Assembly (NCBI GenBank): GCA_019244235.1
Contig: JAFASY010000039.1
Coordinates: 1 to 51,539 of the forward strand
From: Chroococcidiopsidaceae cyanobacterium CP_BM_ER_R8_30
GTDB taxonomy: Bacteria; Cyanobacteriota; Cyanobacteriia; Cyanobacteriales; Chroococcidiopsidaceae
Length of the DNA: 51,539 bases
Reading direction: 5' to 3'
The notes under the pieces were generated by a model. It did not search any database. It was not told where the DNA came from and was given only the letters and a program-made list of their open reading frames with translations. Below are positions 1 to 51,539 of the stretch, piece after piece. Position 1 is the stretch's first letter, and the number at the start of each line of letters is the position of its first letter. The translations under genes were made by a program, and so were the position numbers.

Positions 1-1050
1 CTCTGCCAATTGGGCGTTAGAAATAAAGATACGATAGAGACCAGTTGAGCGGTCCCAGCCCGTGGAGTAAGCTAAAGGTTGGTCTGCTCTAACCTGGAGT
101 TGCGTACCATCATGAGTCAGCTGGACAGACTGAATTGTTGCAATTCCTGGTGCTCTGTAGCGGCTGGAGCGGTTAGCAGTAGCAAAGCTATTTGTGGGCA
201 CCACAACTATCCCACCCAGAGGACTGGGTGTTGCCTGCCAATTGGGACTATTTGGATCGACCTGCAGTGTTAACCGTGCTATGGGTGGCGAAGTAGGCAC
301 TTGCAAAACCCGTAGACGCTGGACACCATAATAGTTGGTGGGCACTAGGGGTGTTGTTAAATCTGGTGATAGGGTTGCGCCAGCCAGATCAATATTAATC
401 AAGCTGCGATCGCTGCTGCGATGCACTGTAATCTCAGGAGTGCCACTGCCAACAGTGCGGAGAAAAAAACCATCAGGCGTGATATTGACCTGAGTCAATT
501 GCATTAAATTTGGTGCAGTAACCGCAGTCCTTAAAGGTGGGGGACTGTCTTCGGGGGATTCAGAGTCAGGTGTGACCGCAGCCAAGGCTTGTCTTGGCAC
601 TGTTGTGGGTGAACGTTCTGATAAAAGAGGTGTTCGATCTGGGCTAGGGAAGTTAGATGCCACTCTTTGTGGCAGAGGCAGGTAGACCGTCCACTTGCTA
701 GGGGATTCCCCGCGAAACCTCACCTTAGTTGGATCGAGGGTATAACCTGGCATCAGTTCTACCACTATGCGAGTCGTCTGCTCGTCAAACTGTCCAATGT
801 GTAAAGAGCGGATTGCTCCACCCACCCTCTGCGTCACTGTTGGACGATCCGTCGTAGTTCCTGGTAGATCGATCACCAGGCGTGTCGGGTTGAAGATTAA
901 TTGTGCCCGAGGTTGAACCCCTCCTTTGGTCTTAAAGTCCAGCTGGGTATGACTGGAATTTAAACGCCAAGATTGTAGTCTTGCTGCCCAAGAGGGAGAC
1001 GCTAACAGAAATATGCTCAAAGTGCCGGGTATTAGCCAGTAGAATCTCAA
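1..1050 (-). CDS. AMIN-domain protein, probable N-acetylmuramoyl-L-alanine amidase (5' part only)
   Basis: The reading frame is open on the minus strand from a TTG start at 1050 to the window edge, about 350 codons. An AGGAG at 1059-1063 lies 8 bases before the TTG. Residues 1-22 form a signal peptide (hydrophobic run ending SPSWA). An AMIN domain (about 25-125) follows, then a Pro/Ser-rich linker, a second AMIN-like beta region (about 190-300) and the start of a third. AMIN domains target cell-wall proteins to peptidoglycan or septa. In cyanobacteria this architecture usually precedes a zinc amidase domain that cuts the stem peptide from MurNAc and helps cell separation. That catalytic domain would lie outside the window, so the amidase call is inferred; a secretin-like AMIN protein is the alternative. 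Confidence 0.75.
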   Translation of the reverse strand, partial: MRFYWLIPGTLSIFLLASPSWAARLQSWRLNSSHTQLDFKTKGGVQPRAQLIFNPTRLVIDLPGTTTDRPTVTQRVGGAIRSLHIGQFDEQTTRIVVELMPGYTLDPTKVRFRGESPSKWTVYLPLPQRVASNFPSPDRTPLLSERSPTTVPRQALAAVTPDSESPEDSPPPLRTAVTAPNLMQLTQVNITPDGFFLRTVGSGTPEITVHRSSDRSLINIDLAGATLSPDLTTPLVPTNYYGVQRLRVLQVPTSPPIARLTLQVDPNSPNWQATPSPLGGIVVVPTNSFATANRSSRYRAPGIATIQSVQLTHDGTQLQVRADQPLAYSTGWDRSTGLYRIFISNAQLAE

Positions 1051-1315
1051 AGTGCTTTCTCCTGATTCGCAATTCGGGTACGGTCAACGTCTCCTCTGCT
1101 AATTCGCTTTCACTCTACTAAATGTTGAAACTTTTACTCTGATACGACATTAAATATACCCAAGTAGAAGTACAGAATCCAAATTAGGCTTTGAAACTCA
1201 TCGCGACCTGCTGGTATCGATATCAGCCACAAAGCCACTAGTCCATCGTTAGATGGCTCAGCTTACACCAACAGGTCTCTTATAATCAACTGCTTGTGTT
1301 TATGACTAGATCTCC

Positions 1316-2734
1316 CTATCCCCCCATCTCCTTGTCACTTGCAAAAGGCTCAGGTTCTACTGCGCTCGGCTCAGAAAATACAAGTCGTAATAAGGGAGGT
1401 GCCAAAAAGGTTGTAAGGATAACCATCAGGATAATTGCCGCCTCTAGGGGTTTTGAAAGAACCCCACTGGTCGAACCTACACCAACAAAAACCAATCCCA
1501 CCTCGCCACGGGGAATCATCCCAACACCAATCGCCAACCGATTGATTTGGGGTTGACCAAACACAGTTAAGCCTGTAACCACTTTGCCTAAAATCGCTAC
1601 AGTAATTAAGAATATGGCAACTAAAAGACCCTCCCGATTGCTAGGAATTGCGGGATTGAGGACGCCTAGGTCAGTTTTAGCCCCAACACTGACAAAGAAA
1701 ATTGGAACCAGCAGATCGGCAATAGGAATAACCTGCTCTTGTAGTTCTCGCCGCTTATCCGTCTCGTCAAGAACTAATCCAGCTGCAAAAGCTCCAAGAA
1801 TTGCTTCTAACTGGATAGCAGCAGCAAAGTAGGCTAAAATTAATGCGAATGAAAATGCTGGGATAACTAGCTGACCCCGCGTTCGGAGCTGATTTGCGAT
1901 CGCAACAAAGGATTTATTAAATACACTACCTAGCAAAATCGCACCTACCAGGAAAACGGTAGCGCTGACAATTAGGTAGATGATGTTACTAACATCTACC
2001 TCACCAGTTTTAGCCAGGCTAGCTACAACAGCGAGGACAATGATTCCCAAAACGTCATCTAGCACAGCAGCGCCTAGAATAATTTGACCTTCTCTAGTAT
2101 TAAGGCGCTGTAACTCCGATAAAACCCTCGAAGTAATACCAATACTAGTCGCTGTCAGAGCTGCTCCTGTAAAAATAGCCGGAACCGCTGGTACCCCGAA
2201 CAAAGTCATGAGCCCTACCGTGCCTGCCCCAAAGGGTGTGGCAACCCCAACTATGGCGACAATCGCTGCTTGGGGACCAACAGCGAGCAGTTCTCTCAAG
2301 TTAGATTCCAGTCCAATTTCAAAAAGTAGGACGATTGCGCCTAGTTCAGCTAGAACGGTGAGAACCTCACTCTGCACTTGAAAGATGGCATCTGCTGTTT
2401 CAGGACTTAAGCCCGCTGTAGATTGCAGCAGAATTGCGACCAGAGAGTTCGAGATGTTTCCCCCACCTGCAGGAAACACCAGCAGATGTAGAGCAGAGAT
2501 GCCTACTACCACCCCACCAACTAGTTCGCCTAGGACTGGCGGTAAGCCCAGTTGATTGGAGAACTCTCCACCAATTTTACTGGTGATGTAAATCACGACT
2601 AAACTCAACAGCACTGCCGCCAGTACCAGCGTGTTGCTATCTGTTGTAGCTAGAGCGGCTAGCAGAGAAATATTTTTGCCCCCGGTCGAGAACCCAAAAT
2701 ATGGGATGAAGGCGTTTGAGAGCAGCAGTTGCAT
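1316..2734 (-). CDS. Cation:proton antiporter (CPA2 family, NapA/KefB-like)
   Basis: 472 residues, almost entirely hydrophobic with about 12 membrane segments, as expected for a monovalent cation/proton antiporter of the inner membrane. The paired aspartates in LDDVLGIIV (near residue 225) are the DD motif that in NapA/NhaA-type exchangers carries the protons and binds Na+. The segment ELGAIVLLFEIGLE is also typical of CPA2 proteins. There is no C-terminal TrkA-N or universal-stress domain, so this is the short form rather than a KefB/C-type channel. The ATG at 2734 is used. The gene is divergent from the plus-strand gene at 2933. Whether it moves Na+ or K+ cannot be read from the sequence. 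Confidence 0.85.
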   Translation of the reverse strand: MQLLLSNAFIPYFGFSTGGKNISLLAALATTDSNTLVLAAVLLSLVVIYITSKIGGEFSNQLGLPPVLGELVGGVVVGISALHLLVFPAGGGNISNSLVAILLQSTAGLSPETADAIFQVQSEVLTVLAELGAIVLLFEIGLESNLRELLAVGPQAAIVAIVGVATPFGAGTVGLMTLFGVPAVPAIFTGAALTATSIGITSRVLSELQRLNTREGQIILGAAVLDDVLGIIVLAVVASLAKTGEVDVSNIIYLIVSATVFLVGAILLGSVFNKSFVAIANQLRTRGQLVIPAFSFALILAYFAAAIQLEAILGAFAAGLVLDETDKRRELQEQVIPIADLLVPIFFVSVGAKTDLGVLNPAIPSNREGLLVAIFLITVAILGKVVTGLTVFGQPQINRLAIGVGMIPRGEVGLVFVGVGSTSGVLSKPLEAAIILMVILTTFLAPPLLRLVFSEPSAVEPEPFASDKEMGG

Positions 2735-2817
2735 CTAACTCCATTACCGTTAACTGTAAAGAAATTATCCTCTTTACTGTACCGATATGAACATACGCCG
2801 CTACATCGTAGGGCAGT

Positions 2818-2850
2818 GCGTCTGGTGACGCTTCCTATGGCAGGGTGGGA
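2818..2850. repeat. Short palindromic intergenic repeat (GCGTC-TGGT-GACGC core)
   Basis: Positions 2818-2831 read GCGTC TGGT GACGC, a five-base-pair stem with a four-base loop, in a G+C-rich patch (about 2809-2875) unlike the A+T-rich flanks. I recall similar GGGCAGTGCGTCTGGTGACGC-like units as dispersed repeats in cyanobacterial genomes. The plus-strand frame is open across it, but the encoded peptide is low-complexity and charged, so I treat the patch as non-coding and start the downstream gene after it. Confidence 0.45.
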
Positions 2851-2932
2851 CGAGCACGAAGCGGAGGTGTATCGTCCGGTTGAAGAGCAAGTAGGATCGT
2901 ATGTACTCTTGATTTTTCAGACCGAGCTATAC

Positions 2933-4351
2933 ATGTCATCTTTACCAAAACTGACAGAAGGCAAATATCTAGTCCATCGAAACCGTTGGGTTGAAAGACT
3001 AATAGCAATAATTGCTGCAATCAATTTAAGCTTCGTGTTCTTTGATCTAAGCTATGTTCCTTGGCGTGATTTCTATTTTCAAGAATTTCCACGCCTAACC
3101 CAGCTGTATGACCCAATTAAAGGTATTAAACCTCATCGGGAAACACAAAATTATCTTGCCCAAGTCAACAAACTTGAAGATCGGGTAGAACAAACTGGGC
3201 TCCAATCAACTGATGTAGAAGGTTTACTACAAGAATTGCGTAGACTTAGCAATGAGATGATTCAGGATAATCCATTTGCTGTAGCAAACAAAAGCGGTAC
3301 TCTAGAAAAGATAAAAAACCAGATACGTACTCATGTTGGTCTAGAATCTGCTCATCAAGCCTTTAACCGTTTTTGGAGCTATGATTATCTTTCTCAAACA
3401 GGATGGCAGCAGGAGTTCAAGTTTTTTGACATACATGTAAGACCTTTAATTCAGACAAATTACTATCGTCGCATTGGTTTCAACGGTAAATTTATCGATG
3501 CTTTCTGGCTAATCGATCTACCGTTCCTTGCTCTATTTAGTGTAGACATTTTGGCTCGTATTTTCTCTATCAAGCGCACTTATACCAAGCTAACTTGGAT
3601 GGAGGCAATATTACGACGTTGGTATGACCTCTTTCTATTATTTCCCTTCTGGCGCTGGTTGAGAGTTATTCCAGTAGTCATTCGTCTCTACCAATCCGAT
3701 TTGTTGGATCTTAAACCCGTACAGAGACAGATTAAACGCGACTTCGTCACTAATTTTGCTGAAGAACTCACCGAAATTGTTGGCATTCAGATAATTAATC
3801 AGATTCAAGAGTCAATTAGACGAGGTAATTTCGCCCGTTGGTTATTTCAACCTGAAACTCGCCGTCCATACATTAAGCTCAATAATACCAATGAAGTCAA
3901 AGCGATCGCCAGTCGCCTGCTGCACCTGAGTGTCTATCAGGTTTTGCCAAAAGTTCAGCCTGATATCGAAGCCCTAATGCATTACAACATCGAAAGCATT
4001 CTCAAGCAGTCTTCCATTTACCAACAGCTCCAAGCTGTACCTGCTTTGAACCATTTACCTACTCAGTTAACAGAGAAGTTAGTGACACAGATGTCTCAGG
4101 CAGCCTACAGTACACTCACAACTAGTCTAGAAGACCCGGTTGTCATAGAACTATCAAATCGTATATTCCAAAACTTTAGTACAGCTCTAGCAACAGAAAT
4201 CCAAGAGAAGCAGAACCTTCAGGAAATTCAATCCTTACTTCTAGAGCTATTGGAGGAATTTAAAATTAACTATGTCAAGGATATTGCAGAAATAGGAGTT
4301 GAAAAAACTTTGGCAGAAGCAACACAGATCCAGCAGATTGTTCGTAGTTAG
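2933..4351 (+). CDS. Conserved hypothetical membrane protein with voltage-sensor-like segment
   Basis: I do not recognise this family by name. The frame is open from 2729, but the ATG at 2933 (MSSLPKLTEG) is chosen because the upstream part overlaps the antiporter gene and a palindromic repeat; no good ribosome site is visible. The 472-residue product has a hydrophobic segment at about 22-42, a charged helical stretch, then hydrophobic segments at about 190-213 and 233-253, followed by a long soluble helical C-terminus. The middle part (VDILARIF, then RWYDLFLLFPFWRWLRVIPVVIRLY in two pieces) looks like the S3-S4 region of a voltage-sensor domain, but no pore-loop selectivity motif is present. 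Function is unknown. Confidence 0.7.
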   Translation: MSSLPKLTEGKYLVHRNRWVERLIAIIAAINLSFVFFDLSYVPWRDFYFQEFPRLTQLYDPIKGIKPHRETQNYLAQVNKLEDRVEQTGLQSTDVEGLLQELRRLSNEMIQDNPFAVANKSGTLEKIKNQIRTHVGLESAHQAFNRFWSYDYLSQTGWQQEFKFFDIHVRPLIQTNYYRRIGFNGKFIDAFWLIDLPFLALFSVDILARIFSIKRTYTKLTWMEAILRRWYDLFLLFPFWRWLRVIPVVIRLYQSDLLDLKPVQRQIKRDFVTNFAEELTEIVGIQIINQIQESIRRGNFARWLFQPETRRPYIKLNNTNEVKAIASRLLHLSVYQVLPKVQPDIEALMHYNIESILKQSSIYQQLQAVPALNHLPTQLTEKLVTQMSQAAYSTLTTSLEDPVVIELSNRIFQNFSTALATEIQEKQNLQEIQSLLLELLEEFKINYVKDIAEIGVEKTLAEATQIQQIVRS

Positions 4352-4426
4352 GCAAAAAAAAGATACTCGAATGTTATTAGAGGTAAAATCAAAGCAATTG
4401 GGTAATGCTAGCAATATGAGAGTCCT

Positions 4427-4831
4427 ATGCGTCGCTTGAAATTTCTACCTTGGCGATCGCTCATCCAAGTTTCTGCCCTCGTGACCTTAATTGTTGTAGT
4501 CCTGGAGTTCTTGCTAGTACTGGGTTACGAACAATCTTCTGCAATCCGCAGTGCCATAGTGATTCTGAGTAGACCCCCGTTGGGATTATTGTTTCCCTTT
4601 GCAGTAGCAGTCGGTTTAGGAGCTTTGGCAGTCTTATTGCTAGAGCGTTTACACCAACAAGTGAGCATTAACACTAGCTGCTTGTGGGCGCTAGTTTTGT
4701 GTCTCGCGCTACTCCTGCTTTTCAAGTCAATGGTGCCTCAAATACCAGCTATCCTCGTAGCCTTCAATGAAATTCAGTTGATCGGTATTATAGTCGGTGT
4801 TTTTTGGAAAGGTCGTCCCTACTGGCGATAG
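4427..4831 (+). CDS. Small hypothetical membrane protein
   Basis: 134 residues with four hydrophobic segments (about 13-33, 50-70, 85-103 and 108-126), very short loops and a basic N-terminus (MRRLKFLPWR), consistent with an integral inner-membrane protein, N-terminus inside. I do not recognise the family and see no catalytic motif. It follows the hypothetical membrane protein ending at 4351 by 75 bases and ends 10 bases before the next start, so the three plus-strand genes 2933-5747 could be one transcript. A GAGAG lies just before the ATG. Confidence 0.6.
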   Translation: MRRLKFLPWRSLIQVSALVTLIVVVLEFLLVLGYEQSSAIRSAIVILSRPPLGLLFPFAVAVGLGALAVLLLERLHQQVSINTSCLWALVLCLALLLLFKSMVPQIPAILVAFNEIQLIGIIVGVFWKGRPYWR

Positions 4832-4841
4832 CTTTAACACT

Positions 4842-5747
4842 ATGGCTGCTAATCTATCAGGCTACCGTTCGCAATCAGAGGATACCACTCCAGAAATTGA
4901 TCGATTTCTCATGCTGGCTTTCCGTCAGATGCCCATATGGAAAAAGGTACACTTAACAAACGAAGCAACCAAGGGGCTTCAGCAATGGGCACTGATCGGC
5001 ATCCGTAATCAATACCCTGATGCTAATCCTGCCGAAGTGCGATTTCACTTAGCAGTTAGATGGTTGGGTAAGGAAATTGCACAGCAACTTTATAGGGATG
5101 GTGAGGGAAAAATAGTGGAGGCGGAATCAATTAGCCTAGCATTAAGAATGGCGGAAATTCTGGATGCTCTTGGTATACCCTACTTAATTGGTGGCTCTGT
5201 AGCAAGTTCAATTTTAGGGGAACCGCGTGCCACTCTAGATGTAGATATAGTTGCTGACTTACAGCTTTCTCACGTACAGCCTTTAGTATCAGTCATGACG
5301 GGGGAATTCTTTATCGACGAGATGATGGTAGTAGAGGCAATTGAACATAAATCGTCTTTTAATGTCATCCATCTCGACACTATGCAGAAAGTCGATATCT
5401 TTATACTCTCCGATCAGCCTCTAGCACAATCTGAAATGCAGAGACGGCAGCAATTAGTCATCAATCAACGTTCTGCCGGAGCTGCCTCCGGCAGCGCGCC
5501 CGTGTCAGCTCAAAACCCTGAGCGCCTAATTTGGTTGTCTTCCCCAGAAGATATCATTTTACAAAAACTCCTTTGGTATCGCCTTGGTCATCAGGTTTCG
5601 GATCGACAGTGGCGCGACGTTTTGGGAGTGTTGAAAGTTCAAGCCACACTTGATTTTGGCTATCTAGCTCAGTGGAGTGAGACGTTGGGACTAGAAAACT
5701 TGATGGCGCAAGCACTGCGAGAAGCGGGGCATAGTGAGAGTCGCTGA
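4842..5747 (+). CDS. Nucleotidyltransferase-fold protein with N-terminal cyanobacterial domain
   Basis: The ATG at 4842 (MAANLSGYR) is preferred over one 15 codons earlier that overlaps the previous gene; the product is 301 residues. Residues about 25-90 resemble a small helical domain common in cyanobacterial hypotheticals (IRNQYP..EVRFHLAVRWLG). Residues about 110-290 show a nucleotidyltransferase pattern: GGSVAS followed by LDVDIVADL, the usual GS and DxD positions of the MNT/AbiEii-like superfamily. Proteins of this sort are often antitoxin- or toxin-like or are uncharacterised; the actual substrate is unknown. Near residue 215 an Ala/Ser/Gly-rich stretch is encoded by a perfect GC palindrome (5473-5494) that looks like an in-frame repeat insertion. 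Confidence 0.65.
   Translation: MAANLSGYRSQSEDTTPEIDRFLMLAFRQMPIWKKVHLTNEATKGLQQWALIGIRNQYPDANPAEVRFHLAVRWLGKEIAQQLYRDGEGKIVEAESISLALRMAEILDALGIPYLIGGSVASSILGEPRATLDVDIVADLQLSHVQPLVSVMTGEFFIDEMMVVEAIEHKSSFNVIHLDTMQKVDIFILSDQPLAQSEMQRRQQLVINQRSAGAASGSAPVSAQNPERLIWLSSPEDIILQKLLWYRLGHQVSDRQWRDVLGVLKVQATLDFGYLAQWSETLGLENLMAQALREAGHSESR
5473..5494. repeat. GC-rich hairpin (GCCGGAG-core family) inside a coding region
   Basis: Perfect nine-base arms CTGCCGGAG / CTCCGGCAG around a CTGC loop. The core GCCGGAG...CTCCGGC is shared with hairpins in lipA and at 35868-35910. Here it is read through in frame, adding an Ala/Gly/Ser-rich insert to the nucleotidyltransferase-like protein. I see no clear direct repeats at its ends. 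Confidence 0.6.
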
Positions 5748-5768
5748 TAACCTGGCTCAGCAGATGTG

Positions 5769-5799
5769 ATATGTGGCGCTCCAAGGAGATACCACATAT
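5769..5799. terminator. Hairpin between convergent genes
   Basis: ATATGTGG (5769-5776) pairs with CCACATAT (5792-5799), and an inner CTCC/GGAG can extend the stem. It lies between the ends of the nucleotidyltransferase gene (plus) and the antitoxin gene (minus), so it may terminate both. There is no strong T-run; it could equally be a repeat. Confidence 0.4.
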
Positions 5800-5803
5800 T
5801 AGA

Positions 5804-6037
5804 TCATCTTGAGCGAACCTCTCGCACCAGTTCTGCACTATCTGTATGCACTCTTCCAGATAGCGCTTGTCGCATCTGGGCTGCTTTCTCGCTAAAGGTT
5901 TTCATTTCGGCAGCCTGTTCAGTTTCTATCGCCTCTTGCAAGATGGCTTTTAATTCTCCTTGCTGGTGATCGCTGGCACGAATCTTTAGTTTTTCTAGAA
6001 GATATGGATCAATATCATCCAGTATAAATTGAGACAT
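5804..6037 (-). CDS. FitA-like ribbon-helix-helix antitoxin, apparently without its toxin
   Basis: 77 residues. The N-terminus MSQFILDDIDPYLLEKLKIRA has the alternating strand followed by an L..LK.RA helix seen in FitA/StbC-type antitoxins of VapBC modules, and is followed by a Glu-rich helix and a basic tail. Such proteins bind their own operator as dimers and neutralise a PIN-domain ribonuclease encoded immediately downstream. Downstream here (5803 towards 5748) there is no PIN start or acidic motif, only a hairpin and the end of a convergent gene. The antitoxin is therefore an orphan or a remnant. Start at the ATG complement 6035-6037. Confidence 0.6.
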   Translation of the reverse strand: MSQFILDDIDPYLLEKLKIRASDHQQGELKAILQEAIETEQAAEMKTFSEKAAQMRQALSGRVHTDSAELVREVRSR

Positions 6038-6140
6038 TATAAGTTAGGAGTAGAAGGGTCAATATGATGCTTTCGACTACAACGTTTCATGTTATCGATT
6101 TCATCTGACATTTAGCCTAGTGGAGTGATTTCAGAATGTC

Positions 6141-6166
6141 TAACCCCATTTTCTGGGGTTATTTTT
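6141..6166 (+). terminator. Rho-independent terminator, plus strand, no obvious gene
   Basis: TAACCCC (6141-6147) pairs with GGGGTTA (6155-6161), followed by TTTTT: a classic intrinsic terminator on the plus strand. The nearest plus-strand gene ends at 5747 with an opposing gene in between, so it serves either long read-through or a transcript I cannot see. Confidence 0.55.
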
Positions 6167-6185
6167 GGCTCTGTCAGGCAGCCAG

Positions 6186-6350
6186 CTTCCCTCCTTCACG
6201 GGAAATGCCACTAATCTTTAAAAGCTCTGTGGGAGTGGTACAGTAGTTCTTAATCCAAAACTGGCTGGATTCACAGCTTTTTCGTAAGTGAAATGCCGAT
6301 AGCGCATGCAAAATCTATCCCAATCAGCCATCTGTAACCGGAACAAAACA
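6186..6350 (-). pseudogene. Duplicated, frameshifted 3' end of the epimerase gene
   Basis: This stretch is about 90% identical to positions 6801-6964, the last ~55 codons of the NAD-dependent epimerase gene just upstream on the same strand. It still reads LFRLQMADWDRFCMRYRHF and YEKAVNPASFGL, then loses frame through a one-base deletion near 6250 and reaches a stop. No start or upstream part of the gene exists here. The coiled-coil gene 6381-6695 lies between this fragment and the intact gene. It is a non-functional partial duplicate, or what remains of a second allele brought in by recombination. Confidence 0.85.
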
Positions 6351-6380
6351 TCTCGCCTTTGTTATTCCAATACTAGGATC

Positions 6381-6695
6381 TCAGCCGTTACCTTCCCCTC
6401 TTTGCAAAATATTCCTAATGTCAGCTTGCATCTGAACGATGTTGGCTTGCTGAATTTGTACAATCTCTAATAGACCGGATATGGCAGAGGTGTTGCCTGC
6501 TATAGCTTCTGTGTTAGATGCTATGAACTCTCTAAGCGCTGCTATCTCTGCTTCCCTCGCCGCCCGTTCTTCTGCAATAGCATTACGCAATTGATGAATT
6601 TCAATTGTGTTCTCAGCTTGTTGCCGAGAAGTACGGATAAGGATAGCCTCAATCTCTCGTAGGCGATCACGATCGCTTTCATTATTATATGTCAT
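6381..6695 (-). CDS. Small coiled-coil protein of unknown function
   Basis: 104 residues, nearly all helical. The charged N-terminus (residues 1-60, with REIEAI, IHQLRN and AREAEIAAL patches) has leucine/isoleucine heptad spacing. Residues 60-100 contain a run of NTEAIAGNTSAISGL and IQQANIVQMQADI repeats typical of trimeric coiled coils. Small proteins of this style are common in cyanobacteria but have no assigned role that I know of. The start ATG (complement 6693-6695) has an AAGG 10 or so bases upstream. It sits between the intact epimerase gene and a decayed copy of that gene's 3' end, so it may have arrived with that duplication. Confidence 0.65.
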   Translation of the reverse strand: MTYNNESDRDRLREIEAILIRTSRQQAENTIEIHQLRNAIAEERAAREAEIAALREFIASNTEAIAGNTSAISGLLEIVQIQQANIVQMQADIRNILQRGEGNG

Positions 6696-6773
6696 AGTTC
6701 AGACCTTGTTTTTAGTTTTTATTAGTAGAGGTTTTATGTTAAATACCCTCTAGAAGTAGTCCTTCTGCTAAGA

Positions 6774-7751
6774 TTAGTTATTGTCTATTGCTTTACTCTT
6801 GCCTCCTCCACGGGCAATGCCACTAATCTTTAGCAGATCTGTGAGAGTGGCACAATAGTTCGTTAATCCAAAACTAGCTGGATTCACAGCTTTTTCGTAA
6901 GTAAAATGGCGATAGCGCATACAAAATCTATCCCAATCAGCCATCTGTAGCCGGAATAAAACAATAAAAAAATCGGCTAGAGACATAGATAAGGGGATGC
7001 GAAAATAAATCTTTTTTCCCAAATACGCGCAAAACTCAGTAACAGTTTGGTTAAGTGTCAGCGGTGCTTGACCTAAAACGAAATAGTGCGGTCCTTGCTC
7101 TTGAGGTGGATGATTGATGAGATATCGCACGACTCTGGCAATATCTCGTCCGTGGATGAAATGAAAACTACCGTCCGCCTGAAAAAAGCGAATGAGGTTC
7201 ATCCATTTCATAAATTCTGGTAAGCCAGCCGAAAGGTGAGAATAGGGTTTTTGCCCATCACCTCCCATAACTACGGTAGGAAAGACAACCGTAGTCTGGG
7301 GCGCAATTGCTAATGTTGATAACTGACGCAAACATTCATGCTTGGAACGGATATAGTCATGGCCTATTTCACCTGCTTCCTTAAGAACTTGATTGTGGCG
7401 ATCTAGAAGGCTAGCAGTGGAAAAGTAAATGACTTGCTGACATTTAGCTGGATCGAGCAGATTGAGCAATTCAATCGTTCTCAAGACATTTGTATCCAGC
7501 AATTCTTGACCGCCCCAAGCAGTGGCTGTTAACACAGCAATATCAATAGTTTTGAGCAAGTCAGCCAACTGCCCAATCTGTGCCATATCGCCCTGCAAGA
7601 CGGTGACACCAGGGCGGGATTGAGTGTCTAATTGCAATTTCTTGGGATTTCTAACCAGCAAATACAGCTCGTGATCAGTTTCCTGAATCAAGTCTTCACT
7701 CAGATAGTGACCAATGCAGCCACTTGCACCAGTCACTAGAATTCGTTTCAT
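6774..7751 (-). CDS. NAD(P)-dependent epimerase/dehydratase-like protein (extended SDR)
   Basis: 325 residues. The N-terminal VTGASGCIGHYL (about 5-16) is the glycine-rich dinucleotide-binding loop, and HDYIRSK (about 133) gives the YxxxK active-site pair of extended short-chain dehydrogenases. Substrate is unknown; relatives act on nucleotide sugars, but many cyanobacterial ones are uncharacterised. The ATG shares its A with the TGA of hemE (TGATG at 7749-7753), so translation is probably coupled and the pair forms an operon; a role tied to tetrapyrroles is possible but not shown. The last ~55 codons are duplicated as a decayed fragment at 6186-6350. Confidence 0.8.
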   Translation of the reverse strand: MKRILVTGASGCIGHYLSEDLIQETDHELYLLVRNPKKLQLDTQSRPGVTVLQGDMAQIGQLADLLKTIDIAVLTATAWGGQELLDTNVLRTIELLNLLDPAKCQQVIYFSTASLLDRHNQVLKEAGEIGHDYIRSKHECLRQLSTLAIAPQTTVVFPTVVMGGDGQKPYSHLSAGLPEFMKWMNLIRFFQADGSFHFIHGRDIARVVRYLINHPPQEQGPHYFVLGQAPLTLNQTVTEFCAYLGKKIYFRIPLSMSLADFFIVLFRLQMADWDRFCMRYRHFTYEKAVNPASFGLTNYCATLTDLLKISGIARGGGKSKAIDNN

Positions 7752-8809
7752 CAGTTAGCTCCCAGAGGATTAAACTGCTTTGCTGTTTCAAAGAAAAAGG
7801 CTACATTTTCTTCTGGAGTATTTTGTAAAACACCATGACCAAGATTTAGAATATGCCCCCGGTTGCCTGCTTTACGAATCGTGTCATGTATGCGATCACG
7901 GATTAACTCTTTAGACCCGAACAAAGCACAAGGGTCAAGATTTCCTTGCACCCCAACATGAGCACCCAACCTATTCCGAGCCTCTGCCATATCAACTGTC
8001 CAGTCTAGACTGATAAAATCCATCCCAGATTGTGCCATTCGCTCTAGCAACCCGGCACTACCGTTGATATAAAGGATGAGTGGCGTATCAGGGTGCGTTG
8101 CCTTCACCTGTCTCACCACTCGTTGCTGATAGGGTAAAGCAAACGTCTCAAAATCCTGGGGACTGAGTTGCCCTGCCCAAGAGTCAAACATCTGTACCAT
8201 TTGGGCTCCAGAATCAATTTGATAGCGGATGTAGACAGCAAGTGCGTCTGCTAGTTTCTCTAACAACTGATGCAGTAGACTTGGCTCTCTAAATGCCATG
8301 CCCTTGATTTGCTCGTAGTCTTTAGAGCCTTTGCCTTCAATAGCATAAGCTGCTAGTGTCCATGGGGCACCAACAAAGCCTAATACAGCAGCGCGGTTGC
8401 CTACTTCCTGGCGCAAGGCTTGCAAGATTTCGCGAATGAAGGGGAGTTTTTCTTCTGGTTCAAGGGGGTACAATTGGTCAATTTGCTCTTGAGAGCGGAT
8501 CGGGGAATTGATAATCGGTCCCTTACCTTCAACAATATCCATATCGATGCCAATTCCCGGCAGTGGGGTGACGATGTCTGAAAACAAGATCACCCCGTCT
8601 GGGGCAAAAGCGCGAAACGGCTGCAAAGAAATTTCAATAGCGACTTCTGGAATTTCTGAGCGATCGCGAAATGAAGGATATTTATCCCTAAGTTCCCGAT
8701 AAGCTTTCATATATCGACCCGCCTGCCGCATCATCCACACTGGCGGTCGGTCTAGCACTTCATGACGTGCAGCTCTAAGCAGATAGGGAACTTGGGTTGA
8801 AACGGTCAT
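7751..8809 (-). CDS. hemE: Uroporphyrinogen decarboxylase
   Basis: 352 residues, the usual length for HemE. The enzyme removes the four acetate carboxyls of uroporphyrinogen III to give coproporphyrinogen III, a cytosolic step shared by heme, chlorophyll and bilin synthesis. The signature [13 protein letters not shown] is at about residue 21-33, with the active-site aspartate in [10 protein letters not shown] and the second signature [16 protein letters not shown] near 143. The start ATG is at 8807-8809. Its stop overlaps the start of the epimerase-like gene, indicating coupled translation. Confidence 0.97.
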
Positions 8810-8867
8810 TTAACTCTTTACCTAAACTATTTTTTATGCATTTGCTAGCTTAGCATTCTGGAGTTAC

Positions 8868-9959
8868 CTAGCTTGGAGGAATTACTATCCTTTGGAACCA
8901 AGTTTCAAATCGATCTCCCGAAGCCTTTAACGAGTATTCGGTTTCAGCTTGTTGGCGACAGGCATAGCGATCGATCTCATCTAGCCGAGCGATCGCCTCT
9001 ACTAAGCCAGCCACACTGTCAGGCTCCACTAAAAAGCCCGTTTTGCCATCTTGGACAATTTCACCTGGACCACCACGTCGATAGGCAATCACTGGTACGC
9101 CACAAGCCAGCGCTTCAATCGCTACATTCCCAAACGCCTCTATCCAATGAGGAGTCATCAATAGTGCCCGACTTAGGCGTAGCTCTTGCTGAAGTTCAGC
9201 AGTTGTTGGCAGAAACCCTAAATACTCAATAGGTGCATCAGGGTAGTCTTGACAAATCTGCTGCCAGTAGTTTTGATCTTGAATTTTGCCCATAATTTTC
9301 AATGGCACATTCGCAATTTTTGCTGCTGCCACAGCATCCTCTAAACCTTTTTCTGGAGCGATCCGACCCAACCAAGCTAACCAAGGTTGTGGTTGTGGGC
9401 AAAACTGGTAAAGGGATAAATCAATGCCATTCCATAGATAAGGGCACTCTTGATTAATGGCAAACGTTGCTGCCTGCGAGGGAGTATGGAAACCAACTGT
9501 ACCGGGAAACTGAGCTGCTACTTGGGCAATGATTCGATCCATTGCCTCAGAAAGTGAACCCATGCTCACAAGATGAGTGATCGGACGGGTGAAGAAGGGT
9601 GTCAGGTAGAATGGCAACCAATCGTAAGCAAAATTAATAATTAAGTCGTAATCGGCTTGAACCTGGCGAACATACTCCCACATATTTGCCAACACCGAAT
9701 CTCCTGGCATCGTAATTGGGTCCGTACGTTCTTGGCTTTGGGCAATGGTTTGCAGGGAACCATGGATCTCGACTAACGGAATCGCTGCAAGCGTTGAGCC
9801 TTGAGGGGCAACAACCTGTATTGTATGTCCTCGCCTGCTCAACTCTTGGGCAATGTTATACAAGCTCAATTCGACTCCACCGCCTAAGCCAGTACCGAGC
9901 GGTCCTACAGGAGTGGAAACAAAAAGTAGTTTTAGAAAGTGATGAGGAGAATTAGTCAA
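8868..9959 (-). CDS. Probable UDP-glucose:tetrahydrobiopterin glucosyltransferase (GT4)
   Basis: 363 residues from a TTG at 9959. It is a GT-B fold retaining glycosyltransferase: FVSTPVGPLGTGLGGGVE at the N-terminus, LGRIAPEKGLEDA near residue 195, and EAFGNVAIEALACG with the EX7E catalytic/donor-binding pattern near 285. The overall sequence closely follows what I remember of the Synechococcus enzyme that glucosylates tetrahydrobiopterin (BGluT), including FAYDWLPFYLTPFF and VSMGSLSEAMD. Pteridine glycosides are abundant in cyanobacteria and have been linked to light responses. A different acceptor remains possible. The start is one base from the divergent ankyrin gene's start. Confidence 0.7.
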   Translation of the reverse strand: MTNSPHHFLKLLFVSTPVGPLGTGLGGGVELSLYNIAQELSRRGHTIQVVAPQGSTLAAIPLVEIHGSLQTIAQSQERTDPITMPGDSVLANMWEYVRQVQADYDLIINFAYDWLPFYLTPFFTRPITHLVSMGSLSEAMDRIIAQVAAQFPGTVGFHTPSQAATFAINQECPYLWNGIDLSLYQFCPQPQPWLAWLGRIAPEKGLEDAVAAAKIANVPLKIMGKIQDQNYWQQICQDYPDAPIEYLGFLPTTAELQQELRLSRALLMTPHWIEAFGNVAIEALACGVPVIAYRRGGPGEIVQDGKTGFLVEPDSVAGLVEAIARLDEIDRYACRQQAETEYSLKASGDRFETWFQRIVIPPS

Positions 9960-9960
9960 G

Positions 9961-11484
9961 ATGAATAGGTATAATAATCCGTTAGATATGACTCCTCCTC
10001 AAGATATCTCATTAATCCGGGCTGCTAGAAGTGGTGACATCAAGCAGGTTCAGAGGCTAGTTGCCCAAGGTGCTGATGTCAATGCCAGCGATCGCGATGG
10101 CACCACGGCTCTCATGTTTGCTACCCAAGCGGGCTACGCCGAGATAGTCCGCACTCTGATTGCCGCAGGTACTGATATTAATTTGCCTAGAAGATTATTT
10201 GGCGTTACGGCTTTGATGTTAGCAGCCGCCAATCATCAGATTGATATCCTTCAGCTGCTGATTGCCAATGGTGCTGAAGTCAACGCTAAGAATGACGACA
10301 GGAGTACAGCATTGATGGCAGCAGCATTAAAAGGTGATGCTGCTGCGGTCAAAATTCTCCTGGATGCGGGCGCAGATATCAAAATTAAAGATCGGGATGA
10401 GGATACCGCCTTAAATGTTGCTGTCCAGCACGGACATAGTAGTGTCGTGCAGGCATTGCTGGCTGCTGGAGCTGATCTAAATGAAACCAGACGGGGCAAG
10501 ACGGCTTTGACCTTGGCGGCGAAGTCAGGGCACATTCAAACAGTGAGGGTTTTACTAGAGCATGGGGCAGCTGTGAATGGTAAAAACGTGGATGGTAGCA
10601 GTCCTCTCATGCAGGCAGCTAGTGCTGGTTACTTACCTATTGTTCATCTGTTGTTAGCTAGAGGGGCTCAAGTTGATGCTAAGGATCAGGAGGGGGAAAC
10701 AGCCTTAACGTTGAGTGCCGATCGCGGTTATCTTGAAGTTGTGCAAACACTGCTGGAGGCAGGAGCTGATGTGTCAGCCAAAAACCGGGATGGCAGCACT
10801 GCGCTATTGGCAGCAGCGGCTTCTGGACAGGCAGAGATAGTGAGGGTTTTACTAGACAAAGATGCAGAGGTTAATGCTACAGATAGAGATGGTGAAACAG
10901 CTCTTCACCTTGCTGCGGTAGAAGGCTATATCGATGTTGTAGCAGTCTTACTTGCTCACAGAGCTGATATCCAAGTGAGAAATCATTTGGGCGATACACC
11001 TTTACTGGTGGCAGCATTGCAGGGACATAGCCAAGTTGTGGAGATGTTATTGCAGCAGCAAGAGACGGAACAGAAAGATGCTGGTTTGAGCGCCAAAAAC
11101 TTTGGCGAGACACCTCTAACCCTGGCAGCAGCACAAGGTCATACAGAGACGGTCAAGGTGTTGCTAGCTCATGGGGCTGATGCTAATACCACCACGGATG
11201 ATGGCAAAACCGCTTTGATGATTGCAGCCGATCGAAATCATGTTCGTGTCATGCAACACCTTTTAGCGAAGGGGGCAGATGTAAATCTACAGGATTCGGA
11301 TGGGGCAACGGCTTTAATGTGGGCAGCTCATCGAGGTTTTGTAGGTGCTGTCAAGCTCTTGATAGACGCTGGGGCAGATGTGAATTTGAAAAATCAGGGT
11401 GGTTATACAGCTTTGATGATTGCAGAGTTTAACGGGTACAGGCATGTTGTGCAATCTCTGCTGCAAGCTGGAGCGCAGGAATAA
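9961..11484 (+). CDS. Ankyrin-repeat protein, 15 repeats
   Basis: 507 residues made almost entirely of ankyrin repeats: I count 15 units of about 33 residues, most with the pattern DG.TALM.AA..GH...V..LL..GADVN. Repeat 11 carries an insertion of several residues (QQQETEQKDAGLS). There is no signal peptide or catalytic domain, so it is a cytosolic protein-binding scaffold; the partner is unknown. The ATG at 9961 has AGGAG at about 9945-9949, though an ATG at 9988 (MTPPQD) would also keep all repeats. The upstream gene starts one base away on the other strand, so the promoter must lie inside its coding sequence. Confidence 0.9.
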   Translation: MNRYNNPLDMTPPQDISLIRAARSGDIKQVQRLVAQGADVNASDRDGTTALMFATQAGYAEIVRTLIAAGTDINLPRRLFGVTALMLAAANHQIDILQLLIANGAEVNAKNDDRSTALMAAALKGDAAAVKILLDAGADIKIKDRDEDTALNVAVQHGHSSVVQALLAAGADLNETRRGKTALTLAAKSGHIQTVRVLLEHGAAVNGKNVDGSSPLMQAASAGYLPIVHLLLARGAQVDAKDQEGETALTLSADRGYLEVVQTLLEAGADVSAKNRDGSTALLAAAASGQAEIVRVLLDKDAEVNATDRDGETALHLAAVEGYIDVVAVLLAHRADIQVRNHLGDTPLLVAALQGHSQVVEMLLQQQETEQKDAGLSAKNFGETPLTLAAAQGHTETVKVLLAHGADANTTTDDGKTALMIAADRNHVRVMQHLLAKGADVNLQDSDGATALMWAAHRGFVGAVKLLIDAGADVNLKNQGGYTALMIAEFNGYRHVVQSLLQAGAQE

Positions 11485-11518
11485 GCTCAAAAAACTGTGA
11501 CAAAGGTCCCGAAACTCA

Positions 11519-11536
11519 TCATGACTTTTGTCATGA
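11519..11536. terminator. Small hairpin after the ankyrin gene
   Basis: TCATGAC (11519-11525), loop TTTT, then GTCATGA (11530-11536): a perfect seven-base stem 35 bases after the ankyrin stop. There is no T-run after it, so its terminator role is only likely by position. Confidence 0.3.
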
Positions 11537-11592
11537 AGGATTGTGACTTTCTCTAGATGTAGCAACTCATCTCCAATTCTACGATTGAAGCT

Positions 11593-11793
11593 ATGAAATC
11601 AACTTTACTAACTAGCTTTCTGCAATCGGAGTTAGGGATTCCTACTGCCTGGATTTCTCTAGCTCAGCAACAGGGTGAAGCAGATCCAGATCTGTTACCT
11701 ATGATTCTGTGGCAGTATGGAATGCTGACCCTATCACAATTAGAACGAGTGTTTGATTGGTTGGAAACGTTTACTCTGCCTTGCGTTGAATAA
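11593..11793 (+). CDS. DUF2949 family protein
   Basis: 66 residues matching the small cyanobacterial family DUF2949: an N-terminal helix (LLTSFLQSELGIP) followed by the conserved PMILWQYGMLTLSQLERVFDWLE. The function is unknown; members are short cytosolic proteins of 60-80 residues found across cyanobacteria. The ATG at 11593 gives the normal family length. Its 3' end overlaps the convergent response-regulator gene by 23 bases. Confidence 0.8.
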   Translation: MKSTLLTSFLQSELGIPTAWISLAQQQGEADPDLLPMILWQYGMLTLSQLERVFDWLETFTLPCVE

Positions 11794-12316
11794 ACATCAG
11801 AACTTGAGATAACTGTCGCTTCAAGACATCAATTTCTGCCTGCATCTGGATGATTTTGTCATTGAGCACCTGCAGTTGGTCTCGCTGTGCCGTTAGAGCA
11901 GTCGGGGCTGGAGCTACATTGGCCGCTGCTACCCTTGGTTGTCGGACCTTATTCATCGCAGCTTTGATAGCCAAGACCAGTTCCTTCTGATCGAAGGGCT
12001 TTAAAATAAATTCAAAATGCTCAAATGGCTCCTGAATTTTTTCCGTCACCTCTTCCTTACGACCTGACATCAGCACCAGGGGAATCTTCTGCAATTCAGA
12101 ATTTTGCTGGATCTGCTGAAATACATCCCAACCGCTCAGTTTAGGCAATAGGAAATCTAACATGATTAGGTTTGGGCGTTCCTCGCGAATTAAATTAAGT
12201 CCTTCAAGACCATCTTTGGCTTCTAAAACTTCAAAGTTACCTGGGGGTAACATTTCTCGGACCCGTGACCGAATCACGCGACTATCATCAATAACTAGGA
12301 TCTTTCGACTTGTCAT
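11771..12316 (-). CDS. Response regulator: receiver domain plus C-terminal coiled coil
   Basis: 181 residues. A receiver domain occupies about 4-118: acidic pair in ILVIDDS, phosphoacceptor aspartate in LIMLDFLLPK (near 54), and the conserved lysine in FILKPFD (near 106). An Ala/Pro linker (AAANVAPAPTALTA) leads to a C-terminal coiled coil (about 144-178, QVLNDKIIQMQAEIDVLKRQL). There is no DNA-binding domain, so output is probably by protein contact through the coiled coil. No sensor kinase gene is adjacent. Confidence 0.9.
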   Translation of the reverse strand: MTSRKILVIDDSRVIRSRVREMLPPGNFEVLEAKDGLEGLNLIREERPNLIMLDFLLPKLSGWDVFQQIQQNSELQKIPLVLMSGRKEEVTEKIQEPFEHFEFILKPFDQKELVLAIKAAMNKVRQPRVAAANVAPAPTALTAQRDQLQVLNDKIIQMQAEIDVLKRQLSQVLMFIQRKAE

Positions 12317-12672
12317 TACTGAGTTCCTCTAGTAGTAAACATCACGTGATATATTAGGCTTGCTAACATTACTTTTCTAAGTTATGTAGTATGCTTGAAT
12401 ATAGAAAAACTAATGAACTATATGCTCCAAAATGGAGTTTTACGACAAAAAGCCTACTACTTGACTTAGTCAACGTTTTCCTGCCGTGCTACGGCAGGAA
12501 AACGTTGACCCCAACCTTCAAAGGAACGTTGGCAGTCTTGTAATAAAACTATGAGGTAAGGCTAACACTAACTCTAATTTCTGTTCTAGCGCAATTCCAC
12601 TGAAGAATTGTGCTGTTGCTCACATTTAAGCTAAACGTAATTCCAGTAAATCTACGGTTTGCCAGCAAGAGA
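12317..12672. other. Intergenic region with a long perfect palindrome
   Basis: 356 bases between the divergent response-regulator and lipA genes. It should hold promoters for both, but I do not see convincing -35/-10 pairs. The only clear element is the palindrome at 12469-12509. The open frame that extends lipA upstream to 12610 has no good start signal. Confidence 0.5.
12469..12509. repeat. Perfect palindrome, 19-base arms, 3-base loop
   Basis: GTCAACGTTTTCCTGCCGT (12469-12487) is exactly complementary to 12491-12509, with GCT between. The long perfect stem and three-base loop are the same architecture as the hairpin at 35868-35910, though the sequence differs. No T-run follows; it lies upstream of lipA rather than after a gene, so a mobile hairpin or a protein-binding cruciform is more likely than a terminator. 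Confidence 0.7.
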
Positions 12673-13656
12673 ATGACTCAATCACCTGCTATCCATTCCA
12701 ACTCCGAAATTGAGCTTGCGGGAGTTCGTCGCCGGAGGCGGCTCCGGCGAAACATTGAGCTTGCAAAACCGCAACACCAGCAGAACGTTGAGGCAATGCC
12801 AACGTGGTTGCGCCGCTCAATTGGTAAAGCTAGTGAACTTTCGACAGTACAAAGAATTATCAAGCAAAGACAAATCCATACAATCTGCGAAGAGGGACGT
12901 TGTCCTAACCGAGGCGAGTGCTATGCCAAACAGACGGCAACTTTTTTGCTTATGGGACCAACCTGCACTCGGTCTTGCGGCTTTTGTCAAGTAGATAAGG
13001 GTCATGCACCCATGCCCTTGGATCTCAAGGAACCGCAAAAGGTAGCGGAGTCAGTACAGTTGTTGGGATTACGTTACGTAGTGCTAACTTCTGTGGCGCG
13101 TGACGATCTACCAGATGGAGGGGCTAACTGGTTTGTGACATCAATGTTGGCTATCCGCCAATTGAATGCAGGAACTCAAATTGAGGTGTTGACACCAGAT
13201 TTTTGGGGTGGTGCAGGTAATGGGATCAACAGCCAACGCCAACGTATTGCGACAGTTACTTATGCCAGACCAGCTTGTTATAACCATAATGTCGAGACAG
13301 TGAGGCGTTTACAAGGTCCAGTGCGACGAGGAGCTAAGTACGAACGCTCACTCCAAGTTCTTCGGATAGTTAAAGAGTTAGATGCCACCATCCCCACGAA
13401 ATCTGGACTGATGTTGGGGCATGGTGAAACCAGAGATGAGGTGATTGAGACAATGGCGGACTTACGAGCAGTGGGTTGTGATCGCCTAACACTAGGTCAG
13501 TACATGCGTCCCTCACTAGCTCATCTACCAGTTCAAAAGTATTGGACTCCAGCAGAATTTGACCAGTTGGGAGCAATTGCGCGAGAGATGGGCTTTACTC
13601 ACGTTCGTTCTGGTCCCCTTGTTCGCAGTTCTTACCATGCAGGAGAAAGCGAGTAG
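12673..13656 (+). CDS. lipA: Lipoyl synthase
   Basis: Radical-SAM enzyme that inserts two sulfurs into protein-bound octanoyl groups to make lipoyl cofactors for 2-oxoacid dehydrogenases and the glycine cleavage system. The auxiliary cluster motif [12 protein letters not shown] is near residue 75, the SAM-cluster motif CTRSCGFC near 105, and the C-terminal RSSYHA supplies the serine ligand. The start ATG at 12673 ([10 protein letters not shown]) gives 327 residues. The N-terminus carries a 15-residue in-frame insertion rich in arginine ([10 protein letters not shown]), encoded by a GC hairpin flanked by 11-base direct repeats; it lies before the conserved core, so activity is probably kept. 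The 3' end overlaps cobJ by 25 bases. Confidence 0.95.
12709..12764. mobile_element. 34-base GC hairpin element with 11-base target duplication inside lipA
   Basis: ATTGAGCTTGC occurs at 12709-12719 and again, exactly, at 12754-12764. Between them (12720-12753) is a 34-base insert centred on CGCCGGAG GCGG CTCCGGCG. Repeat plus insert total 45 bases, so lipA stays in frame and gains the residues between two IELA copies. An exact flanking repeat around a palindromic unit is the footprint expected of insertion with target-site duplication by a non-autonomous element moved in trans. No transposase is present. Confidence 0.75.
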
Positions 13657-15494
13657 CCCCTTGGCGTAATCATCCAGTCACTGTAGAGGCGGGTACTACT
13701 ATTGCCAATGAGAACAGTGGTCATCATATCAATAGGAACATCAAGCAACTTTTCTAGTGTGGTAAGGGTGATTTGTTCGTCTTGCCGATAGGCAGAGCGC
13801 ACGACCGCTACAGGAGTTTTAGGGTTGCGGTGGTTCAGGAAGATGCTTTGTGCAATAGCTAGTTGCTGGGTACGTGTCTGGGATCGCGGATTGTAAATTG
13901 CTGTGACAAAATCAGCCGTCGCTGCTGCTGTTAAGCGCTTTTCAATCACTGCCCAAGGTGTCAGCAAGTCACTTAAGCTAATGGCGCAGAAATCGTGCAT
14001 CAAGGGTGTACCGACGCGAGCCGCAGCAGCTTGCAGAGCGGTAATGCCAGGAAACATCTGAACTTGGGGAGTCTTACCATCCCAGCCTTTAGCCTGGAGT
14101 GCTTCCAAGACCAACCCTGCCATACCATAGATCCCACAGTCGCCAGAAGAGACTACCGCCACAGTTAATCCCCACAGAGCTAGATCAATCGCCCGTTGAG
14201 CGCGTTGGCGTTCTTGAGTAATTGGCAGCGCTTCCACAATCTGAGGTGGTCGCAGCAAGGGAGCAATAAGTTCGATGTAAAGTGAGTAGCCGACAACAGC
14301 ATCAGCACGAGATATGGCAGCTCTCGCTGCTGGGGTAATTTGGTCTAACTGTCCTGGTCCAGTGCCAACAAGTAGCAGCTGACCCGTACGACCGATATAC
14401 TCTTGTTTGGCTTGAGCAATTGCTACCGTCACTGCCCCTGGCTGTCCTTCAGCACGGAAAATTTGTTTAGCTACCTTTAGCGATTCAGGCTGCATCTCAC
14501 CACCAGCAGCCTGGATTGCTGCTGCTTCTGCAACACTAGGAGTCCCGACCTCAGCATCAACAACAGGCGAAGGATTTGGGACAAACACGGCACGCAGAAC
14601 ATCAGCACTGAAGGTTTGTAAAGGCAAATGGCGATCACGGCAGAGTTCAACCAAGCCCGCTTCATCAGCTTTCAAGTCGATAGTCGCAATTCCGGCGATC
14701 GCGTCTTCAGACAACTGGTATTTCAGACAAACTTGCTGAATTGCTGATTCAATCAGTTGCCGCGAGGTTCCCCGCTCACAACCAATGCCTATCCATAGCA
14801 CCCTTGGATGCCACTGCACTGTAGGAATATTAATGTCAGTCGGGGCTAGGGGTCGATTAGGGCTAATCAAGATCTTAGCTTTAGGTGTAAAAGACTCAGT
14901 TGTAGGTTCAAAACCAAAACAATGTCCTTGGGATAGATGATTGCGCCATAGAGTAGAACCTGCTGTCTGTAACACCTGTACAGGTTCACCACGAGCCACA
15001 GCCGCACTGACCCCTGTCCAATCTCCCTCACCTCGCCGCCAACCAAAAGGCACACCCAGCAGATCTACGGCTGGAAGTCCCAAATGAGTTGTGGCACTCG
15101 TTAGAACAGGTGTAGCACCTGTCAGATGGGCGATTAACTGTGCCAATCGATCGGCTCCTCCCTGATGACCACTGCACAGACTGATGACAAAACGACCCGC
15201 CTCATCTATTACCACAACAGCAGGATCGCAAGATTTGTGCTGTAAAAGCGGGGCAATTAGCCGCACCACAGCTCCAACTGCTAAACAGAAGACAAAAGCC
15301 CGATGCATATCCCAAAGGTTAGCTACATGGGTTTTGAGAGAACCTGTATAGACCTCTGCCCCTTCAGTATTGGATAAAGATTCTGGCACCCACAGAGTTG
15401 TTGTGTAGTACTGACTAAGAAGCTGGAGCTTTTTGGCACCTGTGGGGGTAGTAGCGATTAGAGCAAGCGGCTGAAATTCTTGGAAAAGTGACAC
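13632..15494 (-). CDS. cobJ: Fused CbiG / CobJ cobalamin (precorrin-3B C17-methyltransferase) protein
   Basis: 620 residues with two domains. Residues about 8-345 are CbiG-like ([16 protein letters not shown], then [15 protein letters not shown] and, later, GIGCERGTS), which opens the C20 ring lactone in the anaerobic corrin route. Residues about 370-610 are a CobJ/CbiH methyltransferase ([41 protein letters not shown]) that uses SAM to methylate C17 with ring contraction. The fusion is known in cyanobacteria. GTG start at 15492-15494. The 3' end overlaps lipA by 25 bases in convergent orientation. I see no cobalamin riboswitch in the upstream 260 bases. Confidence 0.92.
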
Positions 15495-15755
15495 AACTAA
15501 AATAAATAAGGTAGTACGAGCGCCTTAGATATAGGAGGACTCTGTGCCTCGTCCTCGAATCTAGACTTTATATATGAATTATCTCTACATGGTAGAGGTT
15601 ACCTATGGGTCCTTTGCGACTTCTGTCCGTTGTTGTCTCAGATTTGTCTTAGAGGAGATAATGTTTACTTATCTGACATTCTCCTCACCTATAGTTCAGC
15701 TAAACCTTGGTATCAGTACCAGTTATCTCTGTTCCCTCCCCCAAGGAGAAGTCAA

Positions 15756-16331
15756 ATGACCGCTCTGGCTCTCAATCTAGATGCCATTGTTCAACTGACT
15801 GACAATGCCTTCTATGCTCTATGCCGAGCTAACCCAGAAATTAAGTTAGAACGGACTAGTTTTGGAGAACTGGTTGTTATGCCGCCAACGGGGGGAGAAA
15901 CTGGAAGACGTAATTCAGAATTAACTTTTCAACTTCAAGCTTGGAATCGTGAGTATCAACTGGGAGTTACGTTTGACTCTAGTACTATGTTCCAGCTCCC
16001 TAATGGGGCTTATCGTTCCCCTGACGCTGCTTGGGTTATGTTGGAACGGTGGGAAGCTCTCAGTCTTAGAGAACGAGAAGAATTTCCCCCAATCTGTCCA
16101 GATTTTGTCGTTGAGCTGCGCTCACCTAGCGACAGCCTGAAAGCACTACAGAACAAGATGCAGGAGTACGTAGACAATGGCGCACGCTTGGGTTGGCTAC
16201 TCAATCCACAAGAGCAACTTGTAGAGGTTTATCGTCGAGGACAGGAAAAAGAGGTTCTATCATCTCCTACTCACTTATCTGGAGAAGAGGTACTTCCAGG
16301 CTTCGTGCTAGATTTGAGAGGAATCTTGTGA
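15756..16331 (+). CDS. Uma2 family (DUF820) putative endonuclease-fold protein
   Basis: 191 residues from the ATG at 15756, which has AAGGAG at about 15742; the longer frame from 15630 has no such site. It is a typical cyanobacterial Uma2/DUF820 protein with a PD-(D/E)xK-like core: RSPDAAWV near residue 87 and CPDFVVELRSPSDSL near 118, followed by GWLLNP and the common C-terminal LPGFVLDL. These proteins are present in many copies per genome; nuclease activity is predicted from fold and not established. The TGA overlaps the GTG of the following cytidine-deaminase remnant (GTGA at 16328-16331). Confidence 0.85.
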   Translation: MTALALNLDAIVQLTDNAFYALCRANPEIKLERTSFGELVVMPPTGGETGRRNSELTFQLQAWNREYQLGVTFDSSTMFQLPNGAYRSPDAAWVMLERWEALSLREREEFPPICPDFVVELRSPSDSLKALQNKMQEYVDNGARLGWLLNPQEQLVEVYRRGQEKEVLSSPTHLSGEEVLPGFVLDLRGIL

Positions 16332-16729
16332 CGCACCAAGAACTAATAGAGAGAGCTAAAGCTGTACTTGGAGAATTTCAACTTGCTGAGCTTGGATTAA
16401 CAGCAGGATCTGCAAGCTGTGCATTAATGACAATTAAAGGCACTATTTATACGGGTAGATGTTTGGATTTAGCATGTGGTATTGGATTTTGTGCTAAACA
16501 TGCGGCAATCGCTGAAATGCTTAAAGCACGCGAAACAGTAATTGATTATATCGTGGCGGTAAGTTCAAAGAGAATTATGATGCTATGCGGAAGACGACGA
16601 CCGCAGGGGGCCGGACAGTCCGGCCCGACCCTAGGGCTTTCAGCCCTAGGTCGGTTCAGATCCAAAATTTACCTAAGCTTCATAGTATATACCCTAGTCT
16701 TGAGAGATGCATATAAAGGTAAAAGATAA
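16328..16729 (+). pseudogene. Broken cytidine deaminase-like gene
   Basis: From a GTG at 16328 the frame reads as a cytidine deaminase: THQELIERAKAVL, then GIGFCAKHAAIAEM and SSKRIMMLCGRRR. The zinc/catalytic motif should be C/H-A-E, but the catalytic glutamate is lysine (CAKH), and the second motif PCGxC is LCGRR, losing a zinc cysteine. From about 16595 homology stops, and two GC hairpins (16608-16654) and unrelated sequence follow up to a stop at 16729. With the active site lost and the C-terminal third missing, it cannot be an active deaminase. The start overlaps the Uma2 stop, so it was once translationally coupled. Confidence 0.75.
16608..16654. repeat. Double GC-rich hairpin at the break point of the deaminase gene
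   Basis: First hairpin: GGGCCGGAC / GTCCGGCCC around a single A (16608-16626). Second: CCGACCCTAGGGCT pairs with AGCCCTAGGTCGG with one bulge and a TTC loop (16625-16654). The two stems share bases, so they may be alternatives. They begin within about 15 bases of where cytidine deaminase homology ends, suggesting insertion or a deletion hotspot. Confidence 0.55.
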
Positions 16730-17051
16730 ATCCCCCTTAAGACGTAAGACAATTGCTTAGTTTACAGCTAGCTTAATTAGGCGCTGTTTTCACAGCGCAA
16801 AGAGGAACCCCGAGCGGGAAGGTCGGGGCAGTTCCCACAACAAAAAGCAAAGGCACTCTCTTATGAGTGCCATAATACCAATAATATCATTCTTTCTAGA
16901 TGTTCTGCTGTAGTGACCACCTTACTCTCCCTAAGAAACTGCCGTTAGAGTCTAACTGATACCGAATCGCCATTGCTTCCCTGTTAAACGATTGAGCATC
17001 TGAATCAAAATCGATCCTTACCTTTACGGTGTGTTCGTTATTCGGTTTAGC
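16730..17051. other. Intergenic region with three stem-loops
   Basis: 322 bases between the deaminase remnant and the ferritin-like gene (its 3' side). GCGCTG/CAGCGC (about 16781-16798), GGAACCCCGA / TCGGGGCAGTTCC (16804-16835) and a terminator-like hairpin (16841-16871) follow each other closely. The series could be a structured RNA, but I recognise no known family and see no coding signal. Confidence 0.4.
16841..16871 (-). terminator. Intrinsic terminator for the ferritin-like gene
   Basis: On the minus strand GGCACTC, loop ATAAGA, GAGTGCC is followed by TTTGCTTTTTG, a stem plus T-rich tract about 180 bases after the stop of the ferritin-like gene. This is the first good termination signal downstream of that gene. 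Confidence 0.6.
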
Positions 17052-17624
17052 TTAAATAGGTTTGTTTCTGGGGTCTATCGCGGCAATCAAGTCACTCAAA
17101 TCGCTCGCGTGATCCTCTTCGTCTTTCAAAATCTCCTCAAAAAGACGACGACTGGTTGGGTCAGCGTTGCCAAAGTAGTGAATCAGCTTGCGATAAACCT
17201 CAATCACAATCCGTTCAGCGACTAAATCTTCTTTAATCAGTTCGACTAACTCAATTTGCGCTCCACTACTGCCGTACTCGGTGGCAGAACGATTGGCGAT
17301 CGTGGCTGGGTTGAAATCTGGATCGCCCCCTAGCTGGTCAATGCGTTCAGCGATCGCCATCATGTGTTCCTGTTCATCTGCCGCATGTTCCGCAAACTCT
17401 GCTGCAACTTGAGGAAAGTTAATCCCTTTCGCAATAATTTGATGATGTCGATAGCGCAGAACACATAAGATTTCTGAGGCAAGCGCTTCATTCATCAATT
17501 GAAAAACCTGCTCCCGATCGAGGGGATAGTCTTTAGTCACCGCACCCTGCTCGATTGATTGGCGAGCTTCCTGACGAACCTGATTGAGATCGTAAAGTTT
17601 ATTTTTATTCTCAGCTATACTCAT
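17052..17624 (-). CDS. Ferritin-like (bacterioferritin/Dps-type) protein
   Basis: 190 residues from the ATG at 17624 (MSIAENKNKL), with AAGGAAA upstream; the GTG one codon earlier is less likely. Residues about 37-180 form a four-helix ferritin domain with di-iron ligand patterns: EALASEILCVLRYRHH (first helix), EFAEHAADEQEHMMAIAERI (ExxH), ELIKEDLVAERIVIEVY and ILKDEEDHASDL. Such proteins oxidise and store iron or protect against peroxide in the cytosol. It keeps full di-iron ligand sets, unlike true Dps with inter-subunit sites, so a bacterioferritin-like or rubrerythrin-like role is possible. It is followed by an intrinsic terminator at 16841-16871. Confidence 0.85.
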   Translation of the reverse strand: MSIAENKNKLYDLNQVRQEARQSIEQGAVTKDYPLDREQVFQLMNEALASEILCVLRYRHHQIIAKGINFPQVAAEFAEHAADEQEHMMAIAERIDQLGGDPDFNPATIANRSATEYGSSGAQIELVELIKEDLVAERIVIEVYRKLIHYFGNADPTSRRLFEEILKDEEDHASDLSDLIAAIDPRNKPI

Positions 17625-17705
17625 CACTTATTTTCCTTGAGCTACAAACAGTTCTGGCACTTTTGAGAATACCACGCCATCAGATTTTTGAGCCCGAGCG
17701 GTACA

Positions 17706-17940
17706 TTAACCTGCAAGCTTCACATTAAACGAGTGAGCGATATTCCGGCTTGCTGTGATTTGAATCAAAGTTTGACGTTTTGCACCAATACCTTGGCGCA
17801 GTAGGAACGCAATTACTGGCTTAAGCGCCACAGTATCGATTAGCTTTGTGTGTTTCAAAGTTTGGCGCACTACATGCCTGAAGTAATCCTTGGCGCAGAG
17901 CGCCAAACTTTGATTCAAGTCACATATATACAGTCTCCCT
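17706..17940. repeat. Repeat-rich non-coding stretch with TTGGCGC units
   Basis: A sequence close to ATTTGAATCAAAGTTTG (about 17757-17773) recurs inverted near 17903-17920 (CAAACTTTGATTCAAGT). The unit TTGGCGC appears at about 17793, 17864 and 17891, the last forming the palindrome TTGGCGC AGA GCGCCAA. The open frame running through it on the minus strand (stop near 17706) yields no recognisable protein. It lies between the ferritin-like gene and the end of the sugar dehydrogenase-like gene. Confidence 0.5.
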
Positions 17941-17958
17941 AAGTAGATTTGCAAAAAG

Positions 17959-19407
17959 TTAATCGTTGATAAGTGCAGACGAGATGTAATAGATGCCTCC
18001 ACTATAGTCAGCCACAAACAGTCCATGTTCGTCTGCAAGCACATCAAGTGGGTTGTTGAAACCACTGGCAACCTGGCTAACCTGTCCTGTTGCTGGATCG
18101 ACCAAGACAACATCAGCGTATGTGATTGCTTCTTGACCATCAGGTGTTTGCACTAAATTATTCCAACGACTAATAAAGGCTTTGTTGAAAAATTGTGAAT
18201 CTAGTGTTTTCCCTTTGTAAAAATCAAACCCATCGGCTGAGGCAGAGGGACCTAGACCATCGGGATTATTAGGATCGTAGAGTATATGGAACCTCGGATC
18301 GCTAGGGTTGAGGTTATCAAAAGTTGTAGAATATACTCTGTTAGCAGGGTCAAAAAAGCCAGCTGCCGTAGCAATAGGATTACTTCGCCAGTTGCTATTG
18401 GCAAAACCATAGTCCCCTTTGTATTTAACTAGGAAAAACTGGTCATAAACATCATCGCTCAGGTCATTGTCAAGCACATCACCAGGATTAGGAATACTTT
18501 GACCGTCAGTGGTCGAGTTTGCCCGGTTGTAGTTATTTGTCATCCATAGATTACCGTTAGCATCAAAGGCTAGACCAAAGGGGTTCCTTGCCCCTGAAGA
18601 GTGAACAACTAACTTATCCTTAGCCGTTGATGTATAGGGGGCACCGTTGGTGATGAAATCTGTATTGCTGAGCAGATTGCCATTTTCATCCCTTAACTGA
18701 GCAGCGTTAGGTATGCTGGGCACCGCTCTTAAGTTTTGAATCCAGGAAATAGAACCACCATAGGAGGATTCGCCTAGCGAATCATAGGGAGGAGTAAATA
18801 TCTCGTTGTAACCATCAATAGTCCGGGTTCCAATACCAACAAAAAGTTTGTTGCGTCGAATTTTAATATGGTCTACAGCATGGTCTCCTGTAGGAATGCC
18901 TTCAACGATATTTACGTTAGTTTCTCCTGATTCTCCCCACACTCCATTGTTATTGTCGTCAGTAAGACGAACAAGATTACCGCCAGAACTGAGATACATA
19001 GTTTCATGATCAAAACCAATTCCGAGGGCGTTAATGTTCACCGCCTTTCTCATGTCACTCAGCTCACCAGTCTCTCGGACATAAGTAAAGCTAAGTACAC
19101 CTTGGCTTACAGTGCTAGCATAGAGGCGGGCATCTGGACCGAAAGCCATCTGGGTAAGCCCACTGGGGTTAGCATCAAAATACGATCCGCTTACCTGCTT
19201 AATTTTAAGAAAATTTTGATAATTAGGGGCGATACTGACAGTCGTCTGAGCAGAAGTCGTTTTATCTACAATTCCTACTAAGATTAATGTTCCTAATAAA
19301 ATAGGTACTATGCTAGCTAACGCTATTGATGGAGACTTGAAGCTTTTAAATAATAGTTTTAAAGGCTTTTTTAAAACAAAAAAAACCTTGCGTCTATGCC
19401 TGCTCAT
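17959..19407 (-). CDS. PQQ-type sugar dehydrogenase-like beta-propeller protein (exported)
   Basis: 482 residues from the ATG at 19407 (MSRHRRKV); an in-frame extension to 19455 is possible. A basic N-terminus and one hydrophobic segment (about 28-50, ending TTSAQ) indicate a signal peptide or anchor, so the protein acts outside the cytosol. The rest looks like a six-bladed propeller of the glucose/sorbosone dehydrogenase family: repeated G-rich blades, LTQMAFGPDARLYAS near 83, SGARNPFGLAFDANGNLWM near 265, and DVVLVDPATGQV and GLFVADYSGGIYYI at the end. I cannot confirm PQQ binding. The next operon also encodes sugar-type oxidoreductases, suggesting a related function. Confidence 0.75.
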   Translation of the reverse strand: MSRHRRKVFFVLKKPLKLLFKSFKSPSIALASIVPILLGTLILVGIVDKTTSAQTTVSIAPNYQNFLKIKQVSGSYFDANPSGLTQMAFGPDARLYASTVSQGVLSFTYVRETGELSDMRKAVNINALGIGFDHETMYLSSGGNLVRLTDDNNNGVWGESGETNVNIVEGIPTGDHAVDHIKIRRNKLFVGIGTRTIDGYNEIFTPPYDSLGESSYGGSISWIQNLRAVPSIPNAAQLRDENGNLLSNTDFITNGAPYTSTAKDKLVVHSSGARNPFGLAFDANGNLWMTNNYNRANSTTDGQSIPNPGDVLDNDLSDDVYDQFFLVKYKGDYGFANSNWRSNPIATAAGFFDPANRVYSTTFDNLNPSDPRFHILYDPNNPDGLGPSASADGFDFYKGKTLDSQFFNKAFISRWNNLVQTPDGQEAITYADVVLVDPATGQVSQVASGFNNPLDVLADEHGLFVADYSGGIYYISSALIND

Positions 19408-19600
19408 ATAGACACCAGCACAATTCCTTATAAAATCCAGTATAAGAACAGACAAAACGCTGTTTCTGAAACTAGAGTAATGCCTGAAAGATTTACAAGC
19501 TCTCTAATGAAACAAGTTTTAACAAATCTGAGTTCGGCGGTTGGTAGTGTTGCGTCTCAAAAACCTATACTTAAAAAGAGTTGCGGCTTAATTAGAGGTT

Positions 19601-19846
19601 CTAGGCATTAGACACCCCTGATTCGGCCCGCGATACTTCACGAGTCACGCTAGCCAGAACCTGAGCTAATTCGTGCTGACCACGTAGTTGAGCAACATCA
19701 GACAAAGTACTCAGGATTTCTGACCACTGAACTCCTCTAGCTTCCAGTTCTGAGAGCGCAGTTCCCACGAGTTCTCGGGCTGATGCTACGTTTGAAACTG
19801 GTTCATTTCTAGCATCGTTGTTAGCGGTATAGTTGATTTCACTCAT
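19601..19846 (-). CDS. Small hypothetical protein
   Basis: 81 residues, unrecognised. It is hydrophilic, with an acidic/polar N-terminus (MSEINYTANNDARNEP) and a helical remainder (ELVGTALSELEARGVQWSEILSTL) and no membrane segment. A GAGGTA lies 6-7 bases before the ATG (complement 19844-19846), which supports translation. It precedes the sugar dehydrogenase-like gene on the same strand by about 190 bases and might share its transcript. Confidence 0.55.
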   Translation of the reverse strand: MSEINYTANNDARNEPVSNVASARELVGTALSELEARGVQWSEILSTLSDVAQLRGQHELAQVLASVTREVSRAESGVSNA

Positions 19847-20342
19847 TGTGCTACCTCTGATACCGTAGGGGCTCTAAAGCTTAAAGGAGTATTCAGTCTA
19901 ACCTCAATCCCACGGCTAGAATCTAGAGGCTGCTAACTTACTGTCAAGTCACGTAGCTTAACTTTCTTTAAATCACTAGTAACATAGCTAAAAATTCGGT
20001 ATTATCCACTCTATCTCAGGTCGTAGTTTTAACGCTGAGGAATCCTTACCATTTACAGACAACCTATAAGTATCAAGTTAGTGTAATTAATTGCAAAAAT
20101 AACCGTTATTGTCGTTGTTAAGCAAGTAGCAATAAATTCACTTGTTATCGTTAATAATTACAAAAATACTCACAATATGTTAAGCCGATCTGTGGTTTGG
20201 AATACAGAAAATCTCTGTTAGATGCAGCTTTAGAGACTTAAAAACGGAGCTTCCTAACCTAAATTTTGTTGTTAAACCTAGCAATCATACTTTGAGATGA
20301 GCTTCCTACTCTAGACCTAATTCCTTAGAGAGGTGAGAGCCG
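19847..20342. other. Long A+T-rich intergenic region, probable divergent promoters
   Basis: About 500 bases between the divergent small hypothetical gene and the oxidoreductase operon's leader ORFs. It is A+T-rich with no significant open frame. It must hold the start sites for both directions, but I cannot single out one promoter. No operator-like palindrome stands out. Confidence 0.4.
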
Positions 20343-20408
20343 ATGGCAGCGTTTGTTAAACCTATTTCTATGTTTAGGTTTCTAGTAAATCGTTCAGGAG
20401 AACACTAA
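20343..20408 (+). CDS. Leader ORF 1 (21 residues)
   Basis: ATG at 20343 preceded by the purine-rich GAGAGGTGAGAG; 21 codons encoding a basic, hydrophobic peptide (MAAFVKPISMFRFLVNRSGEH). The TAA at 20406-20408 shares its final A with the ATG of leader ORF 2 (TAATG). Too short to be recognised; the case for translation rests on the ribosome site and the overlap chain. Confidence 0.35.
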   Translation: MAAFVKPISMFRFLVNRSGEH

Positions 20409-20497
20409 TGGTTCATTTTCTTCTGATGCCTCTTGGGTTTATAGCTGCAACAGAATACAGGGAAAAATTTGCAGCATTAGGAAATAGCCATGTTTGA
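20408..20497 (+). CDS. Leader ORF 2 (29 residues), overlapping the oxidoreductase start
   Basis: ATG at 20408 with AGGAG at 20396-20400 (7-base spacing). It encodes a 29-residue peptide with a hydrophobic first half (MVHFLLMPLGFIAAT) and a polar second half. Its TGA (20495-20497) lies inside the oxidoreductase gene, whose ATG is at 20490. Ribosomes finishing this ORF would be placed to start the next gene, so it may act in translational coupling or be a small membrane peptide. Confidence 0.4.
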   Translation: MVHFLLMPLGFIAATEYREKFAALGNSHV

Positions 20498-21680
20498 TGC
20501 ATTAGAAAAGCACCTTACACGTCGTAAGCTCCTGAAAACAGCAGGCAAAGGATTGGTAGTAGGCGGCATTACAAGTGCGGCTTTAGTCAGTCCAGCATTA
20601 GCCCAAATTTTGGGATCAACCGAAGATCAGTCAGCCCAACGTGCAGTTGCGGAAAGAGCACCAATGCCTCCTGAAAAGAGACTTGGCTGGGCGATTGTTG
20701 GTTTAGGTGAATTATCTTTAGGTCAACTCCTACCAGCATTTGGTCAATGTAAGAAGTCAAAGCCAGTGGCGCTTGTTAGTGGTCATCCAGATAAAGCACG
20801 ACAAGTGGCATCGCTGTACGGGATCAACCCAAAGAATATCTACAATTACCAGAACTACGACTCCATTCGGAATAACGCAGAAGTAGACATTATCTACATT
20901 GTCCTGCCCAACAGTATGCACGCTGAATACACTATTCGGGGCGCTCGGGCTGGCAAGCACATCATGTGCGAAAAACCCATGGCTAACACAACTCAAGAGT
21001 GTCAGGCAATGATTGATGCTTGCCGCAGGGCTAACCGCAAGCTGATGATTGCCTACCGCGCTCAGTATGAACCGTATAATCAAGCTGCAATACAGATGGT
21101 CCGCAGCCAGCGGTTTGGTAAAACCCAGCTCATTGTGGCAGAGATCTCACAAAACATGGATGACCCGAACCAGTGGCGGTTGAAAAAAGCCATAGCTGGT
21201 GGAGGTTCCCTGGTAGATATCGGTATTTACTGTCTGAATGCCACTCGCTACCTAACTGGTGAGGAGCCAATAGAAATCAGTGCCATGACCTATAGCACTC
21301 CTGGAGATCCTCGCTTCCGGGAGGTTGAGGAAAATATCAACTTTATGCTCCGCTTCCCTAGCGGCGTTCTCGCTAACTGCACGTCAAGCTATAGTGCTAA
21401 CCGCGTGACGCGGTACCGCGTGCTTGCAGCTGACGGTTGGATTGAACTAGATCCGGCAACAGCCTACAGCGGTATCAGAATGCGGGTTGGGCATAAAGAT
21501 GATATCGAGCAACCCCATCTGCAAGAGATCAACCAATTCGCCAAAGAGATGGATTACATGTCCGAGTGCGTGATGGCAAATAAACAGCCGATGACGCCAG
21601 GTGAAGAGGGTTTGCGAGATATCAGGCTGATTCAGACTATTTACGAAGCAGCTCAGAGCGGTCAAAAAATCAAACTTTAG
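20490..21680 (+). CDS. Tat-exported Gfo/Idh/MocA oxidoreductase (glucose-fructose oxidoreductase-like)
   Basis: 396 residues. The N-terminus has a twin-arginine signal (TRRKLLKTAGKG, then a hydrophobic stretch ending SPALAQ, about 10-39). The NAD(P)-binding domain follows: GWAIVGLGELSLGQLLPAF near 67-85 and the family signature CEKPMANT near 162. The C-terminal domain has GGGSLVDIGIYCLNATRYL. The order signal-Rossmann-C-domain matches the Zymomonas periplasmic enzyme that carries a bound NADP and couples glucose oxidation to fructose reduction; true substrates here are unknown. The ATG at 20490 has AGGAA upstream. It begins an operon with an alcohol dehydrogenase (17 bases on) and a cupin. 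Confidence 0.85.
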   Translation: MFDALEKHLTRRKLLKTAGKGLVVGGITSAALVSPALAQILGSTEDQSAQRAVAERAPMPPEKRLGWAIVGLGELSLGQLLPAFGQCKKSKPVALVSGHPDKARQVASLYGINPKNIYNYQNYDSIRNNAEVDIIYIVLPNSMHAEYTIRGARAGKHIMCEKPMANTTQECQAMIDACRRANRKLMIAYRAQYEPYNQAAIQMVRSQRFGKTQLIVAEISQNMDDPNQWRLKKAIAGGGSLVDIGIYCLNATRYLTGEEPIEISAMTYSTPGDPRFREVEENINFMLRFPSGVLANCTSSYSANRVTRYRVLAADGWIELDPATAYSGIRMRVGHKDDIEQPHLQEINQFAKEMDYMSECVMANKQPMTPGEEGLRDIRLIQTIYEAAQSGQKIKL

Positions 21681-21697
21681 AAATAGGAGAAATTTCT

Positions 21698-22912
21698 ATG
21701 AAAGCAGTTGTATTTCACGGTGTTGGGGACATTCGTCTAGATGACGTACCGGAGCCGAAGATTCAAGAGCCGACTGACGCCATTGTCCGTCTCACCTCCA
21801 CCGCAATTTGTGGCACCGACTTGCATATGATACGCGGTACATTTGCTGGGATGCAACCAGGGACAATCTTGGGTCATGAGGGCGTGGGCGTGATTGAGGA
21901 AGTTGGTCCCAACGTGCGCAATCTCAGGGTGGGCGATCGCGTGGTCATTCCTTCCACCGTTGCCTGTGGCTACTGTTCCTACTGCCGCAGCGGTTACTAT
22001 TCCCAATGTGACAACGCAAACCCAAACGGACCTGAAGCTGGAACAGTCTTCTTTGGCGGACCGCAACCAACCGGACCTTTAAATGGGCTGCAGGCTGAAT
22101 TCGCTCGCATCCCTTATGCCAATGTGGGACTTGTCAAGCTACCAGAGGAGGTGACTGACGATCAGGCAATCATGATCTCTGATATTTTCCCGACTGCCTA
22201 TTTTGGGGCAGAACTAGCCGAGATTACGCCTGGTGATACGGTTGCTATCTTTGGCTGCGGTCCAGTGGGTCAGTTTGCGATCGCTAGTGCCCAGATACTG
22301 CAAGCTGGACGCCTACTGGCAATCGATACCATCCCCTCACGACTAGAGATGGCACGGGAACAAGGGGCAGAGGTAATTGATTTTAACGCTGAAGACCCAA
22401 TTGAAGTGATTAAAAGTCTAACTGGTGGCATTGGTGTAGACCGGGCGATTGACGTTGTTGGAGTAGATGCCAACCGCCCCCATAGTGGTCCGGCGGCCAA
22501 GCAGGCGGAGCAGCAAACTCAGGAGTTCCAACAAGAACTACAGCAGATTGCACCCGAAACTAACCCTCAAGGCGACAACTGGCACCCTGGAGATGCACCG
22601 TCTCAGGTCTTAACCTGGGCAGTCCAGGGACTGGCGAAAGCTGGTACCCTTTCAATCATTGGAGTTTATCCACCGAAGCATCGCTTCTTCCCCATCGGTA
22701 TGGCTATGAACAAAAATCTCACGATTAAGATGGGGAATTGTGACCATCGTAAATACATTCCTATGCTTGTAGATATGGTGCAAGGTGGTGCCATCGATCC
22801 ACTCCAGATTCTCACGCAACTCGGACCCCTAACCTCTGCCATTGATGCGTACAAGGCTTTTGACCAGCGACAGTCAGGCTGGATAAAGGTAGAACTCGTA
22901 CCTGGGATGTAA
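21698..22912 (+). CDS. Zinc-dependent alcohol dehydrogenase (formaldehyde dehydrogenase-like MDR)
   Basis: 404 residues. It is a medium-chain dehydrogenase with catalytic-zinc ligands in STAICGTDLH (Cys near 38) and GHEGVGVIEEVG, a structural-zinc loop of four cysteines (CGYCSYCRSGYYSQC near 89-103), and the NAD loop VAIFGCGPVGQFA near 190. A 40-residue insert rich in Gln (about 265-305) is typical of the glutathione-independent formaldehyde dehydrogenase/'alcohol dehydrogenase' subgroup. Substrate unknown. AGGAGAAATTTCT gives a good ribosome site. It lies 17 bases after the oxidoreductase gene in the same operon. Confidence 0.88.
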   Translation: MKAVVFHGVGDIRLDDVPEPKIQEPTDAIVRLTSTAICGTDLHMIRGTFAGMQPGTILGHEGVGVIEEVGPNVRNLRVGDRVVIPSTVACGYCSYCRSGYYSQCDNANPNGPEAGTVFFGGPQPTGPLNGLQAEFARIPYANVGLVKLPEEVTDDQAIMISDIFPTAYFGAELAEITPGDTVAIFGCGPVGQFAIASAQILQAGRLLAIDTIPSRLEMAREQGAEVIDFNAEDPIEVIKSLTGGIGVDRAIDVVGVDANRPHSGPAAKQAEQQTQEFQQELQQIAPETNPQGDNWHPGDAPSQVLTWAVQGLAKAGTLSIIGVYPPKHRFFPIGMAMNKNLTIKMGNCDHRKYIPMLVDMVQGGAIDPLQILTQLGPLTSAIDAYKAFDQRQSGWIKVELVPGM

Positions 22913-23005
22913 GTAAATTGATTCATCTGAGGGGATACTGGCAAAAGCAAGGGATAAAAATTCCCAAGAGTAGCACTTTGGCAGTAAGAGGATGAGGAGA
23001 AATTT

Positions 23006-23347
23006 ATGAGTGATACAAGCGTAAAAAAAGTAAACTCTACTTATTCCCCTAAAGGTGAATTGGGTCAGAAGTATCTTGCCTCTGGCAAAACTGTTTCTAT
23101 GCGTCTTTGGGAAGATGAACAGCCTGGTGAGGCTAAACCGCCAGCCGAGCGTAACTATGAGACTGTTGGTTATGTAATTAAGGGTCGAGCTGAGCTACAT
23201 CTTCAGGGTCAAATGGTTTTGCTTGAGCCGGGTGATTCCTGGGTTGTACCTAAAGGCTCGTCCCATACTTACAAAATCCTTGAGCCGTTCACAGCAGTTG
23301 AGGCAACTAGTCCTCCTGCTCAGGTCCATGGACGAGATGAAGATTAA
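23006..23347 (+). CDS. Cupin-domain protein
   Basis: 113 residues, a single conserved-barrel (cupin) domain: TVGYVIKGRAELHLQGQ followed by LLEPGDSWVVPKGSSHTYK near residues 52-92. Only part of the metal-binding residues of motif 1 is kept (no HxH pair), while motif 2 keeps G.S..VP....H. It may bind a small metabolite rather than catalyse a reaction. GAGGAGAAATTT precedes the ATG. It is the third gene of the operon, 93 bases after the alcohol dehydrogenase. Confidence 0.8.
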   Translation: MSDTSVKKVNSTYSPKGELGQKYLASGKTVSMRLWEDEQPGEAKPPAERNYETVGYVIKGRAELHLQGQMVLLEPGDSWVVPKGSSHTYKILEPFTAVEATSPPAQVHGRDED

Positions 23348-23422
23348 GGTTTTACGTCAGTCAAAAGCTGAGCGTTTAGCTAATTGCATCAAAAACTACA
23401 AAATGCCCGTTTAGGGGGGTGA

Positions 23423-23809
<387 letters not shown>

Positions 23810-23816
23810 AGGATTA

Positions 23817-23838
23817 AAGGGGCTACTCACCGCCCCTT
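23817..23838. terminator. Hairpin between convergent glnB and def
   Basis: AAGGGGC (23817-23823) pairs with GCCCCTT (23832-23838) across an 8-base loop, in the short gap between the glnB stop and the def stop. The position suggests a bidirectional terminator, although the T-run is weak. Confidence 0.5.
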
Positions 23839-24368
23839 CAGCTGTGGATAATACGCTTCTGATATTCTTGCTCGGTCACGATATCTTGGGTGCTTTCTAG
23901 TCGGTCTAAAAACACGATGCCCTCAAGGTGGTCGTACTCATGTTGAAAAATCCTAGCAACGAAATCTGTCAATTCTTGCTTTTGCAACTTGCCATCTCGG
24001 TCTGTGTACTCAACCTCAATCGCTTGGTATCTAGGAACTGAGCCTCTAATTCCTGGGATACTCAAACAACCCTCCCAGTCTTTACTCACCTCAGTTGAGT
24101 AAGCCAAAAGTTTGGGGTTAATCATAGCAGTCGGTTCCATCACTGGGGCATGCGGATACCTAAGATTTGGACGAGATGCCACAATAAATATGCGATCGCC
24201 TTCAGCTACCTGAGGCGCAGCAATGCCAACCCCATTAGCATGACTAACTGTTGCAATTAAGTCATCGACCAGTTTTTGAATTCGCCGATCTTGCACATTT
24301 TCAACAGTTTGAGCGGTTGAGCGTAGGACTGGATGACCAAGTTGAATAACTTCCAATATTTCAGCCAT
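23838..24368 (-). CDS. def: Peptide deformylase
   Basis: 176 residues. It removes the N-formyl group from nascent proteins at the ribosome. All three signature motifs are present: GVGIAAPQV (near 46), EGCLSIPG (near 100, metal-binding Cys) and QHEYDHLEG (near 142, two metal-binding His and the catalytic Glu). ATG at 24366-24368. It lies 29 bases downstream of the DegP-type protease gene on the same strand, so the two may be cotranscribed, and is convergent with glnB. Confidence 0.96.
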   Translation of the reverse strand: MAEILEVIQLGHPVLRSTAQTVENVQDRRIQKLVDDLIATVSHANGVGIAAPQVAEGDRIFIVASRPNLRYPHAPVMEPTAMINPKLLAYSTEVSKDWEGCLSIPGIRGSVPRYQAIEVEYTDRDGKLQKQELTDFVARIFQHEYDHLEGIVFLDRLESTQDIVTEQEYQKRIIHS

Positions 24369-24397
24369 AGCAGATTTCTTCCTTAAAATACATTAGT

Positions 24398-25642
24398 CTA
24401 GCCTTCAGGTTGCGTTTGTTGTGGAGGCAGCGGCGCTGTTTTGACTGTTACCTGTAAAGGTTGTCCGTTGCGTTGCACTGCTACTTGTAACTGACTGCCA
24501 ACTTGATTATTTTCTACGATACGCTGAACTTCCTCAGTTTTGGTCACGGGCTGATTGTTGATTTTTTGAATGACATCGCCTGACTGAAGTCCAGCAAGAG
24601 CCGCTGGAGAATCAGCAATGACACGGACAATTACCACTCCTTGGTCTGCTACCACATGAATCTGACCATCAGAAGCATTGTTAATTCTCTGCTTAAGTTC
24701 TGGTGTTAGCATTGTCATTTCGATACCCAAGTAGGGATGCTCAACCTTGCCCTTAGTAATTAATTGCTCAGCAATCGTTTGCGCTGTATTGATGGGAATT
24801 GCAAATCCTAGTCCTTGAGCTCCGTTAATAATAGCTGTGTTGATCCCAATCACCTGACCATTTGCATTCAGGAGTGGACCACCTGAATTACCAGGGTTAA
24901 TTGCAGCATCTGTCTGAATAAAGTTCACTGGGTCGTGGGAAACACCAACATCAGCGCTAGAGCGGTTGATTGCACTAATAATACCTGATGTGACAGTATT
25001 GTCTAAGCCCAAAGGATTGCCAATTGCGATCGCCCAATCTCCAGGTTGCAACACACTTGAGTCACCCATGATAACAGTTGGCAAATTATTTGACTCGATT
25101 TTGACAACAGCAACATCAGCCACTGGGTCCTCTCCTAAAACCTGTCCTTTGAAAGCACGACCATCTTTGAGGGTTACATTGACTGTGCTAACACCGTTAA
25201 CGACATGGGCATTAGTCAAGATGCGACCATTAGAGGAGATAATAAATCCAGAACCTACACCGCGAACTATTTCTTTAGTGGGTGGTACCGTTTGTCCAAA
25301 AAAACGCTGGAAAAATGGGTCATTAAACGCTTCTGGTGCTTGAGTGGTTACCGTTCGGGTAGAATCAATACGAACAACTGCAGGACCAACCTTCTCTACG
25401 GCTACGACTATGAAATTAGAATCTACAGTAGGTGGGAGGGAAACGGGACTTGAACTTGGAGTTGGCGTACTGGCAACTTGCGTGGCAGGAGATGGTTGAG
25501 CTTGAGGACTACCGCTAGGAGGTGAGGGAGATGAGCAACTACCCAAAACTGCTCCCACCCCAACTAACACCAGAAAGTAAACTGCGTTTCCCTGCTGACC
25601 TAGACAGCATAATTTGGTTCTTCTAAGATCGCGGCACATCAT
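24398..25642 (-). CDS. DegP/HtrA-type serine protease (possible lipoprotein)
   Basis: About 414 residues. The start is taken at the ATGATG at 25637-25642, which follows AGTAGGA; an ATG at 25675 is also in frame. A hydrophobic segment ends in VLGSC, a possible lipobox with Cys near residue 36, followed by a Ser/Pro-rich linker to about 80. The protease domain has the catalytic triad in TNAHVV, DVAVVKI and NPGNSGGPL. One PDZ domain follows (about 310-400). This is the HhoA/HhoB/HtrA family of cyanobacterial envelope proteases that remove damaged proteins; I cannot assign which paralog. Confidence 0.9.
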
Positions 25643-25846
25643 CTTCCTACTTCTTAAGTTACAAGTCAAAGTCATTTAGTGGTATAATTTTATGCCAGTG
25701 TCCTGGAGTTCAGCGAGCACATCAGGGATAAATGAAGATTATTAGCTGTCGGTGCCGTAGTTGGCAGAACAATTTAGGGCGGAGTTTGCTAAATTGGTTC
25801 CTTACCTACATTTCTTATTGTGACAGTTAGCAGCAGAGGTTTAGCA

Positions 25847-27229
25847 GTGGAAGTTACCCTTGAGAGTCTCTGGAGTCAGGTACTGGAACGCCTACAGCTC
25901 CAGTTGAGCCGACCTACCTTTGAGACTTGGATCAAGACTGCTAGTGCCGAGCGACTGGAGAACAATTGCTTAGTGATTTGCACTCCTAACCCTTTTGCTC
26001 GAAACTGGCTCCAAAAGTACTACATCAAAACGATTGCAGATGTAGTACAAGATATTCTAACTCATCCAGTCGAAATCCATATTACCGTCGCTCAAGCAGA
26101 TGGCAGCTCTCGTGACGACGCAGAAGTGTCTTGGCCCCTGCCAGTTCAACCTACCATACCGGACAGTACGCCCCCTAATCGACCTAAGCCTAGTGAGTTA
26201 AATCCCAAATATGTATTCTCTCGCTTTGTCGTTGGGTCAAATAGTCGCATGGCTCATGCTGCCTCCCTAGCAGTGGCTGAATCTCCAGGACGGGAATTTA
26301 ATCCCTTATTTTTGTGTGGTGGTGTGGGTTTAGGTAAGACCCATTTAATGCAAGCAATCGGTCACTATCGTTTGGAGATCCGTCCAGATTCCAAAATATT
26401 CTACGTCTCTACTGAACAATTTACTAACGATTTGATTGCCTCGATCCGTAAGGACAGTACACAGAGCTTCCGAGAGCATTACCGAGCAGCAGATGTGTTG
26501 TTGGTTGATGACATTCAGTTCATTGAAGGAAAGGAATACACCCAAGAAGAGTTTTTCCACACATTTAACACCCTACATGAAGCAGGCAAGCAAGTCGTTT
26601 TAGCTTCTGACCGTCCTCCTAACCAAATTCCCAGACTACAAGAACGTCTGTGTTCTCGCTTTTCTATGGGGTTGATTGCTGATATTCAACCACCAGATCT
26701 GGAGACGAGGATGGCAATCTTACAGAAGAAGGCAGAGTATGAAAATATGCGTCTACCTAGGGCAGTGATCGAGTATATTGCTGCCAATTATACCTCCAAT
26801 ATTAGAGAGCTAGAGGGAGCTTTAATCCGAGCTGTTGCCTACATTTCAATTTCGGGTTTGCCTATGACAGTGGAAAATATTGCCCCTGTTCTCAATTCAC
26901 CAACTGAAAAGATTGAGGCTTCTCCAAATGGAGTGCTTATGGTTATAGCGGATGCCTTTGATGTTTCGATTGAAGACCTTAAGGGGAACAGTAGGCGACG
27001 GGAAATTAGCTGGGCACGTCAAATTGGTATGTACTTGATGCGTCAGCACACGGATCTAAGTCTGCCAAGAATTGGTGAGGAATTTGGCGGCAAAGACCAC
27101 ACAACTGTGCTCTATAGCTGTGACAAAATTGCTCAGTTGCGGGCAAGCGATCCAGCCTTAGAGCAAACAATACGGCAGCTGAGCGATCGCCTCCATCTAA
27201 CAAGTCGCCATCAAAATCAATCCTCTTGA
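25847..27229 (+). CDS. dnaA: Chromosomal replication initiator DnaA
   Basis: 460 residues from the GTG at 25847, preceded by AGAGG; an upstream in-frame GTG at 25820 is less well placed. DnaA binds 9-base boxes at the origin and melts it using ATP. Domain I ([25 protein letters not shown]) is followed by a short linker (about 85-125). The AAA+ domain has Walker [12 protein letters not shown] and Walker B LLVDDIQF. Domain IV contains the DnaA signature helix with [11 protein letters not shown]. Eight DnaA boxes lie just downstream, before dnaN. Confidence 0.97.
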
Positions 27230-27737
27230 GATGAAAGATGTTGATCTGTTAACCAAGCATACCAAGCTAGATAGGGCAAAGATGAGCTATCTTAATAAAA
27301 GAATAAGCGGTGATTAAGAATCAGTTATATTGTGGAAAACCTTCACTTTTTTGTGGAAAACCTTAGAAAAAAACTGTGGATAACTGAATGATTTGAGGGG
27401 AAAATCTTTATAGGTATAAATACTGTGTGGAAATCAGCAGCCTTGTTTCCACAGGTTTTCCACAACTGTCTACTTTCAAAAGAATATTCTTTTAAGGAAA
27501 TTCAAGCTTTTTCCACAGTTTCCACAGCCCCTACTACTACTAGATAAAAATAAATAATATTAGAGTAGTCAATCAAAGGGGACAGGATTCCGGGATTCAG
27601 AGAAAGTCAATGGTTTGTAAATAACTGTCTTTTCCTTAAACTCTGAGTTGTTTGTAGATAACTATCTTCCTCTGAATCCTGACCCCTTCTTCGTCAGGGG
27701 TGTTAGTATAAACATCTCGCTCCCAACTTGACTCAGG
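27230..27737. other. Probable replication origin (oriC) between dnaA and dnaN
   Basis: This 508-base gap contains eight DnaA-box-like 9-mers. Four read TGTGGAWAW (27331, 27352, 27375 with the perfect TGTGGATAA, and 27426). Four read in the opposite orientation, KTTTCCACA or TTTTCCACA (27445, 27456, 27509, 27518). An A+T-rich stretch (about 27535-27575) follows and could be the unwinding element. Further on are a 19-base near-exact direct repeat (27613-27631 and 27650-27668) and an inverted repeat enclosing it (27578-27590 and 27674-27686). The location next to dnaA and dnaN is the classical bacterial arrangement. Confidence 0.75.
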
Positions 27738-28880
27738 ATGAAATTAGTCTGCGCCCAAAGTGAACTCAGTACCCATCTGTCATTGGTAAGCCGTGCAGTG
27801 CCTTCACGCCCGACGCACCCAGTTCTGGCTAACGTACTGTTGACCGCTGCTTCACAAACCCAGCAAGTTAGTCTGACAGCCTTTGACTTAAGCTTAGGTA
27901 TTCGGACTAGCTTCAGTGCGAGGGTGGAGACAGGTGGAGAAATTACGCTTCCGGCTAGGCTTTTGAATGACATTGTCTCTCGTCTTCCTGAAGGGGAAAT
28001 TACGCTGGATGATGAAGTAGCTGCATCCTCAGCATCAATACACGCCACTATAACCTCTACATCAGGGCGCTACCAGGTTCGGGGTATGGAGGTAGAAGAA
28101 TTTCCTGAGCTGCCTATTGTGGAGCAGGGTGAGGCGATTTATTTATCTGTAGAAGCCTTAATTGAGGGATTGCGAGGTTCCCTGTTTGCTACCAGTGCAG
28201 ATGAAGCAAAGCAAATTCTGACGGGACTGCACTTAACTATTGGGCAAGATACCCTAGAGTTTGCAGCTACCGATGGTCATCGACTAGCGGTCGTTCAAAC
28301 TGCTAACCAAGAAGAAGGGAGTAGGGAAGACATGATTGAAGTTACTGTACCAGCCAAAGCCTTACGAGAACTAGAACGGATGGTAGGGATGCGTCAATCT
28401 GCCGAGCCATTAGCGTTGCATTTTGACCAAGGGCAGGTTGTCTTCTCGTTTTCAGATCAATGCCTAACCAGTCGAACACTAGAAGGTCGATACCCCGCCT
28501 ATCGAGAGCTTATCCCCCGTCAATTTGAGCGACAGATGACCATAGAGCGGAAGCAATTGCTCAGTTCATTGGAACGGATTGCCGTTTTGGCAGATCAGAA
28601 AAATATTGTTAGGTTTCACATCGACAGCGATAATCAGGAACTAGCGTTATCTGCTGAAGCTCAAGATGTTGGTAGTGGTAGGGAGTTACTGCCAGCGCAA
28701 ATTTCTGGAGAGAGTATAGAAGTTGCTTTCAATATTAAATATCTATTAGAAGGAATTAAGGCCCTTTCTACCTCAGAAGTCCAGATGCAGTTAAATACAG
28801 CACTAACCCCAGTGATTCTGACACCTCTGGGCGGATTGAAAATGACTTACTTGATTATGCCTGTGCAGATTCGGAACTGA
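27738..28880 (+). CDS. dnaN: DNA polymerase III beta subunit (sliding clamp)
   Basis: 380 residues, the usual length. The protein forms the ring that tethers the replicative polymerase to DNA. Three clamp domains are visible: the N-terminal MKLVCAQSELSTHLSLVSRAV, a central domain starting near FPELPIVEQGE, and a C-terminal domain ending in the conserved ILTPLGG and TYLIMPVQIRN. ATG at 27738. The plus-strand gene at 28884 starts three bases after its stop. The adjacent origin-like region fits a dnaA-oriC-dnaN locus. Confidence 0.97.
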   Translation: MKLVCAQSELSTHLSLVSRAVPSRPTHPVLANVLLTAASQTQQVSLTAFDLSLGIRTSFSARVETGGEITLPARLLNDIVSRLPEGEITLDDEVAASSASIHATITSTSGRYQVRGMEVEEFPELPIVEQGEAIYLSVEALIEGLRGSLFATSADEAKQILTGLHLTIGQDTLEFAATDGHRLAVVQTANQEEGSREDMIEVTVPAKALRELERMVGMRQSAEPLALHFDQGQVVFSFSDQCLTSRTLEGRYPAYRELIPRQFERQMTIERKQLLSSLERIAVLADQKNIVRFHIDSDNQELALSAEAQDVGSGRELLPAQISGESIEVAFNIKYLLEGIKALSTSEVQMQLNTALTPVILTPLGGLKMTYLIMPVQIRN

Positions 28881-28883
28881 TGA

Positions 28884-29507
28884 ATGCAGGAAAAATTGTT
28901 GGGGAAGTATCTAACTTTGCAGGAATTTTGCACTTGTACACAGACCTATCGAAACTACGCTGACCAAATCGACCCATATCCTAAAAACTTGGAGGAGACG
29001 ATCCCATCACTGGAGGTTTTATGTCAGCATATTCTTGACCCTGTGATTGATTACTTTGGTAAGGATCGGTTTCAATTGACCTATGGGTTTTGTTCAAAGG
29101 ATTTGAAGCGGTTTTTGAGCCAGAAAGATCCAGAGACGGGGATTAAGCATGGGCGGGTTGATCCAAGTTGTGACCAGCATATGGCACATGAGAAGAATCG
29201 AAATGGCAAGTATTACTGCGATCACCTCGGTGCTGCCTGTGATTTTCGAATTGTGGGGATGGAGGGCGATCGCCTCGTAGAGTGGATTCTGGAACAGGAA
29301 TTGCCGTTTGACTCACTGTACTACTATGGGAGCGATCGCCCAATTCACGTCAGCTACAGTTCTCACCCTAGGCAAAATATCTGGGCATTTACAGACAAGG
29401 GAGTGCCTACTAGGAAGGGAATTGAGCGATGGATTGAGCAGCTACCTCAAGCATCACGCCTCATTTTTTCGCTTTGCCTGCTTCACTCGGATGGCGGATC
29501 GAACTAA
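28884..29507 (+). CDS. M15-peptidase-like protein with an altered C-terminal end
   Basis: 207 residues. The core (about 10-175) resembles the peptidase M15 fold used by D-Ala-D-Ala peptidases and phage endolysins: KYLTLQEFC at the start, LTYGFCSKDL, DHLGAACDFRI in the place of the zinc motif HxxGxAxD, and RPIHVSYSSH at the third ligand position. The first histidine is not in its usual register, so activity is uncertain. The last ~17 codons (from about 29454) run antisense through a duplicated 3' end of the methyltransferase gene, so the native C-terminus was probably replaced. It begins three bases after dnaN and is probably coupled to it. Confidence 0.6.
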   Translation: MQEKLLGKYLTLQEFCTCTQTYRNYADQIDPYPKNLEETIPSLEVLCQHILDPVIDYFGKDRFQLTYGFCSKDLKRFLSQKDPETGIKHGRVDPSCDQHMAHEKNRNGKYYCDHLGAACDFRIVGMEGDRLVEWILEQELPFDSLYYYGSDRPIHVSYSSHPRQNIWAFTDKGVPTRKGIERWIEQLPQASRLIFSLCLLHSDGGSN

Positions 29508-29626
29508 CTTTACCTTATAGGGATCGGCATCTTTCCGCCACACCACGCGATGCCCCTTTAACTCAGCGCAATGCTCTTCCAAGCACTTTTGCCAGCTACG
29601 ACAGTCATAAATCGGACGCAAACTAT
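29446..29626 (-). pseudogene. Duplicated 3' end of the phosphorothioation-associated methyltransferase gene
   Basis: On the minus strand this segment reads IYDCRSWQKCLEEHCAELKG, HRVVWRKDADPYKVKLVRSA and so on to a TGA at 29454-29456. It is nearly identical to the last ~55 codons of the methyltransferase gene at 30322, including about ten bases beyond the stop (CTCAAGCATCACG on the plus strand at 29446 and again at 30314). No 5' part is present. The DUF29 gene and a truncated FinO-like gene lie between this copy and the full gene. Confidence 0.85.
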
Positions 29627-29712
29627 AGACCGAGTGGGAAGAGGCATGAATCGGTTAGATCGCTTAAATGCTTAATATATAGAGGAGAAGGAAGACTTCC
29701 CCCAAAGTGGCA

Positions 29713-30198
29713 ATGACTAATGCTAATGATTCAATGCTGACTCAAACGCACCAGCCTCTAAATCTCTATGAGACTGACTTCTACGGCTGGACACAACAAA
29801 CCGCGAAAGCCCTGCGCGACCGGGACTTTGACTCTGTGGACTGGGACAATGTAATAGAGGAGATTGAAACCTTGGGCAGAAGTGAACGAGCGCAGCTTGT
29901 AAATCGCCTGAAGGTCTTGCTGGTGCATCTCCTGAAATGGCAGTATCAGTCACATCGTCGTAGTAGGAGTTGGGAGCTAACGATTAAAGAGCAGCGCTCA
30001 CAGTTATTGGACTTGCTTGATGAGAATCCCAGCTTGCGTCCCTACCTAGAGGAGGCTGTGAACAAAGCCTACAAGTACGCTATCTACGAGGCAGAACGAC
30101 AAACGCAACTGCCCTATTCAGATTTCCCCAAGGCGTGCCCCTATCTGGTAGATCAAATAGTTGACCCTGAGTTCCCTTTCAACAAAAACGATGACTAA
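29713..30198 (+). CDS. DUF29 family protein
   Basis: 161 residues from the ATG at 29713 (a GTG two codons earlier is possible). It is a typical cyanobacterial DUF29 protein: LYETDFYGWTQQTAKALRDRDF, WDNVIEEIETLGRSER and LLVHLLKWQYQ are family hallmarks. It is all-helical and cytosolic; function is unknown, and genomes carry many copies. The stop overlaps the next ATG (ATGACTAA at 30191-30198). The gene is enclosed by two copies of the methyltransferase 3' end, so it may be cargo brought in with the duplication. Confidence 0.85.
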   Translation: MTNANDSMLTQTHQPLNLYETDFYGWTQQTAKALRDRDFDSVDWDNVIEEIETLGRSERAQLVNRLKVLLVHLLKWQYQSHRRSRSWELTIKEQRSQLLDLLDENPSLRPYLEEAVNKAYKYAIYEAERQTQLPYSDFPKACPYLVDQIVDPEFPFNKNDD

Positions 30199-30373
30199 AG
30201 CTAGATCTGAAATCACCTTAAAGTTCAGCGAACTACCCCAAGCTCAGCCAGCTCCCAACAAGAAGGTAGAGATAAAGCTTACTGACCAGAATAGCATTGT
30301 CTTCATTGCTCAGCTCAAGCATCACGTCTCCTCACTTTTCCGTCTCGCCTGTTTCACTCGGATGGTGGATTGA
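30191..30373 (+). pseudogene. Truncated FinO-like gene running into the methyltransferase 3' end
   Basis: From the ATG at 30191 the frame encodes about 41 residues (MTKARSEITLKFSELPQAQ, then a stretch ending VFIAQLK) that resemble the N-terminus of cyanobacterial proteins annotated as FinO-like, where a KPKxWKKL segment should follow. Instead the frame enters the antisense strand of the methyltransferase 3' end at 30314 and stops at 30373. The start overlaps the DUF29 stop. I am only moderately sure of the family; the truncation at the shared CTCAAGCATCACG boundary is clear. Confidence 0.5.
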
Positions 30374-32388
30374 ACTAACTTCACCTTATAGGGATCGGCA
30401 TCTTTACGCCACACCACGCGATGTCCCTTTAACTCGGCACAGTGGTCTTCCAGGCACTTCTGCCAGCCATGACAGTCATAAATCAAACGCAAATTATCCA
30501 GCAACCCCCAATCCTCTTCTTGTCGGCTCAGCTTGGCGAACTTCTCGTAAAGAGGGTAGTCGGTTGTAACCATTAAATCTTTCTGATGCAATAGGGGTGG
30601 ATTGTTGTCTGGATCATAATCCCGGTAATGAACGTGCAGATCCCGCAGGTCAATTTCCATGCTCATGTGCAGGACAGGATGGGGATTGGTGTCAAAGCTC
30701 GGATAAAACAGGTAAGAGATCTTAGGCTTGCGGAAGTGGAACTTGACGACATTGGCTTCCTGGGGACGACCGATCGTGCGAGAAGCGCAACCTTCATAGA
30801 GCCGTAGCAAGGGATCGAGAGCCTCAATTGCAGAAATATGAACCCATAACGAATTTGGTCGCTTCTGCCCAATCGCACTACTCTTACAGAGTTCCTCAAC
30901 CACATCTAGGTTGCCTAAACTCATCAGCATCAGATCTGCCGCAGCACAGGCTTGCTGATAGCCTCCAAACAGACTTTTGATGTCGTTCTGCACCACGGTT
31001 GTCAAGTCCCGCAGTTTTGGACGATGACTGAAGTGGCTCAATGCTAGGTAAACTAGCAGATCTTGACGACGGCGATCGCTAATGGCATCCCACTCCTGCG
31101 GGTTTGTCGCTTGTAGGACAATTTGGAATGCCCGTCGCAGATTACCAAATTCGGTGCTGAGTGTCTCAGTTTCAGGGAATTCATCCAGAGTTGGCAGCCG
31201 TCCCCGTTCGGTAAAAAATGCCATTAAAGGAGTTAGCAGTTCCTTATAATCTTCAAACCGTTTATTACTGAGTTGAACCTTAGGGACGCTAAAGCGAGAT
31301 CTAAATCGAGAAGCCCGAAAGTTTTGTGCTTGTGCCTCATCTCGGAAAACAAAGTAGATGCCTAATGCTGCCGGAACCGCATCAACCCCAAGCACTTGGT
31401 CGATATAGATCTTCAACTCCTCTTGGTCGTAGTACTTCTGGAAGGTGTTGCGGCTCGTAATTATCCCATCCCCATAAGCAATCTGGCTATTGCCCTGAGC
31501 GATTAGAACCTGGGCAGCTACGATTAGTACTTGTTTGGTTAGCTTCCAGGCTTTAATCAATGCCTCGCGTCGCTCTGCCTGAGATTCAATTACATTAATG
31601 ACGTACCCCAAGTTGACAATATCCGCAGCGATCTGAGGAGAATCTGGGCGATAGTATGGGTCCCAGCCAGAACTCCTATAGCCCAGTTTGGCAACCCGCT
31701 CAAGATCACCTCCCTGCCCACAGCCGTAGTCAAAAAATGTCCTGTCCTGATGCAGTAGCCCTGCCTCCAATGCCAGACGCACAGGCTTAGAGAAGTCGTT
31801 GCGGCTGATTGCTGCTTTATGGCGGTCGATCTTGACCTGAGTTGACTGAGTGTTGAGGAGCGAGCGGTGAACCAGTGTATGTCCCTGAAACGCGACTTTG
31901 AACCGGGCTAGTCGCTCCTCCCAAGCCAAGCGAGTCCCGATCGCTCTTGGATTATCTAGTAGACCTAAAGCCTCTTCCTGCCGGGTTAACGCAGCAAATT
32001 GCTGGTAGTGGGGATAATCGGTTGTGACAAAGGTTTCTTTTCGATGAAGGATAAAAGGATTGCCTGCATCCCCATAATCCCGATGATTCACCTCATGGCT
32101 TTGCAGGTTAACCTGGATGCTGGACTGAAGCGCGGGGTGAGGGGCATTATCGAATTCTGGATACAGCAGGTAGGAAATACTCGGCTTTTCCAGGTTGAAC
32201 TTGACCAGCGTGATTTCATCTGGATAGGAAGCTATTTGCCTCGCTTCACTCTCGTAGTTCTGTAGGAGAGGATCTAATGCTTGTAGGGCTGAGACATGAA
32301 CGTACAGGGCATCCGGCAGCAGCTTACCTACCTGACTACGTTGGCAGGTAGTGGCGATTGCACTAAAGTCATTAAGGCTACAAAACAT
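30322..32388 (-). CDS. Putative SAM-dependent methyltransferase, DNA phosphorothioation-associated family, with duplicated flanking domain
   Basis: 688 residues from the ATG at 32388. The centre (about 190-400) is a methyltransferase domain with motif I FFDYGCGQGGDLERVAKLG near 215. The N-terminal ~165 residues and the C-terminal ~165 residues are homologous: compare LYVHVSALQALDPLL with LWVHISAIEALDPLL, and SYLLYPEFDNAPHPAL with SYLFYPSFDTNPHPVL. The overall sequence matches my memory of the family named 'DNA phosphorothioation-associated putative methyltransferase' (TIGR04096). No dnd genes are in the window, so its link to phosphorothioation is unproven. Its 3' end exists a second time at 29446-29626. 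Confidence 0.75.
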   Translation of the reverse strand: MFCSLNDFSAIATTCQRSQVGKLLPDALYVHVSALQALDPLLQNYESEARQIASYPDEITLVKFNLEKPSISYLLYPEFDNAPHPALQSSIQVNLQSHEVNHRDYGDAGNPFILHRKETFVTTDYPHYQQFAALTRQEEALGLLDNPRAIGTRLAWEERLARFKVAFQGHTLVHRSLLNTQSTQVKIDRHKAAISRNDFSKPVRLALEAGLLHQDRTFFDYGCGQGGDLERVAKLGYRSSGWDPYYRPDSPQIAADIVNLGYVINVIESQAERREALIKAWKLTKQVLIVAAQVLIAQGNSQIAYGDGIITSRNTFQKYYDQEELKIYIDQVLGVDAVPAALGIYFVFRDEAQAQNFRASRFRSRFSVPKVQLSNKRFEDYKELLTPLMAFFTERGRLPTLDEFPETETLSTEFGNLRRAFQIVLQATNPQEWDAISDRRRQDLLVYLALSHFSHRPKLRDLTTVVQNDIKSLFGGYQQACAAADLMLMSLGNLDVVEELCKSSAIGQKRPNSLWVHISAIEALDPLLRLYEGCASRTIGRPQEANVVKFHFRKPKISYLFYPSFDTNPHPVLHMSMEIDLRDLHVHYRDYDPDNNPPLLHQKDLMVTTDYPLYEKFAKLSRQEEDWGLLDNLRLIYDCHGWQKCLEDHCAELKGHRVVWRKDADPYKVKLVQSTIRVKQARRKSEET

Positions 32389-32519
32389 CAATAAAAGACT
32401 TCATCAGCCTGAGTTGCCATTTGAACTCATTATGGATCACCCAGTCTGAGATGCAACGTAAGCTAAAATACCCAAGATTTGGTCAACAGGGGGTAACGAG
32501 TATTATTATAAAGTTATAC

Positions 32520-33161
32520 CTAGATTGAGAGTTTCTCCCTTATCCACTGGCGAAATGCTCGTAGTGCAGGACGAGTTCCTACTGTCCGGCTCATTTCTAA
32601 AAACTGTGAAATTCCCTCAATGACTGGAAATGTCGGACTGGTTTGAGACTCTATGTACTTACCGTCTTGCAGCACACTAATTTGTAAACTACCTTTCTCA
32701 TATCGCCAAATCTCTGGCACTTGCAAAGCTTCATAGGCACTCAGTTGAGTTTTCGAGGTGATATCAATCTCCAGTGCTAAATCGGGCGGTGGGTCAACGC
32801 TCGAGTCAATCCGCTCTTTACCAATCATTAAAGCGTGATTTTGGATGTAAAAGCAATCATCTGGCTCAATTCCAAACTCCATATCCTCGCGCTTAAAGGT
32901 GGTTGAACCCAATGGCTCCCAGTCCTTATCTAGTTCATCTAGCAGCACCTTAAGCAAATCGGCAATAACTACCTTTACTTGCTCATGTTTTGGTAAGGGA
33001 GGCACAATCTCTAACGTTCCTCTGTAGTATGCTATTCGGGTCGAGCGTTGCTCTCCTAACTCTGCCAGGATTGCTTCAAATTTCTGCCAACTTATATCGT
33101 GCAGTAGCAGTCGGTGTCCTGGGGGAATATCTAATTGCCTAAGCTGAAGTTGCACAGCCAT
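32520..33161 (-). CDS. Uma2 family (DUF820) putative endonuclease-fold protein
   Basis: 213 residues. It has the family pattern of a PD-(D/E)xK-like fold: GIEPDDCFYIQN near residue 96 and PPPDLALEIDITSKT near 124, followed by PEIWRYEKGSLQI. It belongs to a different subgroup from the Uma2 gene at 15756. These proteins occur in many copies in cyanobacteria, with predicted nuclease activity and no known role. ATG at 33159-33161. Confidence 0.85.
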   Translation of the reverse strand: MAVQLQLRQLDIPPGHRLLLHDISWQKFEAILAELGEQRSTRIAYYRGTLEIVPPLPKHEQVKVVIADLLKVLLDELDKDWEPLGSTTFKREDMEFGIEPDDCFYIQNHALMIGKERIDSSVDPPPDLALEIDITSKTQLSAYEALQVPEIWRYEKGSLQISVLQDGKYIESQTSPTFPVIEGISQFLEMSRTVGTRPALRAFRQWIREKLSI

Positions 33162-33517
33162 TGTTGTTGCTTGCCCCTGCTACCATTGTTTCCAATTGAA
33201 ATCTAGTCTATCGCAGCTTTAAGGGAGTCACTTTTGACTGTAAGCTCCCACCTGTAGGGATCGAGCAAGCCATGCTCTGATTCAAGAAATTTATGTATTG
33301 AAAATTACAAAGCAATTTAACACCGACCTCATTCCCTAGTTGGGCGATAGATGCAGTAGGAGTTGTTAACCTGTGTTGCTAGTTGGCTGATGCTATCGGC
33401 AACTTGTCTGCTCAACCCGTCTTGAGAAAATATGCCTTTCAACTGGGACGGATTTTAAATCCTCCCAGGTCGTTAGATATTTCTTCTGAGCACTCTGTAT
33501 CCTAAAGGTTGTAAATC
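33162..33517. other. Intergenic region, little structure
   Basis: 356 bases between the divergent Uma2 and Crp/Fnr genes. A short hairpin AGTCA-CTTT-TGACT lies at 33226-33239. An A+T-rich stretch near 33290-33315 (TATGTATTGAAAATTAC) could hold a promoter for the Crp/Fnr gene. I see no coding signal and no clear Crp-type operator. Confidence 0.35.
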
Positions 33518-34243
33518 TTGCTGACTTCTGAATCCTCACTACCGAGAACAAATCGATTACTCGCTGCATTGCCGTCTTCTGAGTTTCAACGCCTTGTTCC
33601 CTACCTAGAGCAAGTTGAGCTTCCACTACAACAAGTTCTTTGCGAAATTGGTGAACCCATCCCATACATCTATTTCCCACAGCGAGGGTTAGCTTCTATG
33701 GTCACGACGATGTTAGATGGCTCAACCGTTGAAGTTGGTTTGGCCAGTGCGGAAGGGATGGTGGGTCTGCCTGTCATTCTGGCAGGAGGTAGGACCAATA
33801 GAACTCGAGCATCTGTGCAGATAGCGGGCAGTGCTGTACGAATCAAGGCAGAGCTGCTGAAAACCGAATTCAATCGCGCCGAATCGCTACAGAATTTGTT
33901 GCTGCGCTACACGCAAGCCTATCTGGTCCACCTTGAGCAAACAGCCGCCTGCAACCGTCTGCACAAGATAGAAAAGCGGCTTGCCCGCTGGCTATTAACA
34001 GTTTCTGACCGGATTCAAGCCGATGAGTTTCAGCTAACGCAGGAATACATCGCTCAGATGCTTGGCGTCCGCCGTGCTGGCGTCACAGTAGCTGCTGATA
34101 CCCTACAGCAGGCAGGTATGCTACGCTACAGCCGTGGTCGAATCACTATTCTGAATCGAACAGAGCTGGAAGCAACTGCATGTGAGTGTTATGCTGTCGT
34201 TCGGGACGAGTTTGCTCGGTTGCTAGGTACGGAAAACGATTAG
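33518..34243 (+). CDS. Crp/Fnr family transcriptional regulator
   Basis: 241 residues from a TTG at 33518, with AAAGG about 10 bases upstream. An N-terminal cyclic-nucleotide-binding-type beta-barrel (about 15-130; YIYFPQRGLASMV, VEVGLASAEGMVG) is followed by a dimerisation helix and a C-terminal winged helix (about 160-235; LTQEYIAQMLGVRRAGVTVAA as recognition helix). The phosphate-binding cassette of cAMP-binding Crp (RxS/T) is not evident, so another ligand or none is likely. A second protein with the same barrel and a winged helix is encoded at 34644. Confidence 0.88.
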   Translation: MLTSESSLPRTNRLLAALPSSEFQRLVPYLEQVELPLQQVLCEIGEPIPYIYFPQRGLASMVTTMLDGSTVEVGLASAEGMVGLPVILAGGRTNRTRASVQIAGSAVRIKAELLKTEFNRAESLQNLLLRYTQAYLVHLEQTAACNRLHKIEKRLARWLLTVSDRIQADEFQLTQEYIAQMLGVRRAGVTVAADTLQQAGMLRYSRGRITILNRTELEATACECYAVVRDEFARLLGTEND

Positions 34244-34448
34244 TCTCCCCCTAAATTAGCGCTTAAGTACGCAACCGTACTGAAAAAAAAGCTGAGCTGC
34301 TCTACAATCTCCTAAGGACTACGAAATAAGACCATCTTTTCAGCAATCAGAGTATTTGGCTAGTGGAGTCCGTTCGCTTTGTTGTCTTAAACTAACCTGG
34401 GCAGGAGTTCTTGGAGGTGCAGTGTCTTCAGGGCAAGGAGAAGTGAAA

Positions 34449-34625
34449 ATGACCAACTTAACCAGTAGAAATAGTGAACCTAGTGATGAGGAAAACTCTG
34501 CACTCATGGAAAAACTTTGGGGTGGAAGTTGGAAAAGATTGAATCTCAAACAGAGGCAATTAGTTGGTGAAGTTCTTTGTCATCTCAACCAAACTGATAC
34601 TAAAGCCGAGGATCAAGATTTTTAG
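34449..34625 (+). CDS. Small hypothetical protein
   Basis: 58 residues from the ATG at 34449, which has AAGGAG at about 34435-34440; the longer frame from 34356 lacks such a site. The product is hydrophilic (MTNLTSRNSEPSDEENSAL, then WGGSWKRLNLKQRQLVGEVL) and unrecognised. It ends 18 bases before the PAS-cNMP-HTH regulator and may be in its transcript. Confidence 0.5.
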   Translation: MTNLTSRNSEPSDEENSALMEKLWGGSWKRLNLKQRQLVGEVLCHLNQTDTKAEDQDF

Positions 34626-34643
34626 TTCGACAGCTTTGATGGC

Positions 34644-35810
34644 ATGAACATAGATACATTTACCAAACAGCTCCAAGGGATGCACAACCGCTTGGAGCTA
34701 CTAACGCAAGCCACAGTTGCTACGGTTCAGGAGCAATCAGATTTGCTGCTACCTAGAGTCTTAAAAGAACTGGGGACTGCCTCAGAAGAACTGCAAGTGG
34801 CTATAGAGGAGCTGTTACAGCAGACTGAGGCATTGATAACTGCACGAGCTGCGGTGGCAGCTCAACGCCAGCAATACCTTGAGTTGTTCGATAGAGCACC
34901 ATCCCCTTGCTTAGTAACTGATGAGCTGGGGACAATTCAGGAAGCCAATCAAGCTGCCGCCCAACTCCTCAAGGTTGAGCCACAGTTCTTACTAGGTAAG
35001 CCACTGCTCCTTTTTATTGCAAAGGAAGAGCAAGAGCTGTTTCATTGCCAACTACGCTGGCTGCAAAAAACTCTAGAGTCTGAGGAGTTCATCGTACAGC
35101 TTTGTCCGCGTGATTGTGAACCCTTGGTTGCAACTGTGGCGGTGACTCCTGTGACTAATGGCGAAGGTAAGCCGACTACTCTATATATATGGGTACGAAA
35201 CGTAGCTAAACAGAGGCTTGCGGCGGTCGAGCCAGACTCTGACCTATTAGAATACTCCTGGAAAGTGTATGCCAAAGGAGAGCTAATTCCTCTCCCATCC
35301 CAAACGATTTGGCAAGTCCGTGAAGGTGTAGTTAAGCTAAGCACAGTGAGCGCTGATGGTTCCCAAGTGTTAGTAGGATTGGCTGGACCTGGGATACCCT
35401 TTGGCTCTAGTCTGAGCGTACAACAGACATGTCGAGCTACAGCTCTAACGAAGGTAGAGCTAGTCCGTTTTTCCTTCACACAGCTTGCAACTACCCCGCA
35501 TCTTGCACAGACCCTCTTACCTCATATTCAGCGACGGCTACAACAGACTGAATCCCTGTTAGCTATAGTTGGAAAGCGACATGTCAAAGACCGATTGTTT
35601 TCTCTGTTGCAGCTATTGAAACAAAACTTTGGTCACCCGACACTGCAAGGAGTTCGGCTCTCAATTCGCTTCACGCATCAAGATCTAGCCGATGCCTGCT
35701 CTACTACCAGGGTGACAATCACGCGACTGCTTTGCCACTTACAGGAGCAAGGGAAAATTGCCTATGATTCCAAAAAACATATCATTTTCATGCAGGAAAT
35801 CGATCCCTGA
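34644..35810 (+). CDS. PAS domain fused to a Crp/Fnr-type regulator
   Basis: 388 residues. The N-terminus (about 1-75) is helical, probably a coiled coil. A PAS domain spans about 80-195 (QQYLELFDRAPSPCLVTDE, IQEANQAAAQLL). A Crp-type barrel spans about 205-300 (QTIWQVREGVVKL, VGLAGPGIPFG), and a winged helix lies at the C-terminus (about 340-380; FTHQDLADACSTTRVTITRLL). The PAS domain may sense redox, light or a ligand and alter DNA binding. The PAS segment resembles that of the PAS-receiver protein at 38831 (both have QQ/HQRYYDLF..AP and LLVGKP-like stretches), suggesting shared ancestry. Confidence 0.82.
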   Translation: MNIDTFTKQLQGMHNRLELLTQATVATVQEQSDLLLPRVLKELGTASEELQVAIEELLQQTEALITARAAVAAQRQQYLELFDRAPSPCLVTDELGTIQEANQAAAQLLKVEPQFLLGKPLLLFIAKEEQELFHCQLRWLQKTLESEEFIVQLCPRDCEPLVATVAVTPVTNGEGKPTTLYIWVRNVAKQRLAAVEPDSDLLEYSWKVYAKGELIPLPSQTIWQVREGVVKLSTVSADGSQVLVGLAGPGIPFGSSLSVQQTCRATALTKVELVRFSFTQLATTPHLAQTLLPHIQRRLQQTESLLAIVGKRHVKDRLFSLLQLLKQNFGHPTLQGVRLSIRFTHQDLADACSTTRVTITRLLCHLQEQGKIAYDSKKHIIFMQEIDP

Positions 35811-35867
35811 ACTGCTCGTACCCTCTCAGGATAGGTGGCAACTTCCAATTCAGAGTGGTAAACTCTG

Positions 35868-35910
35868 CTCAAAGCATCAGCCGGAGTTCTACTCCGGCTG
35901 ATGCTTTGAG
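35868..35910. repeat. Perfect palindrome, 20-base arms, 3-base loop (GCCGGAG-core)
   Basis: CTCAAAGCATCAGCCGGAGT (35868-35887), loop TCT, and an exact reverse complement at 35891-35910. It contains the GCCGGAG/CTCCGGC core shared with the insert in lipA and the hairpin at 5473. It lies between the PAS-regulator stop and malQ; it could end the upstream transcript, but there is no T-run. Confidence 0.75.
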
Positions 35911-35940
35911 TAAACTCAATTTCATCTCGTTTACAGCTCT

Positions 35941-37476
35941 ATGACCCCTTCCTCTGAATCCCAACCTGACATTTTTAGCACTAGAAGCAGCGGGATTCTA
36001 CTCCATCCCACCTCTTTTCCTGGTCGATTTGGTATTGGCGATCTGGGAGCAGCAGCCTACCAGTTTGTCGATTTTCTTGCCGATACCAATCAACAACTTT
36101 GGCAAGTCCTGCCTTTAGGACCTATAGCCTTTGGTAACTCTCCCTACATGAGTTACTCAGCTTTGGCAGGTAATCCTCTACTTATTAGCTTGGAGCTATT
36201 GCAAGGGGAAGGATTTCTCAAACCTGAAGACTTTGAGCAACTGCCGCAATTCTCCGACGACCGCGTTGAGTATGACCAAGTAACCGCCATCAAAATAGCC
36301 TTACTTAAGCAGGCAAGTGACAACTTCAAAAAGATGGCAACGCCTGAACGCAAAGAACAATTTCAGCAGTTCTGTGAGAGTAAAGCTGATTGGTTAGATG
36401 ACTATGCCCTGTTCATGGCGCTCAAGCATACCCATAACGGAGCTAGTTGGTATACTTGGGAACCAGAGCTTGCCAAGCGACAGCCCGAAGCAATCGATGC
36501 CTGTAAGCAACAGTTGTCAGCAGAAATCTTTTTCGAGCAATTCCTACAGTTTGAGTTCTTCCGACAGTGGACTGACTTGCGACAGTATGCTAATTCCAAA
36601 GGAATTCGGATTATCGGAGACATTCCTATCTATGTTGCCCACGATAGCGCCGATACCTGGGCGAATCCAGCTAACTTCTGCTTAGATGAAGCGACAGGAG
36701 AACCAACACTAATGGCAGGCACTCCCCCAGATGCCTTTAGTGAGACCGGACAATTGTGGGGCAATCCTATTTATAACTGGGACTACCTGCAACAGTCTGG
36801 TTTTCACTGGTGGATTCAGCGTTTTCAGGCAATGCTCGATTATGTCGATCTAATTCGCATCGATCATTTCCTAGGATTTGAGGCATATTGGGCGGTTCCT
36901 CAAGGTGAGCAGTATGCTACCAATGGAAGTTGGATTAAAGCTCCTGGCAAAGAGTTTTTTGAAGTGCTGCGACAAAAATTAGGGACGTTACCTATCTTGG
37001 CGGAAGATTTGGGAACGGTAACTCCTGAAGCAATCGCTCTGCGAGACTATTTTGGGTTTCCGGGGATGAAAGTGCTGCAATTTGCCTTTAACGAAGATTT
37101 TAGGTGTCCCTACCTGCCGTTCAACTATCCACCCAACTGCGTAGTTTATACTGGCACCCACGACAATGACACAACTGTTAGCTGGTATGAAAAGTTACCA
37201 GAGTATGCTCAAAAGAATGTCTTGACCTATTTAGGCTGCATCAGTCCAGAGGGGTTGCATTGGGACATGATTCGCTTGGCATTTAGCTCAGTCGCTAATC
37301 TGGCTATTATTCCGTTGCAAGATATTCTGGGGTTGGGTAGTGAAGCTCGCATGAACTTTCCTGGTCAAGCTGAGGGGAATTGGGAGTGGCGCTATCGAGC
37401 TGAAGCGTTGAGCGATGAAATTCGCCATCGTCTTGGACACCTAACTTGGTTTTTGGGTCGGGCTCCGGTCAAGTAG
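35941..37476 (+). CDS. malQ: 4-alpha-glucanotransferase (amylomaltase)
   Basis: 511 residues, GH77 family and the usual length. It transfers alpha-1,4-glucan segments between maltooligosaccharides during glycogen turnover in the cytosol. The N-terminal SGILLHPTSFPGRFGIGDLG and QLWQVLPLGPIAFGNSPYMS are conserved. Catalytic residues lie in LIRIDHFLGF (nucleophile Asp), LAEDLGTVTPE (acid/base Glu) and YTGTHDNDTT (third carboxylate). ATG at 35941. The last 8 bases overlap the convergent CheR gene. Confidence 0.96.
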   Translation: MTPSSESQPDIFSTRSSGILLHPTSFPGRFGIGDLGAAAYQFVDFLADTNQQLWQVLPLGPIAFGNSPYMSYSALAGNPLLISLELLQGEGFLKPEDFEQLPQFSDDRVEYDQVTAIKIALLKQASDNFKKMATPERKEQFQQFCESKADWLDDYALFMALKHTHNGASWYTWEPELAKRQPEAIDACKQQLSAEIFFEQFLQFEFFRQWTDLRQYANSKGIRIIGDIPIYVAHDSADTWANPANFCLDEATGEPTLMAGTPPDAFSETGQLWGNPIYNWDYLQQSGFHWWIQRFQAMLDYVDLIRIDHFLGFEAYWAVPQGEQYATNGSWIKAPGKEFFEVLRQKLGTLPILAEDLGTVTPEAIALRDYFGFPGMKVLQFAFNEDFRCPYLPFNYPPNCVVYTGTHDNDTTVSWYEKLPEYAQKNVLTYLGCISPEGLHWDMIRLAFSSVANLAIIPLQDILGLGSEARMNFPGQAEGNWEWRYRAEALSDEIRHRLGHLTWFLGRAPVK

Positions 37477-38704
37477 GCGTTGTATTGAGAAAGGTCAATA
37501 TGATGCCTAGCAATTGTTTCTCAAAGTTGAAGACAGGCGCGATCGCAATATTGAAATACCTTGTGCTTTGTGAGGTGCTCCATTTGATATTCTTCAAAAT
37601 CACCGGACGACAATAGTGGTCAAACTTTGTGATTAGATCGTGGAAGCCGAGAAGTTTTCCAGGTTCGAGTTCTTGAAAGGCACGGTTCCTATCGTTGGGT
37701 GTTAATCCAAATAAGAGAATTGCCTGCTTGTTTGCACCGATCAAGTCACCGTTGAGACCAACAGCTAGCTGGGCAACAGGGCTAGTCTCAAATGCAGTTT
37801 GCCAGAATTGGCTCTGGGTTGTTAAGAGTTCGGTTGATTGCTTTTGACTAGATCTGGGAGTGATGGACAAAAGTTCCTCCAGTGCCAAATTTGCCCCTTT
37901 GGCATAAATCCGGTGCTTTAGATGAACAGGTGTAAAAATTTCCCTGTGGTAAGTCAACATTTCTGCCTGACCCAGGAACAGAAAGCCAGTGTTTTTGAGG
38001 GCAAAGTGCAAACGAGCCAAGATAGATGTTTGAGCTTCTTTATCGAAATACATAAGTACATTACGGCATATCAACAAATCTACCTGAGAGATAGGAGCAT
38101 CCTGAGTTAAGTTATGCTGACCAAAGAAGATGGTGCGGCGCAATTTTCGGTGAAAAACGTAGCCCTGTTCAGTTTGCTCAAAGTATTTCTCAAGCAAATT
38201 TGGAGGAATGCCTGTAATCTCTAGAGTGCTGTAAGTCCCTTGTCTAGCCTGTTGCAATGCAGCTTCATCTGCATCGGTGGCGTAGCATTGAACTCGTTCG
38301 AGGCAGAATTCGATGCCTAATGCTTCTGCTAGTAAGAGCAGGAGACTATAGATTTCTTGCCCGGTTGCACAACCCGCACTCCAAACTCGAATCCGCTCAT
38401 CAGGCTGCTTGTTGGCAACAATCTTGGGAATGATGATGGTAGCTAGATAAGCCCAAGCGTCGCACTCTCGGAAAAAGCTGGTGAAGTTAATCAGAACGTC
38501 ATCTAAGAGGGCATGGCACTCTTCAGGATGACCTTGCAAATACCGTAAGTAATTCTGATAGGTATCCATCTGGATAGTCTGCATCCGGTGCCTAAACCGC
38601 CGCATTAAGGTCGAGCGTTTATAGCCTGTCAAGTCACACCCGCGCTTGTGCTTGAGGTAGTCCAACAAGGCTTCAAATTCGGGATTAGCTTCGTTTAGGC
38701 TCAT
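37469..38704 (-). CDS. CheR-type protein-glutamate methyltransferase with C-terminal PAS domain
   Basis: 411 residues from the ATG at 38704; an in-frame TTG at 38749 would add 15. The N-terminal helical domain (about 5-65, with TGYKRSTLMRRFRHRM) recognises receptors. The SAM domain has VWSAGCATGQEIYSL near 115 and LLICRNVLMYFD near 205. A PAS-like domain lies at about 285-405 (FETSPVAQLAVGLNGDLIGANKQA). There is no CheB domain, unlike the large CheB-CheR-PAS kinases, so it may be a split part of such a system. A histidine-kinase tail remnant and a PAS-receiver gene lie just upstream on the same strand. Confidence 0.88.
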   Translation of the reverse strand: MSLNEANPEFEALLDYLKHKRGCDLTGYKRSTLMRRFRHRMQTIQMDTYQNYLRYLQGHPEECHALLDDVLINFTSFFRECDAWAYLATIIIPKIVANKQPDERIRVWSAGCATGQEIYSLLLLLAEALGIEFCLERVQCYATDADEAALQQARQGTYSTLEITGIPPNLLEKYFEQTEQGYVFHRKLRRTIFFGQHNLTQDAPISQVDLLICRNVLMYFDKEAQTSILARLHFALKNTGFLFLGQAEMLTYHREIFTPVHLKHRIYAKGANLALEELLSITPRSSQKQSTELLTTQSQFWQTAFETSPVAQLAVGLNGDLIGANKQAILLFGLTPNDRNRAFQELEPGKLLGFHDLITKFDHYCRPVILKNIKWSTSQSTRYFNIAIAPVFNFEKQLLGIILTFLNTTPT

Positions 38705-38752
38705 AGTAGATTGGGAACTGAGATTTGAGAGGTTGGAGGTTTGACCCAATCA

Positions 38753-38806
38753 TTAGTTAGTGGTTTTTAGCAGCGGTAGTTTGACGATAAAGGTTGCCCC
38801 GGCAAT
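38753..38806 (-). pseudogene. Remnant of a histidine kinase 3' end
   Basis: Minus-strand codons ending at TAA 38753-38755 read IAGATFIVKLPLLKTTN, the typical last strand of a histidine kinase ATPase domain (G.GATF.V.LPL). Nothing before it is kinase-like: the PAS-receiver stop is only about 25 bases upstream. It looks like the tail left after deletion of a kinase gene that once stood between the PAS-receiver and CheR genes. Confidence 0.55.
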
Positions 38807-38830
38807 TCAGTTTTAAGTTAGTCCTACGAA

Positions 38831-39868
38831 TCATGCTTCTACCCTAGAAGCCTGTCCAGCCAGTTGAGCTACCATCTCAATCCACTCAGTCGGTTGAGCC
38901 AGCTTGTGCAGATGTGCCTCAAATCCAGCACTCAGAGCCTTTTCTCGGTCCTCGTCCAGATAAGCTGTAATTGCGGCTGCAGGAATACGCTTTCTCTGGC
39001 TAGATTCCCAAGCTCGGATTTGTCGAATCAAGCTGTAGCCATCTCCATTGGGCATCCGAATGTCGCTTAGTAACACATCGGGATGAAATTCTTCCAATGC
39101 CTCCAACGCTGCAGCTGCATTTGCTACTGCCATCACACGAATGCCGCATGACTGGAAAACGGCTGTGATGAACTCACGCACATCAGCTTCGTCATCAACG
39201 ACAAGCACATGCAATCCATCGAGGGATTGAGGTAACTGTGGCATCAGCATTAGTCCTTCTGCTCGAATTTCTTCCAGATTTTGTTGCTGGGGGAGTTGAG
39301 CAACTCTCTGCTGATATTGGCTGATGTCGTACACTCCAATCCGCAGAGCTTCAATTAAACCAGACTGGTTGCAACTAAGCGCCACATGCAACTGAGCAAC
39401 GAATGGCTCTCTTTTTCGTGGACACAGGCTGAACTCCCAAATCTGCACCTCATTAGTTTGTGAGAGTTGGCTTAGCCTGATGCGAAAGGCTCGACGAGTG
39501 TCTTCTGCCACAAGTACTGCAAAGGGTTTACCTACCAGCAAGGGCTGTGGCACGTTCAGCAATTGAGCGATCGCTTGGTTCGCTTCCAGGATTATGCCAT
39601 TGGCATCGGTGACTAAGTAGGCAAACGGAGCAGCGTGAAATAAATCGTAATAGCGTTGATGTTCTGCGGTGAGCCGCTGATTCTGCTTGAGCAGCGTTTC
39701 CTCAACAATCTCGGCTGTCTCCAAACTCGTTTGCATCTCCTCATAGAGCACGTGCAAATCTTCAAGCGCAGCGGCAATTTTCTGCCAATCTTTCACGTCT
39801 TCCCTTGGCAATGTTGCAATTCGCCGCCAAATCTCTTGAGAATAGGCTCTAAGCTGTTCGTCACCCAT
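38831..39868 (-). CDS. PAS domain - receiver domain signalling protein
   Basis: 345 residues. A coiled coil (about 30-68) leads into a PAS domain (about 70-185; YYDLFHAAPFAYLVTDANG). A receiver domain follows (about 217-335): acidic pair in LVVDDEADV, phosphoacceptor in VLLSDIRMPNGDG, and threonine in AAITAY. Where receivers usually read K-P, this one has HKLAQPTEW, so the lysine site may be shifted. There is no kinase or output domain; it probably took phosphate from a kinase whose tail survives at 38753-38806. ATG at 39866-39868. Confidence 0.85.
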   Translation of the reverse strand: MGDEQLRAYSQEIWRRIATLPREDVKDWQKIAAALEDLHVLYEEMQTSLETAEIVEETLLKQNQRLTAEHQRYYDLFHAAPFAYLVTDANGIILEANQAIAQLLNVPQPLLVGKPFAVLVAEDTRRAFRIRLSQLSQTNEVQIWEFSLCPRKREPFVAQLHVALSCNQSGLIEALRIGVYDISQYQQRVAQLPQQQNLEEIRAEGLMLMPQLPQSLDGLHVLVVDDEADVREFITAVFQSCGIRVMAVANAAAALEALEEFHPDVLLSDIRMPNGDGYSLIRQIRAWESSQRKRIPAAAITAYLDEDREKALSAGFEAHLHKLAQPTEWIEMVAQLAGQASRVEA

Positions 39869-40039
39869 AATTCCTGCCTAATGATGTCGCCTATCCACTG
39901 GCTCCATACCTGGTATTTATTCTACTTATTTGCCGCTCTGTGAGAGCGACATGAAAATTATAGAATTTGACTCCAGTTTGTTGAGAGATAACAGGAGTCA
40001 TCGCTAAAGTGAATATACATCACACTCCACACTTTGCTC

Positions 40040-41428
40040 ATGACGCGACGTATTATAGACATCCTGCGCCTTGGTCAGCCTGATGAGGCAGTAACAATCA
40101 AGGGTTGGGTTCGCACGAAACGGGAATTAAAGGGGTTTGCTTTTATTGAAGTCAACGATGGCTCATCTCTTGCCAGCCTGCAAGTCGTACTGAATCCAGA
40201 ACTGGAAAACTATGACTTACTGCTGAAGCAATTGAATACAGGTGCTTCGGTGGAAGTATCTGGGGTGCTGGTGCCTTCTCTTGGTAAAGAGCAACGAATT
40301 GAATTAAAGGCTGAGATACTACAGGTTTACGGAGAAGCAGATCCACAAAACTACCCGCTACAGAAGAAACGCCATTCGTTCGAGTTTCTGCGAACAATTG
40401 GACATTTGCGCTCCCGTACTAATAGCTTTGGTGCTGTGTTTCGAGTGCGCAATGCCTGCGCCACCGCTATCCATCAGTTCTTCCAAGAACGGGGCTTTTT
40501 GTGGATTCATACCCCAATCATTACCAGAAATGATTGTGAAGGGGCGGGGGAACTATTCACTGTGACAAGCCTGAATTTAAAGCAAGTCCCACGGACGGCT
40601 TCCCAAGAAGTCGATTATAGTCAGGACTTTTTCGGTGGACCAGCGTATCTTACTGTTAGTGGTCAGTTGGAAGCCGAAGTCATGGCGATGGCTTTCAGCA
40701 ATGTCTACACCTTCGGTCCCACCTTCCGGGCAGAGAACTCCAATACCTCTCGGCACTTAGCAGAATTTTGGATGGTAGAGCCAGAAATGGCATTCTGTGA
40801 CCTCCAAGGTAATATGGATCTAGCTGAAGCCTTCTTGAAGCATGTCTTTGGATTTGTGTTGGAGACATGCCCGGAAGATATGCAGTTTTTTAACCAGCGA
40901 ATTGATAACTCCGTTTTAGCAACTGCTGAAAATATTATCAACAATCAGTTCGAGCGCATCACCTATACAGAAGTGATCGCTCTATTAGAAAAAGCCGACT
41001 GCTCTTTTGAGTATCCTGTTAGCTGGGGCTTGGATTTACAATCTGAACACGAGCGCTATCTGGCTGAGCAGCTATTTAAAAAGCCAGTTATTGTTACCGA
41101 CTACCCAGTTGGTATCAAAGCTTTTTATATGCGCCTAAATGATGACGAAAAGACGGTCCGAGCCATGGATGTCCTTGCCCCCAAAATTGGCGAAATTATT
41201 GGCGGTTCTCAACGGGAAGAACGACTAGAAGTTCTAGAACGGCGGATGCAAAGTCAAGGACTGAACCCAGAAGATTTGTGGTGGTATCTGGATTTGCGTC
41301 GCTATGGCACAGTCCCCCATGCTGGCTTTGGACTGGGTTTTGAGCGATTAGTACAGTTTATGACAGGAATGGGAAATATTCGCGATGTGATCCCATTTCC
41401 CCGCACTCCGTTGAGTGCTGAGTTTTAA
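40040..41428 (+). CDS. asnS: Asparaginyl-tRNA synthetase
   Basis: 462 residues from the ATG at 40040 ([10 protein letters not shown]); the in-frame TTG two codons earlier is not needed. It is a class IIb synthetase that charges tRNA(Asn). The N-terminal OB-fold anticodon domain (about 15-105; [21 protein letters not shown]) is followed by the catalytic core: motif 2 in [22 protein letters not shown] and motif 3 in [21 protein letters not shown]. The [10 protein letters not shown] ending is AsnRS-like rather than AspRS. Confidence 0.95.
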
Positions 41429-41446
41429 GTTGTCTCTCCCTTTTAC

Positions 41447-41632
41447 CTAAAACTTTGGACCTACATTCCAACGATTCTCCAGTACAGCCTCAGAGTAGAC
41501 AGGCAAAAAAGAGTGTAGCTGCACACTGAATTCAATTGCATTTTTCCCCTTCCCTCTGTAAAATTCAACATTATAAACGTAAAGCCCGGTATCTCGACTG
41601 ATTAACTGCACTTTAAGAGGAGAGTCTTTCAT
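41447..41632 (-). CDS. Possible small hypothetical protein
   Basis: 61 residues from an ATG at 41632 (MKDSPLKVQL). The pattern of alternating hydrophobic and polar residues (QLISRDTGLYVYNVEFY, then GKNAIEFSVQLHSF) looks protein-like, mostly beta. No family is recognised and no ribosome site is seen. It fills the gap between asnS and the NIL-domain gene in the opposite orientation. Confidence 0.3.
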   Translation of the reverse strand: MKDSPLKVQLISRDTGLYVYNVEFYRGKGKNAIEFSVQLHSFLPVYSEAVLENRWNVGPKF

Positions 41633-41725
41633 AGGATTGTGGGAAAGTATTATCAAGCTTCGGCTGATGTCTTACCGTCTTCACACTTGTACTGAAAGAA
41701 ATCCTGAAATGTAAGGAGGCTACCT

Positions 41726-42043
41726 ATGGTGATTCAAAGAAATGACAACCTTCAAACCGATTCGATTGACTCTTTGGGAGATCAAAGACCGACCCAGACA
41801 CGGCTAAAGATCCGTATTCCCAAAGCTTTTCATGAAGAACCAATTATTTCGCGGCTGGTTTCTCAATACGGTGTCACTGTCAACATCACAGCAGCACTGT
41901 TGAGTGCTAATGCGCGAGATGATGGTTGGTTTGACTTGGAATTACGAGGCACAACCCTCCAGATCCAAAGCGCTCTCATCTACCTAGATGAACTCAATTT
42001 AGAAACTTGGGGTCAGTCTAACGCGGAAGAAGATGGCTGGTAA
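41726..42043 (+). CDS. NIL-domain protein
   Basis: 105 residues. The NIL domain (about 23-98) is a small ferredoxin-like fold found at the end of methionine ABC transporter ATPases and as stand-alone proteins in cyanobacteria; it may bind methionine or another small ligand. Visible features: TRLKIRIPKAFHEEPIISRL, YGVTVNITAALLSANARDDGWFDLEL in two pieces, and the acidic C-terminus. AAGGAGGC lies about 8 bases before the ATG, a very strong ribosome site. It ends one base before the convergent response-regulator gene. Confidence 0.85.
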   Translation: MVIQRNDNLQTDSIDSLGDQRPTQTRLKIRIPKAFHEEPIISRLVSQYGVTVNITAALLSANARDDGWFDLELRGTTLQIQSALIYLDELNLETWGQSNAEEDGW

Positions 42044-42715
42044 CTATGCCATGTGATTCTCAATTGCCCAACGCGCTAGCTCAGTGCGATTATTCAACTG
42101 AGTTTTACCCAGCATATTAGACACATGGCTCTCTACTGTACGTTGACTGACATTCAGTTCAGCAGCAATTTCACGGTTAGCTAGACCTCTAGCAACAAAT
42201 TGGACAACTTTTAGCTCGGTCGTGGTCAGGTGGACATCAAAATGCACCCGATCGCTAATCCTTGGTCCATTGTTGGTTCGATCGTTATCGCGCTGAATCA
42301 GATCTATGGTTCGTCTCAGAGTCGATTCTACCTGTGCTACTAATTCTTCTGGCTCAAACGGTTTTACCATATAGACATCTGCCCCAGTATTCAATCCCTT
42401 GATCCGGTCTTGGCTTTGACCCTTAGCGGAAAGGAAAAGGACGGGAACTAAGTTGGTGCGCTCGTCTTCTCTAACTTGCTTGACGAAGGTGTAGCCGTCC
42501 ATCTCTGGCATCATTACGTCACAGATAATCATGTTTGGGACATCATGAGCTAACACTTCTAGGGCTTCCCGACCGTTTTCAGCAGTGATAACCTCATATC
42601 CACGGAATTCTAAGTAATCCTTAACGAGTAATATGAGGTTAGGGTCGTCATCAATCAGCAGCAGTCTTTTTTGATCTCTTACGCTGGGTTCTTTCATACC
42701 TTTGTTACTCATCAT
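42044..42715 (-). CDS. LuxR/NarL-type response regulator
   Basis: 223 residues. Receiver domain at about 17-130: LLLIDDDPN (acidic pair), MIICDVMMPEMDG (phosphoacceptor), LFLSAKG, and the lysine in YMVKPFEPEELV. A LuxR-type helix-turn-helix follows at about 160-220 (LTTTELKVVQFVARGLANREIAAEL, in pieces, then SQRTVESHVSNMLGKTQL). It is a DNA-binding regulator phosphorylated by an unlinked kinase; no partner gene is nearby. It resembles the NarL-type regulators conserved across cyanobacteria, but I cannot assign the ortholog. The ATG at 42715 is taken; two others are in frame (42712, 42697). Confidence 0.9.
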   Translation of the reverse strand: MMSNKGMKEPSVRDQKRLLLIDDDPNLILLVKDYLEFRGYEVITAENGREALEVLAHDVPNMIICDVMMPEMDGYTFVKQVREDERTNLVPVLFLSAKGQSQDRIKGLNTGADVYMVKPFEPEELVAQVESTLRRTIDLIQRDNDRTNNGPRISDRVHFDVHLTTTELKVVQFVARGLANREIAAELNVSQRTVESHVSNMLGKTQLNNRTELARWAIENHMA

Positions 42716-43081
42716 GTGTGGGGATAACGGAATTTTTTAATAGTCTTTAGTGACATCATTTGCTGAATACTTGCATTCTACCGAATCCACTGTCAGCTAC
42801 TCTGAATTAGAAAAGCTGTTGCTACTTGTAAAGAGAAACAACAGTCATAATACTGAGTCTTAAATAATGCCTAATGCCCTATTATACATTTTTTTTCGAG
42901 ATAGGCCCTTCATAAAGGAAATAACTTATGAGCTGCTGTTCATCGCTTGGATAAGCTGTCGGGCAAAAAATCCATTCTGTCTAGCAGTACTAGATGAGTT
43001 CTCACCGGGAGATTTCTTGTCAACGGCTTAGGTTTTTTTAACGAAATATATAATGTCCTACATAGCGTTATGCTCAAGCTC
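42716..43081. other. Intergenic region, nothing recognised
   Basis: 366 bases, A+T-rich, between the response-regulator start and the ferredoxin gene's stop, both on the minus strand. It should hold the response-regulator promoter. Only very short open frames occur, and I find no hairpin with a T-run. Confidence 0.35.
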
Positions 43082-43534
43082 TTAACTCAATGTGGCAGGC
43101 TCTGGTAAAGGATGGGTTAAGAAGGCGTATTCTGCCACAACTTGATTATTAATGAGATGCTCCTGGATGATCCGCTCGATAACTTCAGGAGTTGCTTCAC
43201 GATACCAAACACCTTCTGGATAGACAATTAAAATTGGTCCCTTAGTGCAGATTCGCAAACAGTTGGCTTTAGTGCGGAAGATACAGCTTTGGCGAACGTC
43301 TGTTGGTTTATCGAGTGTTAACTGTTTCAGACGCTTTTTCAAGTAATTCCAAGATTCTAGACTAGCTTCCTTTGAGCAGCATTGGGGTAGAGTCTGGTCA
43401 GCACAAATAAAAACATGCCGCTGAATGTAAGGTATTCCCAGAGCTTGCACGCCAGTTGCCAAAGCGTCTTTGTCCTGGGGTTGCAAAGTTTCAGGAATTT
43501 CAGCACTAGGCTGGGTAGATGTATTGTCAGTCAT
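43082..43534 (-). CDS. Thioredoxin-like [2Fe-2S] ferredoxin family protein
   Basis: 150 residues from the ATG at 43534 ([10 protein letters not shown]). Residues about 38-140 match thioredoxin-like ferredoxins: [15 protein letters not shown] supplies the first cysteines and [21 protein letters not shown] the CxxxC pair, followed by [10 protein letters not shown]. These proteins carry one [2Fe-2S] cluster and act in electron transfer; the partner here is unknown. The N-terminal ~35 residues are a polar extension. Confidence 0.88.
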
Positions 43535-43600
43535 CGTCTTGAATGTATGAGGACACCACAATTATATGTAGTCAGCCCCCATTACCCCACTGCCCCTAAT

Positions 43601-43615
43601 CCCCACAAAGTGGGG
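43601..43615. repeat. Short C/G hairpin in a C-rich intergenic patch
   Basis: CCCCAC (43601-43606), loop AAA, GTGGGG (43610-43615), in a patch (43575-43640) of C-runs. Similar CCCCACAAAGTGGGG units look like a dispersed repeat. It lies just upstream of the groES control region. Confidence 0.4.
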
Positions 43616-43641
43616 ACCCCGAGTTCCCCATCACCCCCATT

Positions 43642-43657
43642 GTTCGGAAAGCCGTAC
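43642..43657 (+). promoter_or_regulatory. K-box of the groESL promoter
   Basis: GTTCGGAAAGCCGTAC fits exactly the cyanobacterial K-box pattern GTTCGG-NNAN-CCNNAC described upstream of groESL1, which mediates light-dependent control. It lies 40 bases upstream of the CIRCE element. Confidence 0.7.
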
Positions 43658-43668
43658 ACACAATTTAG

Positions 43669-43698
43669 TTGCCATCGCTGACGGCTTTCAGCTAAATT
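43669..43698 (+). promoter_or_regulatory. Candidate groESL promoter
   Basis: TTGCCA (43669-43674) and TAAATT (43693-43698) separated by 18 bases resemble -35 and -10 boxes. The -10 overlaps the first bases of the CIRCE operator, so HrcA binding would block polymerase. Confidence 0.45.
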
Positions 43699-43723
43699 AG
43701 CACTCAGGAGTTGAGAGTGCTAA
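43697..43723 (+). promoter_or_regulatory. CIRCE operator (HrcA site)
   Basis: TTAGCACTC, nine-base spacer, GAGTGCTAA: an exact match to the CIRCE consensus inverted repeat. HrcA represses groESL here until heat or unfolded protein relieves it. It lies 17 bases before groES. Confidence 0.95.
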
Positions 43724-43739
43724 CTCTGGAGAAATTTGT

Positions 43740-44051
43740 ATGGCAGCATTATCTCTGAGCGTTTCTACAGTCAAGCCGTTAGGCGATCGCGTTTTCGTTA
43801 AAGTCAGTGCGTCCGAGGAAAAAACCGCTGGTGGTCTCTATTTACCAGAGACTGCGAAAGAAAAACCCCAAGTTGGGGAGGTAGTAGCCGTTGGTCCCGG
43901 TAAGCGGAATGATGACGGTTCGCGGCAAGAACTGGAAGTAAAAGTAGGAGACAAAGTCCTCTACTCTAAGTACGCAGGTACAGATGTCAAACTTGGCACA
44001 GACGAATATGTCTTGCTTTCAGAGAAAGATATTCTTGCCTCTGTTGCATAG
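43740..44051 (+). CDS. groES: Co-chaperonin GroES
   Basis: 103 residues. It forms the seven-membered lid of the GroEL folding chamber. [12 protein letters not shown] (near 11), the mobile-loop region [26 protein letters not shown] (in pieces, 28-55) and [17 protein letters not shown] are all present. ATG at 43740, just downstream of CIRCE and K-box. It is followed 82 bases later by groEL in the same operon. Confidence 0.97.
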
Positions 44052-44106
44052 AACAAAAAAGCCTGTAGTTGAACTCTAGCTTTAACTTTCATCTTTGGTT
44101 TCTTAG

Positions 44107-45771
<1,665 letters not shown>

Positions 45772-45797
45772 TCGCGTTCATTAGCGATTAGATAAAG

Positions 45798-45831
45798 TAG
45801 AGGGCAATTCAAGATTGCCCTCTATTTTTTT
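45798..45831 (+). terminator. Intrinsic terminator of the groESL operon
   Basis: TAGAGGGCAAT (45798-45808), loop TCAAG, ATTGCCCTCTA (45814-45824), then TTTTTTT. A perfect 11-base stem with a T-run 27 bases after the groEL stop. Confidence 0.95.
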
Positions 45832-45910
45832 AGCCAATGTAACAAGAGGCAGGAGATCGGAAAGAGAGAATGCCAGCTTCTCCTCTCCCCTACACCCCAC
45901 ACCCTACCAC

Positions 45911-45948
45911 GGACGACACGGGGGCGAGGCTCCCTCGCCCCAACGTCC
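45911..45948. repeat. GC-rich hairpin
   Basis: GGGGCGAGG (45921-45929), loop CTC, CCTCGCCCC (45933-45941), and outer arms GGACG / CGTCC (45911-45915 and 45944-45948). It lies between groEL and the convergent SOUL gene. Its GC content and short loop match the other hairpins of this window, though the core sequence is different. Confidence 0.55.
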
Positions 45949-45969
45949 TCTCCTACACCCTGTTCTTGA

Positions 45970-46587
45970 CTAGCCTGAGGAATTAATCGGAATTTGTACT
46001 TCACTGCGCTTGAGCGCATCCGGGATAAAAGGCGAGTCATAGAAAAAGCGGCGGGGTGGACCAGTAACTTTATAACTAGGATGCTGGATTAACCACGAGC
46101 GCAACAGACTGAGATTTTGCTGATAGCTGTTATAACTATATGGACCCTGAATACCGATACTAACAACTGTCATTGGGGCATGGTCTTCTACCTTAATTCC
46201 TGGAGCAATTTGCTTTGGATGAACCTCTGCGTTGCGATAAAGGAACGATACTTCTGCTTGACCGCGCTCATTAGGCTTACCGCTACCACTTTCCTGCAAA
46301 GTTATAAATGGATAGCGAGTTTCCACTGGAGCAGTCATAGCAATATCGTTTGAGCTAATGTGGCGATATAAAGGTTCAAAAGCTACACTTGTTGCTTCAC
46401 TAAGCTCACCATTATATGTAAACGTGCCAGAGCGGTAGGCAGGATAGTGCTTAACTTCTACTTTTCCAACCGCTGAGGGTGGCGGGAAACCTTCTGGCAA
46501 AGGGGCAGACATGGCTCTGTATACTCCAATTAGAACGATAGGAATCGCTAGGATTCCGAGCAGCAGCAGGAAGTTTTGAAACTTCAT
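45970..46587 (-). CDS. SOUL heme-binding family protein, membrane-anchored
   Basis: 205 residues from the ATG at 46587, which has AGAGGG upstream. One N-terminal hydrophobic segment (about 5-26) anchors or exports the protein. The SOUL/HBP domain follows (about 42-195): VEVKHYPAYRSGTFTYNG, AFEPLYRHISSNDIAMTAPVE (the family's A/SMTxPV signature) and VSFLYRN. Some SOUL proteins bind heme or tetrapyrroles; for cyanobacterial members this is not established. Confidence 0.85.
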   Translation of the reverse strand: MKFQNFLLLLGILAIPIVLIGVYRAMSAPLPEGFPPPSAVGKVEVKHYPAYRSGTFTYNGELSEATSVAFEPLYRHISSNDIAMTAPVETRYPFITLQESGSGKPNERGQAEVSFLYRNAEVHPKQIAPGIKVEDHAPMTVVSIGIQGPYSYNSYQQNLSLLRSWLIQHPSYKVTGPPRRFFYDSPFIPDALKRSEVQIPINSSG

Positions 46588-46660
46588 CATCCCTCTGTTT
46601 TGCAACACGATCCAGATATCTTAATCATAGATATAGATACTGATAAAGAGATTGAAAATT

Positions 46661-47443
46661 ATGTCGCATCCATCCAGTACCTCCCCCAAAACCTTTCAAG
46701 TTGATACTTTATCAGTACAGGTTTACAATTTGGCAACCGAAATGGCACTTGCCTCGGCACAACTCGCACAAAACTATTTGCAGGAGATTCTCAGCCAACA
46801 GGCTAAAGCTACGATCATTTTGGCAACTGGCAACTCACAAATCAAATTTCTTGAAGCTTTGATCGCCTTGGGGGGAGTAGATTGGTCACGAGTTACCTTT
46901 TTCCATCTAGATGAATATCTGGGAATTGACGCTAATCATGCCGCTAGTTTCCGTCACTACTTAAGCGAACGGGTTGAGAAGCGAGTGAATCCGGCAATAT
47001 TTCACTATATAGAAGGTGATGCGCTACAACCGTTGGATGAATGTGAGCGTTACGCTAAACTTTTGCAGATGCAACCAATAGACCTCTGTTGCCTTGGTAT
47101 TGGAGAGAACGGACACCTGGCTTTTAACGAGCCATCTGTCGCGGCATTCGATGACCCTCGCAGCGTGAAACTGGTGAAACTAGAATTAGCAACACGTGAG
47201 CAACAGGTGAACGAAGGTCATTTCCCTGGGCTTGAAGCTGTTCCCCAATATGCCTTTACGCTAACGCTCTCAATGCTTTGCACCGCTAAGAAAATCATTT
47301 GCTTAGCGCCAGAAAAACGCAAGGCAAAGGTGTTGTTTGAAATGCTGCGGGGGGTAAGCTACAGAGCAATTCCAGCTTCAGTCCTCCGGACGCAAGCTCA
47401 AGCAACGTTGTTTCTAGATGCCGATGCGGCTAGCCTCCTTTGA
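46661..47443 (+). CDS. nagB: Glucosamine-6-phosphate deaminase
   Basis: 260 residues from the ATG at 46661 (MSHPSSTSPK). It converts glucosamine-6-phosphate to fructose-6-phosphate and ammonia. Motifs: LATGNSQIKFLEAL (phosphate loop, near 52), FFHLDEYLGI (catalytic Asp, near 85) and CLGIGENGHLAFNEP (near 145). The related 6-phosphogluconolactonases lack the FHLDEY and NGHLAFNEP combination, so NagB is favoured. Confidence 0.9.
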   Translation: MSHPSSTSPKTFQVDTLSVQVYNLATEMALASAQLAQNYLQEILSQQAKATIILATGNSQIKFLEALIALGGVDWSRVTFFHLDEYLGIDANHAASFRHYLSERVEKRVNPAIFHYIEGDALQPLDECERYAKLLQMQPIDLCCLGIGENGHLAFNEPSVAAFDDPRSVKLVKLELATREQQVNEGHFPGLEAVPQYAFTLTLSMLCTAKKIICLAPEKRKAKVLFEMLRGVSYRAIPASVLRTQAQATLFLDADAASLL

Positions 47444-47760
47444 TTTTTACAACAAAATACCAATGGCAATTTTACCTCTAGAACTGGTCGATCAAAGCTG
47501 CTATCCTATAGAGAAACACCCCGTCTTTGGTGAAGAAAATGCTGAGGGGAAGGTTGTAGAACATCTTAAGAGTTTGACTGCTCTCGGTCAACAGCTGATG
47601 AAACCTTGTTGTTGGCACTGAGATGCTAATTACTTTTTGGTATTTGTAATAGACCCGCAACTTCGCTCTAAAAAAAGATATTGAGGTAGTTTTAGTTGCG
47701 CTTTTAATCCCCTCGATTTATGTTGTAATAGGGATATGATTATTGCATAAGGATTAGGCA

Positions 47761-48144
47761 ATGGCAGAAACTGCAACTTCCCCATTAACAGGAAAAGCAC
47801 TTCTTCAAAAGGTAAAGGGCAGCGACTTGCCCCGGAGAGACCTAGCAAAAGAGTGCGGCTATTACACAGAGACCAAGTCAGGTGCTAAGAGGGTCAACCT
47901 GAGTGAATTCTATAATGCTGTACTGGCAGCAAAGGGCGTAGAGCTAGAACCAGAGGGAACAAAAGATGGACGAGGAAGAGAGGCTAGCTATCGGGTTAGT
48001 GTCCACAAAAATGGCTCGATTGTCATTGGTGCTAATTACACTCAATCAATGGGACTACAGCCAGGAGATGAGTTTGAAATTAAACTCGGCTATAAACACA
48101 TTCGTCTGATTCAGAGCGATAGTGATAGAACTGAAGAGGTTTAG
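47761..48144 (+). CDS. Cyanobacterial AbrB-type transcriptional regulator (cyAbrB)
   Basis: 127 residues. It is the cyanobacteria-specific AbrB form, with the DNA-binding AbrB-like fold at the C-terminus (SYRVSVHKNGSIVIGANYTQSMGLQPGDEFEIKLG, in pieces, about 80-115) and a conserved N-terminal half (LTGKALLQKVK, CGYYTETKSGAKRVNLSEFYNAVLAA). These proteins act as nucleoid-associated global regulators of carbon and nitrogen metabolism, hydrogenase and toxins. The N-terminal TGKALLQKVK and DGRGREASYRV resemble cyAbrB1, but I am not sure of the paralog. ATG at 47761 preceded by AAGGA. Confidence 0.9.
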   Translation: MAETATSPLTGKALLQKVKGSDLPRRDLAKECGYYTETKSGAKRVNLSEFYNAVLAAKGVELEPEGTKDGRGREASYRVSVHKNGSIVIGANYTQSMGLQPGDEFEIKLGYKHIRLIQSDSDRTEEV

Positions 48145-48211
48145 CAAGAAAGCTCATTTCCTGCTAGGGATGGGATAGATTGCCAATAACTTTAGGTGGC
48201 TGGAGGAGGCT

Positions 48212-48233
48212 TCTCTTAAAGACCTTTAAGAGA
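48212..48233. terminator. Hairpin downstream of the AbrB gene
   Basis: TCTCTTAAAG (48212-48221) pairs with CTTTAAGAGA (48224-48233) about 70 bases after the AbrB stop and before the convergent aldo/keto reductase. No T-run follows; likely a terminator by position only. Confidence 0.4.
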
Positions 48234-48338
48234 GTAGTGATGGGTGATTAGGCTAGAAGGAACAAAAAACTCCTAATAAGAAAACTTTAGACGAAGTGTC
48301 TGGATACCCATCATGCAGGCTGAATATTATTTATTCTC

Positions 48339-49403
48339 TCAGCCCAGCCACTGTGGATGTTGAGCTGTGCTGTCAAAGTGGCTGGTGGTCTTGAAGAGTT
48401 CATATTGACCGTTAGCAGCCGCTGTAGCAGTTCGCTCTAGTAATGCCGCAACTTGTTCTTCACTCAACGGCTTAAACGTTCGCACGACCTCAAAGGCTTG
48501 GTTGAGGATTGGCATGCTATCAATGCCTGTAATTACCGTTGAAGTCGGCAAATTCATCGAGTAGTGCAGGCATTCGATTGCTGTAACAGTGTTACTTTTT
48601 AGGATGAACTGACTGCCTATAGATTTCATCCCTAGCACGCCGATTTGATTCTTAACTAATACTGGCAGAACTAGATGCTGGAAACTGCGAAAGTGGGCAT
48701 CCATAACATTAAGCGGCATCTGCACCGTATCAAACCGGAAGTTATGTTTGGCAGCGATTTCCAGCATCCTAAGATGCACCAAGGGATCTTTGTGTCCAGT
48801 AAAGCCAATATAACGAACCTTGCCTGACTTTTGGGCATCTAAAAAAGCTTCGATTGCACCGCCAGGAGCAAAGATCCGGTCTGGATCTTCTAAGCGAATG
48901 ACTTCATGAAATTGCAGGAGGTCTACATGATCTGTTTGTAAACGCTGTAGAGATTGATCTATCTGCTGGGCAGCAGCTTCCTGAGTGCGACCATCTATCT
49001 TGGTCATCAAAAAGACCTTTTGGCGATAGCCGCCCTGCAGGGCTTTACCCATCCGAATTTCACTGTCACCGTTGTTATAATCCCAGCTATTGTCCATGAA
49101 ATTGATGCCGCCATCAATGGCGCTGCGGATAATTCTGATGCTCTCCTGCTCGTCTTTCTGCGTACCAATGTGGAAACCACCTAAGCCAAGGACAGAAACT
49201 TTTTCACCTGTACGCCCCAGTGTTTTGTAGAGCATCTCGCCACTTCTCGTTAAGTTGTGAGAGGTTGCCGCAGAAGGTGCTGCTTGATGAGAGCTGTTCG
49301 CAGCCCTAGATGGCTTGATGAAACTTTCTACAGTTGCTAATCCAGCAGCTACTAGACCTGAAATTGAAGCTGTTTTCAGAAAATTTCGTCTGTTGAAATC
49401 CAT
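48339..49403 (-). CDS. Tat-exported aldo/keto reductase
   Basis: 354 residues from the ATG at 49403 (MDFNRRNFLKTAS). RRNFLKT plus a hydrophobic stretch and cleavage region near SRAA (about 4-36) is a twin-arginine signal, so the folded protein is exported. The aldo/keto reductase barrel follows: KTLGRTGEKVSVLGLGG (near 60), catalytic Asp and Tyr in NFMDNSWDYNNGDSEIRMG, Lys in FLMTKID, and His in LLQFHEV. These enzymes reduce carbonyls with NADPH; export with a nicotinamide cofactor is unusual and parallels the Tat-exported oxidoreductase at 20490. Substrate unknown. Confidence 0.88.
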   Translation of the reverse strand: MDFNRRNFLKTASISGLVAAGLATVESFIKPSRAANSSHQAAPSAATSHNLTRSGEMLYKTLGRTGEKVSVLGLGGFHIGTQKDEQESIRIIRSAIDGGINFMDNSWDYNNGDSEIRMGKALQGGYRQKVFLMTKIDGRTQEAAAQQIDQSLQRLQTDHVDLLQFHEVIRLEDPDRIFAPGGAIEAFLDAQKSGKVRYIGFTGHKDPLVHLRMLEIAAKHNFRFDTVQMPLNVMDAHFRSFQHLVLPVLVKNQIGVLGMKSIGSQFILKSNTVTAIECLHYSMNLPTSTVITGIDSMPILNQAFEVVRTFKPLSEEQVAALLERTATAAANGQYELFKTTSHFDSTAQHPQWLG

Positions 49404-49555
49404 CACTTATCTCTCAAGATGTTAGAACTTAATCTACAGCTTGACACTAAGCAAGGTCAGGAGTGATCGCCTCCCACTTTAGGCATAGCCACAGCAGTAA
49501 GTTCAATTTCCTTGTTGACGTCGACGAAGCATCATATCGTTGCTCCCGGAGGTTC

Positions 49556-49981
49556 CTACGAGTGAGAACGTTGACCAGCTTGGGGTAGATGAATTCTAGG
49601 TCCTGTGGTTTGGGAATGACTCTGCAAGGTGAATAAGAAAGCTAAACCCAAAAGCCCTAGCAGCACAAGCAAGGCTTGGCGGCGCTTTAACCAGTTTTTT
49701 GTAGCAAATGCTAAGTTACCAGAAACACGGCGCTGCTCTGCCTCAATCTGGCGAGAATTTTGATAGAGAGTACACTCCCTAGCGTAGGGACGTTGAGGAA
49801 ATGTACAAGTGTCATCTGCATGGTAAGTACAGCTCTGGCACAAAGATTCTTCCCCTGTCGCATGATGCAAAGGAATACCAGGGTGACCGTAAGCCTTTAG
49901 AGGCGTGCGGCAATAAGGACAGGTAACTGCTTGAGCGTCAACAGTTTGATGGCAATGGGGACAGGAGGCAGTATCCAACAA
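49556..49981 (-). CDS. Zinc-ribbon membrane protein
   Basis: 141 residues. A zinc ribbon (CPHCHQTVDAQAVTCPYC, about 7-24) is followed by a second cysteine cluster (CQSCTYHADDTC and C later, about 48-70) and a single membrane segment near the C-terminus (ALLVLLGLLGLAFLFTL, about 103-120). The N-terminus is probably cytosolic. Similar proteins are conserved in cyanobacteria without an assigned function. ATG at 49979-49981. Confidence 0.8.
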   Translation of the reverse strand: MLDTASCPHCHQTVDAQAVTCPYCRTPLKAYGHPGIPLHHATGEESLCQSCTYHADDTCTFPQRPYARECTLYQNSRQIEAEQRRVSGNLAFATKNWLKRRQALLVLLGLLGLAFLFTLQSHSQTTGPRIHLPQAGQRSHS

Positions 49982-50054
49982 TCTGTAGAAAGTATAACTA
50001 CCTCGATCTTACCCAACTAGCTTTTTGCTAGCAATGCAGGTCCTCCTACATGGG

Positions 50055-50357
50055 CTAAGAGTATTTACGGACTTGATACTCATCCGACTCAGACACACAG
50101 TAAGTGTTTCCCATCTGTTGCGCAAACTTTTTTTCAGTCGCATCTAGCAGCCTCTGGGGAATCGCACTCTGTTGTTCGTGGCTTTCCCACTGAATAACTA
50201 GAATAACCTCCGTGGTATTGTTGGGATTGATCCACACCTCTTTACCAAGGAAACCAGAGCAGCTAGCGAGAACAGTTGTCCAAATCTCTGCAGCCTTCTG
50301 AATGAATTTCTCCCGTAGTTCAGGGACCACTTTAAACTTTAAAAACTCTATAATCAC
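50055..50357 (-). CDS. TIGR03792 family protein
   Basis: About 100 residues from the GTG at 50357 (VIIEFLKFKV), which has AAAGAG upstream and fits the family's usual start; an ATG 14 codons earlier is also in frame. Family hallmarks: FLKFKVVPELREKFIQKAAEIW, in pieces, GFLGKEVWINPN, and the C-terminal EYQVRKYS. It is related to dimeric alpha/beta-barrel (ABM-like) proteins and restricted to cyanobacteria as far as I recall; the function is unknown. Confidence 0.8.
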   Translation of the reverse strand: MIIEFLKFKVVPELREKFIQKAAEIWTTVLASCSGFLGKEVWINPNNTTEVILVIQWESHEQQSAIPQRLLDATEKKFAQQMGNTYCVSESDEYQVRKYS

Positions 50358-50493
50358 GCTGGTTACTCTTTTGGTTTGGCAAAACCGTACGCATGACATC
50401 AAATTTGCCAGAATAGAATTGTAAGCTATGGCAATCTTGCTTTAAGCATAGCTAGTTCTTTGTTGAACTTCCCTTAAGTCACAGGAAGACCGC

Positions 50494-50820
50494 ATGGACA
50501 GCAACAACTGGATGAAGCAGCTATTGATGCTCGGTATTGGCACAACATCTTTGGCCGCCGAGAAAATCCGGGAGGTAAGCGATGAATGGGTGAAGGATGG
50601 CAAGCTCAATCCTGAGCAGGCAAAGGCGTTTATGGATGATATGATGCAGCAGCTCAAGTCAGAGCAAGGCGGCTTTGAAAGTCAGCTACAGCGGCAGATG
50701 CGGAATATGCTGCAAGATCTGGGTGTTCCTCGCCAATCAGAGATGGATGAGCTACGGGGTCGCATTGACCGTTTAGAGCGGCAGGTGCGTGACTTAGAAA
50801 ACAAACTCTGGCGGCGTTGA
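50494..50820 (+). CDS. Phasin-like coiled-coil protein
   Basis: 108 residues: a short hydrophobic N-terminal helix (WMKQLLMLGIGTTSLAAEKI) followed by a long amphipathic helix, with a C-terminal coiled coil (MDELRGRIDRLERQVRDLENKL in pieces). It resembles phasin/polyhydroxyalkanoate granule-associated proteins (family of PhaI/PhaF type), which coat storage granules, but small coiled-coil proteins of this shape have other uses too. AGGAAG precedes the ATG at 50494. Confidence 0.65.
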   Translation: MDSNNWMKQLLMLGIGTTSLAAEKIREVSDEWVKDGKLNPEQAKAFMDDMMQQLKSEQGGFESQLQRQMRNMLQDLGVPRQSEMDELRGRIDRLERQVRDLENKLWRR

Positions 50821-50884
50821 TGTCGCCGAAAAATTGCGGTCGAGATTGAACTCACGACCTAGTGTACAATTGATGCCTGAACTC

Positions 50885-50920
50885 AAAGGCCAGCCGGAGT
50901 GGAACCCCGGCTACTGCTTT
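50885..50920. repeat. GCCGG-core hairpin after the phasin-like gene
   Basis: AAAG (50885-50888) ... CTTT (50917-50920) and AGCCGG (50892-50897) / CCGGCT (50907-50912) can pair. The order CAAAGG..CAGCCGGAGT..GGCT..TGCTTT closely resembles the palindrome at 35868-35910, so it is a diverged member of the same family. It may double as a terminator. Confidence 0.55.
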
Positions 50921-51045
50921 CTTGCCAGCTCAACCTCACAAAGCTTGTAGAGCCCTATGGTTCGCTCTTGATCTGTGAAGCGAGTAGTTCTTCCCTAGGC
51001 TTGGCAATGGGGAAGGACACAACAACTCATTAGGGAGGAATAATT

Positions 51046-51539
51046 TTGAGGAGAATTTTGATTAAATTGGGATTCATGCTGTGTGTCCTAGTTTTGGTGT
51101 TAGCCCAAGTCGGGGGTCAACATAACTCATCACTTGCAGACCAACTGCATGAGACTACACTAGCAGAGCTGTTCGTGCCAAAGAGCAGTTATGCGAGTGA
51201 TAACAATAACCTAATTGCGAGCAATAACATGTCTGATGCTAATAATGTCGTGACGACGCCTTCTGGACTTAAGTACATTGACCTCAAAGAAGGCACTGGG
51301 GCAACTCCCAAAACTGGTCAGACAGTTGTAGTCCACTACATCGGCACTTTGGAAGATGGCACCAAGTTTGATAGCTCTCGCGATCGCGGTCAGCCTTTCT
51401 CATTCAAACTTGGTGTTGGACAGGTGATCAAAGGCTGGGATGAAGGGATCAGCACTATGAAAGTTGGTGGGCGTCGTCAGTTAATTATTCCGCCGGAGCT
51501 AGGCTACGGTGCTCGGGGAGCTGGTGGTGTGATTCCACC
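51046..51539 (+). CDS. FKBP-type peptidyl-prolyl isomerase, exported (3' end outside window)
   Basis: The frame is open from a TTG at 51046 (AGGGAGG about 7 bases upstream) to the window edge, 164 codons. A signal segment ([12 protein letters not shown]-like hydrophobic stretch, about 5-25) is followed by an Asn/Ser-rich linker. The FKBP domain starts near residue 75 ([13 protein letters not shown]) with [22 protein letters not shown], in pieces, [12 protein letters not shown] and [13 protein letters not shown]. It catalyses cis-trans proline isomerisation in the periplasm or thylakoid lumen. Its usual end is about 20 residues beyond the window. Confidence 0.92.

Follow-up and report, generated by a model that had tools for sequence, protein, structure and literature searches.

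The lipoyl synthase gene lipA of this cyanobacterium carries, in frame, two tandem units of a small hairpin element, and the same unit recurs at many other places of the genome, nearly always bordered by the pentamer TTGAG. Very likely, it represents a 45-bp non-autonomous element that inserts at TTGAG, leaves TTGAG on both sides and now occupies some 112 places or more, with frame-breaking copies probably selected out; as to the way it moves, we prefer a Y1 transposase acting in trans. The window, i.e. the whole stretch of 51,539 nucleotides that was analysed, contains the following features of the lipA locus:

12673..13656, + strand: lipA (lipoyl synthase), 327 codons counted from an ATG matching the MTQS/MNQS starts of some relatives
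12710..12714, + strand: left TTGAG target pentamer; a single ATTGAGG stands here in 13 of 109 relative loci
12710..12759, + strand: unit 1, which starts and ends with TTGAG and has a 45-bp period; it scores 62.0 bits with covariance model R1
12730..12749, + strand: core hairpin, 8-bp arms and GCGG loop
12755..12792, + strand: unit 2, a shortened tandem unit with a 33-bp period, head TTGAGCTTGC, tail CAGCAGAACGTTGAG
12715..12792, + strand: net lipA insertion relative to the relatives, 78 bp = 26 codons; the cut position within the repeated pentamer is ambiguous

The ORF was assigned to lipoyl synthase by NCBIfam TIGR00510 (344.9 bits, the cut-off being 310.25), and it matches the solved LipA structure PDB 4u0o with an E-value of 2.1e-135. 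Since the alignment with 4u0o runs from residue 41 on, the insert precedes the conserved core, as a preliminary description of this DNA had stated. Two further elements of that description, the direct repeat ATTGAGCTTGC at 12709-12719 and 12754-12764 (45 bases apart) and the palindrome CGCCGGAG-GCGG-CTCCGGCG at 12730-12749, were found again; in shuffles of the window such a palindrome with up to three mismatches is expected 0.00 times. It also proved right that lipA keeps its frame, because the reading frame stays open across the whole insert, which consists of whole codons and has an Arg-rich reading. The proposed size of 15 residues, however, has to be corrected to 78 bp or 26 codons, as a second unit directly follows the first one. 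The 78 bp that separate the first and the third TTGAG in lipA correspond to 45 + 33, i.e. two tandem units. Unit 2 (12755-12792) spans the model from the first to the last position with 12 middle bases absent and scores 21.1 bits (E 8e-6 for 50 bases searched). Its right end of 15 bases is one mismatch away from unit ends elsewhere in the genome. Unit 2 may have been shortened by slippage.

An in-frame ATG at 12796, 3′ of the insert, is a possible alternative start, and translation from there would leave the insert untranslated. Since a SEIE-(A/V)LP segment is retained in the LipA of several relatives, the sequence comparison argues for a start upstream of the insert, although ATG 12796 could serve instead. 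The N-terminus of LipA is variable. In the predicted fold (overall pLDDT 72.3, pTM 0.75) the insert falls in an N-terminal region of low confidence (residues 1-40, with block means of 38-48), so that the model neither supports nor excludes a function of the insert; we take it to be a probably tolerated N-terminal stretch. LipA is matched once in the own genome and at least twice in 36 of the 39 relatives; in one of these relatives at least, G028, the two matches are pieces of a single gene. A second LipA gene of the own genome may lie in an assembly gap. About 160 bases 5′ of the lipA ATG, at 12469-12509 of the window, there is also an inverted repeat whose 19-bp arms (GTCAACGTTTTCCTGCCGT) match perfectly; a second copy of the arm with up to two mismatches was not present in the fetched loci of the own genome.

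A hairpin search of the own genome (5.54 Mb, 328 contigs) returned 84 matches, compared with 2 in the reversed control. Many of the 84 are one palindrome counted on both strands, and the fetched loci reduce them to 62 places, some of which have the right half only and four of which lack unit features. The unit has the form TTGAG-CTTGC-N10-hairpin-N5-TTGAG with a 45-bp period and reads TTGAG-CTTGC-N10-YGCCGGAG-NNNN-CTCCGGCR-N5-TTGAG at most hairpin places. From 37 places chosen for a recognisable head and tail, lipA unit 1 being one of them, we built an alignment and the covariance model R1. In the own genome R1 finds at least 143 matches at E<=1 and at least 112 at E<=0.01, including the 37 copies that built the model; these are lower bounds with rough E-values, as 150 of 2721 candidates were scored. 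Since an unfiltered scan of the window gave four full units, two of them new relative to the genome-wide R1 matches, the true copy number is higher than 112. In the core stem 94.1% of the cells pair, in the outer helix 67.5%. The covariation score of 0.128 is reached in 0 of 500 shuffles; the numbers of double-change pairs and of pair types are reached in 394 and 481 of the shuffles, respectively, and so do not stand out. Rfam gave two matches, both far under their gathering scores, and a literature search, with subscription journals mostly outside its reach, found no published title or abstract describing the TTGAG unit. Besides lipA, the window contains these units:

5464..5513, - strand: further unit, insert 45 bp, inside the ORF 4797-5747 (+), read as NQRSAGAASGSAPVSAQ; the ORF has no known-family match
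35868..35919, - strand: further unit, insert 47 bp (length not divisible by three), between the ORFs 34644-35810 and 35941-37476
50882..50933, - strand: further unit, insert 47 bp (length not divisible by three), outside ORFs of at least 150 aa closing within the window

The flanks of the 112 copies are nearly constant. TTGAG stands on the left in 94 copies, on the right in 97 and on both sides in 82, and not a single copy has equal flanks other than TTGAG. In the genome search for the unit that the preliminary description had proposed, the flanking repeats are the fixed TTGAG and not 11-base duplicates. Because the copies share one flanking pentamer instead of varying duplicated targets, the 11-base target duplication had to be dismissed. 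In lipA, TTGAGCTTGC is the unit's own head and the second 11-mer is the head of unit 2; moreover, the recognisable empty sites of relatives (13 of 109) read ATTGAGG, only 6 of the 11 bases, and not a single copy of the 11-mer. The five bases that follow the left pentamer are repeated after the right one in four of the 112 copies, i.e. lipA and three others, all with a further unit following. After the right TTGAG a T occurs in 60 of 97 copies, compared with 321 of 1366 TTGAG in the same loci, a further target preference.

When insert length and position are compared, a clear contrast emerges. The length is a multiple of three in 84 of the 112 copies, 63 of which lie inside long ORFs (stop-to-stop, 150 codons or more, and reaching 15 codons or more beyond the copy in either direction); none of the 28 other copies does (Fisher 2e-13). 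This holds within both sub-families (6e-8 and 8e-4). As a frame-shifting copy itself tends to break its stop-to-stop ORF, the unit was excised in silico; 3 of the 28 frame-shifting copies would then fall in a long ORF, the other 25 not. One codon-multiple copy, C305:48800, is in a long ORF only once the unit has been removed. The window shows the same picture, with two full codon-multiple units inside ORFs and two 47-bp units outside ORFs of 150 codons. Within ORFs the units are antisense in 55 cases and sense in 8, the background ratio for pentamers in open frames being 409 to 321 (from 216 kb of coding sequence, units masked; p 1.4e-7). Antisense readings are of the QGFAGGGSGDFLEQAQ or LKASPEEAPATSLSKLK type, and the commonest frame gives Gly/Ser-rich peptides; the lipA units have the rare sense orientation and encode an Arg-rich peptide. 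A Pfam family was matched by 28 of the 30 decorated ORFs that were scanned; enzymes, kinases and transporters are among them. Probably, frame-breaking insertions have been removed by selection and the sense orientation has been disfavoured, so that genes would retain those insertions that form a harmless loop.

The lipA insert is by no means common to all relatives, as the hairpin of the unit is absent from the site in 109 of 109 relative lipA loci. A single ATTGAGG stands in 13 of these loci and reads GAAATTGAGG in 12 of them; two pairs of the 13 are judged to be one genome each that occurs in two collections. The remaining 96 loci are without the empty-site pattern. From the single ATTGAGG in 13 loci it follows that the 78 bp entered at one TTGAG. 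In the relative locus L034, TTGAGCTTAC, which is one base off the unit head, occurs near the site with no insert present; counted back from a conserved Trp, it is placed one codon upstream of the TTGAG of the other relatives. The relative locus L130 has a hairpin-like match, but elsewhere than at the site. For four other genes 20 genomes each were searched, the own one included, and the closer homologues were aligned. The 15 codons of the unit are absent in 3 of 3 aligned gamma-glutamyltransferases (19 relative loci fetched) and in 6 of 6 aligned P-type ATPases (23 relative loci fetched), and in Tex the unit corresponds to a gap in 16 of 16 aligned relatives, of 15 codons (19 in one sequence). 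For Tex, three relatives (L200-L202) have the pentamer at the site in the form CTCAA, and for the ATPase one relative (L240) does; at the gamma-glutamyltransferase site none of the relatives shows the exact pentamer. The oxoprolinase alignment (16 sequences) was not counted, as the site lies in a variable and hence uninformative linker. Altogether, the insert is missing from the aligned relatives in four genes, lipA included, and together with the genome copies this supports the view of the preliminary description that an inserted, dispersed, non-autonomous hairpin element sits in frame in lipA. Apart from this, a fragment 94% identical to the Tex C-terminus is found at another contig end (G000:C290:15544-15846), owing to a strain mixture or a duplication.

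Outside the own genome the unit was rarely seen. It was detected in one of 59 relatives (G010) and in three of 290 other genomes of the order (G010, G239 and G244), in searches with stricter filters that scored no more than 100 or 20 candidates per genome and can miss copies. The seven matches of G010 are all outside long ORFs, and they share no site with the fetched loci of the own genome. Five of them (L288-L291 and L293) have a repeated context similar to TTTTGAATT/TTTTGAGTT on both sides and perhaps belong to a longer element. G244, a member of another family, has four 45-bp copies in open frames of 146-539 codons, and its copies of 46 and 50 bp are at an ORF edge or outside. The single copy of G239, of 45 bp, lies in a frame of 78 codons. 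A strict pattern gave 0 matches in GTDB 220 contigs, where it is blind to the AGCC sub-family and the own genome was perhaps left out, and no match in viral contigs; the lipA stretch as query had no match among plasmids.

Several scenarios may be considered for the origin of these inserts. One is that the repeat in lipA arose locally, by tandem duplication or slippage at a palindrome present by chance, or that it is a native extension of LipA. This would agree with the 45-base tandem and its direct repeats, which are just the expected product of slippage, with the variable LipA N-terminus and with the near-copy of the unit head that L034 has in this part of lipA. For lipA we nevertheless regard such an origin as highly improbable, because the same unit matches 111 further places, the following 15 bases differ among all 112 copies, and the hairpin is missing from the site in every relative locus; for the family as a whole slippage is excluded, since the units are dispersed. 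A classical MITE, mobilised by a DDE transposase whose 5-bp target duplication is strictly biased to TTGAG, is unlikely, though five identical bases flank 82 of 112 copies on both sides and the pentamer pre-exists at empty sites of some relatives in lipA, Tex and the ATPase gene. The outer ends (head TTGAGCTTGC, tail CCTTGAG) are without terminal inverted repeats by eye, and an equal duplication other than TTGAG occurs in 0 of 112 copies. Small hairpins, many copies and mosaic arrays are also typical of REPINs, which have been reported for RAYT-containing genomes including Nostoc punctiforme (PMC3116915), and a RAYT-like enzyme had been suggested as mover in the preliminary description. In this genome (assembly 97% complete), however, no match exceeds the NF047646 cut-off for RAYT, the best one reaching 32.8 of 80 bits, and the nine weak matches to the RAYT model at E<=10 coincide with Y1 genes. 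There is no constant tag either (of 112 copies, 16 contain GTAG and 13 contain CGTC, at any position), and 63 of 112 copies are inside long ORFs, which makes a REPIN-type element very unlikely. Finally, the inserts could have been selected for a function, e.g. as flexible linkers or regulatory mRNA hairpins, and not merely tolerated. The strong orientation bias, the Gly/Ser-rich peptides of the commonest frame and the maintained pairing of the core stem would be in line with this. Yet, the host proteins are unrelated to one another, a shared insertion site was not seen in the comparisons made, and tolerance plus loss of bad frames accounts for the orientation bias, too; we thus consider selected function decidedly unlikely.

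The mode of movement that we favour for the TTGAG unit is that of the IS200/IS605 family. Its member ISDra2 inserts 3′ of TTGAT by means of a transposase that acts on single strands (PMC2806898). By analogy, the unit would insert at TTGAG (CTCAA on the other strand), with TTGAG left on both sides; it would move as a single-stranded hairpin joined 3′ of TTGAG, through an IS200/IS605-type Y1 transposase acting in trans. In such a reaction the TTGAG at the end of the element would belong to the element itself, and the target would not be duplicated. Insertion 3′ of TTGAG together with a TTGAG end would fit this chemistry and would explain tandem units with a shared pentamer. The fixed target of non-autonomous IS200/IS605 elements has its counterpart in the left TTGAG of 94 of 112 copies and in the pentamer at the empty sites of some relatives. 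The own genome has 11 Y1 transposase matches, nine of them near full length and one of these nine with an internal stop; by eye, the tyrosine motif is Y(I/V)xxQ. A trans-acting IS200/IS605-type TnpA is therefore a possible mover. Unit-like ends were not recognised by eye in the printed flanks of nine TnpA loci, and L174 is the only one of the 11 loci with a unit hairpin, the hairpin and a TnpA fragment being about 1.2 kb apart on contig C90. In an IS605-like pair (L166, L167) the common segment starts at TTGAG, its right end differs from the unit, and its left end is found only twice. No IS with ends matching the unit occurs among the loci examined. Since no transposase is tied to the unit, we infer the single-strand movement in trans and prefer it tentatively; it is unproven and the least certain part of our reading.

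The family also comprises longer members. A search of the fetched loci for heads and tails further apart gave 17 entries of 47-177 bp. Nine are multiples of three in long ORFs, three are multiples of three outside, and four are neither; the remaining entry, whose length is likewise not divisible by three, represents the interior of a 90-bp form. All three entries of 90 bp consist of two units in tandem. Forms of 87, 124, 129, 132, 174 and 177 bp account for nine entries, of which eight are multiples of three, seven of these in long ORFs. The 87-177-bp forms look like the 45-bp unit with additional hairpins nested inside. In L005, L007, L008, L012, L015 and L080 they lie inside ORFs, which concern a di-haem oxidoreductase, FUSC, an ABC transporter, GHL10, a histidine kinase and GH57/DUF3536. 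Conceivably, though we would rather doubt it, the family grows by nesting hairpin modules, mostly in steps of about 42-45 bp (45, 87, 129-132 and 174-177 bp), and thereby adds 15 to 59 whole-codon residues to conserved enzymes at TTGAG, via a single-strand transposase in trans. If so, it would represent a running natural experiment in which proteins are built from mobile hairpins.

In-frame palindromic insertions are best known from Rickettsia. The Rickettsia palindromic elements (RPEs), described as about 150 bp long and forming ten families (PMC10969869), are dispersed palindromes as well; they sit in frame within unrelated protein genes and are read as part of the peptide (PMC10969869, PMC3733652), and the palindrome in protein genes with insert-free orthologues is present here, too. 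The basic unit of the present family, in contrast, measures 45 bp, sits at TTGAG, is cyanobacterial and has longer nested forms, a distinction drawn from RPE descriptions. Intragenic GTAG/CGTC REPs are also small palindromes that occur as monomers and dimers within ORFs, where dimers or groups are reported to add 20-30 residues; most REPs are described as intergenic (PMC3733652). The TTGAG unit differs from them by the missing constant GTAG/CGTC tag, by the genome having no RAYT over the cut-off and by its 63 of 112 copies in long ORFs. Like ISDra2 and IS608 of the IS200/IS605 family, it inserts beside a fixed oligonucleotide (TTGAT for ISDra2, PMC2806898), has hairpin ends and occurs in a genome with Y1 genes, but it has no transposase inside. 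Another case of palindromic coding repeats are the PARCELs (palindromic amphipathic repeat coding elements), for which spread among bacteria has been proposed (PMC2996958); they are described as a 25-residue motif in tandem arrays within ORFs of unassigned function, whereas the units here are single insertions in conserved enzymes. The unit works like RPEs and intragenic REPs, yet by target, size, host and nesting, as judged from descriptions, it is a distinct TTGAG-targeted family. The small dispersed repeats (SDR) of Nostoc (mentioned in PMC3116915) and the MITE Nezha (mentioned in PMC3733652 and PMC10969869) resemble it in being small, dispersed and cyanobacterial. To this picture the present case adds a near-constant 5-base target, a codon-multiple unit, insert-free relatives and the internal contrast of copies of other lengths outside long ORFs. 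By virtue of the target, the relatives and this contrast, the idea that mobile hairpins feed new protein sequence becomes directly testable, and the defined TTGAG target site can be used in hunting the responsible transposase.

A second, unrelated repeat of the CCCCACAAAGTGGGG hairpin type was noticed in codons 647-686 of L011 and at 43574-43635 of the window (match E 2.7e-4). The likeness was recognised by eye, and blastn between the loci gave no hit. This repeat sits in the oxoprolinase gene where the alignments of the relatives break, and it possibly represents another family of in-frame inserts.
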